Shown here piece after piece: positions 1 to 64,000 of a DNA stretch of 64,000 nucleotides. The position numbers and the translations under genes are program-made. Under the pieces are notes generated by a model. That model did no database searches. It saw nothing but the letters and a program-made list of their open reading frames with translations, and was not told the DNA's origin. Positions within the stretch are counted from its first letter, which is position 1. Every line of letters starts with the position of its first letter. Source of the DNA: Asanoa ferruginea (GTDB lineage Bacteria > Actinomycetota > Actinomycetes > Mycobacteriales > Micromonosporaceae); NCBI RefSeq assembly GCF_003387075.1, contig NZ_QUMQ01000001.1, positions 124,001-188,000 of the forward strand, read 5' to 3'.

Positions 1-290
1 CGATCGCCGACGGCGACGCGGACGCACCACCGCGATTCCTGCCCAACTGGGACGCATCGCTGCTGGTGCACGCCCGCCGCTCGGGCATCCTCCCGGAGGA
101 GTTCCGGCCCCGGATCTTCCACGTCCGGGCACCGCAGTCGTTCGCGGTGTTCCTCGTCGACGGCGCCGTCGCGGGCACCTGGAAAGCGGTCGACGGCAAG
201 CTCGAATACGACGAGTTCCGCCCGCTCACCACGACGGAGCGCGAGCGGCTGCACGCGGAAGGCGAGCGGCTCGCCGATTTCCACGCCTAA
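1..290 (+). CDS. Winged-helix DNA-binding domain protein (3' part)
   Basis: Only the last ~95 codons are present; the 5' end lies before the window and the frame begins at base 3. The visible part has a segment LPNWDASLLVHARRSG followed by VDGAVAGTW, the C-terminal signature of the HTH_42 (PF06224, AlkX/YcaQ-like) family of winged-helix DNA-binding proteins. The gene at 30962-31999 ends with the same kind of signature (LLDGAVAGTWRR), so the window carries two members. YcaQ-type relatives are DNA glycosylases, but many actinobacterial members have no known role, and the fragment does not separate these. Confidence 0.7.
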   Translation, partial: IADGDADAPPRFLPNWDASLLVHARRSGILPEEFRPRIFHVRAPQSFAVFLVDGAVAGTWKAVDGKLEYDEFRPLTTTERERLHAEGERLADFHA

Positions 291-307
291 CCCCTAAGGT
301 CGACCGG

Positions 308-1480
308 GTGCGAACGATCCGCGCGACCGCCGTACCCCTGCTGCTCGTGCTGTTGATCTCTGCTTGTGGGCAGGGCCAACCGGAGCAGACGCAGGCCGCC
401 CGGCAACAGCCGGCACCGACCGGCTCAGCCGCCGCGCCCACGCCGACCCCGGGTAAGGACGGCATCGGCCGCGGCCCCACGCCGAAGCCGCCGGCCAAAC
501 CGGCCAGTTTCGGCAACCCGGGCGGCAAGGCGTCGATTCCGGCCGAGGCCCGCGCGGAGAACACCAGCAAACCCAACCGGAAGATCGGCACGGGTACGAA
601 GGCCAGCTGCACGTCCGACGCCGTCGTGAAGGCGGTCGCGGCCGGCGGGATCATCACGTTCAACTGTGGGCCCGACCCGGTCACCATCACGATGACCGCC
701 ACCGCGAAGATCAAGAATGCCAACGGTCCGAAGATCGTGCTCGACGGCGGCGGCCGGGTCACGCTCAGCGGTGGCGGCAAGCGCCGGATCCTCTACATGA
801 ACACGTGCGACGAGGCGCAGGGCTTCCTCACCTCGCACTGCCAGGATCAGGACAGTCCGCGGCTGACCGTGCAGAACCTGACGTTCACCGGCGGCAACTC
901 GACCGGCGACAAGACCGAGGGCGGTGGCGGCGGCGCCATCTTCGTCCGCGGCGGCCGGTTCAAGGCGGTCAACACCAAGTTCGTCGACAACCGCTGCGAC
1001 GCGAGCGGCCCCGACCTCGGCGGCGCGGCGATCCGGGTGCTCAGCCAGTTTCACGGCGAGCCGGTCTACATCGTCGGCAGCACGTTCCAGGGCGGTGTGT
1101 GCTCCAACGGCGCCGCGCTCTCCAGCATCGGCGTGTCGTGGGTGGTGCTCAACAGCGTCTTCCGCAACAACAAGGCGATCGGCAACGGCGCCAATCCGGC
1201 CCGCGACGGCTCGCCGGGCGGCGGCAGCGGCGGCGCGATCTACCTCGACGGCAACCTGTTCACGCTCCGCATCGCCGGCTCGGTCGTGCAGGACAACACG
1301 GCCAAAGAGGGCGGCGGCGGGGTGTTCTTCGTGAGCAACGACCGCACCGGCACGATGCGCGTGGAGAACACGACCTGGAAGGGCAACAAGAGCGCCGGCT
1401 TCGAGACCAGCGGCTTCCCGGGCATCTTCTTCCTGGGCGCCCGCCCGCCGACGGTGAGCGGCCCGTCGCTGAAGCGGTGA
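308..1480 (+). CDS. Beta-helix repeat lipoprotein
   Basis: This 390-residue protein begins with GTG. It has a short basic N-terminus, a hydrophobic stretch and a lipobox LISAC with the lipidated Cys at residue 20, so it should be anchored outside the membrane. Residues ~21-95 are a Pro/Ala/Thr-rich linker. From ~97 onward come Gly- and Asn-rich rungs (GGGGGAIFV, GSGGAIYLDGN, VENTTWKGN) typical of right-handed parallel beta-helix or Pmp-like proteins. Four or more Cys in the helix could pair. No catalytic residues of pectate lyases are evident, so adhesion or surface binding is as likely as polysaccharide cleavage. It overlaps the next gene by GTGA. Confidence 0.75.
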   Translation: MRTIRATAVPLLLVLLISACGQGQPEQTQAARQQPAPTGSAAAPTPTPGKDGIGRGPTPKPPAKPASFGNPGGKASIPAEARAENTSKPNRKIGTGTKASCTSDAVVKAVAAGGIITFNCGPDPVTITMTATAKIKNANGPKIVLDGGGRVTLSGGGKRRILYMNTCDEAQGFLTSHCQDQDSPRLTVQNLTFTGGNSTGDKTEGGGGGAIFVRGGRFKAVNTKFVDNRCDASGPDLGGAAIRVLSQFHGEPVYIVGSTFQGGVCSNGAALSSIGVSWVVLNSVFRNNKAIGNGANPARDGSPGGGSGGAIYLDGNLFTLRIAGSVVQDNTAKEGGGGVFFVSNDRTGTMRVENTTWKGNKSAGFETSGFPGIFFLGARPPTVSGPSLKR

Positions 1481-1956
1481 CGATCCCTTTCGACGCGGCC
1501 GCCTATGAGGAGCGGGTCCGCAGCGGGCCGTGCTTCATCTGCGCGATGCTGCGCGGGGACCCTGATTATCAACACCACATCGTGTACGCGGATGAGCTGT
1601 GCATCGCGTTCCTCAACCGCTATCCGCCGTTGCTCGGCTACACGCTCGTGGTGCCGCGCGCGCATGTGGTCGACGTGACCGGCGACCGCGCCCTGTTCCG
1701 GCACGTCACCGACGTGGTGCACGACGTGGCCGAGGCACTCAAGCGGGTCGTGCCGACCGAGCGGGTCTACCTGATGTCGCTCGGCTCGCACCAGGGCAAC
1801 GCACACGTGCACTGGCACGTCGCCCCACTGCCGCCGGGCATCCCCTACGCGGAGCAGCAGTTCGAGGCGGTGCGGAGCAGCCGCGGCATTCTGCCGGTGA
1901 CCGACGCGGAGCAGGCCGCCCTGGCCGCCAGGCTGCGGTCGGCCATCCGCCCTTGA
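1477..1956 (+). CDS. HIT family protein
   Basis: A 159-residue histidine-triad protein, probably a nucleotide hydrolase or transferase in the cytosol. The HIT motif HVHWHVAPL places the three histidines at 110, 112 and 114. A CFIC pair at Cys19/Cys22 matches the zinc-binding N-terminus of many bacterial HIT proteins. The open frame extends far upstream inside the lipoprotein gene, but GTG at 1477 overlaps the lipoprotein stop as GTGA, which implies translational coupling and leaves a normal family length. The substrate cannot be assigned. Confidence 0.85.
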   Translation: MTIPFDAAAYEERVRSGPCFICAMLRGDPDYQHHIVYADELCIAFLNRYPPLLGYTLVVPRAHVVDVTGDRALFRHVTDVVHDVAEALKRVVPTERVYLMSLGSHQGNAHVHWHVAPLPPGIPYAEQQFEAVRSSRGILPVTDAEQAALAARLRSAIRP

Positions 1957-2028
1957 TGGACGGAACACCACGGGCGTAGCATCGCGTTCAGGTTTTGAAC
2001 GTGTTCAACTCGATGCTCGGGGGCGGCT

Positions 2029-2673
2029 GTGATCTACGTCGAGACCGTCATCCACACCGACGTCGCGCGGGTGTGGCGGCACACCCGCAACCCGGCCCTG
2101 CACGCCCGCTGGGACGTGCGCTTCACCCGGATCGACGGCCTGACCGAAGCCCCGGGTGGCCCGGTCAGGTTCCGCTACCGGACCACCGTGCTGCCCGGCG
2201 TGCACATCGACGGGATCGGCGTCACCGCCGGCGAGCGCGAGCGACCAGACGGAACCGCCGTCTCCGTCCTCCACTTCGGATCAGCAGACCGGCGCTCGCT
2301 CATCGAGCAGGGCGACGGCTACTGGCGCTACGTGCCGGTCCCGGGCGGCGTCCGCTTCCTCACCGGCTACGACTACGCGCCGCGCTGGGGCCGCTGGGGC
2401 CGGCTCGCCGACCGGGCGTTCCGGCCGTTGTTCGGCTGGGCCACCGCCTGGTCGTTCGACCGGTTGCGGCTGTGGCTCGAGCACGGCATCAGCCCGGCCG
2501 CGAGCCGCCGGCTCTGGCTCGCCGAGGCCGCCGCCCGGGTCGCGCTCGTCACCGTCGCCTGGTGGCTCGGCCCGGTCCCCCTGCTGCTCGCGATCGCCGT
2601 GCCGCCCGGCCCGCGAACCCCCGCCGCGCGGCGCTGCCGCCGCCGACCCGCCACGAAAGGCAGAACAGCATGA
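2029..2673 (+). CDS. SRPBCC family (polyketide cyclase/lipid-transport fold) protein
   Basis: A 214-residue protein with the N-terminal pattern of SRPBCC proteins: a first beta-strand IYVETVIHTDVARVWRHT, then a helix with a Trp-rich segment (PALHARWDVRF). This fold binds small hydrophobic ligands. Residues ~165-195 form a hydrophobic helix (LVTVAWWLGPVPLLLAIAVP) followed by a basic C-terminus, suggesting a membrane-attached form. The start is GTG at 2029. Its stop overlaps the ATG of the DUF4166 gene by ATGA, so the two are probably made together. The ligand is unknown. Confidence 0.65.
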   Translation: MIYVETVIHTDVARVWRHTRNPALHARWDVRFTRIDGLTEAPGGPVRFRYRTTVLPGVHIDGIGVTAGERERPDGTAVSVLHFGSADRRSLIEQGDGYWRYVPVPGGVRFLTGYDYAPRWGRWGRLADRAFRPLFGWATAWSFDRLRLWLEHGISPAASRRLWLAEAAARVALVTVAWWLGPVPLLLAIAVPPGPRTPAARRCRRRPATKGRTA

Positions 2674-3353
2674 CCGCGATCTTCCGCCGCGCCCTCGGCG
2701 CCGACTTCGAGCGGCTCCACCCCGAGCTACAGAAGCGCTTCGGCGTTTCCATGGCCACCACGACCGCCTGTGTCGGCACCGGGGTGATGGACCGGATCTG
2801 GCGCGGCGGCCGGCACGTGCTGCCCTTCCTGCGGCTCGGCGCCGGGCGGCACATCCTTTTCCCCGACACCGGCACCGACATCCCGTTCACCATCGAGAAC
2901 TACGCCTACCTCGACCGGTTCGGCCGCGAGACGGTGACGTTCGTGCGCACCTTCGACGTCGCCGCCGGCCGCCGCCGCAGGTTCGACGCCACGATGGTCT
3001 ACAGCGCCGCCCGCGGCGGGATCGTCGACTATCTCGGCACCCATCAGCATCTCGCCGTCGACCTTTCGGTGCGCGTCGACAAAACCGGCGGCCTGCACAT
3101 CCGCAGCGGCGACCAGCGGTTCACCGAGGGACTGCTGCGCTGCCGGGTGCCGGCGGCCATCAGCGGCACCGCCGAACTGCACGAGTGGTATGACGACGCG
3201 ATCGGGCGGCTGCGCATCCACGTCAACGTCACCAACAAACGCTACGGACCGATCTTCGGGTACGACGGGAGCTTCACGACACGGTATGTCGACACGACCC
3301 TCGCGCCCGTGCCCGCCGCGGTCCGCCCGCTGCGCGAGAACCCCTACGACTGA
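2670..3353 (+). CDS. DUF4166 domain protein
   Basis: A 227-residue protein recognised as DUF4166 by its opening (FRRALGADFERLHPELQKRF) and its aromatic, Gly-rich beta-strands (RRFDATMVYS, GPIFGYDGSF). DUF4166 is often fused to saccharopine-dehydrogenase-like or SDR domains; here it stands alone and is coupled by ATGA to an SRPBCC gene. The pair may handle one lipid or sterol-like ligand, which is inference from neighbourhood only. The 3' end overlaps the convergent VOC gene by 10 bp. Confidence 0.65.
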   Translation: MTAIFRRALGADFERLHPELQKRFGVSMATTTACVGTGVMDRIWRGGRHVLPFLRLGAGRHILFPDTGTDIPFTIENYAYLDRFGRETVTFVRTFDVAAGRRRRFDATMVYSAARGGIVDYLGTHQHLAVDLSVRVDKTGGLHIRSGDQRFTEGLLRCRVPAAISGTAELHEWYDDAIGRLRIHVNVTNKRYGPIFGYDGSFTTRYVDTTLAPVPAAVRPLRENPYD

Positions 3354-3961
3354 CCGGCTTCCCAGGCGAACCCGTCGGGGTCGGTGAAGGGCCCGGTGTC
3401 GCCACCGATGGTGATGCGGTGCGATCCGGTGCCGTCCGCCGCGACGCCGGCGTCCTTGGCCAGCGCGCGGCGCCGGTAGAGGGCCAGCTTGACGGGGCCG
3501 GACGACGCGTCGAACTCGACGTACACGCGACCGAAGCTCTTCGCGACGGTCAGGCCCTGGTCGACGTAGAACCGCTTGCTCGCGGCGATGTCGGCGACGC
3601 CGAGCAGCAGCACGATTGAGTCGATCTTTCGGTCGGCCGGTCCGGTGTCCTTCTTCGCCGACGTCGCGACCTTCCAGATCGCGCCGTCCGGAGCCTGCAC
3701 GACGCCGCCGTAGCCCCAGAGCGACTTGGTAGCCGGCTTCAGCGAGGTGGCACCGGCCTCCAGCGCCGCGTCGATCAACGCGTTGACGGTGGCCGGCTGC
3801 GAAACGGTGAGCGAGAGCGTGAAACCGCGAAAGCCGGTCGTCGGCGCCTGCGCGGCCCGCACCCGGATCTGGGTGCTGTCGAGGCCGAAAGCGGTGGTGT
3901 AGAAGCTGTCGGCGGCCGTGACGTCGGCGGCCTCGAGGGTGACGGATTCGATTGCTGTCAT
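3344..3961 (-). CDS. VOC family (glyoxalase-like) protein, two modules
   Basis: A ~205-residue protein with two tandem beta-alpha-beta-beta-beta modules. The first begins IESVTLEAADVTAADSFYT and ends DGAIWKVA; the second begins KIDSIVLLLGVADIAASKRF and ends DPDGFAWE. This is the layout of glyoxalase/bleomycin-resistance/dioxygenase proteins. The canonical His/Glu metal ligands are not all obvious, so metal dependence is uncertain. ATG at 3961 is preferred over the ATG two codons upstream because it gives the typical MTAIE-type start. It is convergent with the DUF4166 gene. Confidence 0.7.
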   Translation of the reverse strand: MTAIESVTLEAADVTAADSFYTTAFGLDSTQIRVRAAQAPTTGFRGFTLSLTVSQPATVNALIDAALEAGATSLKPATKSLWGYGGVVQAPDGAIWKVATSAKKDTGPADRKIDSIVLLLGVADIAASKRFYVDQGLTVAKSFGRVYVEFDASSGPVKLALYRRRALAKDAGVAADGTGSHRITIGGDTGPFTDPDGFAWEAGQS

Positions 3962-4075
3962 GCCCACAACGCTATGGGCGACCGGGCGCCGGTTGCTTCT
4001 TCATTCCTGACCGGATCACCCGGATTGTGGCCCGGCCGTGCCTCGGTTGTGGCTTGGGGACGGGACCGTGGAGAC

Positions 4076-4975
4076 ATGAAACGGCGGGCTCTGGCGTACG
4101 CGTCGCTGGCCGTCGCCGTCGTCTGCTGCGGCGGCCTGTCCTTCGTCACCCACGGCATCGGACAGCTCAACCTGCGCCAGCGCGGCGAGGTGTCGGCCGT
4201 CGTCGACGGCCCGCGACCCGGCACCGTCCTCGTCCAGACCCTTCGTTACGACGAGACCTGGTCATGGTTGGTGGGCGACGACGGTGCGGTGCTCGAATGG
4301 GCCGACCACACCTCGGCCGGGCCACCCCACGCGGATCAATGCGTGGCCACGACGTGCTACCGCGCGGCGAAGACGGCGTTGCGGGTCGAGGCGAGCGGTG
4401 ACGGCGGCGCCACCTACGCCACGAGCTGGGAGATCGCCGGCGAGCCCTACGCGATGCTCGCCGAGTCCTATCCCGACGTGGGTGATCCGGCCGAGCACCT
4501 TTCCTCGCGCTCCCTGGTGGTGCACGAGGTCGCCGGCGGCCACGTGGTGTTCGTCGCCAACGGCCGCGACGGCCTGCTCTACCGCGGCGTCGGCGGCGCG
4601 TGGCAACGCCTGGGTTTCCCGGCGTCCGGTGAAGGCTGCTGTTTCTACGAGTCCGCGTTGCCGCTGCGACCGAACCCCACGCGGGTGTGGCTGACGGTCG
4701 TCGCGATCACCTTCGGGGTGGTGGCGACGCTGCTGCCCGCCACCCTCATCGCCTGGAAGCGGCGGACCTGGCGGCGGGCCGACCTCGCCGGCGTCCTCGT
4801 GCTCGGGGTCCTCGCGGGCTACGGCAGCGCGCTGGCCTTCCGGTTCCCCACCGTCGGCATGTTCCCGGGTGCGACGTACGGGATTCCCACCCTGCTGGCA
4901 ATCATGGTCGCCGGAGCCCTGCTGGGCGCCCTGTTCGTCAGCCGTCCGGCGCGATCGGCACGCCCAGGCGACTGA
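4076..4975 (+). CDS. Membrane protein of unknown function
   Basis: A 299-residue protein with an N-terminal signal-anchor (ALAYASLAVAVVCCGGLSF), a ~190-residue extracytoplasmic region and three C-terminal membrane segments around LTVVAITFGVVATLLPATLI, AGVLVLGVLAGYGSALAF and LLAIMVAGALLGALFV. The outer region has several cysteines that could form disulfides. ATG at 4076 was chosen because translation from upstream in-frame starts would put a non-hydrophobic extension before the signal-anchor. The 3' end overlaps the end of the convergent SARP gene by 38 bp. I do not recognise the family. Confidence 0.6.
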   Translation: MKRRALAYASLAVAVVCCGGLSFVTHGIGQLNLRQRGEVSAVVDGPRPGTVLVQTLRYDETWSWLVGDDGAVLEWADHTSAGPPHADQCVATTCYRAAKTALRVEASGDGGATYATSWEIAGEPYAMLAESYPDVGDPAEHLSSRSLVVHEVAGGHVVFVANGRDGLLYRGVGGAWQRLGFPASGEGCCFYESALPLRPNPTRVWLTVVAITFGVVATLLPATLIAWKRRTWRRADLAGVLVLGVLAGYGSALAFRFPTVGMFPGATYGIPTLLAIMVAGALLGALFVSRPARSARPGD

Positions 4976-7841
4976 GGATCCGCACGCCCTGCTCGCGTTG
5001 CTCGGCGGTGCCCGGATCCGTGCCGGCCAGACCGATCAGCGCTCGGCCCTCCTCGACCGGGATGCGCATCTCGACCGCCATCGCGAGGGCCTGCCGGTGC
5101 TGGGAGCGGGCCGCCTCGACGTCGCCGGCCAGCCGGAGCGTGACCGCGTAGCTGTTGCGGATGACGCACTCGTGGATGCGTTCGCCGCCGTCCTGCGCGG
5201 CCGTCAACGCGCGCAGGTGCAGTTCCGACGCGGAGTCGTGCCGGCCTCGGAGTCGGTCGAGCACGGCGAGGTTGTTGAGCACCCCCGATTCGCCGATCAG
5301 CGCGCCGACGCTCCGTTTCAGCTCGATCGAACGGTGCAGGTGCTGCTCGGCCTCGTCGAGCCGGTCCATCGTCAGCAGGGTCGCGCCCAGATGGGCGTGC
5401 GCGATCGCCATGGGATAGGGCTGGCCGAGCCGGCGCAGGATGTCGAGGCCGCGCTGGTTCCAGTCCAATCCCTCGTCGAGGCGGCCCAAGGTCGTGCAGA
5501 TCTCGCCGAGCATCGTGTAGCCGAATCCGGTGCCGGCCTCGTCGCCCAGCTCACCGCGCAGCTTGTTGCTGCGGTGAAGCAGGTCGATCGCCTCCGGGTA
5601 GCGGCCGAGCCAGTGCACGACCCCGGCGAGCAGGTATTGGGTGTTGGCCTCGCGGTATCGGTCGCCGGTGTCGACGTTGTAGGCCAGCACGGCCCGCAGG
5701 TGGTCTTCTGCCTCGACCAGTTGGCCGAGCTGGTTGTAGCCGGAGGCGAGGAAGTTGCGGGTGACGGCTTCGCCGCGGCGGTCCCGCGAGCGCAGGGTGC
5801 AGCGCAGCGCGATCAGGTGGGTGGTGAGCAGGTCGTCGGTGTGGCCGGTCTCGTAGACGTGGCGCCACAGTGCCCGGGTCAGCTTCCACGCCTGCTCGTC
5901 GAGGGCGAGCTCCTCGGCCAGCCGGATGCTCGCGACCAGGTTGGCCCGCTCGGCGGCGAACCACTGGCGGCCGTCGCCGGGAGCCATGGCATACCGCGGC
6001 GCCGGGCCGAGGTCGTAGTCGACCGGCGTCACCTCCTGAGGCGCGCCGGCGACGACGGCGGTGTGCAGGTAGCTGTCCAGCAGCCGGTGGATCGCGGCGC
6101 GGCGTTGGTCGGGCGTCTCCTGCGTCTGGAGCAGGCTCCGGGCGTACGCCCGCATCAGGTCATGCAGTTGGTATTGCCCGACAGCGGGCTCGTGCAGCAT
6201 GTGCGCGTCGACCAGCCCGTCGACCACGCCGGCGGCCTCGTCGAGGTCGAGGTCGGCCAGGGCCGCCGCGGCGTGCAGGTCGAACCGCATCCCCGGGTGC
6301 AGGCCGAGGAGCCGGAACATCCGCCGCTCGGGCTCGGTGACATGGTCGTAGGACAGCGCGAACGCGGCCGGCAGGCTGCGCCCCTCGGCGGTCAGCTCGG
6401 CGGGCGCGGGACGGGCGGACCGCAGCCGGGCCACCAGATCCTGCACCGTCCACGCGGGCCGGTGGGCCAGCCGCGCGGCGGCCAACCGGATCGCGAGGGC
6501 GAGGTGCGCGCAGAGGCGGGCGACCTCGGCCGCGCCCTCGGGATCGGCGGAGATCCGGTCGCCGACGATGCGGAGCTGAAGGTCGGCGGCCTCCGCCTCG
6601 GTCAGCACGTCCAGCGACAGCGGTGCGGCCCCGTCGAGCCCGACCAGCCGGTGCCGGCTGGTGATCAGGGTCAGGCAGCCGTCGGCGCCGGGCAGCAACG
6701 GATCGACCTGCGCGCTGGTCGCGGCGTTGTCGAGCAGGAGCAGGACCCGGCGCCCGGCCAGTTCGCGCCGCCAGCGGGCGACCCGCGCCGGGAGCCCCTC
6801 GGGGATCTGCTCACCGGGGACGCCGAGTTGGCGCAACAACGCGTCGAGCGCCGTGGCGGGTTCCACCGGGGCGCGCTCGCTGTGCCCGTGCAGGTCGAGA
6901 TAGAGCTGGGCATCCGGGTAGCGGTCGGCGACGAGGTGGGCGGCGCGCACCGCGAGCGCGGTCTTCCCCACGCCCGGCATGCCGTCGATCGCGAGCACCC
7001 TGGACGCGGCAGCGGTCAGCTGATCCACTGCCGCGCGCCGACCGACGAAGTCGGGCAGGTCCCGGGGCAGGTGGTGCGCGGGCGTCGGTTTGCGCGGTGC
7101 GACAGCCAGCGTCGGGTCGTTCTGGAGCACCCGCAGGTGTAGTTGGGCGAGCTCGGGCCCGGGATCGACACCGAAGTCGGCGCGCAGCCGGGCACGGGCC
7201 TGGTCGTAAGAGGCCAGCGCGTCGATCTGCCGCCCCGCCCGGTAGAGCGCCGTCATCAGCAGGCCGACGAACCGCTCCCGGGTCGGATGGCGATCCACCA
7301 GCTCGACGAGGTCGACCGCCACGCGGTCGTGCTGCCCGTCGGCGAGCCGGGCCGCATTGAGTGATTCCATTGTGGTCAGCCGTAGCTCTTCGATGGCACC
7401 GCCGACCCGCCGGCGCAACCGGTCGTCGGCCGCGTCGGACATCAACGGACCGCGCCACAACGCGAGCGCCTCGGCCAGCGCAGCGGCCCGGGGCGCGGCC
7501 TCGGTGAGTTGCCGGGCCCGGCTCGCCATCGTCACGAACCGGTGCGCGTCGACGTGGCTCGGGTCGACGTCGACGAGGTAGCCGTCGGCGCGGGACAGCA
7601 GCCCGACACCGTGCGGCCGCAGCACCGACCGTAGCCGGCTGATGTGGGTGTGCAGCACGGCGCGCGCCGAGGAGGGCTGGTCGTCGTCCCAGACGAGGTC
7701 CAGGAGGCGCTCGGTCGGGATCGGCCGCGGCGCCTCGAGCAACAGCAGCGCGAGAAGCCGACGCTGGTGACGCCGTCCCAACGCGACCGGCTGACCGCCG
7801 GACCACGCTTCGACCGGCCCCAGCACGAGGAAGTCCAACAC
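4938..7841 (-). CDS. SARP/AfsR-type transcriptional regulator (BTAD - NB-ARC - TPR)
   Basis: A 967-residue regulator starting with GTG. Residues ~1-95 form an OmpR-like winged helix (RRLLALLLLEAPRPIP, VLHTHISRLRSVL), ~97-245 the bacterial transcriptional activation domain, and ~265-560 an NB-ARC ATPase with P-loop DGMPGVGKTAL and Walker B-like VLLLLDNAATS. Residues ~600-950 are TPR repeats. This is the AfsR layout, which in streptomycetes activates secondary metabolism or stress genes by binding direct repeats spaced 11 bp. Two such pairs lie just upstream (7871-7887 and 7927-7943). No biosynthetic cluster is adjacent, so the regulon is unknown. Confidence 0.9.
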   Translation of the reverse strand: MLDFLVLGPVEAWSGGQPVALGRRHQRRLLALLLLEAPRPIPTERLLDLVWDDDQPSSARAVLHTHISRLRSVLRPHGVGLLSRADGYLVDVDPSHVDAHRFVTMASRARQLTEAAPRAAALAEALALWRGPLMSDAADDRLRRRVGGAIEELRLTTMESLNAARLADGQHDRVAVDLVELVDRHPTRERFVGLLMTALYRAGRQIDALASYDQARARLRADFGVDPGPELAQLHLRVLQNDPTLAVAPRKPTPAHHLPRDLPDFVGRRAAVDQLTAAASRVLAIDGMPGVGKTALAVRAAHLVADRYPDAQLYLDLHGHSERAPVEPATALDALLRQLGVPGEQIPEGLPARVARWRRELAGRRVLLLLDNAATSAQVDPLLPGADGCLTLITSRHRLVGLDGAAPLSLDVLTEAEAADLQLRIVGDRISADPEGAAEVARLCAHLALAIRLAAARLAHRPAWTVQDLVARLRSARPAPAELTAEGRSLPAAFALSYDHVTEPERRMFRLLGLHPGMRFDLHAAAALADLDLDEAAGVVDGLVDAHMLHEPAVGQYQLHDLMRAYARSLLQTQETPDQRRAAIHRLLDSYLHTAVVAGAPQEVTPVDYDLGPAPRYAMAPGDGRQWFAAERANLVASIRLAEELALDEQAWKLTRALWRHVYETGHTDDLLTTHLIALRCTLRSRDRRGEAVTRNFLASGYNQLGQLVEAEDHLRAVLAYNVDTGDRYREANTQYLLAGVVHWLGRYPEAIDLLHRSNKLRGELGDEAGTGFGYTMLGEICTTLGRLDEGLDWNQRGLDILRRLGQPYPMAIAHAHLGATLLTMDRLDEAEQHLHRSIELKRSVGALIGESGVLNNLAVLDRLRGRHDSASELHLRALTAAQDGGERIHECVIRNSYAVTLRLAGDVEAARSQHRQALAMAVEMRIPVEEGRALIGLAGTDPGTAEQREQGVRILSRLGVPIAPDG

Positions 7842-7870
7842 CGCTCCAGCCCGTTCGCGCCGTGCCCAGT

Positions 7871-7943
7871 GTCAAGCCGGCGTCAAGCGCTCCGCGCCCG
7901 CGGTCCAGAGGCTACTCGCGATCGGCGTCAAGGCGATGTCAAG
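7871..7943. promoter_or_regulatory. Two pairs of GTCAAG direct repeats at 11-bp pitch (candidate SARP operators)
   Basis: GTCAAG occurs at 7871-7876 and 7882-7887, and again at 7927-7932 and 7938-7943. Each pair is separated by exactly 11 bp start to start, one helical turn, the geometry SARP regulators use. The sites lie 30-102 bp upstream of the SARP start, in the gap to the plus-strand gene at 8052. A loose -10-like TACGTT follows the last repeat on the plus strand. Regulation of either side is inference. Confidence 0.6.
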
Positions 7944-8051
7944 AACGACACCGTACGTTTCTGGCATTGCGGCACGGCGGAACCGCCACAACGGGGGTGG
8001 CGGTTCCCGAGGCCGCTCCCCCGGATCCATGCCGGGCGTTATGGTGACGGC

Positions 8052-8405
8052 ATGACCCGGGATGAGCTGGTGGCGTATTGCCTGGCCAAGCCGGGTGCGT
8101 GGCCCGACCAGCCATGGGAGGGCGACACCGTCGCCAAGGTCGGTGGAAAGATCTTCGCGTTTCTCGGTGAAGGGCCGCCGCCGACCGTCGGGCTCAAGTG
8201 CGGCCCCAACCGCGAGGTCGCCGACGAGTGGCTGGCCCGCTATCCCGGCTCGGCCAGCGTGATGGCCTACATCGGACGGTCGGGCTGGAACACCCTGACC
8301 GTCGGCACCGGCATCCCCGACGACGAGATCCTGGAGGCGATCGACGCCTCCTACGACACGGTGGTCAGCAAGCTACCGAAGCGCGAGCGCCCGACTGGCA
8401 CGTGA
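8052..8405 (+). CDS. MmcQ/YjbR family DNA-binding protein
   Basis: A 117-residue cytosolic protein of the MmcQ/YjbR family (CyaY-like fold). It opens with TRDELVAYCLAKPGA and continues with DTVAKVGGKIFAFLG and GWNTLTVGTGIPDDEILEAIDASYD, the usual landmarks. Members are small and are annotated as DNA-binding from structure, with no established role. It lies downstream of the candidate SARP operators and could be controlled by them. The ATG at 8052 gives the expected family length. Confidence 0.8.
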   Translation: MTRDELVAYCLAKPGAWPDQPWEGDTVAKVGGKIFAFLGEGPPPTVGLKCGPNREVADEWLARYPGSASVMAYIGRSGWNTLTVGTGIPDDEILEAIDASYDTVVSKLPKRERPTGT

Positions 8406-8441
8406 AAGACCCGATTTAGCCGGGATCACCGCAATACTGAG

Positions 8442-8990
8442 ATGGTGTACGAGCGAGCCAGAACGCGACCCTTCCTCATCCTGATCCCGCTGCTGATCGG
8501 CGCGGCCGTCTCGGTCGCGCTGGGCATCTGGGGCAGCGTGCACACGCCGACGGGCGAAGTGCCCTGGGCCAACCCCTTCCCGTCGATCTACGCGTTCAAG
8601 GTCTGGCTGGCCCTCGGCGTCCTGCTGCTGGCCGCGGTCCAACTCGTCACCGCGCTGTGGATGTATGAGAAGTTCGGCCTGCGCCGCCGGCCGTGGGTCG
8701 GGCCCGTGCACCGCACCAGCGGCTTCCTGGCCTTCATCGTGAGCCTGCCGGTCGCGGCCGCCTGCCTGTGGGCGCTCGGTTTCCAGACCTACAGCGCCCG
8801 GGTGCTGACCCACAGCATCCTCGGCTGCATCTTCTACGGCGCCTTCGTCGCCAAGATCCTGGTCCTGCACAGCAAGCGGCTGCCGGGCTGGGCGCTGCCA
8901 GCCGTCGCCGGCCTGCTGCTCGCGACGGTCGTCGGCGTCATCACGAGCAGCGCCCTCTACTACATCGCCACCTTCGGGCTGCCTAAGTGA
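8442..8990 (+). CDS. DUF6529-like membrane protein
   Basis: A 182-residue integral membrane protein with about five hydrophobic segments: LILIPLLIGAAVSVALGIWG, VWLALGVLLLAAVQLVTALW, GFLAFIVSLPVAAACLWALG, a segment around SILGCIFYGAFVAKILVL, and LPAVAGLLLATVVGVITSS. Histidines in HRTSG, LTHSILG and VLHSKRLPGW are placed like heme-binding histidines of small cytochrome b-type proteins, so an electron-transfer role is possible but unproven. It resembles the actinobacterial DUF6529 family from memory. It lies 36 bp after the MmcQ-like gene. Confidence 0.6.
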   Translation: MVYERARTRPFLILIPLLIGAAVSVALGIWGSVHTPTGEVPWANPFPSIYAFKVWLALGVLLLAAVQLVTALWMYEKFGLRRRPWVGPVHRTSGFLAFIVSLPVAAACLWALGFQTYSARVLTHSILGCIFYGAFVAKILVLHSKRLPGWALPAVAGLLLATVVGVITSSALYYIATFGLPK

Positions 8991-9012
8991 TCGGCGCTGG
9001 CCACTCGTTCTC

Positions 9013-9028
9013 GGGGAGCAGGCTCCCC
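9013..9028. terminator. Short hairpin between convergent genes
   Basis: GGGGAG and CTCCCC form a 6-bp GC stem with a CAGG loop, in the 107-bp gap between the convergent genes ending at 8990 and 9098. It is a modest bidirectional terminator candidate and lacks a T-tract on either strand. Confidence 0.4.
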
Positions 9029-9097
9029 GCGATCGCGCTCGCCTCCGCGCAGAACCCGTCCCGCACGCCGTGTCGACGCAGACCCCCACGTAGCCGC

Positions 9098-10228
9098 TCA
9101 GGCTAGGTCGCGGGCGAACGGCCAGCGGCGGCCGACGGCCACGTGGGTGATGACCGAGAAGGCCAGCGCGTTGAGGCAGGCGTGCACCACGAACTCGCTC
9201 GGCTCGAAGTGGCCGAAGTTGACCGTGTGCGCATAGGCGGTCAGCACCACATACAGGATCACGGCCACCGCCGACACCGTCGTCACCGACAGCCACTTGT
9301 CCATCGTCGCCGTGATGTGGGGGCGGACCGCGTTCTCGAACAGCATCGAGACCGACAGGGCCGCAGCGGTGAAGGCCGCCGCGCCCGCGATGATCAACCC
9401 AGGACTGACCGCGAGATGGATCAAGGTGTACGTGGCCCAGCCGCCCGCGATCACGCAGACATTGGCCACCGACAGCCGCAGCCAGCGGCGCTGGATCAGG
9501 TTGAACGGCCAGCCTCGCCACGTGACGTAGAGCCACGTCTGCCACGCCCCGGTCGTCACCAGCAGCGCACCGAGCGACGCACCGGCCATCGGGCCCGTCT
9601 GGGTGTGCAAGCCGGACGACGGCGGTGGCCGCACGTCAGCGACGAAGTAGTAGACCAACAGCGCGGCACCGAACGCGAGCACCCCGGCGAGCAACCCAGC
9701 CGGCACCCGCCGCCGCAGCTTGCGCAGCGGCCAGCCCTCGCACACCAGCGTGAACTGGAGCATCGCCGCGAAAGCGGCGCCGGCCAGCGGCAACGTGGCC
9801 GGGAACGTCGGCAGGTGGCCCGGGCCCGGGTTCGGGTCGAACACCCCCCGCGGATCGACCCCGCCGGCTATCAGTTGGCCGAGAAACGTGAGCCCGACCC
9901 CGAACGCCACGATGAACAGCGTGTTGAGCCACCCGGCCAACCAGCGCGGCGCGAGTGCCGTCCCGGGCCAGTCCTCCCACCAGAACGCCACGATGGCGAC
10001 CGGCACCAGCGAGTAGGTGACCAGCGGGCCGATCACCACCAACGACCGGGCCGGGCCGTCCAGGGCGAACGCCAGGGCCGCCGCGATCGGGATCACCAAC
10101 AGCAGCCCGGCCGCGCCCAGCCACGGTTGGCGCGCGACGCTGCGTTCGATCAGCGAACGGACGGCCGGCCTCTGCTCCCGCGTTGGAGCGCTGATGGCCG
10201 GCCGTTCAGGTAACGCCTCAGCCGGCAC
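9098..10228 (-). CDS. Polytopic membrane protein coupled to molybdenum hydroxylase genes
   Basis: A 376-residue protein starting with GTG, with about nine or ten membrane segments (for example GAAGLLLVIPIAAALAFAL, VTYSLVPVAIVAFWW, LNTLFIVAFGVGLTFLG, AAALSVSMLFENAV). It has Trp-rich loops (WWEDWPGTALAP, TWRGWPFNLIQRRW) and a C-terminal His in VITHVAVGRRWPF. I do not recognise the family. Its start overlaps the last 11 bases of the molybdopterin subunit, so it is the final gene of that operon and may serve the enzyme as a membrane partner or transporter. That is inference from coupling alone. Confidence 0.6.
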   Translation of the reverse strand: MPAEALPERPAISAPTREQRPAVRSLIERSVARQPWLGAAGLLLVIPIAAALAFALDGPARSLVVIGPLVTYSLVPVAIVAFWWEDWPGTALAPRWLAGWLNTLFIVAFGVGLTFLGQLIAGGVDPRGVFDPNPGPGHLPTFPATLPLAGAAFAAMLQFTLVCEGWPLRKLRRRVPAGLLAGVLAFGAALLVYYFVADVRPPPSSGLHTQTGPMAGASLGALLVTTGAWQTWLYVTWRGWPFNLIQRRWLRLSVANVCVIAGGWATYTLIHLAVSPGLIIAGAAAFTAAALSVSMLFENAVRPHITATMDKWLSVTTVSAVAVILYVVLTAYAHTVNFGHFEPSEFVVHACLNALAFSVITHVAVGRRWPFARDLA

Positions 10229-12461
10229 CGTTCATCACGACCTCGGCGGTCATCGGCAGTTCGTTCATCCGGCGGCCGGTGGCGTGGAAGACCGCGTTGG
10301 CGATCGCCGCCGCGGCGCCGACCTGGCCCACCTCGCCGACGCCCTTCACACCCAGCGGGCCGACCACGTCGTCTTCGACCTCAACGAACTCGACCTGGAT
10401 GTCGGGGATGTCGGCGTGCACCGGCACCAGATACTCGCCCAGGTTGTTGAGCGCCCAGCGGCCGCTCTGCCGGTCGATCTGGTTGCCCTCCAGCAGCGCC
10501 TGCGAGAGGCCCCACAGCATCCCGCCGAGCAGTTGACTGCGGGCCAGCTTCGGGTTGAGCACCCGGCCGGGCGCGAACACGCCCAGCATCCGGCGTACCC
10601 GGACCAGCCCCAGGTCCTTGTCGACGGCCACCTCAGCGAACTGGGCGCCGAACGTGAGCAGCCCGTGCGGGGTGTCCAGCGGCGGCGGCGTCCACGAGCC
10701 GAGCGCCTCCATGTCGAGCAGCCGGTTGCGTTGCAGCAGGTCCGAATAGGACTCGGAGATCGACGGGTCCAGAGTGGACGTCATCCGCCCATCGGCGACC
10801 CGCACCGAGCTCGGCGACAGGCCGTGCAGCGGCGACTTGTCGTCGTTGACGGCGTGGGCGATCAGGTCGTTGCGCAACGTCGTGGCCGCGTTGTGCACGG
10901 CCGACGATGCCATCGTGGCGCCCATCGAGCCGACCGCCGACGTCGAGTTGGGCAGGTCGGTGTCGCCGGCCTCGAAGCGCAGCACGTCCATGTCGACGCC
11001 CAGCCCGTCGGCGCCGACCTGCGACATCGAGGTGGTGACGCCGATGCCGAACTCCTGCGCGCTGGTCTGGATGACCACGCTGCCGTCGTTGAAGATCCGG
11101 GCCCGGGCGTGCTGCACGGGCATCATGAACGCCACCGGATAGCCGGCGCTGGCCACGCCGGTGCCGATCAGGTTGTTGCCCTCCTGCCGGATGCCCGGCC
11201 GCGGGTCACGGTAGGACCAGCCGAAAAGCGAGGCCCCGCGCCGGAGGCAGTCCGCCAAGCCGTCGCTGGACCACGTGTTGCCGTGGTTGTCGACCGGCGG
11301 GTGGTTCATGATGCGCAACTCGACCGGATCCATATCCAGCTCGTACGCCAGCCGGTCCATCCCGGTCTCCAGCGTGAACGACCCGAGCGACTCACCCGGC
11401 GCCCGGGTGAACGTCGGCGTCATCGTGTTGCCCTTGATCAGGCTGTGCATGCCCAGATAGTTGGCGCAGCCGTAGATCTGCGTCGACGTGCCGGTGGCCG
11501 GCTCGGCCCAGTCGTCGAACGGCGAGGTGACCGAGGTCTTCTGGTGCCGGATCGCGGTCAGCATCCCGTCCCGGCCGGCGCCGAGCGTGATCCGCTGCTC
11601 CTGCTCCTCGCGGTGGCCGTTGGAGGTGAAGGTCTGCGGCCGGGTGAGCGTGAGCCGCACCGGGCGCCGGACGTGCCGGGCGGCCAGCGCGGCCAGCGTC
11701 ACGTGCGGCCAGACCATCGCCTTGGAGCCGAAGCCGCCGCCGACGAAGTGGGTGATCACCCGGACGTCGGACAGCGGGATGCCGAGCAGCGTCGCGACGG
11801 TGAGCTGGCTGGCGCGTACCCCCATGGTGGAGTCCCAGAGGGTGAGCCGGTCGCCGTCCCACTGCGCGGTCGTCACCGAGGGCTCGAGCGGATTGTGGTG
11901 GTTGGCCGCGAAGTGGTAGGTCGCGTCGACGGTCACCTCGGCCGAGGCCAGGGCGCCGGCGACATCACCGCGCTCGTCGCGGGCCGGCATCAGACCACCG
12001 AAGAGCATTTTGGCTTCGTACGCCTGGGAACGCCCGTCTTCGATCGTGGCGACCGGCACCCCGACGTCGTAGGTGATGTCGAGCAGCCGGGCGGCGTGCG
12101 CGGCCTGCTCCTGCGACTCGGCGACCATCAGCGCGACCGGCTGGCCCCAGTAGTGGACAACGTCGTCCTGGAGCGGGAAGAAGCTCTCACCCGGCGCGGG
12201 CTGGCCGGCCAGCGAGGGCAGCAGGTGCGGCTGGTTGGCGATCTTGGTCGTGTTCTCGTGGGTCATGATGGCGAGCACGCCCCCGGCCTCCTCGGCCGCG
12301 GTCGTGTCGATCGACACCACCCGCCCGTTGGCGATCGAGGAGCCGACCATCAGCCCGTACGCGAGGCCGGGCAGCACGATCTCGCCGCAGTAGCGGCCGG
12401 TGCCGGTGACCTTGTCCGGCCCGTCGACCCGGTTGACCGGCTTGCCCAGGACCGGGCTCAT
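10218..12461 (-). CDS. Molybdenum hydroxylase, molybdopterin-binding large subunit (xanthine dehydrogenase/aldehyde oxidase family)
   Basis: A 747-residue subunit of the xanthine dehydrogenase family, close in organisation to YagR. The N-terminus KPVNRVDGPDKVTGTGRY is the aldehyde oxidase/xanthine dehydrogenase a/b hammerhead start. HFVGGGFGSKAMVWPH binds the molybdopterin, and GVKGVGEVGQVGAAAA near the C-terminus carries the catalytic Glu. With the FAD and 2Fe-2S subunits upstream it should oxidise an aldehyde or N-heterocycle. ATG at 12461 has a GGGAGG ribosome site 8-9 bases upstream and overlaps the stop of the 25-codon mini-ORF by ATGA, so it is preferred over starts farther upstream. 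Confidence 0.9.
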   Translation of the reverse strand: MSPVLGKPVNRVDGPDKVTGTGRYCGEIVLPGLAYGLMVGSSIANGRVVSIDTTAAEEAGGVLAIMTHENTTKIANQPHLLPSLAGQPAPGESFFPLQDDVVHYWGQPVALMVAESQEQAAHAARLLDITYDVGVPVATIEDGRSQAYEAKMLFGGLMPARDERGDVAGALASAEVTVDATYHFAANHHNPLEPSVTTAQWDGDRLTLWDSTMGVRASQLTVATLLGIPLSDVRVITHFVGGGFGSKAMVWPHVTLAALAARHVRRPVRLTLTRPQTFTSNGHREEQEQRITLGAGRDGMLTAIRHQKTSVTSPFDDWAEPATGTSTQIYGCANYLGMHSLIKGNTMTPTFTRAPGESLGSFTLETGMDRLAYELDMDPVELRIMNHPPVDNHGNTWSSDGLADCLRRGASLFGWSYRDPRPGIRQEGNNLIGTGVASAGYPVAFMMPVQHARARIFNDGSVVIQTSAQEFGIGVTTSMSQVGADGLGVDMDVLRFEAGDTDLPNSTSAVGSMGATMASSAVHNAATTLRNDLIAHAVNDDKSPLHGLSPSSVRVADGRMTSTLDPSISESYSDLLQRNRLLDMEALGSWTPPPLDTPHGLLTFGAQFAEVAVDKDLGLVRVRRMLGVFAPGRVLNPKLARSQLLGGMLWGLSQALLEGNQIDRQSGRWALNNLGEYLVPVHADIPDIQVEFVEVEDDVVGPLGVKGVGEVGQVGAAAAIANAVFHATGRRMNELPMTAEVVMNGAG

Positions 12462-12535
12462 GCCGCCGCCTCCCTTCGGTCGGCGGAGCAAGAGCCCCAG
12501 GGGCTGCGTTGACCGCGCTCGCTTCGCTCGCTCAT
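12458..12535 (-). CDS. 25-codon linker mini-ORF between FAD and Mo subunit genes
   Basis: The 78-bp frame runs from an ATG overlapping the FAD-subunit stop (ATGA, 12532-12535) to a TGA overlapping the Mo-subunit start (ATGA, 12458-12461). The peptide begins MSERSERG, has GSC at 14-16 and DRRE at 19-22. A second 78-bp mini-ORF with the same length, junctions and matching positions sits at 62561-62638. The end of this frame supplies the GGGAGG ribosome site of the Mo subunit. It may act as a translational bridge rather than encode a working peptide. Confidence 0.55.
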   Translation of the reverse strand: MSERSERGQRSPWGSCSADRREAAA

Positions 12536-13518
12536 GAGGAGATCACCTCGCTCAGCTCGCGGACGATCGCCCGCTTGGCGAACGTCACCTTGAACTCGTT
12601 CATCGGCCGGGTGACGGCGTCGCGCAGTTCCGCGTCGGCGGCGGCGGCGAAGTTCTCGACCGTCGCGGGCCGGCCGATCAGCGCCTCCTCGGCGCGGTGC
12701 GCCCGCCACGGCACGGTGCCCACGCCGCCGAGGGCGAGCCGCAGTTCGGAGACGTGGCCGGCCTCGTCGACCCGCATCGCGGAGAAGACCGACACCAGCG
12801 CGAACTCGTAGGAGACGCGGTCGCGGTGTTTGACGTAGCGGGACGCGCGCGCGACCGGCAGATCGGGCACGTCGATCGCCACGATCAGCTCGCCGTGCGC
12901 CAGCGGGTGCTCGACGCTCGGGGTGTCCTCAGGGCGCAGGAAGAAGCTCTCGATCGGGATCGTCCGCGTGCCGTCCGGGCCGATGGTGCGCACCGTGGCG
13001 TCGAGCGCGACCAGCGCCACCGCCACGTCCGACGGGTGGGTCGCGATGCACTGGTCGGAGGTGCCCAGGATCGCGTGGCCGCGGTTGACCCCGTTCATCG
13101 CCGAGCAGCCACTGCCCGGCTCGCGCTTGTTGCACGGCGACTGGCCGTCGCGGAAGTAGGCGCAGCGGGTGCGCTGGCACATGTTGCCGCCCATCGACGC
13201 CATGTTGCGCAACTGCTCGGACGCGCCCAGCAGCAATGCCTGCGACATGCCCGGGTAGCGCTCGACGATCCGCGGTGCCCGGGCGACGTCGCTCATCCGG
13301 GCCATCGCGCCGATGCGTACACCTCCGTTGTCGGTGTCTTCGAGATAGGTCAACGGCAGGTCGTTGACGTCGACGAGCAACGACGGCGCGATCACGCCCA
13401 GCCGGACCAGGTCGATCTCGGTCGTGCCGCCGGCCAGGAACGCGCTGTCCGGGTTGGCGCTGACCGCGGCGACCGCGTCGTCGATGGAACCGGCCCGGAA
13501 GAAGCTCAACGGCCGCAT
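12532..13518 (-). CDS. Molybdenum hydroxylase FAD-binding subunit
   Basis: A 328-residue FAD_binding_5/CO dehydrogenase-flavoprotein-type subunit, YagS-like. FLAGGTTEIDLV near residue 30 is the FAD pyrophosphate motif. The region around NMASMGGNMCQRTRCAYFRD followed by HAILGTSDQCIATHPSDVAVAL is typical of YagS relatives; extra cysteines there (RTRCAYFRD, PCNKREPGSGCSAM) match the YagS subgroup that binds an additional [4Fe-4S] cluster. The start lies one base after the 2Fe-2S subunit stop, and its stop overlaps the mini-ORF start. Confidence 0.9.
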   Translation of the reverse strand: MRPLSFFRAGSIDDAVAAVSANPDSAFLAGGTTEIDLVRLGVIAPSLLVDVNDLPLTYLEDTDNGGVRIGAMARMSDVARAPRIVERYPGMSQALLLGASEQLRNMASMGGNMCQRTRCAYFRDGQSPCNKREPGSGCSAMNGVNRGHAILGTSDQCIATHPSDVAVALVALDATVRTIGPDGTRTIPIESFFLRPEDTPSVEHPLAHGELIVAIDVPDLPVARASRYVKHRDRVSYEFALVSVFSAMRVDEAGHVSELRLALGGVGTVPWRAHRAEEALIGRPATVENFAAAADAELRDAVTRPMNEFKVTFAKRAIVRELSEVISS

Positions 13519-13519
13519 G

Positions 13520-14056
13520 TCACCGACCCCCGTCGCCGTCGTCGTCGGCGTCGCGCACCTCGCGGATCGCGGCGTGGATGTTGGGGTAGGCCTGGCACCG
13601 GCACAGGTTGCCGCTCATGTGCTCGGCGATGTCGGCGTCGGTGGTCGCGTTGCCCTCGCGGATCAGCGCGATGGCCGACATGATCTGCCCCGGCGTGCAA
13701 TAGCCGCACTGGAAGGCGTCGTGGTCGATGAACGCCTGCTGCATCGGGTGCAGCTCGCCGTCCTGCGCGACCCCCTCGATCGTCGAGATCTCGTGGCCTT
13801 CGGCGGTCATCGCCAGGGTCAGGCAGGCCAGCACCCGCCGCCCGTCCTGCCAGACCGTGCAGGCGCCACAGGTGCCCTGGTCGCAACCCTTCTTGCTGCC
13901 GGTCAGGTCGAGATGCTCGCGGAGCGCGTCGAGCAGGCTGACCCGCGGTTCCAGCTCGACCACGTAGGTCGAGCCGTTGACGCTGAGACTGACCGGCACG
14001 CTTTCCGGACCTTGCACACCCGTGACCGCGGCCGCGGTCGACTGGTTGATTGCCAT
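13520..14056 (-). CDS. Molybdenum hydroxylase 2Fe-2S subunit
   Basis: A 178-residue small subunit with two [2Fe-2S] centres. The plant-ferredoxin-type cluster ligands are in GCDQGTCGACTV with a further Cys in VLACLTLA. The C-terminal all-helical cluster ligands are in FQCGYCTPGQIM and GNLCRCQAYPNI. It passes electrons from the Mo centre to the FAD subunit encoded next. GAGGAG lies just ahead of ATG 14056. The residues before ~24 look like a spacer; no twin-arginine signal is visible, so the enzyme is probably cytosolic, unlike periplasmic YagTSR. Confidence 0.92.
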   Translation of the reverse strand: MAINQSTAAAVTGVQGPESVPVSLSVNGSTYVVELEPRVSLLDALREHLDLTGSKKGCDQGTCGACTVWQDGRRVLACLTLAMTAEGHEISTIEGVAQDGELHPMQQAFIDHDAFQCGYCTPGQIMSAIALIREGNATTDADIAEHMSGNLCRCQAYPNIHAAIREVRDADDDGDGGR

Positions 14057-14140
14057 CGCTCGCTCCTCGGCTCTAGCAGCCAGAACCTCAGCATTGCCAA
14101 AGCGGCGGAGGGCGTGCGGACGATCAGGAAATCCGGCGTG

Positions 14141-15394
14141 CTATCCGTCGAGAAGCGTGTCGAGGGGCACGCTGGGGTCGGCGAGCCGGTCCAGGTCGAC
14201 GTCTTTACCGGTGTAGCCGGCACGCACGAGTTTCTGGATATCGTCCTGAACGTCCCATACGTTGACGTTCATCCCGGCCAGCACGTGCCCGCGCCGGGTC
14301 CAGAACGCCACGAACTCCGGCGCCTTGCCGTCCACGATGGATGGATCGCCACGGAACACCACCCGGTCGTAGCCGCCGCGCGGGAACCAGCCGGCCATTT
14401 CCATGCCCAGGTCGTATTGGTCGGTGAAGAAGTAGGGCAGCCGGTCGTAGGAGACGTCGTGCCCGAGCATCGACCGGGCGGCCGCCGGCCCGCCGTTGAG
14501 GGCATTGGCCCAGTGCTCCACCCGGATGTGCTCGTGGGCCAGCGGGTGGTAGGACGACGCGACGTCGCCGCAGGCGTGGATGTCGGGGTCGCTGGTGCGC
14601 AACGCGGCGTCGGTGACCACCCCGTCGTCGACCCGAAGACCCGCCGAGCGGGCCAACTCGACGTTGGGTGAGATGCCGACCGCGATCACCGCCGCCGACG
14701 CCGGCACCTCGACGTTGTCGTCGAGCACGGCGTGGGTGAGGCGGTCGCCGAGGGCGCCGAACGCGCGTACCTGCGTGTCGAAGTGGAACTCGACGCCGTG
14801 CGCCTCGTGCAGCGCGCGGAAGACGGCGCCGACCTCGTCGCCGAGCACCTGCCGCAACGGCGCCCGGTCGGTCTCCACCACCGTCACGTCGCAACCGTAG
14901 TGGCGCGCCGCGGCGGCGATCTCCAGCCCGATCCAGCCGGCGCCGATCACCACCACCGGGTCGCCGGCGCGCAGCGTGGCGCCGAGCGCCTCGGACTGCT
15001 CGATCGTGCGCAGGTAGTGGATCCGCCGCGCTTCACCGCCGGGCAGCTCCAGGGTGCGCGGCGAGGATCCGGTGGCCAGCAGCAGCTTGCGGTAGGGCAG
15101 CGACTCGCCACTGTCGAGGGTGACCTGGTGACCGGCGGGGTCGATCGCGGTGGCGCGGGTGCCGAGCCGCAGCTCGATCCGCTGCTGCTCGTAGAACGCG
15201 GCGTCGTGCACGAACGCCTTCTGCCGCTCCTTCTTGCCCAGCAGATAGCCCTTGGACAGTGGCGGACGCTCGTAAGGCAGGTCATCCTCGGCCCCGACCA
15301 GCACGATGCCGCCGTCGAAGCCCTCTTCGCGCAGGGTCGACGCGGCCCGCGCCCCGGCGAGCGAAGCACCCACGATCACGAACTGGTCACTCAT
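14141..15394 (-). CDS. Ferredoxin/rubredoxin reductase-like FAD oxidoreductase
   Basis: A 417-residue NAD(P)H-dependent flavoprotein of the ferredoxin reductase class. The FAD Rossmann motif is VGASLAGARAASTLR at the N-terminus, and the NAD(P)H motif is VIGAGWIGLEIAAAARHYG near residue 150. ACGDVASSYHP near 270 contacts FAD, and the last ~80 residues form the reductase C-terminal domain. It lies 84 bp upstream of the 2Fe-2S subunit on the same strand, so it may supply or accept electrons for the molybdenum hydroxylase or an unlinked ferredoxin. Confidence 0.85.
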   Translation of the reverse strand: MSDQFVIVGASLAGARAASTLREEGFDGGIVLVGAEDDLPYERPPLSKGYLLGKKERQKAFVHDAAFYEQQRIELRLGTRATAIDPAGHQVTLDSGESLPYRKLLLATGSSPRTLELPGGEARRIHYLRTIEQSEALGATLRAGDPVVVIGAGWIGLEIAAAARHYGCDVTVVETDRAPLRQVLGDEVGAVFRALHEAHGVEFHFDTQVRAFGALGDRLTHAVLDDNVEVPASAAVIAVGISPNVELARSAGLRVDDGVVTDAALRTSDPDIHACGDVASSYHPLAHEHIRVEHWANALNGGPAAARSMLGHDVSYDRLPYFFTDQYDLGMEMAGWFPRGGYDRVVFRGDPSIVDGKAPEFVAFWTRRGHVLAGMNVNVWDVQDDIQKLVRAGYTGKDVDLDRLADPSVPLDTLLDG

Positions 15395-15450
15395 CCGGAC
15401 AGTCTCGCAGAAACCAGACTCTGTAGCGTTTTACGCGGTGCGATGTTCGC

Positions 15451-15471
15451 CCGGTGGCTAACGTCCACCGG
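15451..15471. repeat. Inverted repeat directly before a start codon
   Basis: CCGGTGG (15451-15457) and CCACCGG (15465-15471) are perfect arms around a 7-base spacer, ending immediately before ATG 15472. The site occupies the place of the ribosome-binding site, so it could be an operator or an RNA hairpin limiting initiation. If the GTG at 15454 is the true start, the repeat would fall in codons. Confidence 0.55.
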
Positions 15472-16530
15472 ATGACACAGACCACGGAAGAGTTCGCCGA
15501 TCGCATGTTCCGCTCGGCGCTGGGCACGGCGGAGATCCTCTCGGTCTACCTCGGCGACCGGCTCGGCTGGTATCGGGCATTGGCCGACGGCGGCCCGGCC
15601 AACCCGCACGAGCTGGTCGAGCGGGCCGGCGGGGTCGAGCGCTACGCCCGCGAATGGCTCCAGCAGCAGGCGTCGTGCGGCATCCTCACCGCGTCGGCCG
15701 ACGGCCGGTTCACCCTGCCGCCGGGTGCCGCGGAAGTGCTCACCGACGCCGGCAGCCTCAACTATCTCGCGCCGCTGGCCAGTTCCTTCGCGGCGGCCGC
15801 GATCCAGTTGCCGGCGTTGGTCAGCGCCTACCGCGACGGCGGTGGGGTGGGCTGGTCGACGTTCGGCACCGAAATGCGCGAGGCGCAGGCTGACATCAAC
15901 CGGCCGTGGTTCGAGCACGCGTTGCCGGCGGCGCTGGCCGGTGTCGGCCCGCTCGACGAGGCGCTGCGCCGGCCGGGCGCGCGGATCGTCGACGTGGGCT
16001 GCGGTGCGGGCTGGTCGTCGATCGCGCTGGCCCGGGCCTACCCGGACGCCCGGGTCGACGGGTTCGACGTCGACAAGCCGTCGGTGGCGATGGCCACCGC
16101 CAACGCCCGCGAGGCGGGTCTGCGCGACCGGGTCGCGTTCCACCTGGTCGACGCCAGCGCTGGGCTGCCCGGCACCGGCGACTACGACGCGGCGTTCGCG
16201 TTCGAGTGCGTGCACGACCTGCCCCGACCGGTCGAGGTGCTGGCGGCGATGCGCGGCGCGGTGCGGCCCGGTGCGCCGGTCGTGGTGATGGACGAGGCGG
16301 TCGGCGAGGCGTTCCTGGCGCCGGGCGACGACATCGAGCGTCTGATGTACGGCTTCAGCACGCTGGTCTGCCTGCCCGACAGCATGTCGCACCCGGGCTC
16401 GGTCGCCACCGGCACCGTGATGCGCCCCGACGTGCTGCGCGGCTATGCCCAACAGGCCGGGTTCGCCGATCTCGAGGTGCTGCCGATCGACGATTTCGCG
16501 TTCTTCCGCTTCTACCACCTCACCCACTAG
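15472..16530 (+). CDS. Class I SAM-dependent methyltransferase with N-terminal winged helix
   Basis: A 352-residue protein. Residues ~1-100 resemble the dimerisation/winged-helix domain seen in O-methyltransferases and related regulators (LSVYLGDRLGWYRALAD, YAREWLQQQASCGIL). The SAM motif I is VDVGCGAGWSSIALAR near residue 170, followed by acidic VDGFDVDKPS. Cysteine and histidine in ECVHDLPRPVEVL mark the later motifs. The acceptor is unknown. ATG 15472 was preferred to GTG 15454 because the inverted repeat would otherwise be coding; this choice is uncertain. It is divergent from the flavoprotein gene. Confidence 0.8.
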   Translation: MTQTTEEFADRMFRSALGTAEILSVYLGDRLGWYRALADGGPANPHELVERAGGVERYAREWLQQQASCGILTASADGRFTLPPGAAEVLTDAGSLNYLAPLASSFAAAAIQLPALVSAYRDGGGVGWSTFGTEMREAQADINRPWFEHALPAALAGVGPLDEALRRPGARIVDVGCGAGWSSIALARAYPDARVDGFDVDKPSVAMATANAREAGLRDRVAFHLVDASAGLPGTGDYDAAFAFECVHDLPRPVEVLAAMRGAVRPGAPVVVMDEAVGEAFLAPGDDIERLMYGFSTLVCLPDSMSHPGSVATGTVMRPDVLRGYAQQAGFADLEVLPIDDFAFFRFYHLTH

Positions 16531-16540
16531 GTATACCTAG
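16527..16540. repeat. 14-bp perfect palindrome at the methyltransferase stop
   Basis: CTAGGTATACCTAG is a perfect palindrome that contains the TAG stop at 16528-16530. It could be a protein binding site for the following small gene or chance. The CTAG tetranucleotide, used twice here, is uncommon in GC-rich genomes. Confidence 0.5.
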
Positions 16541-16659
16541 GCGCGGCCGGGGTGCGGCTAAGGAGGGTGGCGGCGGCAAGTTAGGGAACGGCTCCCGATG
16601 TCGGGATGCGCCCGTCCGAACAGGATGGATACATCACCGAGAGCCGACAGGAGCCCACG

Positions 16660-16896
16660 ATGTATCAGCACCCCGATCTCATGCTCACCATCGCCCACGA
16701 CCACCAGCGCGACCTGATCGCCGACGCCGACCGCAAGCGCCTGTTCAACCGGGTCAACAAGCGCCGGCACGGCCGCGGCCGTCATCGCGGTGACCAGGAG
16801 CCGTCCAGACGGGTCCGGCTGACGCCGGGCGCCTTCGCGGTCCGCGCCCAGGCGGTGGGCGCCCTGGCCCTGCGCGACATCGGCCCGGCCCACTGA
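16660..16896 (+). CDS. Small conserved actinobacterial protein
   Basis: A 78-residue basic protein beginning MYQHPDLMLTIAHDHQRDLI, with an Arg/His-rich middle (NKRRHGRGRHRGD) and a less charged tail. Short proteins starting MYQHPD and continuing with a helix rich in Arg/Asp are common in actinomycetes, usually without function. ATG 16660 has an ACAGGAG ribosome site seven to nine bases upstream. It converges on dgt and its stop lies inside a 10-bp stem terminator. Confidence 0.65.
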   Translation: MYQHPDLMLTIAHDHQRDLIADADRKRLFNRVNKRRHGRGRHRGDQEPSRRVRLTPGAFAVRAQAVGALALRDIGPAH

Positions 16897-16913
16897 CCGC
16901 CGGGGTCAGTGGG
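16889..16913. terminator. Bidirectional hairpin covering two convergent stop codons
   Basis: CCCACTGACC (16889-16898) pairs perfectly with GGTCAGTGGG (16904-16913) around a five-base loop. The stem contains the TGA of the small plus-strand gene and the TGA of dgt on the other strand, so one compact element could end both transcripts. Confidence 0.65.
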
Positions 16914-18117
16914 TCAGCCGATAGTGCCATTCAACGGCTGACGGGTCGGTCAGCGACGCGACCTGGTCGATGACGACCCGCAGCCGCGCCGGGTCGTCGG
17001 CGGCGGCCTTCCACTGCGCCGCGAACGCCGGGTCGAGACCCTCGGGTGCCCGGTCGAGCAGCACCGCCGCGAGTTCGGCCAGCACGTCGCGCTGCCGCTC
17101 GTAGCGGTCGCGGGCGCCCGGCCGGCGCATCACATAGCGCAGCGCGATGCCCTTGAGCAGCGCGCACTGCGCCCTGATCAGCGGCGGCACGACCAGGTCG
17201 GCGGCATAGCGGCTCAGCACGCCGGTGCCGTGCGCGGCCCGGGTCGCCTCCACCGCGGCCGCGACGAACCGGCCGGTCAACACGCTGGTCAGGCCCTTGA
17301 GCGCGGCCTGCGCCCGATAGCTGCCGTCGTGGTCGGCGACCGCCACCAGCGCCGGGTCGGCGAGCAGCCCGTCGAGCACCGGCGCGAGCGTCGCGACCGG
17401 CTCCGGCGAATAGGTCTCCGCCACGGCCTGGCACACGGCCGCCCGCTCGTCGGCGTCGTCGATCAGCGAGCGCACCCGCACATAGCCGCCGTGAATGCCG
17501 TCTTCGACGTCGTGCACCGAATAGGCGACGTCGTCGGCCCAGTCCATCACCTGGGCCTCCAGGCTGCGCCGCTCCGGCTCCGGCGCCGCCTCCCGCAGCC
17601 ACCCGAAGACCGGCAGGTCGTCTTCGTAGACGCCGAACTTGCGCCGTCCCGGCTCGCGCTGCCACGGATATTTGCAGGTCGCGTCCAGCGAGGCCCGGGT
17701 CAGGTTGAGCCCGGCGCCGAGCACCTTGGCCTCCAGCCGGGTCAACACCCGCAGCGTCTGCGCGTTGCCCTCGAAGCCGCCGCACGATCGGGCCAACTCG
17801 TCGAGGGCGGCCTCGCCGTTGTGCCCGAAGGGCGGATGCCCCAGATCGTGCGCGAGCCCGGCCACGTCGACCACGTCGGGGTCACAGCCGAGCCGGGCAC
17901 CCATCTCGCGGCCGATCTGGGCCACCTCGAGCGAGTGGGTCAGCCGGGTGCGCAGGAAGTCGTCGGTGCCGGCCATGTGCACCTGGGTCTTCGCGGCCAG
18001 CCGGCGAAACGCCGCCGAGTGCAGCACCCGGGCCCGGTCACGTTCGTAGGGGCCGCGCCCCGCCCCGGTGTCCTTGGGCGGCTCGGGCACCCAGCGCTCC
18101 GCGTCGCCAGTGGTCAC
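16906..18117 (-). CDS. dgt: Deoxyguanosinetriphosphate triphosphohydrolase-like protein
   Basis: A ~403-residue HD-domain phosphohydrolase that removes triphosphate from dNTPs. The HD motifs are RTRLTHSLEVAQIGREMG and VAGLAHDLGHPPFGHNGE near residues 65-115, and WADDVAYSVHDVEDG near 220 supplies the later metal ligand. GTG 18117 is chosen because it starts 10 bases after the VOC stop; a longer frame to 18228 would overlap that gene and add an unrelated sequence. Family members in actinobacteria are annotated dGTPase-like, with true substrate specificity uncertain. Confidence 0.88.
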   Translation of the reverse strand: MTTGDAERWVPEPPKDTGAGRGPYERDRARVLHSAAFRRLAAKTQVHMAGTDDFLRTRLTHSLEVAQIGREMGARLGCDPDVVDVAGLAHDLGHPPFGHNGEAALDELARSCGGFEGNAQTLRVLTRLEAKVLGAGLNLTRASLDATCKYPWQREPGRRKFGVYEDDLPVFGWLREAAPEPERRSLEAQVMDWADDVAYSVHDVEDGIHGGYVRVRSLIDDADERAAVCQAVAETYSPEPVATLAPVLDGLLADPALVAVADHDGSYRAQAALKGLTSVLTGRFVAAAVEATRAAHGTGVLSRYAADLVVPPLIRAQCALLKGIALRYVMRRPGARDRYERQRDVLAELAAVLLDRAPEGLDPAFAAQWKAAADDPARLRVVIDQVASLTDPSAVEWHYRLTH

Positions 18118-18127
18118 ATGGTCAAAC

Positions 18128-18481
18128 CTACTGTTTCGGCGACAGCACGCAGAACTCGTTGCCCTCCGGATCGGCCAGCACGATCCAGCCGCCGCTGGCC
18201 GGCTGCCCGACGTCGACGTGCCGCGCACCCATGTCGACCAGGCGCTCGACCTCGGCCTCCTGGTCGTCGGGGCGCAGGTCGATGTGCAGCCGGTTTTTCA
18301 CCTGCTTGGCCTCGGGCACCGGGACGAAAACCAGCCCGGGCAACTCGTCGGGCAACCGCCGGATCTCCACCTCGTCGGGCTTCTCGTAGGTGATCTGGTA
18401 GTTGAGCGCCTCGGCCCACCACCGGGCCAGCCGGGCCGGGTCGCGCGCGTCCACCACCAGGTTCTCCCAGCGATTGCCCAT
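18128..18481 (-). CDS. VOC family protein (Glyoxalase_6-like)
   Basis: A 117-residue single-chain VOC protein. It opens with RWENLVVDARDPARLARWWAEAL and ends ADPEGNEFCVLSP, the hallmark of the Glyoxalase_6 group common in actinomycetes. The middle HIDLRPDDQEAEVERLVDMGA is also typical. Such proteins usually dimerise; the substrate is unknown. It sits just upstream of dgt on the same strand and they are probably co-transcribed. Confidence 0.85.
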   Translation of the reverse strand: MGNRWENLVVDARDPARLARWWAEALNYQITYEKPDEVEIRRLPDELPGLVFVPVPEAKQVKNRLHIDLRPDDQEAEVERLVDMGARHVDVGQPASGGWIVLADPEGNEFCVLSPKQ

Positions 18482-18816
18482 GAGGTACCTCCGATGCGGA
18501 CAGCGCGGACGGACGGGAACGAGAAGGTGTCCGCCAGGTTACGCCCACGATCGCCGGTGCGCCCTGTTCGGTCGGCAACCTGGCTGGGAGTGAGACATGC
18601 CCATCTCGACCCGGTTTGCAATACCCGATCAGTCCATAGTTGCTGGCCGATCGCCGAGGGTGAGACAGCTGCGGACGATCTTCGCCTGGGAGTAGTTTCG
18701 CGGAAGCACATCGTCATGGCCGGCTAACTTCCCGGCCCCGACCCGTTACCCGGGATTCTCGTGCGCCCTCTGGCCGGAGTGGACGCGGGAGGCACCACCC
18801 GGGTGGAGGAGCACGT

Positions 18817-19197
18817 GTGTCCGGCATAGACGACTGCCTCCGGCAGGCGATGACCATCCCCGGCGCGATCGGGGCGAGCGTGGTCGATTACACGACCGGT
18901 TTCGCGCTCGCCTGGGCGGGCAATGCGCCCACCGGTGACCCCGACGCGTCCGCCGCTGGTTCGTCCGACGTCATACACGCGGCGACCAGCCGCGCACCTT
19001 TCGCGTCGACGCGACCCAATGACCTGGTCGAAGACGTGGTCATCACGACGCATGGTGGCTACCACCTGCTCCGGATGATCCGCACCGACTTCGACAGCCG
19101 GTTGCTGCTCTACGTGTGGCTCGACCGCCACGAAGGCAACTTGGCCGTCGCACAGCGGCGCATCCGCATCCTCGCCGACGACCTCGTCGCGGCTTAG
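18817..19197 (+). CDS. Roadblock/LC7-like protein (paralogue of the gene at 20948)
   Basis: A 126-residue protein beginning with GTG after a strong GGAGGAG ribosome site. It aligns by eye with the 123-residue protein at 20948: both have MTI-GAIG, VDYT-G, an ED-x2-I segment, YH-x2-R and NLA. The pattern is a Roadblock/LC7 fold, which regulates small Ras-like GTPases in bacteria (MglB, conservons). It opens a four-gene same-strand unit. A central insertion (GNAPTGDPDASAAGSS) differs from the paralogue. No GTPase lies in the window, so its partner is unknown. Confidence 0.65.
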   Translation: MSGIDDCLRQAMTIPGAIGASVVDYTTGFALAWAGNAPTGDPDASAAGSSDVIHAATSRAPFASTRPNDLVEDVVITTHGGYHLLRMIRTDFDSRLLLYVWLDRHEGNLAVAQRRIRILADDLVAA

Positions 19198-19301
19198 CCG
19201 CAGCCACCCACCCGGTGACCTACCCACACGCGGCCTCGGCCGCCCAGGACATGTCCCCTAGATCCGGAAGGCCCGTAGCAATCGACCTGTCAGGAGGAGC
19301 G

Positions 19302-20321
19302 TTGGCCAAGTCCGTCCGGATCCCCCGCACGGGCTCGCCGCGGCGCGCCCTGACCCAACTGGCCACCGCCGGCGCGACCGGTGCGCTCCACATCGGCACC
19401 GACGACTGCCTCTACCTGTTCGCCGGTGAGGTGGTCTTCGCCGAGTCCGGCAGCTCCCCCGGCATCGGCGACCTGCTCACCGCTTCGGGCCGGCTGGCCG
19501 AGCAGACCTGGCTGGCCGCGCTCGCCCGGGGCGGCGCGGCCGGCAAGGCCGACGTGCGACCCGGTGCCTGGCTGGTGCAGCAGGGCCACCTCACCCACGG
19601 CGAGCTCGAGCTGTGCGTGCTCGGCGCGATCTACGACGCCGCCTACTTCGCGCTCGGCTCGGCCAGCGCGATGCTGCGCTTCGTCGACGGCGAGACACAC
19701 GGGATGGGCGCCGTCACCTCGGTCGACGCGGCCGTCCTGGGCAAAGAGTCGGCCCGGCGGCGCAAGCTGCTCGACGAGATCTACCCCGAGCCCGGGCTCG
19801 ACCACGCCCCGCTGCTGCCGATCCGGCGGCCACCAACGCCGCGGGTGGTGCTCTCCGCCCTGCAATGGGAGATCGTCGGTCGTGCCGACGGCGCGCTCAC
19901 CCCGACCGCCCTGGCCCGGGCACTCGGCCGCGCCGGCTACGCCGTGCTCACCGAGGTCCGTCGGCTCGCCGCCAACGGCCTGGTCGCGCTGCCGGCCGGC
20001 GCCCTGCCGCTGCCGATACACAGTGGACGCGACGAGCGGCCGTCGCGCAGCACACCCCCGCTTGCCGAGCCGGCGGCCAAGCCGAGGGTCGAGGTCCCCC
20101 GCCGGCGCACCCCCGTCGAGCCCGACGGCCCCGCGCCGCCCATCCGCGCTTCGGTCCCGGCGCCGGCACCGCCGGGTTCGCTGCCCGCACTGCCCCGGCG
20201 CGCACCGGGCGAACGACTCCCTGTCCTCCCGGATCCGCCCGAGAGCACTTCCCCACCGCCCGTCCCGGCCGACGAGGCACTGCTCAAGCGCATCCGCACC
20301 GCGCTCAAGGCGCTGCGATGA
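19302..20321 (+). CDS. DUF4388 (PATAN) domain protein with winged-helix and Pro-rich tail
   Basis: A 339-residue protein. Residues ~15-165 have the PATAN/DUF4388 layout: GALHIGTDDCLYLFAGEVVFAE, then GIGDLLTASGRL and a paired helix. Residues ~187-230 look like a winged helix (LTPTALARALGRAGYAVL), followed by a ~100-residue Pro/Arg-rich tail ending in a short helix. PATAN domains occur with GTPase and response-regulator systems in cyanobacteria, myxobacteria and Deinococcus. TTG 19302 follows AGGAGGAGC directly, so it is preferred to ATG 19251 in the same frame. It lies between roadblock genes. Confidence 0.7.
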   Translation: MAKSVRIPRTGSPRRALTQLATAGATGALHIGTDDCLYLFAGEVVFAESGSSPGIGDLLTASGRLAEQTWLAALARGGAAGKADVRPGAWLVQQGHLTHGELELCVLGAIYDAAYFALGSASAMLRFVDGETHGMGAVTSVDAAVLGKESARRRKLLDEIYPEPGLDHAPLLPIRRPPTPRVVLSALQWEIVGRADGALTPTALARALGRAGYAVLTEVRRLAANGLVALPAGALPLPIHSGRDERPSRSTPPLAEPAAKPRVEVPRRRTPVEPDGPAPPIRASVPAPAPPGSLPALPRRAPGERLPVLPDPPESTSPPPVPADEALLKRIRTALKALR

Positions 20322-20381
20322 CCCGCGGTCCGCCGGCCCGTGCCGGCCGCCGACACCCAGACCGAAGGAGACACACCGCCA

Positions 20382-20876
20382 GTGGACACCGATCGCGCGA
20401 TCGCCGCCGCGCTACGCACGTTGCGCGAGGTCCCAGACGTGGTCGGGTCGGTCCTGGCCGGCCCCGACGGGCTGCTCATCGCCAGTGACGTCGACCGGGT
20501 CGAGCCCGACACGGTCGCCGCGATGGCCGCGGCCACGGTCGGCCTCGGCCGGCGCTTCGCCGAAACAGTCGGCCTCGGCCTCCACCGCGAGACCGTCATC
20601 CAGGCCGACGGCGGTTGCCTGGTCAGCTACGTCGCCGGTGCCGGCGCGCTGTTGACCGTCGTCGCCATGCCCCAGGCCAACCTGGCCCTGGTGCACCGCA
20701 CCTCCCGCATCGTGGCGCAACGGCTCGGCACTCTCGTCGAGGCGCTCGCCGCCCAACCCCCGGGGCGCGCACCCAACGGCGGCACACCGCCGCCGGTGCC
20801 GCCGACGCGAGAACCGCTGCCCCGCCGCAACACCCGCCCCACCGGATCGGGCCGACCCAGCGCTGCCCGTTCCTGA
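20382..20876 (+). CDS. Roadblock/LC7 domain protein
   Basis: A 164-residue protein. Residues ~5-110 form a clear Roadblock/LC7 domain (DVVGSVLAGPDGLLIASDVD, TVAAMAAATVGLGRRFAE, GCLVSYVAGAGALLTVVA), and the remainder is a Pro/Arg-rich tail. GTG 20382 has AAGGAG 11 bases upstream and gives a standard domain start; an in-frame GTG at 20340 would add 14 unconserved residues. It is the third gene of the roadblock/PATAN unit and probably forms dimers with itself or its neighbours. Confidence 0.8.
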   Translation: MDTDRAIAAALRTLREVPDVVGSVLAGPDGLLIASDVDRVEPDTVAAMAAATVGLGRRFAETVGLGLHRETVIQADGGCLVSYVAGAGALLTVVAMPQANLALVHRTSRIVAQRLGTLVEALAAQPPGRAPNGGTPPPVPPTREPLPRRNTRPTGSGRPSAARS

Positions 20877-20947
20877 AACACCGGCCCAGACCGTCGTCGG
20901 CTTCGGCGGCCCGGACCGTAGGCCCGAACACAACGGAGGACAGGCTC

Positions 20948-21319
20948 ATGACTGACATGGACACCGCACTCAAGGAGTGCATGACGATCGAAGGCGCGAT
21001 CGGTGTCGCGCTCGTCGACTACACCAGCGGAATGTCGCTGGGCGTGGTCGGTGGCGGCAAGGACCTCGACCTGACGGTCGCGGCGGCCGGCAACACCGAT
21101 GTGGTGCGGGCGAAGCTGCGCACGCTCGAGATGCTCGGCCTCAAGGAGGGCATCGAAGACATCCTGATCAGCCTCGACACGCAATACCACATGATCCGGC
21201 TGCTCACCGGCCGAGCCGGCAAGGGCCTGTTCCTCTACATCGCACTTCAGCGCAGCCGCGCCAACCTGGCGATGGCCCGCCACCAGCTCCGCAAGATCGA
21301 AGCGGAGATGGAGCTCTAA
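20948..21319 (+). CDS. Roadblock/LC7-like protein
   Basis: A 123-residue protein beginning MTDMDTALKECMTIEGAIG with a GGAGGA ribosome site upstream. It carries VDYTSGMSLGVVGGG and a helix NLAMARHQLRKIEAEMEL at the end. Its match to the first gene of the unit (18817-19197) indicates duplication within the operon. It closes the four-gene unit and is followed by a 13-bp perfect hairpin terminator. The expected role is regulation of a Ras-like GTPase or scaffold assembly; the GTPase is absent here. Confidence 0.75.
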   Translation: MTDMDTALKECMTIEGAIGVALVDYTSGMSLGVVGGGKDLDLTVAAAGNTDVVRAKLRTLEMLGLKEGIEDILISLDTQYHMIRLLTGRAGKGLFLYIALQRSRANLAMARHQLRKIEAEMEL

Positions 21320-21334
21320 AGAAGGCTCCCCGTT

Positions 21335-21364
21335 GCTCCGCGCCCAGTTCGCTGGGCGCGGAGC
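21335..21364. terminator. Strong bidirectional hairpin terminator
   Basis: GCTCCGCGCCCAG and CTGGGCGCGGAGC make a perfect 13-bp stem closed by a TTCG tetraloop. It lies in the 54-bp gap between the roadblock unit and ppdK, which converge. There is no T-tract, as is common in GC-rich actinomycetes. Confidence 0.85.
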
Positions 21365-21373
21365 ACCCGGCCA

Positions 21374-24061
21374 CTAACGGCTGTCGGAGCCGTCGGTTTC
21401 GACGGCGGCGCGGCCCGCCTCGAGGCGGGCGATCGGCACCCGGAACGGTGAACACGACACGTAGTCGAGCCCGACCTCGTGGAAGAAGTGCACCGAGTCG
21501 GGGTCGCCGCCGTGCTCGCCGCAGACGCCCAGCTTGAGATCGGGGCGGGCGGCGCGGCCCTCCTCTATCGCGATCCGGATCAGCCGGCCGACCCCGTCGC
21601 GGTCGATCGACTCAAACGGTGAGATGCCGAAGATGCCCAGTTCCAGATAGCGCCAGAAGAACGCGCCCTCGACGTCGTCGCGGCTGAAGCCCCACGACAT
21701 CTGGGTCAGGTCGTTGGTGCCGAAGGAGAAGAACTGCGCGGCCTCGGCGATCTGGCCGGCCGTCAACGCCGCCCGCGGCACCTCGATCATCGTGCCGATC
21801 AACACCTCGACGCCGCTGTCGGCGACCACCTCGGCGATGATCCGTTCGGCCTCGGTGCGCACCGTCTCCAGCTCCTGCACGGCGCCGACCAGCGGCACCA
21901 TGATCTCCGGCTTCGGCGTGCCGCCGGCCCTGGCCCGATCGACCGCGGCCTCGACGATCGCCCGCACCTGCATCCCGAACAGGCCCGGGATGACCAGCCC
22001 GAGCCGCACACCGCGCAGCCCCAGCATCGGGTTCTGCTCGTGCATCCGGCGCACGGCCGCGAGCAGCTTCTCGTCGCGGCCGACGTCTTCGCCGCGTTCC
22101 TGCGCGACGGCCACGTGCACCGCGAGTTCCTCGAGCGGCGGCAGGAACTCGTGCAGCGGCGGGTCGATCAACCGGACGGTGACCGGCAGCCCGTCCATCT
22201 CGCGGAAGATCTCGACAAAGTCGGCCCGCTGCAACGGGAGCAGCTCGTCCAGCGCCGCGTCCCGCTCGGTCGGGGTGTTGGCCAGGATCAGCCGCTCGAC
22301 CAGCTCGCGCCGGTCACCGAGGAACATGTGCTCGGTGCGGCACAGCCCGATGCCCTGCGCGCCGAACCGGCGGGCCCGGGCCGAGTCCGTGCCGGTGTCG
22401 CTGTTGGCCCGCACCGCCAGCCGGCGCCGCGCGTCGGCGTGCGACATGATCCGGTGCACCGCGGTGACGAGGTGGTCATCCGTCTGCGCGGGGTCGAGCG
22501 TGCCCTCGAAGTAGCGGACCACCTCGGAGGGCTGCACCGGCACCTCGCCCAGGTAGATCTTCCCGGTGGTGCCGTCGATCGAGATCACGTCGCCCTCCGC
22601 GACGGTCGTACCGTTGACGCTGAACTTCTTGCCCCGCACGTCGACCACGACGGTGTCGGCGCCGCAGACGCAGGTCTTGCCCATCCCGCGGGCGACCACG
22701 GCCGCGTGGCTGGTCTTGCCGCCGCGGGAGGTCAGGATGCCCTGCGCGGCGATCATCCCGGGCAGGTCGTCGGGGTTGGTCTCACGCCGCACCAGGATGA
22801 CGTCATCACCGCCGGCCGCCATGTCCTTCGCCGTCTGCGCGTCGAAGACCACCTTGCCAACCGCGGCACCGGGCGAGGCGCCGACGCCCTTGGCGAGCTG
22901 ACTCGGCCGGCCGGACAGGTCGAAGCGCGGGAACATCAGCTGACCGAGCTGGGCGCCGGTGACCCGGTGCAGCGCCTCGTCGAGGTCGATCACGCCCTCG
23001 TCGACAAGCTGGGCGGCGATGATGAACGCGGCCGCCGCGGTCCGCTTGCCCACCCGGGTCTGGAGCATCCAGAGCTTGCCGCGCTCGATGGTGAACTCGA
23101 TGTCGCAGAGGTCTTTGTAGTGCTCCTCGAGCGTGGCCATGATTCGCATCAGTTCCGCGTACGACGTCTTGTCGAGCTTTTCCAGATCCTGGAGCGGGAT
23201 GGTGTTGCGGATGCCGGCCACCACGTCTTCGCCCTGCGCGTTCGCCAGATAGTCGCCGTAGGTGCCCTGGGCGCCGGAGGCCGGGTCGCGGGTGAAGGCG
23301 ACGCCGGTGCCGGAGTCGGCGCCGAGGTTGCCGAACACCATCGCCACCACGTTGACCGCCGTGCCCAGGTCGGTCGGGATCCGTTCCTGCCGGCGGTAGA
23401 GCACCGCGCGGTCGGCGTTCCACGACTCGAAGACCGCGCGGATCGCCAGGTCGAGCTGTTCCTTCGGGTCCTGTGGGAAGTCCCGCCCGGTGTGCTTGGC
23501 GAAGATCTTCTTGAACGAGCCGACCAGGGTACGCAGGTCGTCAGCGTCCAGGTCGAGATCGTCGTCGGTGCTCTTGGCCTGCTTGGCCGCGTCGATCGCG
23601 TGTTCGAACTCGTCGCCGGGCACGTCGCAGACGGTCTTGCCGAACATCTGGATCAGCCGCCGGTAGGAGTCCCAGGCGAAGCGGTCGTTGCCACCGGCCT
23701 GGCGGGACAGCCCGTCGACCGAGGCGTCGTTGAGCCCGACATTGAGGACCGTCTCCATCATGCCGGGCATCGAGAAGGCCGCGCCGGAGCGCACGGAGAC
23801 CAGCAACGGGTCGCCGGGCTCGCCCAGCTTGCGCCCCATCGCCGACTCGAGGCCGTCGAGGTGCTTGGCGATCTCCACCGCCAGGCCCTCCGGCTCCCGC
23901 CCCGAGTCGAGGTAGGCCCGGCAGGCCTCCGTGGTGATCGTGAAGCCGGGCGGCACCGGCAACCCGATGTTGGTCATCTCCGCCAGGTTCGCGCCCTTGC
24001 CGCCGAGCAGGTCGCGGAGATCCTTGTTTCCTTCCGCGAAGTCATAGACGAACTTTGTCAC
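21374..24061 (-). CDS. ppdK: Pyruvate, phosphate dikinase
   Basis: An 895-residue enzyme interconverting pyruvate, ATP and phosphate with PEP, AMP and PPi. The N-terminal nucleotide-binding domain starts DLLGGKGANLAEMTNIGLPVPPG-like (residues ~17-40). The phosphohistidine domain has GGKTSHAAVVARGMG near 450, with the catalytic His. The C-terminal PEP/pyruvate TIM barrel shows VCGEHGGDP near 860, with the catalytic Cys. Length and domain order match bacterial PPDK. No PDRP-type regulatory gene is adjacent. It stands alone on the minus strand. Confidence 0.95.
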   Translation of the reverse strand: MTKFVYDFAEGNKDLRDLLGGKGANLAEMTNIGLPVPPGFTITTEACRAYLDSGREPEGLAVEIAKHLDGLESAMGRKLGEPGDPLLVSVRSGAAFSMPGMMETVLNVGLNDASVDGLSRQAGGNDRFAWDSYRRLIQMFGKTVCDVPGDEFEHAIDAAKQAKSTDDDLDLDADDLRTLVGSFKKIFAKHTGRDFPQDPKEQLDLAIRAVFESWNADRAVLYRRQERIPTDLGTAVNVVAMVFGNLGADSGTGVAFTRDPASGAQGTYGDYLANAQGEDVVAGIRNTIPLQDLEKLDKTSYAELMRIMATLEEHYKDLCDIEFTIERGKLWMLQTRVGKRTAAAAFIIAAQLVDEGVIDLDEALHRVTGAQLGQLMFPRFDLSGRPSQLAKGVGASPGAAVGKVVFDAQTAKDMAAGGDDVILVRRETNPDDLPGMIAAQGILTSRGGKTSHAAVVARGMGKTCVCGADTVVVDVRGKKFSVNGTTVAEGDVISIDGTTGKIYLGEVPVQPSEVVRYFEGTLDPAQTDDHLVTAVHRIMSHADARRRLAVRANSDTGTDSARARRFGAQGIGLCRTEHMFLGDRRELVERLILANTPTERDAALDELLPLQRADFVEIFREMDGLPVTVRLIDPPLHEFLPPLEELAVHVAVAQERGEDVGRDEKLLAAVRRMHEQNPMLGLRGVRLGLVIPGLFGMQVRAIVEAAVDRARAGGTPKPEIMVPLVGAVQELETVRTEAERIIAEVVADSGVEVLIGTMIEVPRAALTAGQIAEAAQFFSFGTNDLTQMSWGFSRDDVEGAFFWRYLELGIFGISPFESIDRDGVGRLIRIAIEEGRAARPDLKLGVCGEHGGDPDSVHFFHEVGLDYVSCSPFRVPIARLEAGRAAVETDGSDSR

Positions 24062-24241
24062 CGAAGTCCTCCCGCGCGCTCAACACTGAACGACCACTCA
24101 GTTACCCATTCCCACCGTGGGCGCAGGTTAAGCGGAGTTTCAGGCCGGTTGGTAGCCCTCGGTGACTATCAGCACAACGCTACGCACACGGGCAGTCGTG
24201 GGAGCGTTTTCCCGCGCAAAAGCGCGCACGCCTCGGCCGGG

Positions 24242-24619
24242 CTAGGCCGATTGCCACAGTCCGATCAGGTTGCCCTCGGTGTCGGAGAAGTAGCCCGTGA
24301 AGCCCATGTCGCCGACCGCCTGGCGGCCCATCCGGGTCTTCCCGCCGTTCTTCTCGACCGTGGCGAGCGCGGCGTCGATGTCGTCGACGTCGATCGTGAC
24401 GACCGGCGCCGTGAACATGCCGCTGCGCTTCATCATCCCGCCGTTGATCGCGCCGGGATCCTTCGGGCGCCCGTCCTGCCCGCTCGGCGTGGTGCCCAGC
24501 ATGGCGTACGACATCTCGGGCATGTCCTTGATGTTCCACTCGAACGACTCCGCGTAGAAGCGTTCGGCCCGCGCGACGTCGTCGGCCGGAATCTCGAAAT
24601 GGGTCACACTGCCCTTCAT
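24242..24619 (-). CDS. VOC family protein
   Basis: A 125-residue glyoxalase-like protein. It begins VTHFEIPADDVARAERFYAE and ends FSDTEGNLIGLWQ, with a central GGMMKRSGMFTAPVVTIDVD; this is the pattern of the PhnB/27-kDa antigen-type VOC group common in actinomycetes. The function is unknown. It lies 52 bp downstream of lysS on the same strand and may be read from that transcript. The 180 bp between it and ppdK shows no gene. Confidence 0.8.
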   Translation of the reverse strand: MKGSVTHFEIPADDVARAERFYAESFEWNIKDMPEMSYAMLGTTPSGQDGRPKDPGAINGGMMKRSGMFTAPVVTIDVDDIDAALATVEKNGGKTRMGRQAVGDMGFTGYFSDTEGNLIGLWQSA

Positions 24620-24671
24620 CGGACGACCCTCCTCAGGTCGGCCGGCGCGGTGCGTTCCCCCAGCTTCGAGC

Positions 24672-26378
24672 CTACGACCCGCCGAGCAGTTGGCGGACCC
24701 GGTCGGCGCCAGTGGCCAGCAGCAGCGTGGGCAGCCGCGGCCCGGTCTCCTTGCCGATCAGCAGCCGGTAGAGCAGGGCGAAGAACGACCGCTGCGCGAC
24801 CTTGAGCTCGGGGGTCGGCTTCACGTCGGGGGGCAGACCGAGCAGCTTCTTGGGTACGCCGTAGACCAGGGTCGTCAGCCCGTCGAGCGACCAGTGGTCG
24901 GCGAGCCCCTCGCGGAGCATCCGCAGCGCCGTGCGCTGATCGTCGTCGAGGCCGTCGAGGAGCACCGCGTCGGGCTCTTCGCGCACCCGGGTGCGCTCGT
25001 CGGGGGTGAGCTGGGTGCGCACCCAGTTGCTGGCGCAGTCGAGCCGGGGCCGGGTCTCGTCGAGGTCCTTGACCGGGTCGGCCGGGTCGAGGTCGCGCAG
25101 GATCCGCAGCGTCTGATCGTCGTTGCCGGTGGTGATGTCGACGATGGACGCCAGCGTGCGGTAGGGCACCGGGCGTGGGGTCAGCGGCAGCGGACCGGCG
25201 GCGGTGCTCGCGCTGCGCCCGTAGGCGGCGGCGTCACCGCTGGTGGCCGTGCCGTTCTCGACCCGCGCGGTGAGCCCGTCCCACTCGTCGTAGAGCCGCT
25301 GGATCTCCTGGTCGAACGCGATGTCGAAGGACTGGTTGGGCCGGCGCCGGGCGTAGAGCCAGCGCAGCAACGGCGGCTCCATGATCTCCAGCGCGTCGGC
25401 GGCGGTCGGCACCCCGCCGCGCGAGCTGCTCATCTTGGCCATGCCCTTGATGCCGACGAAGGCATACATCGGGCCGATCGGCGGCTCGGCGCCGAAGACC
25501 TCGCGCACGAGTTGGCTGCCGACCACGAAGCTGGAGCCGGGCGAGCTGTGGTCGACGCCGCTGGGCTCGAACACCACGCCCTCGTAGGCCCAGCGCATCG
25601 GCCAGTCGACCTTCCAGACCAGCTTGCCGTAGTTGAACTCACTCAGCAGAACGGTCTCGCTGTGGCCGCAGGCGCTGGTGTAGGTCAGTGCGGTGGTCGC
25701 GTCGTCGTACGCCGTGACGGTTGTCGTGTCCTTGCCGCACTTCGAGCAGTAGGGCTTGTAGGGGTAGTAGCCGGACGCGGTGCCGCCGTCTTCCTCGCTC
25801 GCGGCACCGGAGCCCTCGACGGCCGCCAGCTCGTCGGGGTCGGTCACGGCCTTGCCGGGCTTCTTCTTCGTGCGGTAACGCCCCAGCACCTCATCGATCT
25901 TGGCCCGCTGGCTCATCGCGTGCAGGATCTGCGCCCGGTAGGCGCCGGAGGTATACATCGCGGTCTGGCTGATCGGGGTGACCTCGATGCCGAGCCGGGT
26001 CATCGCCGCGATCAGCGGAGCCTTGAAGTGCTCGGCCCAGTTGGGGTATTCGCTGCCGGCCGGCGCCGGGACCTCGGTCAGCGGCTTGCCGATGTGCTCT
26101 TCCCACGACGGGTCGACGCCCGGCGCGTTGGGCACCTTGCGGAACCGGTCGAAGTCGTCCCAGGAGAGCACGTGGCGCACCTCGCGGCCGCGCCGGCGGA
26201 GCTCGTCTGCCACCAGGTGCGGTGTCATCAGCTCGCGCTGGTTGCCCAGGTGCACGGGCCCGGAGGGGCTCAGCCCGCTCGCGCACACGATCGGCTTGCC
26301 GGGCGCCCGACGGTCGGCTTCCGCGATCACCTCGTCGGCGAACCGCGCCACCCAGTCCGACTCGATTGCCTGCGCCAC
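24672..26378 (-). CDS. lysS: Lysyl-tRNA synthetase, class I
   Basis: A 568-residue class I (archaeal-type) LysRS that charges tRNA-Lys. The HIGH-type motif is in SGLSPSGPVHLGNQREL near residue 35, and the KMSKS-type motif is AKMSSSRGG near 315. A zinc-ribbon-like CSKCGKDTT...ACGH segment lies at ~213-237. Class I LysRS occurs in some actinobacteria and alpha-proteobacteria in place of, or together with, the class II enzyme; whether a class II copy exists elsewhere cannot be seen. It is followed by the VOC gene. Confidence 0.93.
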   Translation of the reverse strand: MAQAIESDWVARFADEVIAEADRRAPGKPIVCASGLSPSGPVHLGNQRELMTPHLVADELRRRGREVRHVLSWDDFDRFRKVPNAPGVDPSWEEHIGKPLTEVPAPAGSEYPNWAEHFKAPLIAAMTRLGIEVTPISQTAMYTSGAYRAQILHAMSQRAKIDEVLGRYRTKKKPGKAVTDPDELAAVEGSGAASEEDGGTASGYYPYKPYCSKCGKDTTTVTAYDDATTALTYTSACGHSETVLLSEFNYGKLVWKVDWPMRWAYEGVVFEPSGVDHSSPGSSFVVGSQLVREVFGAEPPIGPMYAFVGIKGMAKMSSSRGGVPTAADALEIMEPPLLRWLYARRRPNQSFDIAFDQEIQRLYDEWDGLTARVENGTATSGDAAAYGRSASTAAGPLPLTPRPVPYRTLASIVDITTGNDDQTLRILRDLDPADPVKDLDETRPRLDCASNWVRTQLTPDERTRVREEPDAVLLDGLDDDQRTALRMLREGLADHWSLDGLTTLVYGVPKKLLGLPPDVKPTPELKVAQRSFFALLYRLLIGKETGPRLPTLLLATGADRVRQLLGGS

Positions 26379-26446
26379 AGTTACCCCTTCGCCCGTTTTC
26401 GTGCTCGGGCAAAATTACCGCACGGGTGTGGCCGTCGAGTAATCAG

Positions 26447-27025
26447 TTAGCGGGGCTCGACGCCGCTCAGGGCGAGCCGCAGCACCTCGTCGACCTGGGC
26501 CAGCGTGACGGGCCGGGTGCGGATCAGCGCCCGGTAGTAGAACGGGCCGTAGAGCAGCTCGATCACGTCGTCGACGTCGACGTCTTCGCGGAGTTGGCCC
26601 TGTTTCTGGGCCTGGCGCAGGCGCTCGGCGGCGGCCCGGATGCGCGGCAGGATGATCGCGTCGAGGAACGACCGCAACACGTCCGGGTCGTCCTGGGCGG
26701 CCCCGATCAGGCTCAGGTAGGGCACGAGCCGCGGGCTGGACAGCAGCGTCGCCACGCCGGTCATCTGGGTGTGCAGGTCGGCGTAGAGATCGCCGGTGTC
26801 CGGGAAGTCGGTGGCCCGGCCGGCGAGCTCGTTGACGGCCTCCAGCAACACGGCCGCCTTCGACGGCCACCAGCGGTAGATCGTCTGCTTGCCGACCTGC
26901 GCCTTCTTGGCGATCTCCTCCATCGTCGTGCGGGCCAGGCCCTGCTCCCGGCACAGGTCAAGCGCCGCCGCCAGGATCGCGGCCCGCGCCCGATCGCTGC
27001 GTCTCTCCTGGTTGGGCATGGTCAT
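26447..27025 (-). CDS. TetR family regulator
   Basis: A ~192-residue repressor. The TetR helix-turn-helix is ILAAALDLCREQGLARTTM followed by EIAKKAQVGKQTIYRWW. Residues ~75-190 form an all-helical ligand domain. Starts upstream of ATG 27025 would run through the operator region and add a basic, non-conserved extension, so they are rejected. It is divergent from the membrane protein gene at 27148, and the 122-bp gap holds two GAGACGA/TCGTCTC inverted repeats, which strongly suggests auto- and cross-regulation. Confidence 0.88.
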   Translation of the reverse strand: MTMPNQERRSDRARAAILAAALDLCREQGLARTTMEEIAKKAQVGKQTIYRWWPSKAAVLLEAVNELAGRATDFPDTGDLYADLHTQMTGVATLLSSPRLVPYLSLIGAAQDDPDVLRSFLDAIILPRIRAAAERLRQAQKQGQLREDVDVDDVIELLYGPFYYRALIRTRPVTLAQVDEVLRLALSGVEPR

Positions 27026-27048
27026 GACGCCGATCATAGCGAATCTGC

Positions 27049-27122
27049 GAGACGAGACGTCTTGACTCGTCTCACGGGGTCGGCTTACTGTTTCCTTGCG
27101 GCGAGACGATACGTCTCGTCTC
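27049..27122. promoter_or_regulatory. Divergent promoter region with two GAGACGA inverted repeats (candidate TetR operators)
   Basis: GAGACGA at 27049-27055 faces TCGTCTC at 27067-27073 (11-base spacer), and GAGACGA at 27103-27109 faces TCGTCTC at 27116-27122 (6-base spacer). Within the first site a plus-strand -35 TTGACT (27062-27067) is followed after 18 bases by TACTGT (27086-27091), so binding there would block transcription toward 27148. The second site covers the likely 5' leader. The match of half-sites across the two copies supports a dedicated operator. Confidence 0.75.
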
Positions 27123-27147
27123 ATACTTCTATGGAAGGACTTCGCCC

Positions 27148-27834
27148 GTGAGCGAGGCAGCAACCCGCAGGTCAGTCGGCATCTTCGGCATCGTGGCCAG
27201 CCTGTTCATCGTCGGCCAGGTGCCGCTCTACTTCCTCTACTCCGGCGCCCCGCCGGACGCGAACATCCTGACCCGCAGCCTGATCGGCTGCGTGGGCTGC
27301 ACGATCTACCTCGTCTTCTTCACCGGCTTGCGCCACCTGATCCGCGGCATCGACCCGCGCTACGACTGGCTGGCGACGGTGTTGCAGACGGCGGGCGTGC
27401 TGTGGGTGGCGATGGTCTTCGTGCCGCAGTCGATGGAGGTCGGCGCCGCGATCTCGGTAGACCACAACATCGACACGACGACGGAGGGCCCGTTCGCGGC
27501 CGCGCAATACCTGCTCCAGGGCGGCATCTCCCGCCTGCTGATGGCGCTGTTCCTGATCACCCTCGGCATCACGGTGGGCCGACTGCGCTTCCTGCGGTCA
27601 TGGGTGGGCCGCTCGGCCTACGTACTGGCGGTGATCAACCTGGCCTTCGTCCCGGCGATCTTCTTCGGCGACGACGCGGCCGACTTCTACAGCGCACAGG
27701 GCTGGGGCACGACGGCCACGATGGGCGCGGTGTGGAGCCTGTGGACGCTGGCGGTGAGCATCAGCATCCTGCGCAGCGCCCGCCGGGTGGAGGCCACCGC
27801 CCGACACACAGACCGGGCACCTGCGTACGCCTGA
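27148..27834 (+). CDS. Membrane protein, probable target of the divergent TetR
   Basis: A 228-residue protein starting with GTG, with about six membrane segments (GIFGIVASLFIVGQVPLYFL, LIGCVGCTIYLVFFTGL, WLATVLQTAGVLWVAMVFV, LLMALFLITLGITV, AYVLAVINLAFVPAIFF, WTLAVSISILRSA). It resembles the DUF4386-like small integral membrane proteins of actinomycetes but I cannot confirm the family. A candidate promoter and operators for the adjacent TetR gene lie directly upstream. The ligand or stress that triggers it is unknown. A strong hairpin follows. Confidence 0.65.
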   Translation: MSEAATRRSVGIFGIVASLFIVGQVPLYFLYSGAPPDANILTRSLIGCVGCTIYLVFFTGLRHLIRGIDPRYDWLATVLQTAGVLWVAMVFVPQSMEVGAAISVDHNIDTTTEGPFAAAQYLLQGGISRLLMALFLITLGITVGRLRFLRSWVGRSAYVLAVINLAFVPAIFFGDDAADFYSAQGWGTTATMGAVWSLWTLAVSISILRSARRVEATARHTDRAPAYA

Positions 27835-27843
27835 GGGGGTTGG

Positions 27844-27871
27844 GGTGCCCAGGGTTCGCGCCCTGGGCACC
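27844..27871 (+). terminator. Hairpin terminator after the membrane protein gene
   Basis: GGTGCCCAGGG (27844-27854) pairs perfectly with CCCTGGGCACC (27861-27871) around TTCGCG, followed by TTCTCGTT. The 11-bp stem lies 10 bases after the stop at 27834 and ahead of the convergent GmrSD-like gene. Confidence 0.8.
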
Positions 27872-27905
27872 TTCTCGTTGCGCGGGAAGCATCGCCATCA
27901 ACGAG

Positions 27906-27915
27906 TCCCGCGCAC
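27906..27915. repeat. 10-bp direct repeat, copy 1, at the GmrSD gene 3' boundary
   Basis: TCCCGCGCAC occurs here, touching the last base of the GmrSD-like stop codon, and again at 29640-29649 beyond the 5' end of that gene. It could mark the ends of an inserted segment, but a 10-mer match can arise by chance in GC-rich DNA. Confidence 0.4.
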
Positions 27916-29597
27916 TAGTCGAGTTCCCATTCCTTGATCAGAGCTGCCGTAAACTCCGTCTGGCGCCGTTCGACTACCTCTGGCGTCCAAACGGGCTCGG
28001 TAACGACCGTGGTTGTCAGGGCGAAGCCAGTGACACCGGCCGCAACCCCGAAGTACTTCTCTTTCTTTGTCGCGAAGTCGTAGTTCTGGGCTTGGCCATT
28101 CTTGCTTCTGTTGAGAAGCAGAAGGTTGCCAAGCCGGTGAGTCCAGAAGGCGCGCTCGTTGTCGCTGAAATCCTTGAGCCATTGGCTGTCACTTCGCGGC
28201 TTCTGCGGCAGCACGTGCTCGATGCTGATGATCTTGTGCTCGTAGGAGACCCCGGGAGCGTTGGCCAGCAACTCGTCGAGCCTGAGGAGCACGTACTTCC
28301 GCACCGGGAGCGCCTTGTAAAGCTCACCGGCAAGCTGCTCCCGCGTTTCCTGTCGTTCGTCGGGACTGAGGTCGAAGGCGACAGCTTTGACCCCGGCTCC
28401 GCCATCGAGATGTCTGAGCAGATCGATGTATCGCGTGACACGGGGCGTCGTGTAGACCCGCCGGAGGAGCATGCTTGCCGCTAGGCGTTCTAAGCGACGC
28501 AGGAATACGTCGAGGAACTGTGGGTCGTTATCATGGTTCTTGAGTGCCCACATCGCCGGCGGACGCCAGTCGTTGTTGTCAAGTTGGCTCAGACGCTGCA
28601 GCCAGTTGTTGACCTTACGCCACGCGGGGTCGTGCTGATCGTAGTCTCGATTGAGCACGTGTGAATAAGCAGTGGCATATGGGATGAGCATGTCGTCGAT
28701 GAAGTCGGTGGCTCTGCCGGACTCAAGATAGGCATTGAGCACCTGTTGGGGAAACTCGATGAGCAGTTCCCGCTGACCTCGAGTCTTCGCAACGATAGTG
28801 CGTAGATGCAGAAACAGGTCCGCAAACGGTTTACGACCCAGGTTTTGCTCGGCTGTTTCCCACGTTCTGGCGTATTCCACCTTACGGCTTGGATCGACGG
28901 CGCCGATCACGTCGGACTTGAAGATGTCCGAGGGCTCAAGGTCGAGCCCTCGGGCGTTCATCACGCTGAAGATGCGGTGAGCGCTGGCCAGGTCGGGGGT
29001 GCTGACGACGACCAAGAACGTCCGATTCCGGGCGAGGCCGGCCAAGGCGCTGCGCTTCTCGTCAGTCCAGGCTGACAGTCGACCTCGGAGCGCTTTGGCG
29101 TTGTCTCGGATAGCCCGTTGGCTGTCGGTGGCCAGAGCGTGATCGCTGAGCGTCAGCAAGCCGTCGAACCTGCCTGGGGTCTGAACGTGCGCGGCGAAGA
29201 AGCCGGAGTCCTGGGGGCGTAGCCGCAGGCGGGGCTTGGGGAGGATTCCGTCCAGGGCAACCCCCGGCTCCAGGACCATGTCGCCGAGAACGACCTGAGC
29301 GTCGGGCTTCTCAGCCAGATCCCGGAGAAGGGCGAACAGAATGCTGAGTGTCGTCAGGCGCTGCTGTCCGTCGATGACCTGCGCGGCCGGCTGGTTTTCA
29401 TCCGGTTTGACCAGCACGAGAGACCCGAGGAAGTAGGGTTCGGTCGAGCCTTGGTCGAGAGCGTCCTCAAGATCGTCGAGCAACTGCAAAGCCTGCTCTG
29501 TGCCCCACGCGTACGGCCGTTGGTAATCAGGGATCGCGAAGTCGAAGTCGGCAGAGAAGATCTTTTTCAACGGATGCTCGTGCGCCTTCAACGACAT
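27915..29597 (-). CDS. GmrSD-like DUF262/DUF1524 restriction protein (candidate phage defence)
   Basis: A 560-residue fusion of DUF262 and DUF1524, the domain pair of the type IV restriction enzyme GmrSD. The DUF262 motifs are IPDYQRPYAWG (~22-32), FLGSLVLV (~56) and VIDGQQRLTTLS (~73-84); DUF262 uses a nucleotide-dependent ParB-like fold. The DUF1524 HNH-type motif is IEHVLPQ near 470 with LGNLLLLNRSKN (~498-509). GmrSD cuts modified phage DNA, whereas some single-gene relatives are uncharacterised. A GAGGAG ribosome site precedes ATG 29597. Base and codon use are visibly less GC-rich than the neighbours, suggesting transfer. Confidence 0.85.
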   Translation of the reverse strand: MSLKAHEHPLKKIFSADFDFAIPDYQRPYAWGTEQALQLLDDLEDALDQGSTEPYFLGSLVLVKPDENQPAAQVIDGQQRLTTLSILFALLRDLAEKPDAQVVLGDMVLEPGVALDGILPKPRLRLRPQDSGFFAAHVQTPGRFDGLLTLSDHALATDSQRAIRDNAKALRGRLSAWTDEKRSALAGLARNRTFLVVVSTPDLASAHRIFSVMNARGLDLEPSDIFKSDVIGAVDPSRKVEYARTWETAEQNLGRKPFADLFLHLRTIVAKTRGQRELLIEFPQQVLNAYLESGRATDFIDDMLIPYATAYSHVLNRDYDQHDPAWRKVNNWLQRLSQLDNNDWRPPAMWALKNHDNDPQFLDVFLRRLERLAASMLLRRVYTTPRVTRYIDLLRHLDGGAGVKAVAFDLSPDERQETREQLAGELYKALPVRKYVLLRLDELLANAPGVSYEHKIISIEHVLPQKPRSDSQWLKDFSDNERAFWTHRLGNLLLLNRSKNGQAQNYDFATKKEKYFGVAAGVTGFALTTTVVTEPVWTPEVVERRQTEFTAALIKEWELD

Positions 29598-29639
29598 CGA
29601 CCACTCTCCTCAAGGGCTAACACACGACATAGGCAGGAA

Positions 29640-29649
29640 TCCCGCGCAC
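29640..29649. repeat. 10-bp direct repeat, copy 2, upstream of the GmrSD gene
   Basis: TCCCGCGCAC repeats the sequence at 27906-27915. The neighbouring GGGCACCTT (29651-29659) also recurs at 27865-27873 on the other flank, so two short sequences are shared between the flanks although in a different order. The 29598-29798 stretch contains no other feature I can support. Confidence 0.4.
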
Positions 29650-29798
29650 GGGGCACCTTAGCCGACCGTCGTGTATGGATCCGTCGGCCAATCCCGTTGA
29701 ACACTGCAGCCTTCCGAGAGACGGACGACCGCGCAGGCCTTCACCGGCGGGCCGGCAACTGCGCATACGACCGGCCCGATGCAGCTTCAGAGCGTGGG

Positions 29799-30917
29799 CT
29801 AGCCGCCGGAGTCGGCCATTTCGGCGCCCTCGGGGACCAGGTCGGTGTCGCGGGAGGCGAGCCAGCCGTCCGGGAGGTGGACCTTGCCCGGGGCGTTGGT
29901 GCGGCCGCGGGGCTGGCCGAGCGTCTCCAGCGGGAACGGTGTGTCGGCCTCGAGCTTGCCGAGCAGGTCGTCGAGTTCGGCCAGGCTCGAGACCATGGCC
30001 AGCGACCGGCGCAACTCCGCGCCGACCGGGAAGCCCTTCAGATACCAGGCGACGTGCTTGCGGATGTCGACGCAGGCGTCGCGCTCGCTGCCGAACGTCT
30101 CCGTGAGCAACTCCGCGTGCCGGCGCAGCACGCCCGCGACCTCGCCCAGCGTCGGCAGCTTGCGGGTCGGGTGGCCGGCGAACGCGGCCTCCAGGTCGGC
30201 GAACAGCCACGGGCGGCCGAGGCAGCCGCGGCCGACGACGACGCCGTCGGCGCCGGTCTCAGCCACCATGCGCAGGGCGTCTTCGGCTTCCCAGATGTCG
30301 CCGTTGCCGAGAACCGGCACGTCGAGTGCCTGCTTCAGGGTGGCGATCGCTTCCCAGTCGGCCGTGCCCGAGTAGCGCTGGGCGGCCGTGCGCGCGTGCA
30401 GCGCCACCGCGGCCACTCCGGCGTCCTGGGCGGCCAGGCCGGCTTCGACGTACGTCAGATGATCGTCGTCAATGCCCTTGCGCATCTTGATCGTGACCGG
30501 CACCGCACCGCCGGCGGCGTCGACGGCCGCGCGGACCAGGCGGGCGAACAGGTGCCGGCGCCAGGGCAGGGCCGCGCCGCCGCCCTTGCGGGTGACCTTC
30601 GGGACCGGGCAGCCGAAGTTGAGATCGATGTGGTCGGCCAGGTCCTCCTCGACGACCATCCGCACCGCCGCGGCCGTCACGTCGGGGTCGACGCCATAGA
30701 GCTGGAGGCTGCGCGGGCGCTCGTCACCGGCGAAGGCGATCATCTTGAACGTCTTGGGGTTGCGCTCGACCAGCGCCCGCGTGGTGATCATTTCGCAGAC
30801 GTAGAGGCCGCCGCCCTGCTCGCGGCAGAGTTGCCGGAACGCCACGTTGGTGATCCCGGCCATCGGGGCCAGGACCACCGGCGGATCGACCAGGTGCGGT
30901 CCAAGGAAGAGCGACAC
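29799..30917 (-). CDS. dusB: tRNA-dihydrouridine synthase
   Basis: A 372-residue flavoenzyme reducing uridine to dihydrouridine in tRNA. The FMN barrel starts VVLAPMAGITNVAFRQL at residue ~14. The catalytic Cys is Cys103 in NFGCPVPKVTRKGGG, and VTIKMRKGID, ALHARTAAQRYSG, VLGNGDIW and VVGRGCLGRPW give the rest of the Dus/Nif3-type barrel. DusB is the usual actinobacterial member. It is divergent from the winged-helix gene at 30962 and lies beside the foreign-looking GmrSD segment, which it borders as a conserved housekeeping gene. Confidence 0.93.
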   Translation of the reverse strand: MSLFLGPHLVDPPVVLAPMAGITNVAFRQLCREQGGGLYVCEMITTRALVERNPKTFKMIAFAGDERPRSLQLYGVDPDVTAAAVRMVVEEDLADHIDLNFGCPVPKVTRKGGGAALPWRRHLFARLVRAAVDAAGGAVPVTIKMRKGIDDDHLTYVEAGLAAQDAGVAAVALHARTAAQRYSGTADWEAIATLKQALDVPVLGNGDIWEAEDALRMVAETGADGVVVGRGCLGRPWLFADLEAAFAGHPTRKLPTLGEVAGVLRRHAELLTETFGSERDACVDIRKHVAWYLKGFPVGAELRRSLAMVSSLAELDDLLGKLEADTPFPLETLGQPRGRTNAPGKVHLPDGWLASRDTDLVPEGAEMADSGG

Positions 30918-30961
30918 GCCTTCGAGGGTACGTTGTCACACCCGCAGGGCATCCTGCCCTC

Positions 30962-31999
30962 ATGGCTGACGCACAGCTCAGCACCGCCGCCGTCCGCGCG
31001 CACCGGGTGTGTGGCCTCGTCCCCGACGTTCTCGAGGTCGGCATCCAGGACACGCCAGCGGGTACGAGCGCCCGCCAGGCCCTGCGCCTCCGCGGCGGGT
31101 CGGGCGATGCCGGGCTCGCACTGGTGCACGGCGCCCGGGGCGCGATGCACCTGCACCGGGCGGCCGACCTGCCCGCCCTGGCCGCCGCGCTGCGTCCGTC
31201 GGAGGAGACCGACCTGCGCAAACAGTCATTCGGGCCGTTCTTCGCCGGGCTGTCCGGATCTGTGGGAGCGGCCATCGACGAGGTGGCCACCGCCATGGCC
31301 GCGGTGATGGCCGACGGCGTGCGGCGGAGCAAGGGCGAGCTGTCGACCTCGCTGCGAGCCACCGTCGATGCCCGGCTCCGTCCGTGGTGCGACCGGTGCG
31401 CGGTCGATCATGTCAACGACGCATTGTTCCGGCTGGCGTCGCTCCCCGCCGGGCTGCGGCTGATCCCCAACGGCGACGGCTCGGCCGACTTCGTCGCGAC
31501 CGGGGCGCTGGGGCCGGTGGGCGACGTTTCAGCGGGCCGGCGCGAGTTGGTGCGGCGTTTCCTGCGCTATGCCGGCCCGACCAACCGCGACGGCCTCGCC
31601 GGTTGGCTGGGCCTCTCCCCCGCGGCCGCCCGCCGGTGGTGGGCGCTGGCCGACGTGGTCCCGGTCTCGGTCGACGGAAGGCGGCTGTTCCTGCATCCCG
31701 ACGACCTGGCCGCGGCGCGTTCCGCCCCGCCGGCCGACGGCGTGTGGCTGCTGCCGCCCAACGACCCGATCCTCGAGCTCGGCGACCGCGAGCTGCTGGT
31801 GCCCGACGCGACCGACCGCAAGCGGGTCTGGCGGCCCACCGCCAACCCCGGCGCGCTGCTGCTCGACGGCGCCGTGGCCGGCACCTGGCGGCGCCGCGCC
31901 GACACCGTCACGGTGACTCCGTTCGGGTCGCTCTCGGCGACCCACCGACGGCGGCTCGCGGCGGCAACCGACGGCGAGGTGGTCGTGGCAGAGTCATAG
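30962..31999 (+). CDS. Winged-helix DNA-binding domain protein (HTH_42 family)
   Basis: A 345-residue protein of the HTH_42 (PF06224) family. Residues ~170-235 carry the repeated winged-helix pattern (RRFLRYAGPTNRDGLAGWLG, AAARRWWALADVV), and ~245-345 the C-terminal part with LLPPNDPILELGDR and LLDGAVAGTWRR. Relatives of Escherichia coli YcaQ/AlkX act on DNA crosslinks or alkylated bases; actinobacterial members are mostly uncharacterised. It precedes an XdhC-like gene by 2 bp and is probably co-transcribed with it and the DUF6236 gene. Confidence 0.8.
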   Translation: MADAQLSTAAVRAHRVCGLVPDVLEVGIQDTPAGTSARQALRLRGGSGDAGLALVHGARGAMHLHRAADLPALAAALRPSEETDLRKQSFGPFFAGLSGSVGAAIDEVATAMAAVMADGVRRSKGELSTSLRATVDARLRPWCDRCAVDHVNDALFRLASLPAGLRLIPNGDGSADFVATGALGPVGDVSAGRRELVRRFLRYAGPTNRDGLAGWLGLSPAAARRWWALADVVPVSVDGRRLFLHPDDLAAARSAPPADGVWLLPPNDPILELGDRELLVPDATDRKRVWRPTANPGALLLDGAVAGTWRRRADTVTVTPFGSLSATHRRRLAAATDGEVVVAES

Positions 32000-32001
32000 G
32001 C

Positions 32002-32523
32002 GTGACCGACCACGTGCATGACGCCTCCTGCGCCGTCGCCCACGGCGACGCGCCGGCACCGCGCGACGAGCCCAAGACGCTGGTCGCCATCTTCGCCTCG
32101 CCGATGTCCGCGCAACTGCTGCGCTATGCGCTCGACCTCGGCTACCGCACGGTGCTGGTCGAGCCCGATCCGACCAAGCTCGGCCCCACCGTCGAGGACG
32201 CGGTGGCCACTCTGGACGCGGCGGGCCTCGACGGCAACACCGATGTCGTCGTGTGCGACCACCACCGGGGCGAGCTGGGCACGTTGCTGCGCGACGCGCT
32301 CGCCGGCAGGACCCGGTGGATCGGCCTGATGGGCAACCCGCACCACGAGGGTCCACACGTCAAGGCGCTGCTCGACCTGGGTGTCGGCGACGACGAGATC
32401 GGCCGCGTGCACCGGCCGATCGGGCTCAACATCGGCTCGCGTACCCCGGCTGAGATCGCCATCGCCACCCTCGCCGGGCTGATCGCCGACCGCAACGCCC
32501 GACCGGGTGGCTTCGAGTTCTGA
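32002..32523 (+). CDS. XdhC-like protein (Rossmann domain only)
   Basis: A 173-residue protein matching the C-terminal Rossmann domain of XdhC/CoxI proteins: LVAIFASPMSAQLLRYALDL, VVVCDHHRGELGTLLRDAL, RWIGLMGN, and the final IGLNIGSRTPAEIAIATLAG. XdhC proteins bind the molybdenum cofactor, help add its sulfido ligand and hand it to xanthine-dehydrogenase-type enzymes. The usual N-terminal XdhC domain is absent. The molybdenum hydroxylase at 10-14 kb is the only plausible client in the window. GTG 32002 is two bases after the preceding stop. Confidence 0.8.
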   Translation: MTDHVHDASCAVAHGDAPAPRDEPKTLVAIFASPMSAQLLRYALDLGYRTVLVEPDPTKLGPTVEDAVATLDAAGLDGNTDVVVCDHHRGELGTLLRDALAGRTRWIGLMGNPHHEGPHVKALLDLGVGDDEIGRVHRPIGLNIGSRTPAEIAIATLAGLIADRNARPGGFEF

Positions 32524-33686
32524 TGGCCGCGCTGGCGCTCTACTACCCGTGGATGCACTTCCAGCACGACAACTGGGTCAAGCTCGCGCTGCTGACCTGG
32601 GACGGCATGGTCCGGATCCGGTCGACCGCGATCTGGGACCGGGACAGTGACGTGGTGCGGCAGATCGCCGCTGAGACCGACTTCCTCACCGACGAGCAGC
32701 CGTCGCGCGAGGCTCTCCACCACGTCGCCACCAGGTTCCTCAACATCGTGTCCGACCACCGTGACCAACTCGCCGAACGCTATGGCCGCCAGGCATTCCA
32801 GACCGAGTTCCGGATGCCGCCGTCGCAGATGCCGGGCGCTCTGGACGACAACGCCGACTTCGCCCGGTTCTGGATCTACACCGGCCCGCACCTGTCGAAG
32901 GTCACGGACATCCTGCGCGCCGCGCTGGTGGACGCCGATCTCTGCATCGAACGCGACCGGACGGACGGAACCTGGCTCGGCCTGCATCCGACGGTGGGTG
33001 CCGTCTACACCGCCTGCCTCGCCGACGCGGTCGCCACCGAAAACCTCCTCTCGCCGGCGACCGACGACGCCCGCATGCACCGCGCCGTCGGGGCGCTCGA
33101 CCAGGCCGTCGACCTCCTCCTGGGCGACCTGCCACCGAGAGCGACCCGCGACGACCCGGACCTGGCCTACCTCCACATAGGTCTGGAAGCCGTGCTCCGA
33201 CCCACCGGCCTCTACGCGGTGCCGGTCGGGAACCTGATCAGGTTCCGGGAGCGCTACGCCGCCGAGCTGTCCGCGTTCCGCGAGCACATCGCCGGCCTCG
33301 CGCCATCGCTGGCGCCGATCGCCGCTGTTGAGAGTCCGGCCGTGGCCCGCGCCCATCTCGAAGCGCTCTACCGGTCGAAGACCCAGCCCCAGCTCGACGA
33401 ACTCCGGGGCGCGCTGCGGGGCATGGGCATCGAGTCGACGGTCGGCGTCCTCGGCCTCAAGGTCGACGTCCCGGCCGCGGCCGGCACGCTGGTCGGCGGT
33501 GCGGCGGCCGCCGGCGGCCATCTCGCGGTGGCGGCGACGGCGGTCGCGATGACCGTGCTGCCCTATCTCACCGGCCGGATCAGCGCACACCGGGAGCGGG
33601 CGAGATCATCCCCGGTCGCCTACCTGCTCGCGGCGGAACGCAACCTGACCGGCAGGTCCCTGCTGGACCGCATCCGCTCCCGCTAG
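32523..33686 (+). CDS. DUF6236-like protein
   Basis: A 387-residue protein beginning ALALYYPWMHFQHDNWVKLA, a start I associate with DUF6236 proteins of actinobacteria. The middle is helical with WIYTGPHLSKVTDILRAAL, and residues ~318-350 form a hydrophobic, Ala/Gly-rich segment that may contact the membrane. No catalytic motif is visible. The ATG overlaps the XdhC-like stop by one base. Its function is unknown, and a link to molybdenum-enzyme maturation would rest on position only. Confidence 0.6.
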   Translation: MAALALYYPWMHFQHDNWVKLALLTWDGMVRIRSTAIWDRDSDVVRQIAAETDFLTDEQPSREALHHVATRFLNIVSDHRDQLAERYGRQAFQTEFRMPPSQMPGALDDNADFARFWIYTGPHLSKVTDILRAALVDADLCIERDRTDGTWLGLHPTVGAVYTACLADAVATENLLSPATDDARMHRAVGALDQAVDLLLGDLPPRATRDDPDLAYLHIGLEAVLRPTGLYAVPVGNLIRFRERYAAELSAFREHIAGLAPSLAPIAAVESPAVARAHLEALYRSKTQPQLDELRGALRGMGIESTVGVLGLKVDVPAAAGTLVGGAAAAGGHLAVAATAVAMTVLPYLTGRISAHRERARSSPVAYLLAAERNLTGRSLLDRIRSR

Positions 33687-33690
33687 CGCA

Positions 33691-35001
33691 TCAGACCAGC
33701 TTCGGCTTGATGTCGATCCACGCGCGCAACCGCGTGGCGAGGTCGGTGTCAACGACGTGATCCAGGTGCCGTTGGGCGGCGCTGACCAGATTCTTCGCCC
33801 GCCGGGACAGACGCATCTGCCCGATGTCGAGACCACTGAGGTCGTCTGCCGTGGCCACCTCGCGCAGACTGACGGGAATAGCGCCGAGACAGGCCCGCAC
33901 GACCTCGTCAGCCGACGGCAGCACCGCCGGATCGACGCCCAGGCCACGCATCTCCCCCGTGAAATACGCGATCTTCATGGCGGTCTCGCTTTCGCTGAAC
34001 ACGCCGCGATCGCGTCCCTGGCGGATCATCCAGAGCTTCAGCTCGACCCAGTCGACCCGCCTGGGGGACGGGTCCTGCAGGTGCTGGTGGATGACCAAGA
34101 GGCGGTACAGCCACCAGTTGACGTCACGCGGGCTCGGCTGGCGGCGATCCAACCACCGGCCGCGCTGGTGCTCGTCGAGATCGAGCAGATGAACCAGCGC
34201 GTCCCTGGCCGACCGGCGCTGCCCGCTCAACGTCGCGGCCGCCACCCGCTCGGCCGGATGCGGTGCGCTGATCGACCAGACGTCGCCATCGGTGACGACG
34301 GTCAACGTCTGCGCCTCGGCGAACCAGAACTGCTGAGAGTCGCTGATCTCCCGCAGGTCGTAGCCGAGGTCGCCCACCGCGGCATCCAACTCCCGGAACG
34401 ACAAACGCCGACCGAACTCTCCATAGCGATCCACGAGCGCTTGGTTGAAGGTGACGCTTCCCAGCCGATGCGCTTGGACCGTGAACCCGTTGGCCTGCCA
34501 GGTGCGCGATCCGGGGTGTCGCGTCCACACGAACTCCACGAGGCCGTAATCACGCAGGAGCCCGGCGCGGTCGCGGTTCTCGGCGAAATCGCTGCCCAAC
34601 ACGTCGGCCACCTCGTCGGGGGACTCTTCCAGCCCGACGCCGAGCACGGTGCCGCTGACCACCACGTCGACGAAGAACTCGAGTCCAACCACCTGGCCAG
34701 CTTGGCGAAGCGCGAGATGCGGCGCAATCGCGCCGAATGCGCGCCCTACGCGCGACAAATGCGTCATGACGGTTCGCAGCCTTGCCTTACCGCCAGTCCA
34801 CCACGCCGCGGACGGCCCATCGATCACAACCGGATCAAGCGTCAGCCGTACGACGATGCTGAGCCGGTCCCGCACCACCAGGTCGCCGATGACCTCCGGG
34901 TCGTGGCCCACGACGAGGCCGTCGCGGCGCACGTCCACCGTGGTCGACCGGCTGAGCTCGTGCCACCACATTCGCCCTTGGATCAGCTCGTCCACCGCCA
35001 T
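33691..35001 (-). CDS. Hypothetical protein, 436 residues
   Basis: I do not recognise this protein. Residues ~45-90 contain beta-strands (RLSIVVRLTLDPVVIDG), ~150-260 a mixed alpha/beta segment with many aromatic residues (FVWTRHPGSRTWQANGF, DSQQFWFAEAQTLTVVT), and ~280-436 a helical half rich in Arg and Asp (RLLVIHQHLQDPSPRRVDW). No signal peptide or membrane segment is present. It converges on the DUF6236 gene with a 4-bp gap. The 128-bp stretch upstream (35002-35129) shows no gene. Confidence 0.55.
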   Translation of the reverse strand: MAVDELIQGRMWWHELSRSTTVDVRRDGLVVGHDPEVIGDLVVRDRLSIVVRLTLDPVVIDGPSAAWWTGGKARLRTVMTHLSRVGRAFGAIAPHLALRQAGQVVGLEFFVDVVVSGTVLGVGLEESPDEVADVLGSDFAENRDRAGLLRDYGLVEFVWTRHPGSRTWQANGFTVQAHRLGSVTFNQALVDRYGEFGRRLSFRELDAAVGDLGYDLREISDSQQFWFAEAQTLTVVTDGDVWSISAPHPAERVAAATLSGQRRSARDALVHLLDLDEHQRGRWLDRRQPSPRDVNWWLYRLLVIHQHLQDPSPRRVDWVELKLWMIRQGRDRGVFSESETAMKIAYFTGEMRGLGVDPAVLPSADEVVRACLGAIPVSLREVATADDLSGLDIGQMRLSRRAKNLVSAAQRHLDHVVDTDLATRLRAWIDIKPKLV

Positions 35002-35129
35002 CGGCGTCCCGTACGGCTGGCCCGCCCATCGTTTTTGTCGATGTTGATGGGCCTCTCATTCCGTTTCGGGATCGGATCCTTCCTGGCCAGCCACGGTCGC
35101 TGGCTTGCCGGCCCAGCCCCACGACTGGG

Positions 35130-35933
35130 TCAGCCCGGCTTGACCGCCAGCGTCGCAAAGTAGTTCGACATGTATTGAGCGGATGCGTTGGATTGGTGCG
35201 GCGCTTCCGCGAAGCCGGTGAGGACGAAGCCGGCGGCGAGTTGCCCGCCGATCTGGTCGGTGAGGGTGTGGCTGTATTCAAGTGGAGCATCCGCGCCGAA
35301 CTTCGTGGCGCGTTCCTCGGCGGAGTAATGCGTCACGTCGCTGTAGGGCAGCTTGTGCACGACGATCAGCTCGCCGCGTTCGTCGAGCGCCTCGTGGTCG
35401 AACAAGTACACATCAGGGTTGAGGAAACCCGAGAGCAGAGTTCCGCCCGGTCGCAGGACGCGGAAACACTCACGCCACACCGGCGCCAAGTCTGGTGCGA
35501 ACAGGTTGGAGACCGGATGGAATACGACGTCGAATGCCGCGTCGCCGAAGACGCTGAGGTCGCGCATGTCGCCAAGGACGGTGCGCACCTCGAGACCGTC
35601 GCGCGCCGCCACCATCTGGTCCTGACCGAGCTGGCCGGGTGAGTTGTCGAATACGGTGACCCGCGCCCCCGCGGCGGCGAGGATCGGACCTTGCTGGCCA
35701 CCGCCGGAGGCCAGGCACAACACGTCCTTGCCGGTCAGGTCCGTCGGCAGCCAGGAGCGGTCGACCGGCGCACGCCCGATGAGAACGATCGACCAGTCAC
35801 CCAGGCGGGCGCGCTCGACATCCTCAGCACTCACCGGCCTCGACCACTCGTTGCCTTTCTGGACCTCCTTGTCCCACGCTGCCCGATTGTGGGCAACGGG
35901 GTCTACGACAAAGTCCTGCACGCTCAACGACAT
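35130..35933 (-). CDS. Class I SAM-dependent methyltransferase
   Basis: A 267-residue methyltransferase. Motif I is VLCLASGGGQQGPILAAAGA near residue 73, with an acidic end at VTVFDNSPGQL and motif IV near AAFDVVFHPVSNLF. The N-terminus has a short lid (VAHNRAAWDKEVQKGNEWSRPV), as in ubiquinone/menaquinone-type and small-molecule methyltransferases. A longer open frame to 36455 crosses the TPR gene in another frame, so ATG 35933 is chosen: it overlaps the TPR stop by one base (TAATG). The substrate is unknown. Confidence 0.82.
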   Translation of the reverse strand: MSLSVQDFVVDPVAHNRAAWDKEVQKGNEWSRPVSAEDVERARLGDWSIVLIGRAPVDRSWLPTDLTGKDVLCLASGGGQQGPILAAAGARVTVFDNSPGQLGQDQMVAARDGLEVRTVLGDMRDLSVFGDAAFDVVFHPVSNLFAPDLAPVWRECFRVLRPGGTLLSGFLNPDVYLFDHEALDERGELIVVHKLPYSDVTHYSAEERATKFGADAPLEYSHTLTDQIGGQLAAGFVLTGFAEAPHQSNASAQYMSNYFATLAVKPG

Positions 35934-36421
35934 TAGTGGGCATCGACGAGCAGGCGGGCGTAATTGGCCATCGATCGTTGATAGCGCGGCAGGTGTGGGG
36001 CCAGCGCACCCAGCGCCAGTGACGCGGCCTCGCGCTCGCGGCCGACGTCGACCAGGGCGAGCGCCAGGAAGCCGGCCACCGCGTCGTCGAGTTCGTCGCT
36101 GCCGGCCGCGCGCTCCGTGGTCAGCAGCGCCACGCTCTCCTCCGCCCGGCCGAGGTTGCGCAGTGAACTGGCCAGCTGGATGGTCGCCCGGCGGCGCCGG
36201 ATGCCCGGGAGGCCGAGCGCGAGGGCCTGGCGGTAGAGCGGCACGGCGAGGTCCGAGTGCCCGGTCGAGTCGAGGGCCGCGGCCCGCTCGAACAGACCGA
36301 CCGCGTGACCGGCCGGCAGTTCGTCGGCGAGCTGGCCGATCCGGGCGACGAAGTCGTCTTCGGCGTACGAGTCCATCGCCGCCCACGTCTCGGCGACGCG
36401 GCGCTCCCAGTCGGCGTTCAT
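35933..36421 (-). CDS. Tetratricopeptide repeat protein
   Basis: A 162-residue helical protein with about three TPR-like units: AVGLFERAAALDSTGHSDLAVPL-type, then IRRRRATIQLASSLRNLGRAEES and ALALVDVGREREAASLALGAL. It matches the small TPR_5-type proteins of actinomycetes that are annotated only by repeat. It is translationally coupled to the methyltransferase and divergent from the ArsR/DUF5937 gene at 36522. A scaffold or adaptor role is a general expectation of TPR proteins. Confidence 0.78.
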   Translation of the reverse strand: MNADWERRVAETWAAMDSYAEDDFVARIGQLADELPAGHAVGLFERAAALDSTGHSDLAVPLYRQALALGLPGIRRRRATIQLASSLRNLGRAEESVALLTTERAAGSDELDDAVAGFLALALVDVGREREAASLALGALAPHLPRYQRSMANYARLLVDAH

Positions 36422-36521
36422 TGCTGATCTCCCTCGGTCGGCTTGTGTCGATCATCCTGCGGAGGTTGCTACTCTGCGCACCACTGATTCGGCCCTGGAC
36501 GAATCTTCGGAGGAGCCAGCC

Positions 36522-37511
36522 ATCGCCGCGACCCTGCGCTTCAGCACCGCTGACCTGCTGCGCTGCCGGTTCGCGACCTCGCCGGCCTTCGAGACACTCG
36601 CGGCGATCCGGCTCACCCGGCCGCAGGAGTCACCGGGGCAGCACCAGCGGTGGCTCGACGCCGTCTCCGATCACTTGAACGGGATCGACCTGCGACCGAT
36701 CACCCTGTTGCAGCCCCGGCGCGGCTACACGCCCGATTTCCTGTCACCGCCGCCCAGCGAGGCGTCGGCGACCTTCGACGACGACCTGGCCCGGATCGCC
36801 GGCACCCCACCCGACCGGGTCGCCGCCGAGATCACCCGGTCGCTGCACGACACGAAGGGTGCGGCGGACAGCGAGATCGGCCGGCGCCTTCGGGGTGACC
36901 CGGTCGAGGTGCGGGCCATGCTGACCGACCTCATCCGCACCGCGTGGCACGCCCTCGTCGAGCCCGTCTGGCCGCGGGTACGGACGCTGCTCGACGCCGA
37001 CGTGAGCTTCCAGAGCCGGCGCCTCGCCGAGGGCGGGCTCGACCGGCTCTTCGCGGAGTTGCACCCCACCCTGCGCTGGCACGGCAACACCCTCACCCGG
37101 CTGCACGGCGACGACGACCATCGCGACCTGGCCGGCGAGGGGCTGTTGCTGATGCCCAGCGCGTTCAAGTGGGACCAGGTGGTCGTCGTGCTCGACGAGC
37201 CGTGGCAGCCCACCGTGATCTATCCGGCCCGCGGCGCGGGCACGCTCTGGCAGGAGCTCAGCGGCCCGCCCGACGCCGCGCTGGGCCGGCTGATCGGGCG
37301 GACCCGGGCGGCGCTGCTGATCGACCTGACCGAGCCCGCGACGACGACGGCGCTCGCACACCGGCACGCGCTCGCGCCGGCCACCGTCTCCCAACACCTG
37401 ACCGTGCTGCGCGACGCGGGCTTCGTCGCCGGCGAACGGCACCGACACGAGATCCGCTACCGGCGTACGCCGCTGGGCAGCGCGGCGGTCGACCGATCGG
37501 CGTCGAAATAG
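36522..37511 (+). CDS. ArsR family regulator with DUF5937 domain; probable ATC start
   Basis: A ~329-residue protein. Residues ~1-200 resemble DUF5937 (LRFSTADLLRCRFATSPAFE at the N-terminus), and ~255-310 is an ArsR winged helix with LAPATVSQHLTVLRDAGFV. No in-frame ATG, GTG or TTG lies near the expected start: the first is TTG 36675, which would remove 51 conserved residues. ATC at 36522 sits six bases after a perfect GGAGGAG (36509-36515) and gives the family N-terminus. ATC initiation is rare, so a base substitution from ATG, natural or by sequencing, is an alternative. Confidence 0.72.
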   Translation: MAATLRFSTADLLRCRFATSPAFETLAAIRLTRPQESPGQHQRWLDAVSDHLNGIDLRPITLLQPRRGYTPDFLSPPPSEASATFDDDLARIAGTPPDRVAAEITRSLHDTKGAADSEIGRRLRGDPVEVRAMLTDLIRTAWHALVEPVWPRVRTLLDADVSFQSRRLAEGGLDRLFAELHPTLRWHGNTLTRLHGDDDHRDLAGEGLLLMPSAFKWDQVVVVLDEPWQPTVIYPARGAGTLWQELSGPPDAALGRLIGRTRAALLIDLTEPATTTALAHRHALAPATVSQHLTVLRDAGFVAGERHRHEIRYRRTPLGSAAVDRSASK

Positions 37512-37662
37512 GACCCGCTGGCCGGCCCCGCCAGTTATCCACAGGGCTGAAACAACAGGTGGCCGCCGACGGCAAACTGCTGCGGTGACCTCGACCGAGC
37601 GAAGCCTTCGGGCATTTACCGCCGCACCCGGTCGGCTCGGTGGCAGCGGGTTCTCCCGGGTG

Positions 37663-39033
<1,371 letters not shown>

Positions 39034-39137
39034 GGGGTTCCTCCTACGCCGGCTGGCGGTCGGCGGGGGTGGTCAAGGGACAGACACACAAACGATCGCT
39101 CGACGGTACGGTTACCCGCTGGGCGACCAGACCGAGA

Positions 39138-39731
39138 TTAGTCCGTGGTGCCGCACACCTCTAAATCGCCGGTGGCGGTGTCCTGCTCCATGACGAACTT
39201 CAGCGTCGACGACGACCCGGTCGCGTAGACGATGTCGACCGGCACCACGATCGAGGTGACCATCTCGGTCTTGCGGACCTGGAACGACGAGATCCGCGGC
39301 GAGCGGGCCTGTTCCCGGGCGAAGTCGCTCGCCGTCTGCCGGGCCTGCTGGTCTTCGCAGAGCAGCGCGTAGGCCTGGGCGTATTCGGAGCGTTCCAGCG
39401 CCGAGAGGTAGTCGGTGGCGCCGACCCGGGCCCGCTCGTCGAGCGCCCGGACGCCGAAGACGGTCAGGCCGCTCAACGCCACGATGCCGCCGCCGCAGCA
39501 GAGCAGCACGGCCAGGCCGGCCGCGCCGAGGCCCAGCCACAGGCGCATGGTGCGGCCCTCGGTCGGCGGCGCCGCGAACGGCGGCACGACACCGGGACCG
39601 GGCGGCGGGGCGGGCGGACCGGGGAACAGCGGCGACCCACCGGGTGCCGGGGCCGGCGAGTCGGGCGCCGGCGTGTCGTAACCCGAGGGCGGGCCGGTCG
39701 GGATCTCCGGCGGGCCGGGCATCGGGTTCAT
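39138..39731 (-). CDS. Pro-rich single-pass membrane protein
   Basis: A 197-residue protein. The first ~60 residues are a cytosolic Pro/Gly-rich region (PGPPEIPTGPPSGYDTPAP), followed by one membrane segment (LGLGAAGLAVLLCCGGGIVAL). An extracytoplasmic domain of ~110 residues follows (ATDYLSALERSEYAQAYALL, TASDFAREQARSPRISSFQV), which resembles DUF4878 or other cystatin-like lipoprotein domains of actinomycetes. Such proteins are common and uncharacterised. It is not coupled to glyS, whose start lies 104 bp away. Confidence 0.7.
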   Translation of the reverse strand: MNPMPGPPEIPTGPPSGYDTPAPDSPAPAPGGSPLFPGPPAPPPGPGVVPPFAAPPTEGRTMRLWLGLGAAGLAVLLCCGGGIVALSGLTVFGVRALDERARVGATDYLSALERSEYAQAYALLCEDQQARQTASDFAREQARSPRISSFQVRKTEMVTSIVVPVDIVYATGSSSTLKFVMEQDTATGDLEVCGTTD

Positions 39732-39756
39732 GTTCGTAAGAATAATGCGACCGGGC

Positions 39757-40098
39757 TCACCGGCCGGGGCCTACCGACCGGTCGCTGGACCGGGTCTGCA
39801 CCGCACCGCCCGGCTCGGCGCAGGCCAGCGGCTCGAACGCCGACGGCTCGTCGAGCGACTCGGCCAGCAGCGGGGTCGCGTGCACCTTCACGTCGAAGTT
39901 GCCCAGCGCCCGGCGGTAGGTCCCCACCGACTCCCACTCGGTGACCAGGCACCAGGCGGTCGGTTCGTCGAGCCCGCGGGCGAGTTGCCCAGAGCGGTAA
40001 CCGCGGCAGGCGGCCAGCGCCGCGAGGGCGGCGTGGGCCCGCTCGGTGAACCCGTCGGCGGCCTCCTCGGCCACCACGAACCGGTTGACGACGAGCAC
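39757..40098 (-). CDS. Antibiotic biosynthesis monooxygenase-type (ABM) protein
   Basis: A ~113-residue protein with a ferredoxin-like alpha/beta fold expected from LVVNRFVVAEEAADGFTERA and TAWCLVTEWESVGTYRRAL. This is the ABM/DUF (PF03992) pattern of heme-degrading or quinone-modifying monooxygenases, although the catalytic residues of each group are not conserved enough to assign. GTG 40098 follows GAGGAGG at a normal distance; longer frames upstream have no ribosome site and run into the divergent gene at 40126. Confidence 0.7.
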   Translation of the reverse strand: MLVVNRFVVAEEAADGFTERAHAALAALAACRGYRSGQLARGLDEPTAWCLVTEWESVGTYRRALGNFDVKVHATPLLAESLDEPSAFEPLACAEPGGAVQTRSSDRSVGPGR

Positions 40099-40125
40099 GG
40101 GCGAACCTCCTCGTAGAGTGTCGGC

Positions 40126-40383
40126 ATGCAGCCTACGCAGCCCGCCCGAGCCGAGCGCCTGGCCCGGGTCAACCCCACCCGGGCGTTCCTGGGCGCGCTG
40201 GTGATCGTGCTGGCCGGGCTCTTCCTGCCGGGGATCTTCGGCGGCGTCCTGCTGCTCGCGCTGGCGGTCGGCCTGATCGTGCTGATCCGGATGACCTGGG
40301 CGGTGCAGACGCCGCCGACCCGCCTCCTGCGCCTCGTGATGCTCACGGCCCTCATCGGCATCGCGGCTTTCAAGATCCTTTAG
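40126..40383 (+). CDS. Small membrane protein, DUF6703-like
   Basis: An 85-residue protein with a short polar N-terminus and two or three membrane segments (RAFLGALVIVLAGLFLPGIF, GGVLLLALAVGLIVLIRM, LLRLVMLTALIGIAAFKI). It matches from memory the actinobacterial DUF6703 family. No function is known. It precedes the zinc uptake unit by 60 bp and shares its strand, but the Zur box between them suggests a separate promoter for znuA. Confidence 0.65.
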   Translation: MQPTQPARAERLARVNPTRAFLGALVIVLAGLFLPGIFGGVLLLALAVGLIVLIRMTWAVQTPPTRLLRLVMLTALIGIAAFKIL

Positions 40384-40408
40384 GCGTACGCCGAACCCAT
40401 GCGTTTTT

Positions 40409-40427
40409 GACAATAATTTTCATTGTC
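40409..40427. promoter_or_regulatory. Zur box upstream of znuA
   Basis: GACAAT (40409-40414) and ATTGTC (40422-40427) flank an AATTTTC-type AT-rich centre, forming a 19-bp near-palindrome in a GC-rich region. The form matches the Fur/Zur-type boxes of actinobacteria (TGAAAATGATTTTCA-like). The znuA ATG is 17 bases downstream and zur is the last gene of the unit, so zinc-dependent autoregulation is likely. Confidence 0.75.
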
Positions 40428-40443
40428 GGAGACAGTGGTTCGC

Positions 40444-41376
40444 ATGCGCCGCCGCCGTACCGTCTCCGCGGTTATCGCCGGTCTTGCCGCCGTCGCGGCG
40501 ACCGGCCTGGCGGCGTGCACCACCGGCTCGGCCGCGGCAGCCGGCAAGGTCGACGTGGTGGCCGCGTTCTACCCCCTCCAGTTCGTCAGCCAGCAGGTCG
40601 GCGGCGACCACGTCGCGGTGACCAACCTCGCGAAGCCCGGCGCCGAGCCGCACGACCTCGAGCTCAGCGCCCGCCAGGTGGGCCGGGTCTCCGACGCCAA
40701 GGTGATCGTCTACCTCAAGGGCTTCCAGCCGGCGATGGACGATGCGGTCGACCAGGTCGGCGGCGACCGGGCCTTCGACGTGAGCAGCGCGGTCCCGCTG
40801 CTGTCCGCGGGCGCCAGCGATCACGTGCACGAGGGTGAGACCGACCACGACGGCGGCAGCACCGACCCGCACGTCTGGCTCGACCCGACCCGGCTCGCCA
40901 CGATCGGCCAGCAGGTGGCCACCCGGCTCGCCGCCGCCGACCCGGAGCACGCCGCCGACTACACCGCCAACGCCGACCGGCTGCGCACCGAGTTGACCGG
41001 CCTCGACCAGCAATACGCGGCCGGCCTGCAAAACTGCCAGCGGCGCGAGTTGGTGACCGGCCACGCCGCGTTCGGTTACCTCGCCGACCGCTACCACCTG
41101 GAGCAGGTCGGGCTGACCGGAGTGACGCCCGACACCGAGCCTGCGCCGCAGCGGCTGGCCGCTGTCGCACAGGAGGCGCGCACCCACGGCGCCACCACGA
41201 TCTTCTTCGAGACCCTGGTCAGCCCCAAGGTCGCCGACACGATCGCGCAGGAGGTCGGCGCCAAGACCGCGGTGCTCGACCCGATCGAGGGCCTGCAACC
41301 CGGCTCGACGGGCGACTACTTTTCGATCATGCGCGACAACCTGACAACCATCCGCACCGCCCTGGACTGCACATGA
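40444..41376 (+). CDS. znuA: Zinc ABC transporter substrate-binding lipoprotein
   Basis: A ~310-residue cluster-9 metal-binding lipoprotein. The signal peptide ends in a LAAC lipobox. VDVVAAFYPLQFVSQQVGGDH and KPGAEPHDLELS are the family start, with His of EPH as a metal ligand. A His/Asp-rich loop (SDHVHEGETDHDGG) precedes DPHVWLDPTRL, which holds further ligands. RRELVTGHAAFGYLADRY and FFETLVSPKVADTIA complete the site. It captures zinc outside the membrane for ZnuB/ZnuC. ATG 40444 is preferred since upstream starts overlap the Zur box. Confidence 0.92.
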   Translation: MRRRRTVSAVIAGLAAVAATGLAACTTGSAAAAGKVDVVAAFYPLQFVSQQVGGDHVAVTNLAKPGAEPHDLELSARQVGRVSDAKVIVYLKGFQPAMDDAVDQVGGDRAFDVSSAVPLLSAGASDHVHEGETDHDGGSTDPHVWLDPTRLATIGQQVATRLAAADPEHAADYTANADRLRTELTGLDQQYAAGLQNCQRRELVTGHAAFGYLADRYHLEQVGLTGVTPDTEPAPQRLAAVAQEARTHGATTIFFETLVSPKVADTIAQEVGAKTAVLDPIEGLQPGSTGDYFSIMRDNLTTIRTALDCT

Positions 41377-42128
41377 GCACCCCTGTCGTCGAGGTCACCA
41401 ACGCCGTCGTCGGCTACGACGAGCGGATCGTGCTGCGCGGCGTCTCGCTCACCGTCCAGCGCGGCGACGTCGTCGCCATCCTCGGTGCCAACGGCTCCGG
41501 CAAGTCGACGCTGGTCCGGTCGATCCTGCGGCTGGTGCCGCTGAGCGCCGGCGAGATCGCCCTGTTCGGCGAGCGCAAATTCAAGGGCTGGGAGCGCATC
41601 GGGTACGTGCCGCAGCGGATCGGCGCCGGCTCCGGCGTGCCGGCGACCGTCGCCGAGGTGGTCGGCTCAGGGCTGGTCGCCCGCCGCGGCATCTTCCGCC
41701 CGCCGCGCGCCGCCGACCGGGCCGCCGTCACCGCCGCGCTCGAGGCCGTCGGCCTGGCCGACCGCGCCGCCGACCCGGTCGCCAGCCTCTCCGGCGGCCA
41801 GCAGCAGCGCACCCTGATCGCCCGGGCCCTGGCCGGCCGGCCCGAGTTGCTGGTCCTCGACGAGCCGACCGCCGGGGTCGACGCGACCAGCCAGGCCGCG
41901 TTCGCCGGCGCGCTCGGCGATTTCGTGGCCGGCGGCGGCACCGTGCTGCTGGTCGCGCACGAGCTCGGCCCGCTCCAACCGCTGATCACGCGCTGCGTCG
42001 TCGTACACCATGGTGAGATCGCTCATCAGGGTGCCGTGCCGGAACCGGCCGGTCACCACGCCGACCCCGGCCATGACCACGTCCATCCGCACGCACACGA
42101 GGAGCGGGCCGGGATGTGGGGAGCATGA
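41373..42128 (+). CDS. znuC: Zinc ABC transporter ATP-binding protein
   Basis: A 251-residue ABC ATPase. Walker A is GANGSGKST near residue 40, the signature LSGGQQQR near 140, Walker B LLVLDEPTAGVD near 160, and the switch His in LLVAHELG. The last ~25 residues form a His/Asp-rich tail (HHADPGHDHVHPHAHEE) that could bind zinc and sense or limit transport. The start overlaps the znuA stop and its stop overlaps the znuB start, both as ATGA. Confidence 0.94.
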   Translation: MSTPVVEVTNAVVGYDERIVLRGVSLTVQRGDVVAILGANGSGKSTLVRSILRLVPLSAGEIALFGERKFKGWERIGYVPQRIGAGSGVPATVAEVVGSGLVARRGIFRPPRAADRAAVTAALEAVGLADRAADPVASLSGGQQQRTLIARALAGRPELLVLDEPTAGVDATSQAAFAGALGDFVAGGGTVLLVAHELGPLQPLITRCVVVHHGEIAHQGAVPEPAGHHADPGHDHVHPHAHEERAGMWGA

Positions 42129-43033
42129 GCATCTTCGCCAACGAGTTCATGATCCGGGCGTTCATCGGCGCCGTCGTGATCGGCCTGACCGCGCCCGCGC
42201 TCGGCATCTACCTGGTGCAGCGGCGGATGTCGCTGATCGGTGACGGGGTCGGCCACGTCGCGCTGACCGGCGTCGGCGTGGGCCTGCTGCTCGACAAGTC
42301 CCCCGTCCTGACGGCGGTGATCGTCTCGGCGATCGGCGCGATCGCCATCGAGCTGATCCGCGAACGCGGCCGCACCTCCGGCGACGTGGCCCTGGCCCTG
42401 CTCTTCTACGGCGGCATCGCCGGCGGCGTGATGCTGGTGGGACTGTCCGGGAGCCGCAGCAACGCCAACCTGATGACCTACCTGTTCGGGTCGCTGGCCA
42501 CCACGTCGCGGTCCGACCTGATCGTGATCGTGGTGCTCGGCGCGGTGGTGCTCGGCCTGGCCCTAGGCCTGCGCCCGGCGCTGTTCGCGGCCAGCCACGA
42601 CGAGGAATACGCGCGGGTCTCGGGCCTCCCGGTGCGGGCCCTCAACCTGCTGGTCGCGGTGCTCACCGCGGTCACCGTGACGATCTCCATGCGGGCGGTC
42701 GGCCTGCTGCTGGTCAGCGCCCTGATGGTGGTGCCGGTCGCGACCGCGCAGCAGGTGGCCCGGGGCTTCGTCGCCACGATGGGCCTGGCCATGGTGCTCG
42801 GCGTCGCGGCGGCCGGCTCCGGCGTCTGGCTGGCCTGGGAGATCGACACCGCCCTCGGCGCGACGATCGTGATCCTGGCGATCGCCGGCTTCCTGATCGT
42901 CGCCGTCGCCGTCGCCGCCACCCGCGCGGTGCGAAAACGCGCGGCCCTGCGCTCCGGCCGGCCCGACCGTGGACCGGGCCGGCCGGTCCCCGCCGACGCG
43001 GAACCGCACGAGGTCGTCCTGGACCGGAGCTGA
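42125..43033 (+). CDS. znuB: Zinc ABC transporter permease
   Basis: A ~302-residue ABC-3 family permease with about eight membrane segments. The N-terminal FMIRAFIGAVVIGLTAPALG and the MSLIGDGVGHVALTGVGVGL region are typical, and RMSLIGDGVGH also carries the contact to the ATPase and the metal path His. The C-terminus is a basic cytosolic tail. ATG 42125 overlaps the znuC stop. It forms a dimeric membrane channel with ZnuC on the inner face. Confidence 0.93.
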   Translation: MSIFANEFMIRAFIGAVVIGLTAPALGIYLVQRRMSLIGDGVGHVALTGVGVGLLLDKSPVLTAVIVSAIGAIAIELIRERGRTSGDVALALLFYGGIAGGVMLVGLSGSRSNANLMTYLFGSLATTSRSDLIVIVVLGAVVLGLALGLRPALFAASHDEEYARVSGLPVRALNLLVAVLTAVTVTISMRAVGLLLVSALMVVPVATAQQVARGFVATMGLAMVLGVAAAGSGVWLAWEIDTALGATIVILAIAGFLIVAVAVAATRAVRKRAALRSGRPDRGPGRPVPADAEPHEVVLDRS

Positions 43034-43058
43034 TCCGGTGCTGAGCTACGGTTCCCAC

Positions 43059-43358
43059 ATGACCGCGGGCAACGGATACGAGTCGTACGAGCGGGCAGGG
43101 GAGCTCCTGCGCGCTCTGGCGGCACCGATCCGGGTTGCGATCGTCACCGAGCTCGGCACCGGCGAACGCTGCGTCCACGAGCTGGTCGAGTCGCTGGGCG
43201 CGGCCCAGCCCCTGGTGTCACAGCACCTGCGGGTGCTGCGCGGCGCCGGCGTCGTCCGCGGTTCCCGGCGCGGCCGGGAGATCGCCTACTCCCTTGTCGA
43301 CGAGCACATCGCGCACATCGTGGCCGACGCGGTCAGCCACGCCCGGGAGGCATCATGA
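43059..43358 (+). CDS. SmtB/ArsR-type zinc-sensing repressor
   Basis: A 99-residue winged-helix regulator. The recognition helix is AQPLVSQHLRVLRGAGVV. The C-terminal helix carries Asp81, His83, His94 and Glu97, which exactly matches the alpha5 zinc site D-x-H-x10-H-x2-E/H of SmtB/CzrA sensors. It therefore should release DNA when zinc is high. It precedes zur with ATGA overlap, as in the mycobacterial smtB-zur pair, and may regulate zur in response to zinc. ATG 43059 gives the compact family length. Confidence 0.88.
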   Translation: MTAGNGYESYERAGELLRALAAPIRVAIVTELGTGERCVHELVESLGAAQPLVSQHLRVLRGAGVVRGSRRGREIAYSLVDEHIAHIVADAVSHAREAS

Positions 43359-43747
43359 CCAGTGAGGCCGGTGCGTTGCGCAACACGCACCAGCGGCGCG
43401 CGGTCAGCTCGCTGCTGGGTTCGGTCGAAGGCTTCCACAGCGCGCAGGAGCTGCACTCGATGCTCCGCGAGCGGGGTGAGCGGGTCGGCCTGACCACCGT
43501 CTACCGCACCTTGCAGGGCCTGGCCGACGCCGGCGAGATCGACGTCATGCGCCCGCCCGGCGGCGAGCACCTCTACCGCCGCTGCAGCGAGGGACACCAC
43601 CACCACCTGGTCTGCCGGTCGTGCGGCTCGACCGTCGAGGTCGAGGGCCCGGCCGTCGAGCACTGGGCCGACCGGGTCGCGGCCAAACACGGCTTCACCG
43701 ACGTGAGCCACACCCTGGAAATCTTCGGGACCTGCCAGAACTGCTGA
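43355..43747 (+). CDS. zur: Zinc uptake regulator (Fur family)
   Basis: A 130-residue Fur-family repressor. The winged helix is RRAVSSLLGSVEGFHSAQELH followed by LTTVYRTLQGLADAGEID. HHHHLVCRSCGSTVEVEG and the terminal CQNC provide the structural zinc Cys4 site and regulatory His ligands. Position after znuA-znuC-znuB and an SmtB gene, and the Zur box at 40409-40427, identify the Zur subfamily rather than Fur or PerR. With zinc bound it should shut off its own operon. Confidence 0.92.
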   Translation: MTSEAGALRNTHQRRAVSSLLGSVEGFHSAQELHSMLRERGERVGLTTVYRTLQGLADAGEIDVMRPPGGEHLYRRCSEGHHHHLVCRSCGSTVEVEGPAVEHWADRVAAKHGFTDVSHTLEIFGTCQNC

Positions 43748-43784
43748 CCGTGCGGCGGCGCCCCCGGTAGGGGACGCTGAGCGC

Positions 43785-44387
43785 GTGAAGATTTACGCCG
43801 ACCGTTTCCCCCGGTTTCTCCTCCAGGTCTTCAGCGACCTGCTCGTGATCGCGTGGGTCTACGCCTGGATCCGCGCCGCGCTGTGGCTCCAGGACCAGGT
43901 CCAGAAGCTGGGCGTGCCCGGCCAGAAGCTGGAAGGCGCCGGCAGCGCGCTGGCCGACAACCTGGCCGACGCGGGCAGCAAGGTCGGCCGCGTCCCGCTG
44001 GTCGGCGACCAGCTCACCGAGCCGTTCGGAAAGGCCGCCGACGCAGCCCGCGCGGTCGCCGCGGCCGGCCAGTCCCAGCAGGACGTGGTCGGCGACCTGG
44101 CGATGGCGCTCGCGATCATCACCGCCGTGGTCCCGATCCTGTTCGTCCTGCTGCTCTGGCTCCCGCTGCGGGTCCGCTGGATCCGCCGGGCCAGCGCGGC
44201 GTCCCGGGTCCGCAAGTCGCCGGCCGGCCGCGACCTGCTGGCGCTCCGCGCGCTGGCCACGCAGCCGCTGAGCAAGCTCGCCAAGCTCGGCCCCGACGTC
44301 GCCGAATCCTGGCGCGCCAGCGACGACTCCACTGTGGAGGCCCTGGCGGCGCTGGAGCTCAAGTCCCTTGGCCTGCGACAACGGTGA
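43785..44387 (+). CDS. Membrane protein of unknown function
   Basis: A 200-residue protein with two membrane segments: FLLQVFSDLLVIAWVYAWIR near the N-terminus and AIITAVVPILFVLLLWLPL near residue 115. Between them lies a helical, Ala-rich region (GAGSALADNLADAGSKVG), and the C-terminal ~60 residues are helical and cytosolic. Proteins of this plan occur next to zur-like genes in actinomycetes, but I cannot name the family. It starts 37 bp after zur and could be part of the same transcript. Confidence 0.6.
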   Translation: MKIYADRFPRFLLQVFSDLLVIAWVYAWIRAALWLQDQVQKLGVPGQKLEGAGSALADNLADAGSKVGRVPLVGDQLTEPFGKAADAARAVAAAGQSQQDVVGDLAMALAIITAVVPILFVLLLWLPLRVRWIRRASAASRVRKSPAGRDLLALRALATQPLSKLAKLGPDVAESWRASDDSTVEALAALELKSLGLRQR

Positions 44388-44470
44388 TCATCGGCGACTG
44401 GGTGAACGGAAGATCCGCGGATAGGCTTTGACGATCAAGAGCCCGGCTCCAGCTACCCGATCGTCTCGGC

Positions 44471-45124
44471 ATGGATGGCTTTTTCGATTCGCTTGATCCG
44501 TTCATCACGTCGCCGTGGGTCTACGGCGTGGTGTTCGCGCTCGCCGCTCTTGATGCTTTTCTTCCGATTGTTCCCAGCGAAGCCACCCTCATCACCGCTG
44601 GGGTGTTCGCCGCCAGCGGCAAGCCCAACGTCCTGCTGATCATCCTGGCCGGCGGCGCGGGCGCGATGCTCGGCGATCACATCTCGTATCTCATCGGCCG
44701 GGCCGGTGGCGAGAACGTCATCCGGCGGATACCCGAGGGCACCCGGCGGGCCAGGACGTTCGAGCGGGTCCAGCACCTGCTCTTCGCACACGGCGGGATC
44801 GCCCTGGTGATCGCCCGTTACATCCCGGGCGGGCGCACAGCGATCACGCTGACCACCGGCGCGATCCGGTATCCGCGGCGGCGGTTCACCGCCTTCGACG
44901 CGCTGGCCTGCTTCTCCTGGGCCGCGTACACCACGCTGCTCGGCTTTGTCGGTGGGTCGGCCTTCCAGGACCATCCGCTGCAGGGGCTGGCGCTGGGGTT
45001 CGGGATCGCACTGGTCCTCGCGGGGGTCGCCGAGCTGATCCAGTGGCTGCGGCACCGCCGGCGGACGCCGCGGACTCCGCCGCCCGAGCCCGAGAAGGTC
45101 GGCGTCGGGAGCGATCGCGAGTAA
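44471..45124 (+). CDS. DedA family membrane protein
   Basis: A 217-residue DedA (SNARE-associated/VTT) protein. DAFLPIVPSEATLITAGVFAA and GAGAMLGDHISYLIGRAGG form the first re-entrant half, and VIARYIPGGRTAITLTTGA is the conserved second half with its Arg and Gly. DedA proteins flip or scramble undecaprenyl phosphate or other lipids and support membrane potential. A Pro/Arg tail ends the protein. It is followed at once by a strong terminator. Confidence 0.88.
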   Translation: MDGFFDSLDPFITSPWVYGVVFALAALDAFLPIVPSEATLITAGVFAASGKPNVLLIILAGGAGAMLGDHISYLIGRAGGENVIRRIPEGTRRARTFERVQHLLFAHGGIALVIARYIPGGRTAITLTTGAIRYPRRRFTAFDALACFSWAAYTTLLGFVGGSAFQDHPLQGLALGFGIALVLAGVAELIQWLRHRRRTPRTPPPEPEKVGVGSDRE

Positions 45125-45129
45125 AGAGT

Positions 45130-45157
45130 GCGGCCCGGGCCAGAAGGCCCGGGCCGC
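45130..45157. terminator. Perfect bidirectional hairpin
   Basis: GCGGCCCGGGCC (45130-45141) pairs fully with GGCCCGGGCCGC (45146-45157) around AGAA. It sits between the convergent DedA and acyl-CoA dehydrogenase genes and could end both transcripts. Confidence 0.85.
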
Positions 45158-45163
45158 GACGAA

Positions 45164-47128
45164 CTAGGACATCGGTGGGATCCGGCGGCGGACGTCTTCG
45201 GCCGTCGACGGGCCCGGCTTCCAGTTGGCCACCCAGGGCTGGTCGCCCTTCGGGTGCATCACGCCCTCCTCCAGCCACGCGTAGCGGCCGTCGAGGATGC
45301 GCTTCGCGGCCTTCACGTCGACCGCGTCGGTGTTGTCCCACAGCGCCGTGAACAGCGCCTCGGCGCGAACCCGGGCCTGGCGGCAGAACAGGTCGGCCAA
45401 CTCCATGCCCTCGGGGCGGTCATCGCTCTCGGCGGTGGCCCGCACGCAGACCGACGCCATCGCGAACAACTCCGCGCCGATGTCGACGATCCGGCCCAGG
45501 AAGACCTCGCGGTCCTCCATCCGGGCCTGCCAGCGCGACATGCCGTAGAAGGTCGACCGGGCCAGCTTGCGGGCCGCCCGCTCGACGTAGCGCAGGTGGT
45601 GCGCCAGCGGGCCGTATTCGTTGAACGCACTCGGGTTCTGGCCCTTGCCGACCGCGAGGCCGGGCAGCCACTTGGCGTAGAACGCCGTCGCCCGGGCGCC
45701 GGCCTTCGCCTTGCGGCCCAGATCGGCCTTGGGGTCGATGATGTCGCCGGCCACCGAGAGGTGGGCGTCGACGGCCTCGCGGGCGATCAGCAGGTGCATG
45801 ATCTCCGTCGAGCCCTCGAAGATCCGGTTGATCCGCAGGTCGCGCAGGATCTGCTCGGTCGCGGCCGGGCGCTCGCCCCGGGCCGCCAGCGAGTCGGCGG
45901 TCTCGTAGCCGCGGCCGCCGCGGATCTGGACCAACTCGTCGGCGATCTTCCAGGCCATCTCGCTCGCGTAGAGCTTGACCAGCGCCGCCTCGATGCGGAT
46001 GTCGTTGCGGTCGTCGTCGGCCAGCATGCAGCACAGGTTGAGCATCGTCTCCATGCCGTAGGTGGTCGCCGCCATGAAGGCCAGCTTCGACGCGATCGCC
46101 TCGTGGTCACCGACCGGACGGCCCCACTGCACGCGGTCGGCGGACCACTCGCGGGCCACGTTGAGCGACCACTTGCCGGCGCCGACGCACATCGCGGGCA
46201 GCGACAGCCGGCCGGTGTTGAGGGTGGTCAGCGCGATCTTCAGGCCGCGACCCTCACCGCCGATGATCTGATCCGCGGGCACGAACACGTCGTGGAAGCG
46301 GGTGACGCTGTTTTCCAGGCCGCGCAGGCCGAGGAAGTTGTTGCGCCGCTCGACCGTGATGCCGGGCGAGTCGCCCTCGACCACGAACGCCGTGATGCCG
46401 CCGCGCCGGCCCTCCGACTTGGGCACCCGGGCCATCACCACGAGCAGCGTCGCGACCGTGCCGTTGGTGGCCCAGAGCTTGACGCCGTTGAGCCGGTAGC
46501 CGCCCTCGACCGGCTCGGCGATGGTGCCGAGGCGGGCCGGGTCGGAGCCGACGTCGGGCTCGGTGAGCAGGAACGCGGACACCTCGCCGCCGGCGAGCCG
46601 GGGCAGGTAGCGGCGCTTCTGCTCGGCGGTGCCGAACAGCTTGAGCGGCTGCGGCACGCCGATCGACTGGTGCGCCGAGAGCAGCGCGCCGATCGCCGGG
46701 CTGACCGAGCCGACCAGCATCAGGCTGCGGCCGTAGTCGAGGTTGGTCAGGCCGAGACCGCCGTATTTCTCGTCGATCTTCATGCCGAACGCGCCGAGCC
46801 GGGCGAGGTTGTGGAAGACCTCGTCGGGGATCCGGTTGTCGCGTTCGATCGCGGCCCCGTCGACCTCGTTGCGCACGTACGCGTTGAGCTTCTTGAGGAA
46901 TTCCTCGCCCTTGGCCGTGCGGATCGGGTCGGGCTGCGGCCACGGGTCGATCAGGTCGAGCCGCAGCCGGCCGAGGAAGAGTTCCTTGCCGAAGCTGGGC
47001 TTGGTCCAGTCGGTTTCCCGGGACGCCTCGGCGACCTCACGGGACTCCTGGTAGGACACCGTGCCGGCCTCCTCGGGGAGCATCCCGGCGCCATCCGCCT
47101 CGGAAGGCCTGTCCTGCGTCGTCGTCAC
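45164..47128 (-). CDS. Acyl-CoA dehydrogenase family protein (VLCAD/ACAD9-like, long form)
   Basis: A 654-residue flavoenzyme for the first step of fatty acid beta-oxidation. Residues ~80-420 form the usual three-part ACAD fold (GMKIDEKYGGLGLTNLDYG, FLLTEPDVGSDPARLGTIA, VKLWATNGTVATLLVVMAR). RGGRGYE and the catalytic-base segment INRIFEGSTEIMHLL follow near 425-475. The ~180 extra C-terminal residues are the second helical domain of VLCAD-type dimers, which bind membrane. No partner beta-oxidation genes are adjacent. Confidence 0.88.
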   Translation of the reverse strand: MTTTQDRPSEADGAGMLPEEAGTVSYQESREVAEASRETDWTKPSFGKELFLGRLRLDLIDPWPQPDPIRTAKGEEFLKKLNAYVRNEVDGAAIERDNRIPDEVFHNLARLGAFGMKIDEKYGGLGLTNLDYGRSLMLVGSVSPAIGALLSAHQSIGVPQPLKLFGTAEQKRRYLPRLAGGEVSAFLLTEPDVGSDPARLGTIAEPVEGGYRLNGVKLWATNGTVATLLVVMARVPKSEGRRGGITAFVVEGDSPGITVERRNNFLGLRGLENSVTRFHDVFVPADQIIGGEGRGLKIALTTLNTGRLSLPAMCVGAGKWSLNVAREWSADRVQWGRPVGDHEAIASKLAFMAATTYGMETMLNLCCMLADDDRNDIRIEAALVKLYASEMAWKIADELVQIRGGRGYETADSLAARGERPAATEQILRDLRINRIFEGSTEIMHLLIAREAVDAHLSVAGDIIDPKADLGRKAKAGARATAFYAKWLPGLAVGKGQNPSAFNEYGPLAHHLRYVERAARKLARSTFYGMSRWQARMEDREVFLGRIVDIGAELFAMASVCVRATAESDDRPEGMELADLFCRQARVRAEALFTALWDNTDAVDVKAAKRILDGRYAWLEEGVMHPKGDQPWVANWKPGPSTAEDVRRRIPPMS

Positions 47129-47183
47129 GGCTTCCCCCTTTGTCCGGGCTGGGCTGTGCTGTTACTGACGGTACCGCGCTTTG

Positions 47184-47723
47184 TTACTCGTCGGTAGGCT
47201 TCTCGAAGTCCTCCGGATGCTCTCGGCGCCGGGTCATCTCCGATTCCGTCTCGTCCGGCTCACCCCAGTCTCGCCTTGACCAGGGCAGCGCCGCCCAGAA
47301 AGCGATAAAGAAGAGGGCGGTGATGCCGCTGAGGGTCAGCGCGATCGTGCGCGACAGCACGAAGTCGGTGATCAGCAGTACCGAACTGACGATCGCGATG
47401 AACAGGAAGAACAGCCCGCCGGTGGCCATCCGGTGACCGAAGCGCACGAGTTCCGGCTTGCGCCCCTGGCGGAACAGGGCCTGATGGAAGGCGACCGGCG
47501 CGATGATCATCGCGGTGGCGGCCGCCGCCGACAGCAGCGAGACCACGTAGACGTCGCGCTGGAACTCGCTCGTCTTCGGGAAGCCGTTGCTGAACGGCAG
47601 CGTGAGCAGGAACGCGAAGAGGATCTGGACGCCCGTCTGCGCGACCCGCAACTCCTGTAGCAGATCGCCGAAGTTGCGGTCCCACCGCTGCTTCGGTGTC
47701 TCCTTGGGTTGCTCGTGCGCCAT
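47184..47723 (-). CDS. DUF6328-like membrane protein
   Basis: A 179-residue protein beginning ETPKQRWDRNFGDLLQELRV and continuing AQTGVQILFAFLLTLPF, the start I associate with DUF6328. It has four membrane segments, ending with ALTLSGITALFFIAFWAALP, and an acidic/basic cytosolic tail (TESEMTRRREHPEDFEKP). These proteins are widespread in actinobacteria with no assigned function. It lies 55 bp upstream of the acyl-CoA dehydrogenase gene on the same strand. Confidence 0.75.
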   Translation of the reverse strand: MAHEQPKETPKQRWDRNFGDLLQELRVAQTGVQILFAFLLTLPFSNGFPKTSEFQRDVYVVSLLSAAAATAMIIAPVAFHQALFRQGRKPELVRFGHRMATGGLFFLFIAIVSSVLLITDFVLSRTIALTLSGITALFFIAFWAALPWSRRDWGEPDETESEMTRRREHPEDFEKPTDE

Positions 47724-47816
47724 GCGGGCTCCTTCGGATGAGTCTCATCGTGGCGGGTCGACCGGCCGGTCCGCGGTCATTTCCCGCACGGGCTCCGCAC
47801 GAAACGCGAGATCCGA

Positions 47817-48419
47817 TCAGCTCAGCCGGGCGACGACCTTTCTGAGTTGGTCGGCGTAGCGCTCGCGGAACTCCGGGGAGTCGGCCGCCAGACCGGTGAA
47901 GTCGGCGGCGAAGTGGGCCAGCAGGGTGGGCGCCAGGGTCGCCCCGAACAGCAGCAGCATCAGGAACGCCGGGTCCAGGTCGGGCGCGATCTCGCCGGCC
48001 GCCTGGCGCTGGCGCAGGTCATCGACCATCGCCTGCCGGAACTGCTGCTCCCCCTCGGCCTGGTCGCCCTCGAGCGCCTGCCAGACCAGCAGCCGGACCC
48101 AGTGTCGCTGCGCCTGGCTCACGTCGGCGAACGCGGTGATCACGTCGGCGAGCGCGGCATCCGGCTGGTTGACGCCGGCGCTCAGGGCACGCCAACGCTC
48201 GGTAAGGGCCCGATAGAGCCCTTCCTTCCCGTCGAAGTAGTAGGAGATCAACTGCTGGTTGACGCCGGCCCGGCGGGCGATCGCACCGACCCGGGCGCCG
48301 GCGAACCCGTGCTCGCCGAACTCGACCAGGGCCGCGTCGAGGATCCGTTCCCGGGTGCGCTCGGCGTCGCGCTTGCGTTCGGCACCGGACGGGGACCGTC
48401 GGGCGGTGGTCTCAGCCAT
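47817..48419 (-). CDS. TetR family regulator
   Basis: A 200-residue repressor. The helix-turn-helix is RILDAALVEFGEHGFAGARV with AIARRAGVNQQLISYYFDGKEGLY, and residues ~80-200 are a helical ligand domain of the TetR_C type. ATG 48419 is chosen because starts upstream would translate the promoter region. It is divergent from a flavin monooxygenase gene with a 64-bp gap holding a GTCACT/AGTGAC inverted repeat, so it most likely represses that gene and itself. Confidence 0.88.
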   Translation of the reverse strand: MAETTARRSPSGAERKRDAERTRERILDAALVEFGEHGFAGARVGAIARRAGVNQQLISYYFDGKEGLYRALTERWRALSAGVNQPDAALADVITAFADVSQAQRHWVRLLVWQALEGDQAEGEQQFRQAMVDDLRQRQAAGEIAPDLDPAFLMLLLFGATLAPTLLAHFAADFTGLAADSPEFRERYADQLRKVVARLS

Positions 48420-48456
48420 GCCGATGAGCGTATCAATCAAACAGATGGTTGACAGA

Positions 48457-48474
48457 GTCACTTGTACGAGTGAC
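48457..48474. promoter_or_regulatory. Inverted repeat in a divergent TetR/monooxygenase promoter
   Basis: GTCACT (48457-48462) faces AGTGAC (48469-48474) around TGTACG, a form typical of TetR operators. A plus-strand TTGACA (48449-48454) overlaps its edge and could be the -35 of the monooxygenase promoter, which would be blocked by binding. Confidence 0.65.
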
Positions 48475-48483
48475 GCTGGGAGC

Positions 48484-49707
48484 ATGACGAACTTCTCCGT
48501 AGCGGTCATCGGCGGCGGCATCGGCGGCCTCGCCCTCGCACACGGCCTGCGCCGGGCCGGCGTCGAGGTCGACGTCTACGAGCGCACTCTCGAACGCACC
48601 GACTGGCTCCAGGGCTATCGCATCCACATCAACCCGGCCGGCGCCCGCGCCCTGCACGACTGCCTGCCACCGGCAAACTGGCAGTCGTTCCTGGACACGG
48701 TCTCGACCAGCGACGGCGGTTTCGGCTTCCTCACCGACCGCGGCACCGACCTGATCGCCTTCACCGACGCCGAGATCAACGACCCGAGCGCGGCACCACC
48801 CGACCGGCACTACGGCGTCAGCCGCATCCTGCTGCGCGAGACCCTGCTCGCGGGCCTCGACGAGGTCGTGCATCTGGGCAGAACCTTCATCGGGTACGAC
48901 CTGTCCGGCGACCGCGTCACGGCCCGATTCGCCGACGGCAGCACGGCGACCGCCGACGTGCTGATCGGCGCGGACGGCGCCAATTCACGGGTTCGCGGTC
49001 AACTGCTCCCCCACGCGCGCCGGCTCGACACCGGCGTGGTCGCGGTGGCCGGGCGGCATCCGCTCACCCCTTCGTCGGCGCTTCCCGCTGTCCTGACCGA
49101 CCGCACCAACCTGGTCGTGCCGCGCGGGCGGGGCTCGCTGTTCACCTCGGTCTGGCGGCGAGGTGCTGGGGACAGCACCGACTACGCGATCTGGGGCTTC
49201 TCCGACGCCGCCGAGCGCTTTCCGTCCGACGTGGACAAGCTGGACGGCGCGGCGTTGCGGCAGCTTGTGGTCGACCGTCTCGAAGGGTGGTCGCCGGACT
49301 TCGGGCGGCTGGTCGAGGGCAGCGACGTCTCGACCGTCAATGCGTTACGCGTCAAGAGTGCGGCTCCGGTCGACCCGTGGCCCAGCGGTCGGGTCACCCT
49401 GCTCGGCGACGCGATCCACAACATGACGCCGATGGCGGGGGTCGGCGCCAACACCGCGCTGCGCGACGCCGACCTGCTGCGCCGCGAGTTGGCCGCGGCC
49501 GGGTCCGCGGACGTGGTCGCGGCGATCTCCCGGTATGAGCGCGAGATGCTCCGCTACGGCTTCGCCGCGGTGCGGCAGTCGCTGCGCAACGCCGAGCAGG
49601 CCGCGCACTCAACCACGCTGGGTCGGGCGGCCTTCCGCACGGTCCTGCGCCTGACCGCCGCGGTTCCGCCGATGCGCCGCAGCATGGCGCGAAATCTCGG
49701 CAACTGA
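48484..49707 (+). CDS. FAD-dependent monooxygenase (PHBH/TetX-like)
   Basis: A 407-residue group A flavin monooxygenase. The FAD dinucleotide motif is VAVIGGGIGGLALAHGLRRAG at the start; VLIGADGANSRVRGQL is the DG motif near residue 165, and RVTLLGDAIHNMTPMAGVGA near 310 is the GD motif. A helical tail follows. Substrates of such enzymes include aromatic compounds and antibiotics such as tetracyclines or rifamycins. The divergent TetR gene and its operator suggest ligand-induced expression; the substrate is unknown. Confidence 0.88.
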   Translation: MTNFSVAVIGGGIGGLALAHGLRRAGVEVDVYERTLERTDWLQGYRIHINPAGARALHDCLPPANWQSFLDTVSTSDGGFGFLTDRGTDLIAFTDAEINDPSAAPPDRHYGVSRILLRETLLAGLDEVVHLGRTFIGYDLSGDRVTARFADGSTATADVLIGADGANSRVRGQLLPHARRLDTGVVAVAGRHPLTPSSALPAVLTDRTNLVVPRGRGSLFTSVWRRGAGDSTDYAIWGFSDAAERFPSDVDKLDGAALRQLVVDRLEGWSPDFGRLVEGSDVSTVNALRVKSAAPVDPWPSGRVTLLGDAIHNMTPMAGVGANTALRDADLLRRELAAAGSADVVAAISRYEREMLRYGFAAVRQSLRNAEQAAHSTTLGRAAFRTVLRLTAAVPPMRRSMARNLGN

Positions 49708-49710
49708 ACG

Positions 49711-49765
49711 GCGAGCAACGTGGCACCCGCGGCCCTTCGCCGCGAGCAACGCGCGACACCCGCGG
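49711..49765. repeat. Imperfect tandem repeat after the monooxygenase gene
   Basis: GCGAGCAACG occurs at 49711-49720 and 49742-49751, each followed by CACCCGCGG (49724-49732 and 49757-49765). The copies differ by two bases in spacing. It fills most of the 109-bp gap between convergent genes and may act as a terminator region, since its GC-rich parts can also pair. Confidence 0.45.
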
Positions 49766-49816
49766 GCCGCGGCAGCCGGGATTCCTGGCGCCGCGCCATG
49801 ACCGGCGGGGCGGGAG

Positions 49817-50626
49817 CTAGTCGCGGTTGTCGGTCATCCAGCGTTCGGCGAAGTCGACCGCCGCGCGTTGTGACATCAGGCGGGACAGGGCGCCGCCGAC
49901 GCGGCCCGTGCGGGTCGCGCCGGTCGCGTCGAAGTCGGCGCCGAGCAGCTCGAAGTCGCCCTCGTCGAGGTCGACGTCGTCCCACCAGACCCATTCGCGG
50001 CCGCCGTCGGCGGTCTGCACCGCCGCGCCCAGCCGGGCTGCCGGTGGCGCCGGCCGGCGGTATTCGGCCAGGTGCAGCGACGTGTTGGAGTCGTGGCCGA
50101 CGCCGAGCAGCAGCACGTCGCCGTCGAGGCCGTAGATCTTGCCCAGCGGCGAGTCCGGGCCGAGCATCGCGGCGCGCGGCTGGCCGTAGACGACCTCCTG
50201 GGCCAGCCGGCCCAGCGCGGCGAACGAGACCTGCGGGTGGTCGCTGCGCTGCGCGCCCGGCCAGGTGCGGACCACCTCGGCGATCGCGCCCATCCAGCGG
50301 CTCGGCGTCACCGCCGGGTCGAAACCGGGCATGTTCTCCCGGATCACCGACCACCAACCAGGGGGTACGGGCGGGTTCTGCCACTCGGCCGGGTCGGAGT
50401 TGTCGGGCGTGTGGGTCGGCACCACCAGCGTGCCGTCGGGGCCGAGCGCGTCGCGCAGCGCGAGCACCATCGCGTGCGGCCCGCCGGCCACGAAACCGAC
50501 CGGCTTGAGCGAGGCGTGCACCAGCAGCGTCGAACCGGGCCGCACACCGAGCGCGGCCAGGTCGGCGGCGAGCGACTCGCGCGTGTGTGGCATCCGCTCG
50601 GCGGCGTCGGCGGGGTGGTTGGTCAT
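49817..50626 (-). CDS. AAC(3)-family N-acetyltransferase
   Basis: A 269-residue protein of the aminoglycoside 3-N-acetyltransferase family (Antibiotic_NAT). RPGSTLLVHASLKPVGFVAGG, GTLVVPTHTPDNSDPAEW, SDHPQVSFAALG and LLLGVGHDSNTSLHLAEYR are the expected landmarks with active-site His, Ser and Asp/Glu. Family members transfer acetyl from acetyl-CoA to amino groups, but many chromosomal copies in actinomycetes do not confer resistance. Its ATG overlaps the stop of the alpha/beta hydrolase gene by ATGA. Confidence 0.88.
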   Translation of the reverse strand: MTNHPADAAERMPHTRESLAADLAALGVRPGSTLLVHASLKPVGFVAGGPHAMVLALRDALGPDGTLVVPTHTPDNSDPAEWQNPPVPPGWWSVIRENMPGFDPAVTPSRWMGAIAEVVRTWPGAQRSDHPQVSFAALGRLAQEVVYGQPRAAMLGPDSPLGKIYGLDGDVLLLGVGHDSNTSLHLAEYRRPAPPAARLGAAVQTADGGREWVWWDDVDLDEGDFELLGADFDATGATRTGRVGGALSRLMSQRAAVDFAERWMTDNRD

Positions 50627-51447
50627 GCGGCGTCCGCGATGCGGGCCAGGATCGCCTGGGCGAGCACCTCCGGCTGCGCGTCGGTGACCCAGTGGTCGAC
50701 GCCGGGCAGCGGCACGAAGCGGTAGTCGCCGGTCACCTGGTCGCTGGCCGCGGCCGCCGTGGCCGGGGCCACCGCGGTGTCCCGGTCGCCCCACACAAAC
50801 GTCGTCGGCCGGGCGACCGGACCGACCTTGACCAGGTCTTCGAGCACCAGCGCGCGATACCAGTTGAGCGTCGCCGTCAGCGCGCCCGGCTCGAGCAACG
50901 CCGCGGCGTACACCTCGAGCCGGTCACCGACCCCGTCGAGCACCTTGCGCAGGCCGGCGCCGCCGTCGCGGGAGAGCACGTGCTCGGCCTTCCCGGCCAT
51001 CCGGAACAGGTCGATGTATGACGAGCGGCGCTGCTGTTCGGGGTCGCTGAGCAGGGCCTGACCGAACGCGGCCGGGTGCGGCACGGAAACTGCGGTCAGC
51101 GAGCGGACCCGCTCCGGGTGCTCGGCGGCCAACTGCCAGGAGACCAGCGCACCGAAGTCGTGCCCGACCAGGTCGGCGCGGCCGCCGGCCAGCTCGTCGA
51201 CGAACGCGGCCGCGTCGGCGACGCACTCGGCCATCCGGTAGGCGTCGACGCCGGAGGGCCGCGCCCCGGCGGTGTAGCCGCGCTGGTCGACCGCGAACGT
51301 GCGCAGCCCGGCGGCGTTGAGGTAGGGCGTGACGTCGTCCCAGCTGTGCCGGTTGACCGGGAACCCGTGCAGGAGGATCACCGGCGGGCCGCCCGGCGGA
51401 CCACCCTCGGTGACTTCGAACGTCAGCCCCCGCGTCTCGATCCGCAT
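50623..51447 (-). CDS. Alpha/beta hydrolase (epoxide hydrolase/dehalogenase-like)
   Basis: A 274-residue alpha/beta hydrolase. The oxyanion motif is VILLHGFPVNRHSWDDV, the nucleophile elbow is VGHDFGALVSW with Asp rather than Ser, and the terminal His is in GVDHWVTDAQ. An Asp nucleophile indicates the epoxide hydrolase/haloalkane dehalogenase branch, since esterases use Ser. FVWGDRDTAV holds the acid. It is coupled to the acetyltransferase gene and divergent from the riboswitch-controlled ykoE operon. Confidence 0.86.
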   Translation of the reverse strand: MRIETRGLTFEVTEGGPPGGPPVILLHGFPVNRHSWDDVTPYLNAAGLRTFAVDQRGYTAGARPSGVDAYRMAECVADAAAFVDELAGGRADLVGHDFGALVSWQLAAEHPERVRSLTAVSVPHPAAFGQALLSDPEQQRRSSYIDLFRMAGKAEHVLSRDGGAGLRKVLDGVGDRLEVYAAALLEPGALTATLNWYRALVLEDLVKVGPVARPTTFVWGDRDTAVAPATAAAASDQVTGDYRFVPLPGVDHWVTDAQPEVLAQAILARIADAA

Positions 51448-51503
51448 GCGCGCGAGCGTACCGCCGTAACCCGGTGTTAGCCTGGTGGAACAACTTCACA
51501 TCC

Positions 51504-51586
<83 letters not shown>

Positions 51587-51670
51587 CGGTCTTCTCCAGC
51601 CGCGCCATGTTCGATCCATTGGGCATGGCGTGCGTCTTCTCCTGGTTCACCGAACTGGGAGGGCACCACC

Positions 51671-52252
51671 ATGACCAACACCGTCAACCGATGGCGAACC
51701 GTCGACATCGTGGTCGGCGCCGTTCTGGGCGTCGCGTTCGGCGTCGTCTTCTGGGCCTGGGGACTGCTCTACAACGGACCGGCCGACGCGATCCCGCTGC
51801 CCGCGCGCACCCTGCTCTACGGCATCTGGCTGCTGCCCGCCGTGCTCGGCGCGCTGGTGATCCGCAAGCCCGGCGCCGCGCTGTTCACCGAGACGGTCGC
51901 CGCGCTGGTCTCGGTCGCCCTGGGCACCGTCTGGGGCTGGATGATCGTGCTACAGGGCCCGCTGGAAGGCCTCGGCGCCGAACTCGTGTTCGCGCTGTTC
52001 GCCTACCGGCTCTACAAGCTGCCGGTGGCGATCCTCGCCGGCGCGGCCGCCGGCCTGGTGGCCGCGGTCTACGACGTCGTCTACTACTACCCCGACATGA
52101 GCTGGGGCAGCTTCCAGCTCCCCTACCTGGCGATCACCACCGCCAGCTCGGCCGTCGTGGCCGGGATCGGGGGTTGGCTGCTGACCCGGGCCCTGGTCAA
52201 CACCGGGGCGCTCGACCGGTTCCCGGCCGGCCGGGAACGCGCGGCGGTCTGA
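51671..52252 (+). CDS. ykoE: ECF transporter S component for thiamine or its precursor
   Basis: A 193-residue integral membrane protein with five or six segments. RWRTVDIVVGAVLGVAFGVVF at the start and the final half with VAAVYDVVYYYPDMSW match YkoE, the substrate-binding component of an ECF importer assigned to thiamine or its pyrimidine precursor HMP. The TPP riboswitch directly upstream and ykoD/ykoC downstream support the assignment. GGGAGG precedes ATG 51671. Confidence 0.92.
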   Translation: MTNTVNRWRTVDIVVGAVLGVAFGVVFWAWGLLYNGPADAIPLPARTLLYGIWLLPAVLGALVIRKPGAALFTETVAALVSVALGTVWGWMIVLQGPLEGLGAELVFALFAYRLYKLPVAILAGAAAGLVAAVYDVVYYYPDMSWGSFQLPYLAITTASSAVVAGIGGWLLTRALVNTGALDRFPAGRERAAV

Positions 52253-52256
52253 GCCG

Positions 52257-53660
52257 TTGAGCGCCGTCGAACTGCGCGGCTTCGGCTGGCGACATGCCGG
52301 CCGCAAGGCGTGGGCGGTACGCGGGGTCGACCTGCGCGTCGAGCGTGGCGAGCGGGTGCTGCTGCTCGGTCCCTCCGGGGCGGGCAAGAGCACCCTGCTG
52401 GCCGCGCTGGCCGGCCTGCTCGCCGACGACTCCGGCGAGCGCGAGGGCACCGCCGAGATCGACGGCCTCGACACCCGCAAGGCCCGCGAGCGGGTCGGCA
52501 TCGTCTTCCAGGACCCGGCGACCCAGCTCGTGATGTCGCGGGTCGGCGACGACGTGGCCTTCGGGCTGGAGAACCGGGCCGTGCCCGCCGAGGAGATCTG
52601 GCCGCGGGTGCGCCAGGCGCTCGGCGCGGTCGGCTTCGGCCACCCGCTGGACCGGCCCACCCACGCGCTCTCCGGCGGCGAGCAGCAGCGGCTGGCGCTG
52701 GCCGGCGTCCTTGCGCTGCGCCCCGACCTGCTGCTCCTCGACGAGCCGACCGCCAACCTCGATCCGGTCGGCGCCGAGCTGGTGCGGGCGTCGCTGCGCG
52801 GTGCGGTGTCCCGGGACACCACGGTGATCATGGTCGAGCACCGGCTGGAGCCGATCGTGCCGTTCGTCGACCGGGTCGTCGTGCTGGCGCCCGGTGGCGG
52901 GGTGGTCGCGTCCGGTCCGCCGGCCGAGGTGTTCGGCTCGCACGGCGCCGCCCTGGCCGCCGACGGGATCTGGGTGCCCGGCCGGCCGCTGCCGCCGCCC
53001 CGCCGGGCGGTCTCCTCCCCCGGCGACGTGCTGATCACGGCGGACCAGGTGGCGCTGGCGCCGCGGCTGGCAGCGACCGACCTGGCCGTACGCACCGGCG
53101 AGGCGCTCGCCGTGCTCGGGCCCAACGGCGCCGGCAAGTCGACCCTGGCCCTGCTGCTCGGCGGGCTCCTCAAACCCACGTCGGGCCGGGTGGTCGCGTC
53201 GTCGGTGCTCGCCGGCGCCGACGCGGCCCGGCCACCGCACCGCTGGCGGGCCACCGACCTGACCGCCCGGATCGGCTCGGTGTTCCAGGACCCGGAGCAC
53301 CAGTTCGTCGCCTCGACCGTCCGCGACGAACTGGCCGTCGGCCCGCGCCGCCTGGGCAGATCGCTGGCGGTCGTCGACGAGTTGCTGGCCCGGCTGCGCC
53401 TCGAGCATCTCGCGCGGGCCAATCCGTACACCCTCAGTGGTGGTGAGGCGCGGCGGCTGAGCGTCGCGACGGCGCTGGCGTCCGCCCCGCGCCTGTTGCT
53501 GCTCGACGAGCCGACCTTCGGACAGGACCGGCGCACCTGGATCGAGCTGGTCGCGCTGCTGGCCGACCTGCGCGACGAGGGGCACGGGGTGCTCGCGGTG
53601 ACGCACGACGCGGCGTTCGTCGACGCGCTCGCCGACCAGCGGCTGGAGCTGACCCGATGA
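52257..53660 (+). CDS. ykoD: ECF transporter ATPase with two ABC domains
   Basis: A 467-residue ATPase made of two fused ABC modules. The first has Walker A GPSGAGKST near residue 40, signature LSGGEQQR near 140 and Walker B LLLLDEPTANLD. The second has GPNGAGKST near 290, LSGGEARR near 395 and LLLLDEPTFGQD. This is the YkoD form, where both ECF A-components are one chain. It starts with TTG four bases after the ykoE stop and powers uptake with YkoC. Confidence 0.93.
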   Translation: MSAVELRGFGWRHAGRKAWAVRGVDLRVERGERVLLLGPSGAGKSTLLAALAGLLADDSGEREGTAEIDGLDTRKARERVGIVFQDPATQLVMSRVGDDVAFGLENRAVPAEEIWPRVRQALGAVGFGHPLDRPTHALSGGEQQRLALAGVLALRPDLLLLDEPTANLDPVGAELVRASLRGAVSRDTTVIMVEHRLEPIVPFVDRVVVLAPGGGVVASGPPAEVFGSHGAALAADGIWVPGRPLPPPRRAVSSPGDVLITADQVALAPRLAATDLAVRTGEALAVLGPNGAGKSTLALLLGGLLKPTSGRVVASSVLAGADAARPPHRWRATDLTARIGSVFQDPEHQFVASTVRDELAVGPRRLGRSLAVVDELLARLRLEHLARANPYTLSGGEARRLSVATALASAPRLLLLDEPTFGQDRRTWIELVALLADLRDEGHGVLAVTHDAAFVDALADQRLELTR

Positions 53661-54445
53661 CGCTCACCGCGGTGATGGTGCGTTCCTCGGCACCGCTGGC
53701 CCGGCGCAACCCGGTCGCGAAACTGGTCGCCGCCACGGTGTTCGCCGTCGGCATCCTGACCACCCTCGACCCGCTGACACCGGCGCTGGCGATCGCGGCC
53801 GAGTTGGTGCTGCTGCCGTTCTTCGGCGTCCGCTACGGCACCCTGCTGCGCCGCGGCTGGCCGCTGCTGCTGTCGGTGTTCGGCATCGTGCTGACCACCA
53901 TCCTGTTCGGCGCCAACCGCGGCGGCGACACGGTGTTCTCGATAGGCCCGCTCGACGTGACCACCGGCGTGCTGACCGTCGCGCTCGGGCTGGCGCTGCG
54001 GCTGGTCGCGCTCGCGCTGCCCGGCATCATGGTGTTCACCACGACCGACCCGACCGACCTCGCCGACGCGCTGGTGCAGAACGCCAAGGCGCCGGCCCGG
54101 TTCGCGATCGGCACGTTGGCCGCGTTCCGGCTGATCCCGCTGCTCGGGCAGGAATGGCAGGCGCTGCGGATGGCCAGGCGGGCGCGCGGCATCGACGCCG
54201 GCCACAACCCGGTCGTGTTCGCCGCCCTGGTCTTCGCGCTGCTGGTCGGCGCCATCCGGCGGGGCACCCGGTTGGCATTGGCGATGGACGCGCGGGGGTT
54301 CGACAGCAGCATTCCGCGTACGCACGCCCGCGCGCAACACTTCACCCGCGCCGACACGCTGTTCGTGGCCGGCTCGGTGCTGCTCACCGTCGCGATCCTC
54401 ACCGTGAGCATCACCACGGATACGTTCCGGCCCGTTCTGGGCTAG
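53657..54445 (+). CDS. ykoC: ECF transporter transmembrane (T) component
   Basis: A 262-residue EcfT/CbiQ-type protein with about five membrane segments. The coupling-helix motifs for the ATPase are seen as RLIPLLGQEWQALRMARRARGID and LALAMDARGFDSS, which include the conserved Ala-Arg-Gly/Ala-Arg pairs. ATG 53657 overlaps the ykoD stop by ATGA. It completes the ykoE-ykoD-ykoC importer controlled by the TPP riboswitch. Confidence 0.93.
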   Translation: MTLTAVMVRSSAPLARRNPVAKLVAATVFAVGILTTLDPLTPALAIAAELVLLPFFGVRYGTLLRRGWPLLLSVFGIVLTTILFGANRGGDTVFSIGPLDVTTGVLTVALGLALRLVALALPGIMVFTTTDPTDLADALVQNAKAPARFAIGTLAAFRLIPLLGQEWQALRMARRARGIDAGHNPVVFAALVFALLVGAIRRGTRLALAMDARGFDSSIPRTHARAQHFTRADTLFVAGSVLLTVAILTVSITTDTFRPVLG

Positions 54446-54481
54446 TGTCTCGCTCCAACGCGTGGAAACGAGGCGGTGGCG

Positions 54482-55102
54482 ATGAGCGTACGACTGGCCG
54501 AAGTGACCGATCCGGCGGAGATCGAGGCGCTGGTGCCGCACGTCTGGCGGATCTTCCAGATGGTCTCCACCGGGGCGGCGCTGGGTTGGGCGGTGCCACC
54601 GAGCCAGGCCGAGGTGCGCGAGTTGCTGACCACCGTTGTCGAGGGCGCGGCGGTGTCCGAGGCGGCGCTGCTGGTCGCCTACGCGTCGGACGACGACGTC
54701 GTCGGGCCGGCGGGGCTCGACGCCGCGCCGATGCCGCTGGCCGACGGCACCGTGCTCGCCGGGATCGGTTACTGGCGCCGCTACGCGCGGCAGACCCACC
54801 GGCCGCACGCCGATCTGGAGCGGGTCGCGGTGCCGGCCGGCTATCAGGGTCGCGGGATCGGTCGGGCGATCACCGAAGGACTGGTGGCCAGCGCCCGCAA
54901 GGCCGGCATCGAGGTGTTGACGCTCGACGCGCGCGGCGACAACGAGCGTGCGCTGGCGCTTTATCGCACGCTCGGCTTCAACGAATATGGCCGGCTGATC
55001 GATTTCGTCGCGGTCGGTCATCTGCGCTATGACAAAGTGCTTTACGCACTCGATCTGCGCCGCCCATGGCCGCGATTGGAAGGCGGAAGGGGCCCACGCT
55101 AG
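54482..55102 (+). CDS. GNAT family N-acetyltransferase
   Basis: A ~206-residue acetyltransferase. The acetyl-CoA pyrophosphate loop is VPAGYQGRGIGRAI near residue 120, with LTLDARGDNERALALYRTLGF after it, the classic GNAT motif A/B arrangement. The N-terminal half includes GIGYWRRYARQTHRPHADLE. The substrate is unknown. ATG 54482 is chosen; a GTG six bases upstream is also possible. It lies 36 bp after ykoC but a separate role is likely. Confidence 0.85.
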   Translation: MSVRLAEVTDPAEIEALVPHVWRIFQMVSTGAALGWAVPPSQAEVRELLTTVVEGAAVSEAALLVAYASDDDVVGPAGLDAAPMPLADGTVLAGIGYWRRYARQTHRPHADLERVAVPAGYQGRGIGRAITEGLVASARKAGIEVLTLDARGDNERALALYRTLGFNEYGRLIDFVAVGHLRYDKVLYALDLRRPWPRLEGGRGPR

Positions 55103-55124
55103 GCAGGCCCCTCCGCGATTCGTA

Positions 55125-55292
55125 TTAAGCGCGCCGGAAGGCGTAGTTCTTCGGCTGCGCCGCGGGCTTGCTGCGACCGCCCTTTGTGGACGAACGGCCG
55201 AGCTCGCGGCCGGGCTGCTTGCCAGCCTTGGCCGCCCGGCGGGCCGCGCGGTTGCCGGGCTGTTCAGCGGAGTTGTCGTTGGCTGCAGGCAT
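55125..55292 (-). CDS. Small basic actinobacterial protein
   Basis: A 55-residue protein beginning MPAANDNSAEQPGNRAARRA, with a high Lys/Arg/Ala content and the tail QPKNYAFRRA. GGAGG sits at a normal distance from ATG 55292. Short proteins of this form are common in actinomycetes; the NRAARRAAKAGK segment suggests nucleic acid or ribosome binding. It has no partner gene. The 181 bp upstream to uppS shows no other gene. Confidence 0.65.
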   Translation of the reverse strand: MPAANDNSAEQPGNRAARRAAKAGKQPGRELGRSSTKGGRSKPAAQPKNYAFRRA

Positions 55293-55473
55293 GCGAAGGC
55301 CTCCGAAAGGAGAAGGAGAACAGACGGATGCCCGGTGGCGTGCTGGATAAAAGAGAGTGACGCCCCGGGCGCTCGAAGACCGCCCAGCAATGGGGCGGAC
55401 CGGCACACAGAATCCCTGGGGACATCAGTAACGCATGCGACGACGATACCTCGCCGCCGCATGACGCGCTAGG

Positions 55474-56289
55474 TCATTCCGGTGGCGGCGGCGCTACCGG
55501 GTTGGGGATCGCACCACCGAAGCGGCGGTCGCGCTGGGCGAACAACTCGCAGGCATACCAGAGGTGACGCCGGTCGAAGTCGGGCCAGAGGGTGTCGAGG
55601 AAGACCAGTTCCGCGTACGCCGATTGCCAGAGCATGAAGTTGGAAATGCGTTCCTCACCCGACGGCCGCAGGAACATGTCGACCTCGGGCACTTCCGGGT
55701 GGTAGAGGTAGCGCTGGATGGTCTTCTCGGTGACCTTCGACGGGTCGATCTTCCCCGCCGCCGCGTCGCGCGCGATCGCGGCCGCCGCGTCGGCGATCTC
55801 CGCCTGGCCGCCGTAGTTGACGCAGAATTGGAGGGTCAGCTTGGTGTTGTCGCGGGACATCTCCTCCGCGGTCTGCAGTTCGGAGATGACGCTCTTCCAC
55901 AGCCGCCCGGCCCGACCCGACCAGACCACCCGCACGCCGAGGTCGACCAGCATGTCCCGACGGCGCCGGATGACGTCGCGGTTGAAGCCCATCAGGAAGC
56001 GGACCTCTTCCGGCGACCGCCGCCAGTTCTCGGTCGAGAACGCGTACGCCGTCAGGTAGGGAACGCCGATCTCGATCGCGCCCTCGATGGTGTCGAACAG
56101 CGAGTGCTCGCCGCGCTCGTGGCCGGCGGTGCGCGGCAGCCCGCGATCCTTGGCCCAGCGGCCGTTGCCATCCATCACGATCGCGACGTGCTTCGGCAGG
56201 CTCCCCGCCGGAAGCTCGGGCGGCCGAACCCCCGAGACGTGCGGCGTCGGCGGACGCACCGCGCGGCGCGCGGCCCGTGACCTGATCAT
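55474..56289 (-). CDS. uppS: Isoprenyl (undecaprenyl/decaprenyl) diphosphate synthase
   Basis: A 271-residue cis-prenyltransferase that makes the lipid carrier for cell-wall synthesis. [19 protein letters not shown] holds catalytic Asp40, [16 protein letters not shown] is the second motif, and [20 protein letters not shown] near 215-230 is the diphosphate-binding segment. The first ~30 residues are a variable extension. ATG 56289 overlaps the recO stop as ATGA, and the recO-uppS order is usual for actinobacteria. Confidence 0.95.
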
Positions 56290-57062
56290 TTCTGTTCCCC
56301 CGTTGTGCGATCAACCAGCGGCAGCGAGCGTAACCCGCGCTCGAGGTGCCACTGCAGGTGTGCGGCGACCAGCCCACTGGCCTCCCGGCGCGGCCCGGCC
56401 TCGGCGGAGTCGGCGACGTGCCAGTCACCGGACGCGAGCGCGACCATCAGACGCAGCGTGTCCGGCGCCGGATGGGCCGCACCCGGCGGCCGGCAATCGG
56501 GACAAACGGCCCCACCGGCGGGCACCGAGAACGCCTTGTGCAGCCCGGCGGTGCCGCAGACCGCACACTCGGTCAGCGCGGGCGCCCATCCGGCGATCCC
56601 CATCCCGCGCAGCAGGTAGGCGTCGAGGACCAGGGTCCCGGAGTGCTCGCGCAGGGCCAGCGCCCGGAAGGCCCCGAGTGTGAGAAGAAACAACCGCAGC
56701 GACGGCTCGTGCTCGACCGGCGTCAACCGCTCCGCGGTCTCGGAGATCGCGCTGGCCGCGGTGTAGCGGGGGTAGTCGTCGAGGAACCGCTTCCCGTAGA
56801 GCTCGACCGCCTCGACCTGGCTGACCGTGTGCAGCCCACCGCCGGCCCCGCTGGGATCACCGGCGATCTGGAGATCGACGTGACCGAACGGCTCCAGCCG
56901 CGCCCCGAACCGCGACGTCGTCCGCCGCACGCCCCGGGCCACCGCCCGCAACCGCCCGTGCCGGCGGCTGAGAAACGTGATGATCCGATCGGACTCGCCC
57001 AGCTTCTGCACACGCAACACCACCGCGTCATCGCGGTAGAGCTGGCGGCGAAATCCGGGCAC
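56286..57062 (-). CDS. recO: DNA repair protein RecO
   Basis: A 258-residue RecO. The N-terminal OB-fold starts [20 protein letters not shown], followed by [19 protein letters not shown]. The C-terminal zinc finger is in ECAVCGTAG...[11 protein letters not shown] near residues 167-192, with four cysteines. RecO helps RecR load RecA on SSB-covered DNA. It is coupled to uppS by ATGA and divergent from the SMP-30-like gene at 57141. Confidence 0.95.
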
Positions 57063-57140
57063 CGGCCAATTGTGGTCCCTGTTTTCACCAGCTGTCGCGG
57101 CGGGTTCTGTGAAGATCGATGTGAATTAGTGTGTACGGAC

Positions 57141-58133
57141 ATGAGCAGCCGTCCACGGATCGACCCCGTCGTCTGGCAACCACCCACGCCATCACTGCGG
57201 GCGAAACGGCGCGCCAGCGACCCCCCGATGCCCCGTCCGGCCTTCCTTCCGGTCGACGGCGTGGGCCCGGAAGACGTGGTGGTGCACCCCGACGGCCACC
57301 TCTACACGGGCCTGGCCGACGGCCGGGTGCTGCGCCTGGCTCTGGCCGGCGGCCCGCCGCAGGTGGTCGGCGAGACAGGCGGCCGCCCACTGGGCGTAGA
57401 GGTCGACGCCGACGGCGACCTGGTCATCTGCGACGCACACCGGGGCCTGCTCCGGATGTCGGTCTCGAGCGGCACAACCACGGTCCTCGCGGACGGTTTC
57501 CGGCTGTGCGACAACGCCGCGATAGCCTGCGACGGCACCATCTATTTCAGCGACTCGTCGCAACGCTACGGCCTGGAACATTGGCGGGCCGACATCATGG
57601 AACACACGGGTACGGGCCGCCTGCTCCGCCGCTCCCCGACGGGCGAAATCGACGTGCTGCTCGACGGCTTGCAGTTCGCCAACGGCGTCGCCTTGGCAGC
57701 CGACGAGTCCTTCGTGGCGGTGGCCGAGACAGGCGCTTACCGCATCTCGCGGGTGCAACTCACGGGCCCCGAAGCCGGCCGGCGCGACATCCTGGTCGAC
57801 AACCTGCCCGGATTCCCCGACAACCTGTCGACGGGCGCGGACGGCCGCATCTGGATCGCGCTGGCCACGCCACGCAACGCGCTGCTCGACCGCCTGCACG
57901 CCCGACCCCCTGTCTTGCGGCGGGCGGTATGGGCGCTGCCGCAGGCATTCCAGCCGGCGCCGGCCCGCACCACCTGGGTGATGGCGGTCGACGCGTCCGG
58001 CTCGGTAGTGGCGGACCTGCAAACCGCGGACGGCGGCTACCACATGGTGACGGGCGTCCGGGAACACGCGGGCCACCTCTACCTGGGCAGCCTGACGGAA
58101 CCAACCGTCGCGGTAGTCCCTTTGCCACACTGA
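57141..58133 (+). CDS. SMP-30/strictosidine-synthase-like beta-propeller protein
   Basis: A 330-residue protein with a six-bladed propeller expected from its repeats: VGPEDVVVHPDGHLYTGLAD, RPLGVEVDADGDLVICDAHR, DGTIYFSDSSQRYGLEHW, FANGVALAADESFVAVAETG and FPDNLSTGADGRIWIALATP. This is the strictosidine synthase/gluconolactonase group; bacterial members are lactonases or of unknown function. No signal peptide is visible. It is divergent from recO and begins the accessory block between recO and era. Confidence 0.82.
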   Translation: MSSRPRIDPVVWQPPTPSLRAKRRASDPPMPRPAFLPVDGVGPEDVVVHPDGHLYTGLADGRVLRLALAGGPPQVVGETGGRPLGVEVDADGDLVICDAHRGLLRMSVSSGTTTVLADGFRLCDNAAIACDGTIYFSDSSQRYGLEHWRADIMEHTGTGRLLRRSPTGEIDVLLDGLQFANGVALAADESFVAVAETGAYRISRVQLTGPEAGRRDILVDNLPGFPDNLSTGADGRIWIALATPRNALLDRLHARPPVLRRAVWALPQAFQPAPARTTWVMAVDASGSVVADLQTADGGYHMVTGVREHAGHLYLGSLTEPTVAVVPLPH

Positions 58134-58180
58134 CGCCGCCGGGCGTGTCGCGGCTGCGGACGGGTCCTCTTTTCAGCCGC

Positions 58181-58220
58181 ACATGTTCTTACATGTACGC
58201 ACATAAAAGAACATGTACGC
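58181..58220. repeat. AT-rich ACATGT repeat cluster
   Basis: ACATGTTCTT (58181-58190) and AAGAACATGT (58207-58216) are perfect 10-bp inverted arms. ACATGTACGC also appears twice as a direct repeat at 58191-58200 and 58211-58220. The cluster is AT-rich against the GC-rich background and sits in the 284-bp gap between the propeller gene and the broken CPCC gene. Half of the arms resembles a LexA-type GAAC half-site, but no full GAAC-N4-GTTC is present. Confidence 0.6.
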
Positions 58221-58417
58221 GCCGCAGCACTCCAAAATCCCCTGGCGCGCCGACCAGCCCGTGAGTCAGGGTGGCGCGTGATCACCATCCAGCGGGTGCG
58301 GGTGCGATGGAGCGCGACTGGGCGCAGCGCGCCACAGGCGAACGCCCGACGTGGTCTGGACCGACCCGTGCCGCTTCCGACGTCGTTGCCAACGTGCGAG
58401 GTGGTGGTTCACGCGGC

Positions 58418-59112
58418 ATGAGTCCCACATACCCGTGTGTCTGTTGTGGCTACCGAAGCCTGGAGGAGGCGCCGGGGCTCGCACGACGTCTGTCCGGTGT
58501 GCCGGTGGGAGGACGATGTCTATCAGTTGCGTTGGCCGCACCGGGCGCGGGGTGCGAACACATCCTCGTTGATCGAGGCACAACGCGACTTCGAGATGTA
58601 TGGCGCCCATGGCGCTACGACCGAGAACCGCACTGGCGGACGATCGACCCTCAGCGGGACCGTTTCGAGCCGGGCGCACGTGCCTTGGCCGCTTGGCCGG
58701 ACGATTGGACTGTCCTTGTACTGGTGGCGGGGACGCCGGGGGCGGGCCTGGTGGGACGACGTGTCGGCCGCCGATCGGCCCGGGCCGCCGGTGGACGGCG
58801 CCGACGGGAACGTCTTCGCCGAGGCGGTCCGGGCGGTCGCAGCCCTGGCGCCGCCCGCCGATCGGGACAATCTCTCGGGCATGTCGATCGACTTCGACTA
58901 CTACTTGGGTCGATGCCCGTCAATCCGTGAGGTAACCGTGACTACCGGGCCCGATCCGGCCCGGCAGATCACGGCTGTCTGCGTCGCGGAGCCGGCGGCA
59001 TCACCGGCACGTGTCGCGCGGGATATCGGCGACCCAGGTCCAACTCGAAGCTGCCACCCGCATCGATGAAGACGGTTACTACATCACCGCGCTCATCGTC
59101 GTCAGCTCTTGA
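58418..59112 (+). pseudogene. CPCC-family cysteine-rich protein gene with several frameshifts
   Basis: The reading frame that encodes recognisable protein changes four times. It begins with MSPTYPCVCCGYRSLEEAPG, shifts at a GGGG run near 58472 to SHDVCPVCRWEDD and LIEAQRDFEMYG, then shifts near 58615 to DREPHWRTIDPQRDRFEP and AWPDDWTVL. It shifts near 58715 to YWWRGRRGRAW and later VFAEAVRAVAALAPPADRD, and near 59030 to LEAATRIDEDGYYITALIV and a TGA at 59110-59112. Joined, these give a CPCC protein of normal plan. Either the gene is decayed or this stretch has base-level sequence errors. Confidence 0.75.
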
Positions 59113-59524
59113 ACGCGTCTTTGATTTTCTCGCCGGCCTGCTTGACATCGGACTTCGCTTCGTCGAGACGTCCTTCGGCCTCGAGTTCTTCGTCGCCGGT
59201 GGCCTTGCCGACGCCCTTCTTGACCTTGCCCTTGACCTCATCAGCCTTGTTGTTGATCTTGTCTTCGAGACCCACGATGACTCCTTCTGGTTGGTCGAGA
59301 TAGCCGTGGATACGGCGCAGTAGGCGATTCGCTTCGACCGTGTGGGCGACGCTGGGCCGATCGCCATCGCGATGGATGACTTCGGCCAGGGCGATGGCCT
59401 CCCGTCGCAACCGTGCCGGCGCTGAATGCTCGGCATCGGCGGGTAGTTGGCGGACGGCGTCGTTGAGTTGGCCGAGCGTCTGAGTGAGCGGACTGCTCGG
59501 CGGCGGCGGAACGATGGGTTGCAT
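59102..59524 (-). CDS. CsbD-like protein with in-frame N-terminal extension (nested GTG start at 59275)
   Basis: The 140-residue frame ends with a CsbD domain: VGLEDKINNKADEVKGKVKK and GDEELEAEGRLDEAKSDVKQ, a stress protein type found in many bacteria. A CsbD gene would normally start at GTG 59275, which has AAGGAG five bases upstream and yields 57 residues. However, the frame stays open upstream for 83 more codons (from ATG 59524), with a helical segment ARLRREAIALAEVIHRDG. Thus either a fusion protein, a nested start, or both are made. The 3' end overlaps the CPCC remnant by 11 bp. Confidence 0.8.
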   Translation of the reverse strand: MQPIVPPPPSSPLTQTLGQLNDAVRQLPADAEHSAPARLRREAIALAEVIHRDGDRPSVAHTVEANRLLRRIHGYLDQPEGVIVGLEDKINNKADEVKGKVKKGVGKATGDEELEAEGRLDEAKSDVKQAGEKIKDAFKS

Positions 59525-59630
59525 CCCGGGCCAACCTTCTGATGTGGGGTATCAACTACTACCCCTGTCCACTTCTTCGCTTCTTGACCAGTATGCCGGA
59601 AATGTCGCTCATTCGGACCGAAAGCGGGTT

Positions 59631-60827
59631 CTAGGCATGTGGGCCGGGGGCGGCCGCCCAGCGGGAGACGACCGCGTCGTGGCGGCGTTCCTCGAGTTGG
59701 GTCGGTGCGCCCGCGCGGTCCCAGCGCCACAGCAGGATCGGGCGGGACAGGTCTTTCCATGGGTCCGTAGTGGCCAGGACCGGCTCGCGCGGCGCGGGTG
59801 CCGGGGAGACCGGGACCGGCAGCCTGGGCCGGCGGCGGGCGCCGGGCAGCAGGGTCGGGCGGCGGCGGGCCGCGAGGTCTTCGACCCAGCCGAACGCCGC
59901 GACCGCGAGTGCCACGAGCACGGCCACACCGACCAGTCGGACCGCCGCCCGGTCGGCCTGTAGGCCCTCGTAACCCAACGGCGCCGCGATCGCGGCGATC
60001 AGGATGACCACCGGCATGTGCCAGAGGTAGATGGTCAGGGCGCGGGCGTTGAGGACCGTGACGGAGCGGTCGAACCACGACCAACGGGTGATCCAGTCGG
60101 CTGTGGACGGCAGGAAGCCCAGCGCGACCACGATCAGGCCGCCCGACCACAGGGCGTTGCCGAGGGGGATGTCGTTGAGGTCGTAGCCGCGGAAGCCCGG
60201 GTGGGTCAGGATCCACGCCAGCCCGGTCGCGCACAGGACACCGGCGACGGCCGTCAGCACCGACCTCGACCAGCGGCGGAGCAGGCCGTCGTGGTGTGCG
60301 AAGCCGAGCATCCAGGCGCCCAGGTAGAGGCCGAAGTCGCGGAGCACCGGTGGGCCGGAGAGCAGACCCAGTTCGAAGACCAAGAGGAGGAGGTACGGGG
60401 CGATGAGGGTCGGCACCGGGTAGCGCCGGAACAACCACAGCGCCAGCGGGGAGACGAGGACGAACCAGAGGTAGTCGCGCAGGTACCAGATGGTGCTCAG
60501 CGCCAGGGCGCCCCAGTGGTTGGCCGGTGGGTCGCTCAGCGGGACCAGCCAGAGCAGCAGCTTCCAGTGCGCGCCCAGGCCCGTCAGCAGCATCGCCGGC
60601 ACGAAGATCGCTGACAGCACCCACAGTGACGGGAGCAGGCGGCGTAGGCGGCGGCCGATGGCGGCGACGCCGGAACGGTCCAGTGAGGACGCCATCAGGG
60701 AGCCGCCGAGCGCGAACATCAGCGACATCGCCGGCAAAAAGGAGAGCAGTGTCCACCCTGACGTGTGGTAGACGACGACGCGCACGATGGCCAGTGCGCG
60801 CAGCAGGTCTATGTAACGGTCCCGCAT
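59631..60827 (-). CDS. Acyltransferase family 3 membrane protein
   Basis: A ~398-residue acyltransferase-3 protein with about ten membrane segments. It opens RDRYIDLLRALAIVRVVVYH, the family start with the catalytic His and Arg, and has FVLVSPLALWLFRRYPVPTL and ALTIYLWHMPVVILIAAIAAP later. A cytosolic Arg/Pro-rich tail of ~90 residues follows. Such proteins acylate sugars or lipids of the envelope or secondary metabolites. ATG 60827 is preferred to TTG 60863 because it gives the conserved RDRYIDLLRA start. Confidence 0.85.
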   Translation of the reverse strand: MRDRYIDLLRALAIVRVVVYHTSGWTLLSFLPAMSLMFALGGSLMASSLDRSGVAAIGRRLRRLLPSLWVLSAIFVPAMLLTGLGAHWKLLLWLVPLSDPPANHWGALALSTIWYLRDYLWFVLVSPLALWLFRRYPVPTLIAPYLLLLVFELGLLSGPPVLRDFGLYLGAWMLGFAHHDGLLRRWSRSVLTAVAGVLCATGLAWILTHPGFRGYDLNDIPLGNALWSGGLIVVALGFLPSTADWITRWSWFDRSVTVLNARALTIYLWHMPVVILIAAIAAPLGYEGLQADRAAVRLVGVAVLVALAVAAFGWVEDLAARRRPTLLPGARRRPRLPVPVSPAPAPREPVLATTDPWKDLSRPILLWRWDRAGAPTQLEERRHDAVVSRWAAAPGPHA

Positions 60828-60892
60828 CGGGTCAAGCCGTACCCCGGGATGTTTCACGATCAAACCTCAGAAGCTGGTGAGCATTCCCACAG

Positions 60893-61666
60893 TCACCAAC
60901 GAGGCATGCCGAGCGGGATCGCGGCGAACGTGCCGCCGAGCTGTGCGTGCGCGGCCGAGTCGCTGGGTGCGGCCAGGTGGGCGACGGTCGCGGAGTCGTC
61001 CTGTGGCTGGTAGCCGACCTCGCTGTCGAGCTCGAGCCAGCCCGACGAGTTGTCGCTCACACCCCACACCACGCGGAAGCCGGTCACGGGCGTTTCGACC
61101 AGAGCCAACATGAGGCGTACGCAATCGTCGGGCGACAGCCAGATCGGCACGTCGACCTCGGACCACGGGGTGTCCTGGAACGCTCCGATGCGGACGGGAA
61201 AGACCGTCATGCCGTAGCGGTCGCTGTAAAGGCTGCCGAGCGACTCGACGGCCGCCTTGGTCCAGCCGTAGAGGGTGTCCGGCCGCGGCGCGGACGACGC
61301 CGGGAGCGGGGTTGCGGTCCGCGTCCGGAAACCGGCCGCGTGGATCGACGAAGCCAGGATCACCTTGGGTACGCCGGCCAGCCGCGCCGCCTCCAGCACG
61401 GTGCGGGTGCCCTCGATGTTGACCCGGACCAGCTCCTCCCAGAGCGACTCGCTCGGGATGGCGGCCAGGTGGATCACCACGTCGACGCCGGCGCAGGCCG
61501 CGGTGACCGTGTCGAGGTCACCGATCAGGCCCCGGATCGTCTCGACGCCGTCGGCCGGCTGCTGGGGCGCGACGTCGAAGGAACGCACCGCGTAGTCAGC
61601 GGCGAGACGCGCGGTGAGGAGGCTTCCGATCCGGCCGGCGCCACCAGTGATCAGCACCCGCCGCAT
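60893..61666 (-). CDS. NAD-dependent epimerase/dehydratase (uronate-dehydrogenase-like)
   Basis: A 257-residue short-chain-type oxidoreductase. The NAD motif is LITGGAGRIGSLLTARLA at the start, and YGWTKAAVESLG carries the catalytic Tyr-x3-Lys. VVIHLAAIPSESLWEELVRVNIEGT-like spacing, with Ser in ILASSIHAAGF, and FRVVWGVSDNSSGWLELDSE are features of uronate dehydrogenases. It may oxidise a hexuronate or related sugar. It ends the accessory block, 17 bp downstream of era on the same strand. Confidence 0.82.
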   Translation of the reverse strand: MRRVLITGGAGRIGSLLTARLAADYAVRSFDVAPQQPADGVETIRGLIGDLDTVTAACAGVDVVIHLAAIPSESLWEELVRVNIEGTRTVLEAARLAGVPKVILASSIHAAGFRTRTATPLPASSAPRPDTLYGWTKAAVESLGSLYSDRYGMTVFPVRIGAFQDTPWSEVDVPIWLSPDDCVRLMLALVETPVTGFRVVWGVSDNSSGWLELDSEVGYQPQDDSATVAHLAAPSDSAAHAQLGGTFAAIPLGMPRW

Positions 61667-61682
61667 CGGACCTCCTGTTGAG

Positions 61683-62564
61683 TCAGAACCCCAGCTTGCG
61701 GAGCTGCCGGGGGTCGCGCTGCCACTCCTTGGCGACGCGGACGTGCAGGTCGAGGTAGACCCGGCGACCCAGGAGCGCCTCGATCTCCTGGCGCGAGCGG
61801 GTGCCGATCTCCTTGAGCCGGCTCGCCCGGGCCCCGATCACGATAGCTTTCTGACTTTGGCGTTCCACGTACACGTCGGCATAGATCTTGGTGATGTTGT
61901 CTTCGTCGAACATCTCCTCGACGACCACGGCGATCGAGTGGGGCAGTTCGTCGCGGACGCCCTCGAGCGCGGCCTCGCGGACCAGTTCCGCGATCAGCAC
62001 CTGCTCGGGCTCGTCGGTGATCATGTCGTCGGGGTAGAGCCGCGGCGAGTCGGGCAGGAAGCCGGTGACGACGTCGACCAGGGTCTCGACCTGCTCGCCG
62101 GTGACCGCGCTGACCGGGACCACGTCGGCGAACTCGGCCAGCTCACCGACGGCGGCGAGCTGCCGGGCCAGGGTGGCCCGGTCGACCAGGTCGGTCTTGG
62201 TCACCACGGCGATCACGGTGGCCTTGAGCTCGGCCAGCTCGCCGGAGATGAACTTGTCGCCGCGGCCGACCGGCTCGTTGGCCGGCATGCACAGGCCGAT
62301 CACGTCGACCTCGCTCCAGGTCGACCGGACCAGGTCGTTGAGGCGCTCGCCGAGCAGCGTGCGGGGCCGGTGCAGACCGGGGGTGTCGACCAGCACGAGC
62401 TGGGACTCCGGGCGGTGCAGCACGGCGCGGATCACGTGCCGGGTGGTCTGCGGCTTGCTCGACGTGATCGCGATCTTCTGGCCGACGATCGCGTTGGTCA
62501 GGGTCGACTTGCCGGCGTTGGGGCGGCCGACGAAGCAGGCGAACCCGGCCTTGTAATTGGTCAT
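61683..62564 (-). CDS. era: GTPase Era
   Basis: A 293-residue Era GTPase that binds 16S rRNA and helps 30S subunit assembly. G motifs are GRPNAGKST (13-21), the TT in PQTTRHV, DTPG in LVDTPGLHRP, TKTD in VVTKTDLVD, and SAVTGEQ. The C-terminal KH domain is seen as QKAIVIGARASRLKEIGTRS and VYLDLHVRVAKEW. ATG 62564 overlaps the TGA of a 25-codon mini-ORF by ATGA, and GAGGTAGG within that frame serves as ribosome site. Confidence 0.95.
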   Translation of the reverse strand: MTNYKAGFACFVGRPNAGKSTLTNAIVGQKIAITSSKPQTTRHVIRAVLHRPESQLVLVDTPGLHRPRTLLGERLNDLVRSTWSEVDVIGLCMPANEPVGRGDKFISGELAELKATVIAVVTKTDLVDRATLARQLAAVGELAEFADVVPVSAVTGEQVETLVDVVTGFLPDSPRLYPDDMITDEPEQVLIAELVREAALEGVRDELPHSIAVVVEEMFDEDNITKIYADVYVERQSQKAIVIGARASRLKEIGTRSRQEIEALLGRRVYLDLHVRVAKEWQRDPRQLRKLGF

Positions 62565-62638
62565 GCGCCTACCTCGCGTCGCTCGGTGACGCACGACCCG
62601 GCTGCTGAGCCGAATGATCCGGCCGCAAGCTCGCTCAT
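62561..62638 (-). CDS. 25-codon linker mini-ORF between deaminase-like gene and era
   Basis: The 78-bp frame starts at an ATG overlapping the deaminase-like stop (ATGA, 62635-62638) and ends at a TGA overlapping the era start (ATGA, 62561-62564). The peptide begins MSELAAGS, has GSC at 14-16 and ERRE at 19-22. It has the same length and junctions as the mini-ORF at 12458-12535. No ribosome site precedes its ATG, so it depends on translation of the upstream gene. Confidence 0.55.
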   Translation of the reverse strand: MSELAAGSFGSAAGSCVTERREVGA

Positions 62639-63000
62639 GCGACGACCGTGCCGAGCACGGTGCCGTCCGGTGCGGCGACGTGGATCGGCGCGTCGGCGGA
62701 CAGGTCGCGGACCACGGCGTGGCCGGCGCCGTCGAGGGTGCTGGCCTCGGTGACCACCGCGGCCGCCTCGATCTTGCTCGCGCCGGCGGCGGCCGCCGAG
62801 GCGACCGCGAGTTGCAGGGCGGTCACGGTCAGCGAGGGCAGGGCGACGGTCGCGGCCGCGTAGGTGCGGCCGTCCTGGTCACGCACCGCGGCGCCCTCGA
62901 CCGCACCGACCCGGGCACGGGCGCCGCGCGCCAGCGTGACCAGCTTGGTGTCCTCTGCGTCGAGGTGAGCAGGTGGCCCGAGTTCGGGCGACTCAAACAT
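62635..63000 (-). CDS. Cytidine-deaminase-like protein lacking the zinc motifs
   Basis: A ~121-residue protein with the general layout of actinobacterial deaminase-like proteins located between the CNNM/CorC gene and era ([41 protein letters not shown]). Active cytidine deaminases need a His/Cys-Ala-Glu motif and PC-x2-C to hold zinc; none is present, and the protein has no Cys. It probably lacks deaminase activity and may be structural. Its start overlaps the CNNM stop by eight bases. Confidence 0.7.
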
Positions 63001-64000
63001 CCGCGGATTGCCTCTCGTCACTGTCTTCGGTCTGGTTCTCATTGTCTCGGTCGGCCCGGCGGACCAGCACGGAGTCGATCCGGTTGCGGCGCCCGACCAC
63101 GCCCTCGGCGACCATGTGCAGGCCGTCGACGGTCGCCTCGGCGCCGGGGATCGGCACGCGGCCGAGCGCCTGGGCCAGCAGGCCGCCGACCGTCTCCACC
63201 TCGTCGGTGGGCAGGTCGACGTCGAACAACTCGCTGAGGTCTTCGACGGGCACCCGCGCGGCGACGCGGACGGCGCCGTTGTCGAGGTGTTCGATCGGTG
63301 GGCGCTCGTTGTCGTATTCGTCGGTGATCTCGCCGACGATCTCTTCCAGGATGTCTTCGATGGTCACCAGGCCGGCGGTGCCGCCGTATTCGTCGACCAC
63401 GACGACCAGGTGGGTGCGCGCCGCCTGCATCTCCGAGAGCAGGTCGTCGACCGGCTTGGACTCGGGCACGAAGGTCGCGTCGCGCATGATCTCGCCGACC
63501 GGCAGGTCTTCGCCGTCGGGGTCGCCCTGGTCGCGGCGGATCACGTCTTTGAGGTAGAGGATGCCGAGCACGTCGTCGACGTTCTCGCCGATCACCGGGA
63601 TGCGGGAGAAGCCCGAGCGCATGAACAGCGCGAGGGCCTGACGCATGGTCTTGTTGCTCTCGATCCACACCATGTCGGTGCGCGGCACCATCACCTCGCG
63701 GGCGATGGTGTCGCCGAGCGCGAACACCGAGTGGATCATCTGCCGCTCGCCGCTCTCCACCACGCCGCGCTGCTCGGCCAGGTCGACCAACTCGCGCAGC
63801 TCGACCTGGGTGGCGAACGGGCCCTCGCGGAAGCCGCGCCCGGGGGTGACCGCGTTGCCGATCAGGATCAGCAGCGAGGCCAGCGGGTTGAGCGCCCGGC
63901 CCAGCCAGCGGACCAGCGGCGCGGTCGCGCGGCCGACGGCGTAGGCGTTCTGCCGGCCTATCGTGCGGGGCGCGACACCGACGACGACGAAGCTGACCAC
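62993..64000 (-). CDS. CNNM/CorC-type CBS domain membrane protein (5' end beyond window)
   Basis: The visible 335 residues are the C-terminal part of a HlyC/CorC-CNNM protein; the N-terminal membrane domain continues past base 64000. [18 protein letters not shown] and [20 protein letters not shown] are CBS repeats, and [20 protein letters not shown] with [11 protein letters not shown] is the pair's end. The CorC_HlyC domain then covers about the last 85 residues. Family members handle Mg2+ or Co2+ export. It is the first of a minus-strand run with the deaminase-like gene, mini-ORF and era. Confidence 0.9.

Follow-up and report, generated by a model that had tools for sequence, protein, structure and literature searches.

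The window, by which we mean the whole stretch of 64,000 nucleotides analyzed here (Asanoa ferruginea, contig NZ_QUMQ01000001.1, positions 124,001 to 188,000), lies in a host genome that forms a single contig of 9.07 Mb. On its minus strand, a gene for an FAD-binding subunit of the molybdopterin dehydrogenase or CO dehydrogenase flavoprotein type (12532..13518; PF00941, PF03450) is located upstream of a gene for a molybdopterin-binding (Mo) subunit (10218..12461; PF02738, PF20256, and PF01315). The two genes are joined by a mini-ORF of 25 codons plus stop (12458..12535, minus strand), which we refer to as element copy 1 and which has relatives in its own genome. Read on the minus strand from 12535 to 12458, its sequence is ATGAGCGAGCGAAGCGAGC...GGGAGGCGGCGGCATGA, its translation is MSERSERGQRSPWGSCSADRREAAA followed by the stop, and it carries ATGA at each end. 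The 5′ ATGA (12532..12535, minus strand) combines the stop of the FAD subunit gene with the start of the mini-ORF, and the 3′ ATGA (12458..12461, minus strand) combines the stop of the mini-ORF with the start of the Mo subunit gene. The last 36 nt (12458..12493, minus strand) are predicted to form a hairpin that extends into the downstream start codon (folding z −2.6), and a Shine-Dalgarno-like GGAGG (12469..12473, minus strand), 7 nt upstream of the next ATG, lies partly within the hairpin stem. Carriage of the element by plasmids was dropped as an explanation, given that a search of PLSDB with copy 1 (distant mode, E 1e-5) returned no match.

A second coupled mini-ORF of 25 codons plus stop, coding for a peptide of the MSELAAG... 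type (element copy 2, 62561..62638, minus strand), also ends in a predicted hairpin (62561..62596, minus strand; folding z −3.4). It follows a gene for a protein of 135 amino acids with no Pfam match (62635..63042, minus strand) and precedes a gene for an Era-like GTPase with a GTPase and a KH domain (61683..62564, minus strand; PF01926, PF07650). Two sequence models were used in this work. Model R1 is a sequence-only model of 11 copies, copy 2 included, and model R2 comprises 45 copies, none of them from a record with Asanoa or Mycobacterium in its title. R2 matches copy 2 at 41.6 bits (E 3.1e-10). Since a model built in this way finds copy 2, this copy is, judging by the match, a true relative of the family to which copy 1 belongs. 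A preliminary description of this DNA had pointed out 78-bp frames with ATGA at both ends at two places; both frames are confirmed, and they belong to the same repeat family.

Family Size, Layout and Spread

A BLAST search with copy 1 found 13 places in its own genome, including itself and a tandem array, and the 12 further places matched at E 4.8e-20 to 5e-4. R1 finds 25 matches in this genome (E ≤ 1e-4), and further copies, which the preliminary description had proposed to seek in related genomes, are present in all six Asanoa genomes, with 8–25 matches each and 98 in total. These copies share descent, and the counts given here are to be read as counts of related rather than independent sequences. 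Most of the matches have the same architecture: 85 of the 98 are mini-ORFs of at most 40 codons (66–105 nt, 82 distinct sequences) that end in NTGA. Of these 85, 76 lead directly into a downstream frame of 60 codons or more, 75 are preceded by a frame of that length, and 67 have both. The identical length of the two copies in the window, which had been singled out as notable, is simply usual in the genus, where 46 of the 85 mini-ORFs measure 78 nt and another 28 measure 81 nt. The first letters of the NTGA at the 5′ and 3′ ends are A/A in 65 cases, G/A in 10, G/G in 6, and A/G in 4. Among the 13 matches that depart from this layout are arrays whose units meet at GTGAGTGA joints, copies fused in frame, others that are truncated or degenerate, and one match that represents half of a longer unit.

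Some loci of the host genome deserve separate mention. At G000:C1:2902600-2902839 (L029), tandem units of 82, 82, and 84 nt form one frame of 79 codons, which still ends in an ATGA where a frame of 357 codons starts. At G000:C1:7933784-7933864 and 7934496-7934576 there are two copies of the MRELATES/MSELASES type, which lie about 630 bp apart and possibly flank one gene. Three weak matches (L049, L050, and L052) are NTGA-bounded frames of about 60 nt that correspond to the 3′ part of the element only, a layout that resembles that of the mycobacterial repeats known as MIRUs.

Beyond the genus, R2 matches 91 of 121 Micromonosporaceae genomes, which represent 32 of 44 genera; the counts per genome are lower bounds (at least 37 at the maximum). 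The 20-base 5′ motif ATGAGCGAGCGMAGCGAGCG occurs in at least 120 stretches of GTDB genomes. Among the matches listed, the genera are Micromonospora, Catellatospora, Planosporangium, Phytohabitans, Nonomuraea, Microbispora, Nocardia, Nocardioides, Aeromicrobium, Streptomyces, Kitasatospora, Flexivirga, Kribbella, one Mycobacterium, and others. The exact motif is rare in a sample of the phylum in which other classes predominate (6 of 396 genomes, including the host; reversed control 0). The same layout is found in other actinobacteria. The peptide start MSERSER recurs across them as well, but the search pattern itself imposes these residues, and the C-terminal parts of the peptides vary among lineages. 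Two of the 120 listed stretches are not actinobacterial. The motif copy on a Peptococcaceae contig (L117) is not coupled, and the one on a Magnetospirillum metagenome contig (L198) lies in an ATGA-ended frame of 34 codons that obeys the frame rule and has no hairpin; chance, transfer, or mis-binning may account for both.

GC-rich DNA is rich in long frames, and the meaningful figure is therefore the contrast with control sites. Among the matches listed for the 120 loci, 102 motif copies lie within bounds, and 77 of these start a mini-ORF of at most 60 codons that leads to an NTGA opening a frame of at least 60 codons; the corresponding figures for this DNA are 34 of 449 other ATGAGC sites and 263 of 3522 other ATGA sites. 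At 59 of the 102 listed copies there is also a frame of 60 codons or more upstream that ends in the first TGA, as compared to 11 of 449 and 78 of 3522 control sites. When the frame is not presupposed, the first NTGA (27–150 nt) that opens at least 100 codons is in phase in 81 of 95 cases among the matches listed. At L080, L156, and similar loci the motif copies are in frame with the next gene and form an N-terminal extension, which may mislead the annotation of start sites.

One could suppose that two unrelated short frames came to lie between packed genes of a GC-rich genome by chance, and the 34 control ATGAGC sites with short NTGA-bounded frames show that such frames do arise. The 12 further BLAST places, the model matches in every Asanoa genome, and the empty sites and hairpin covariation described below refute this explanation, to which we assign a practically negligible probability. 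A known RNA family was rejected as the identity of the element, as a search of five loci against Rfam at gathering score gave 0 matches to curated families.

Filled and Empty Sites

Comparison of sister species shows what the loci look like where the element is missing. For four filled sites compared with the five other Asanoa genomes, the unit is absent in 19 of 20 cases, and each of the 17 junctions that were read consists of a single ATGA. At the site of copy 1, all five congeners have such a joint. From these empty sites it follows that insertion of copy 1 adds 74 bp and leaves ATGA on both sides. At the site of copy 2, a single ATGA is present in G001 and G003; for G002 and G005, absence of the element is judged from BLAST spacing only. 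In the remaining genome (G004; L230, C10), this site is occupied by a different ATGA-bounded frame of 30 codons, MTASMRPDHPASVRGPRGSYRGSRTEAAA plus stop, which R2 matches weakly (E 0.67); this frame either stems from a separate insertion at the site or is a copy that has diverged greatly.

The third site belongs to a copy in G001, and the five other genomes again have a single ATGA there. Because all five share this ATGA, the 5′ GTGA of the G001 copy must be derived. This case bears on the idea that insertion strictly duplicates the first letter of NTGA. The end letters, which do not always agree, give this idea no support; yet the one G/A site that was checked derives from ATGA. The fourth site (L030, G000:C1:4019674-4020065) is a VNTR-like locus with five near-identical tandem units of 77 bp between co-oriented frames, and all five congeners lack any unit and have a single ATGA instead.

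An orthologous copy in other Asanoa genomes was found by comparison of the flanks for 19 of 67 copies, at seven sites that are shared by 2–4 species each, and some of these shared sites could have received the element more than once. Other genera of the Micromonosporaceae, more distant from Asanoa, have spacers of varied length and sequence at both junctions of the window. The junction orthologous to that of the FAD and Mo subunit genes in one of these genera (L219, G025) contains a longer insert starting with ATGAGCGAGCC, possibly another element. The preliminary description had placed weight on such orthologous gene pairs, expecting spacers of unrelated sequence and random length if its proposal were wrong. 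Within the genus we find empty ATGA joints and no random spacers, and only the more distant genera have spacers of varied length. Its proposal of a mobile or duplicating linker that couples genes is well supported by the dispersed and tandem copies, the single-ATGA empty sites, and the retained frame. We consider the repeat to be dispersed and, from its presence and absence between species, evidently mobile. Insertion preference and selection against other sites both fit the placement at NTGA.

The 3′ Hairpin and the Reading Frame

Folding of single copies suggests that the last 36 nt of the element are structured well beyond expectation (mean z −2.9; z below −1 in 73 of 82). In a matched comparison (n = 67) the mean z is −3.2 for this segment and 0.1 for the 36 nt that end at the 5′ ATGA. 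The fold appears to reach the downstream start codon, since at least one base of this ATG is paired in 74 of 82 predicted folds and all three bases are paired in 38 of 82. On an alignment of the 98 genus matches made with a structure-free model, a hairpin of 11 pairs has 73.1% of its cells paired. The pairs were taken from one copy (L274), and part of the advantage in paired cells over slid versions is therefore inherent in this choice. Nine of the 11 pairs contain two-sided changes. Such changes occur in 120 cells, as compared to 20–42 for slid versions of the hairpin and 49.3 (sd 5.1) for shuffled alignments, none of which in 500 reached the observed value, a test that is inflated by the kinship of the copies. 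RNAalifold predicts only four of the 11 pairs; all four contain two-sided changes, and the energy is close to zero.

Copies from outside the genus have a weaker hairpin (single-sequence mean z −1.7; 54 of 85 below −1), and Aeromicrobium copies are mostly without it. The consensus structure of the class-wide alignment A3 consists of four never-varying pairs in the 5′ block only, with no covariation support there. The fold persists at one site that is shared by four species. The four copies measure 72, 81, 66, and 81 nt, lengths that are multiples of three apart, all remain in frame, and each has a 3′ hairpin (z −2.5, −5.0, −2.4, and −5.9), one of them with a wholly changed tip; the encoded peptides differ widely.

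This site also bears on the idea, raised in the preliminary description, that the element encodes a family of short peptides. If a peptide of 25–27 residues starting with MSERSER were functional, the frame would be kept for its sake, and the open, NTGA-ended frame of 85 of the 98 genus matches is consistent with this assumption. The recurrence of MSERSER across actinobacteria would be as well, apart from the caveat that the search imposes it. Across the whole 78-nt element, third codon positions vary more than the other two (0.41 versus 0.28–0.29), an excess that leaves room for a weak constraint on the peptide. In the middle of the element, however, variation is almost alike at the three codon positions (0.44, 0.49, and 0.52 in 46 distinct 78-nt copies), the C-terminal parts differ among actinobacterial lineages, and orthologous congener copies have strongly diverged peptides while frame and hairpin are kept. 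In view of the drift of orthologous peptides and the near-equal variation of middle codon positions we rejected a peptide function as the main reading, and we regard it as very improbable that the frame is maintained for its product.

Of 82 elements, 75 contain a GGAGG-like match of at least four of five letters at the usual position, 54 of them 7 nt before the start codon, as compared to a mean of 33 of 82 after shuffling. The native stretch before the 5′ ATGA reaches 51 of 67, and we therefore dropped this match as a special feature of the element; its Shine-Dalgarno-like site seems to be like the native one and no more.

The predicted probability that the region from Shine-Dalgarno sequence to ATG is unpaired is 0.308 with the element and 0.411 with the flanks joined (n = 67, P = 2e-7). 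This lower accessibility could mean that the hairpin acts as an attenuator, which down-regulates or conditions the downstream gene and is kept for the sake of this control. The covariation of the hairpin and the seven sites common to 2–4 species would fit such a role, as does one mycobacterial gene behind such repeats for which, according to PMC2734929, the amount of mRNA fell as repeat length fell. Among the matches of the other Asanoa genomes, orthologous counterparts were found for no more than 19 of 67 copies, which suits a mobile repeat better than a selected regulator, and we consider it unlikely that control of the downstream gene explains the family as a whole. At single old sites an attenuator role may apply.

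The hairpin region contains the sequence CGNAG in 77 of 82 distinct copies, as compared to a mean of 34 after shuffling. In hairpins of the GCGAAGC type the middle loop base is free to vary. The middle base of CGNAG usually coincides with a third codon position, so that by this base a reading as a loop and a reading as codons are inseparable. The enrichment, together with the tetranucleotide at both ends and the subterminal hairpin, is reminiscent of IS200/IS605- or REP-like elements, for which a Y1 (HUH) transposase would cut beside the hairpin with NTGA as the cleavage site. DNA hairpins of the GCGAAGC type are described as extraordinarily stable in PMC10527192. PF01797 has 0 matches in the host genome and was found in only one of the six Asanoa genomes, where the sole match (L328, G003:C6:310197-310409) is partial and contains an internal stop. 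We rejected a Y1/REP transposase as the mover because PF01797 is all but absent in the genus; another or since-lost enzyme may apply. Our estimate is that an origin as a Y1-type element is quite unlikely.

Proposed Mechanism and Relation to MIRUs

These observations are best accommodated by a non-autonomous mobile mini-cistron of actinobacteria that works in a MIRU-like fashion, and we think it very probable that its design combines entry at NTGA, a mini-ORF, a hairpin, and passage by termination and reinitiation. The element would insert at an NTGA that serves as a start codon and usually also contains the stop of the preceding gene, leaving NTGA at both ends. The first NTGA would then retain the upstream stop and provide the start of a mini-ORF of mostly 25–26 codons, and the second would provide the stop of the mini-ORF and the start of the downstream gene. 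In the transcript, the last approximately 36 nt would form a hairpin that encloses the Shine-Dalgarno-like region and, in most cases, part of the start codon as well. A ribosome that has completed the upstream gene may reinitiate on the mini-ORF, unfold the hairpin, terminate at the second NTGA, and begin anew on the downstream gene. The encoded peptide would be a by-product, and selection would act on frame, ends, and hairpin. The sequences themselves show the family, its position at NTGA, the empty sites, the retained frame, and the covariation of the hairpin; translation, reinitiation, a role of the hairpin, and movement by some enzyme are deduced. The downstream gene would come to depend on ribosomes that traverse the mini-ORF, and this dependence would make insertion tolerable within operons. 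A recent review (PMC12548453) outlines two models of translational coupling, in which either a structure that covers the next start is unfolded or the same ribosome reinitiates. With its NTGA ends, its Shine-Dalgarno-like sequence, and a hairpin that reaches the downstream start, the element carries parts for both.

MIRUs are a long-standing typing tool for tuberculosis bacteria, yet little is understood of where they come from, how they move, and what effect they have. Should the same design prove common among harmless soil actinobacteria, the insertion rule and the effect on coupled translation become testable in tractable organisms, and sister species with filled and empty sites lend themselves to such tests. 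The elements also represent natural, ready-made coupling parts, and copies that run in frame into the next gene can mislead gene finders.

The preliminary description knew of no account of such doubly coupled frames and thereby overlooked the MIRUs. These repeats are apparently mobile, insert at start codons, and contain an inner ORF coupled at −4 spacing, according to the 2025 review, which cites Supply et al. 1997 (PMC12548453). Other papers give their size as 46–101 bp at 41 loci (PMC3914561), mention a 77-nt MIRU that acts as a 5′ UTR (PMC4128351), and describe spacers that are long and filled with repeats in the tuberculosis complex but only a few bases long in most of the other mycobacteria listed (PMC2734929). 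Repeats of the MIRU kind are thus already known. Among the matches listed in a search of open-access papers we found no title on such elements outside mycobacteria, and a literature search for "MSERSER" gave nothing relevant, only unrelated plant papers. Within our searches of open-access papers, three points are new: the wide occurrence among actinobacteria, the long form with MSERSER, and the covariation-supported hairpin ahead of the downstream start.

Like MIRUs, the present elements are short dispersed repeats that occur singly or in tandem. They agree with the size range and arrangement of MIRUs (40–100 bp, dispersed, some in tandem), with 66–105 nt, 25 matches in the host genome, and an array of five units. 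They also agree by spacing with insertion at start codons and coupling at −4, given that 85 of 98 end in NTGA and 76 directly open at least 60 codons. The hosts differ, with mycobacteria on one side and Asanoa and other Micromonosporaceae on the other. A MIRU pattern matches 41 of the 78 mycobacterial genomes searched, and its reversed control matches none. Of 31 MIRU units from 30 loci, 16 are mini-ORFs of the form NTGA...NTGA, 11 of them with neighbors of at least 60 codons on both sides, and the other 15 could not be parsed in this way; in this sample MIRUs obey the NTGA rule less neatly. The NTGA-bounded MIRU mini-ORFs are also shorter (54–57 nt in 12 of 16), whereas the present elements mostly measure 78–84 nt. 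In addition, the present elements have a 5′ module, ATGAGCGAGCGNAGCGAGCG, not seen among the MIRU units parsed, a 3′ hairpin that reaches the start codon, and relatives in many other actinobacterial genera.

The MIRU units share the core GAGCGNAGCGA with the present elements. Alignment to MIRU at p < 0.05 relative to shuffles was obtained for 32 of 81 elements (4 expected). R2 matches the MIRU place at 25 of 30 loci (E 2e-5 to 0.8; 8 at E ≤ 0.01), a score that is favored by the retrieval of these loci with the shared-core pattern. At 29 control loci without a known family copy, R2 gives 3 matches at E ≥ 0.2, one of which is the 30-codon frame of G004. We are confident that the present elements would work like MIRU. 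The similarity is suggestive of common descent, with the reservation that the MIRU loci were fetched with a pattern that contains the shared core.

Other small repeats resemble the present family in part. Rickettsia palindromic elements are small mobile repeats whose insertion is tolerated because they stay translatable, and they sit in frame within protein genes, whereas the present elements lie between genes at NTGA. REP and IS200-type repeats, which depend on RAYT or TnpA, are short and non-autonomous and have a hairpin and an end tetranucleotide. The present family differs from them in that five of six Asanoa genomes have no Y1 match and in that the coupled ORF is its own. As a tentative proposal, to which we give somewhat less than an even chance, the present elements and MIRUs may form one ancient actinobacterial superfamily of mobile coupled mini-cistrons that would enter operons precisely where a stop and a start overlap and would supply a start, a stop, a ribosome-binding site, and a hairpin at the start codon of their own. 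MIRUs would then represent a shortened branch, and a putative enzyme would recognize DNA hairpins with GNA loops together with NTGA.
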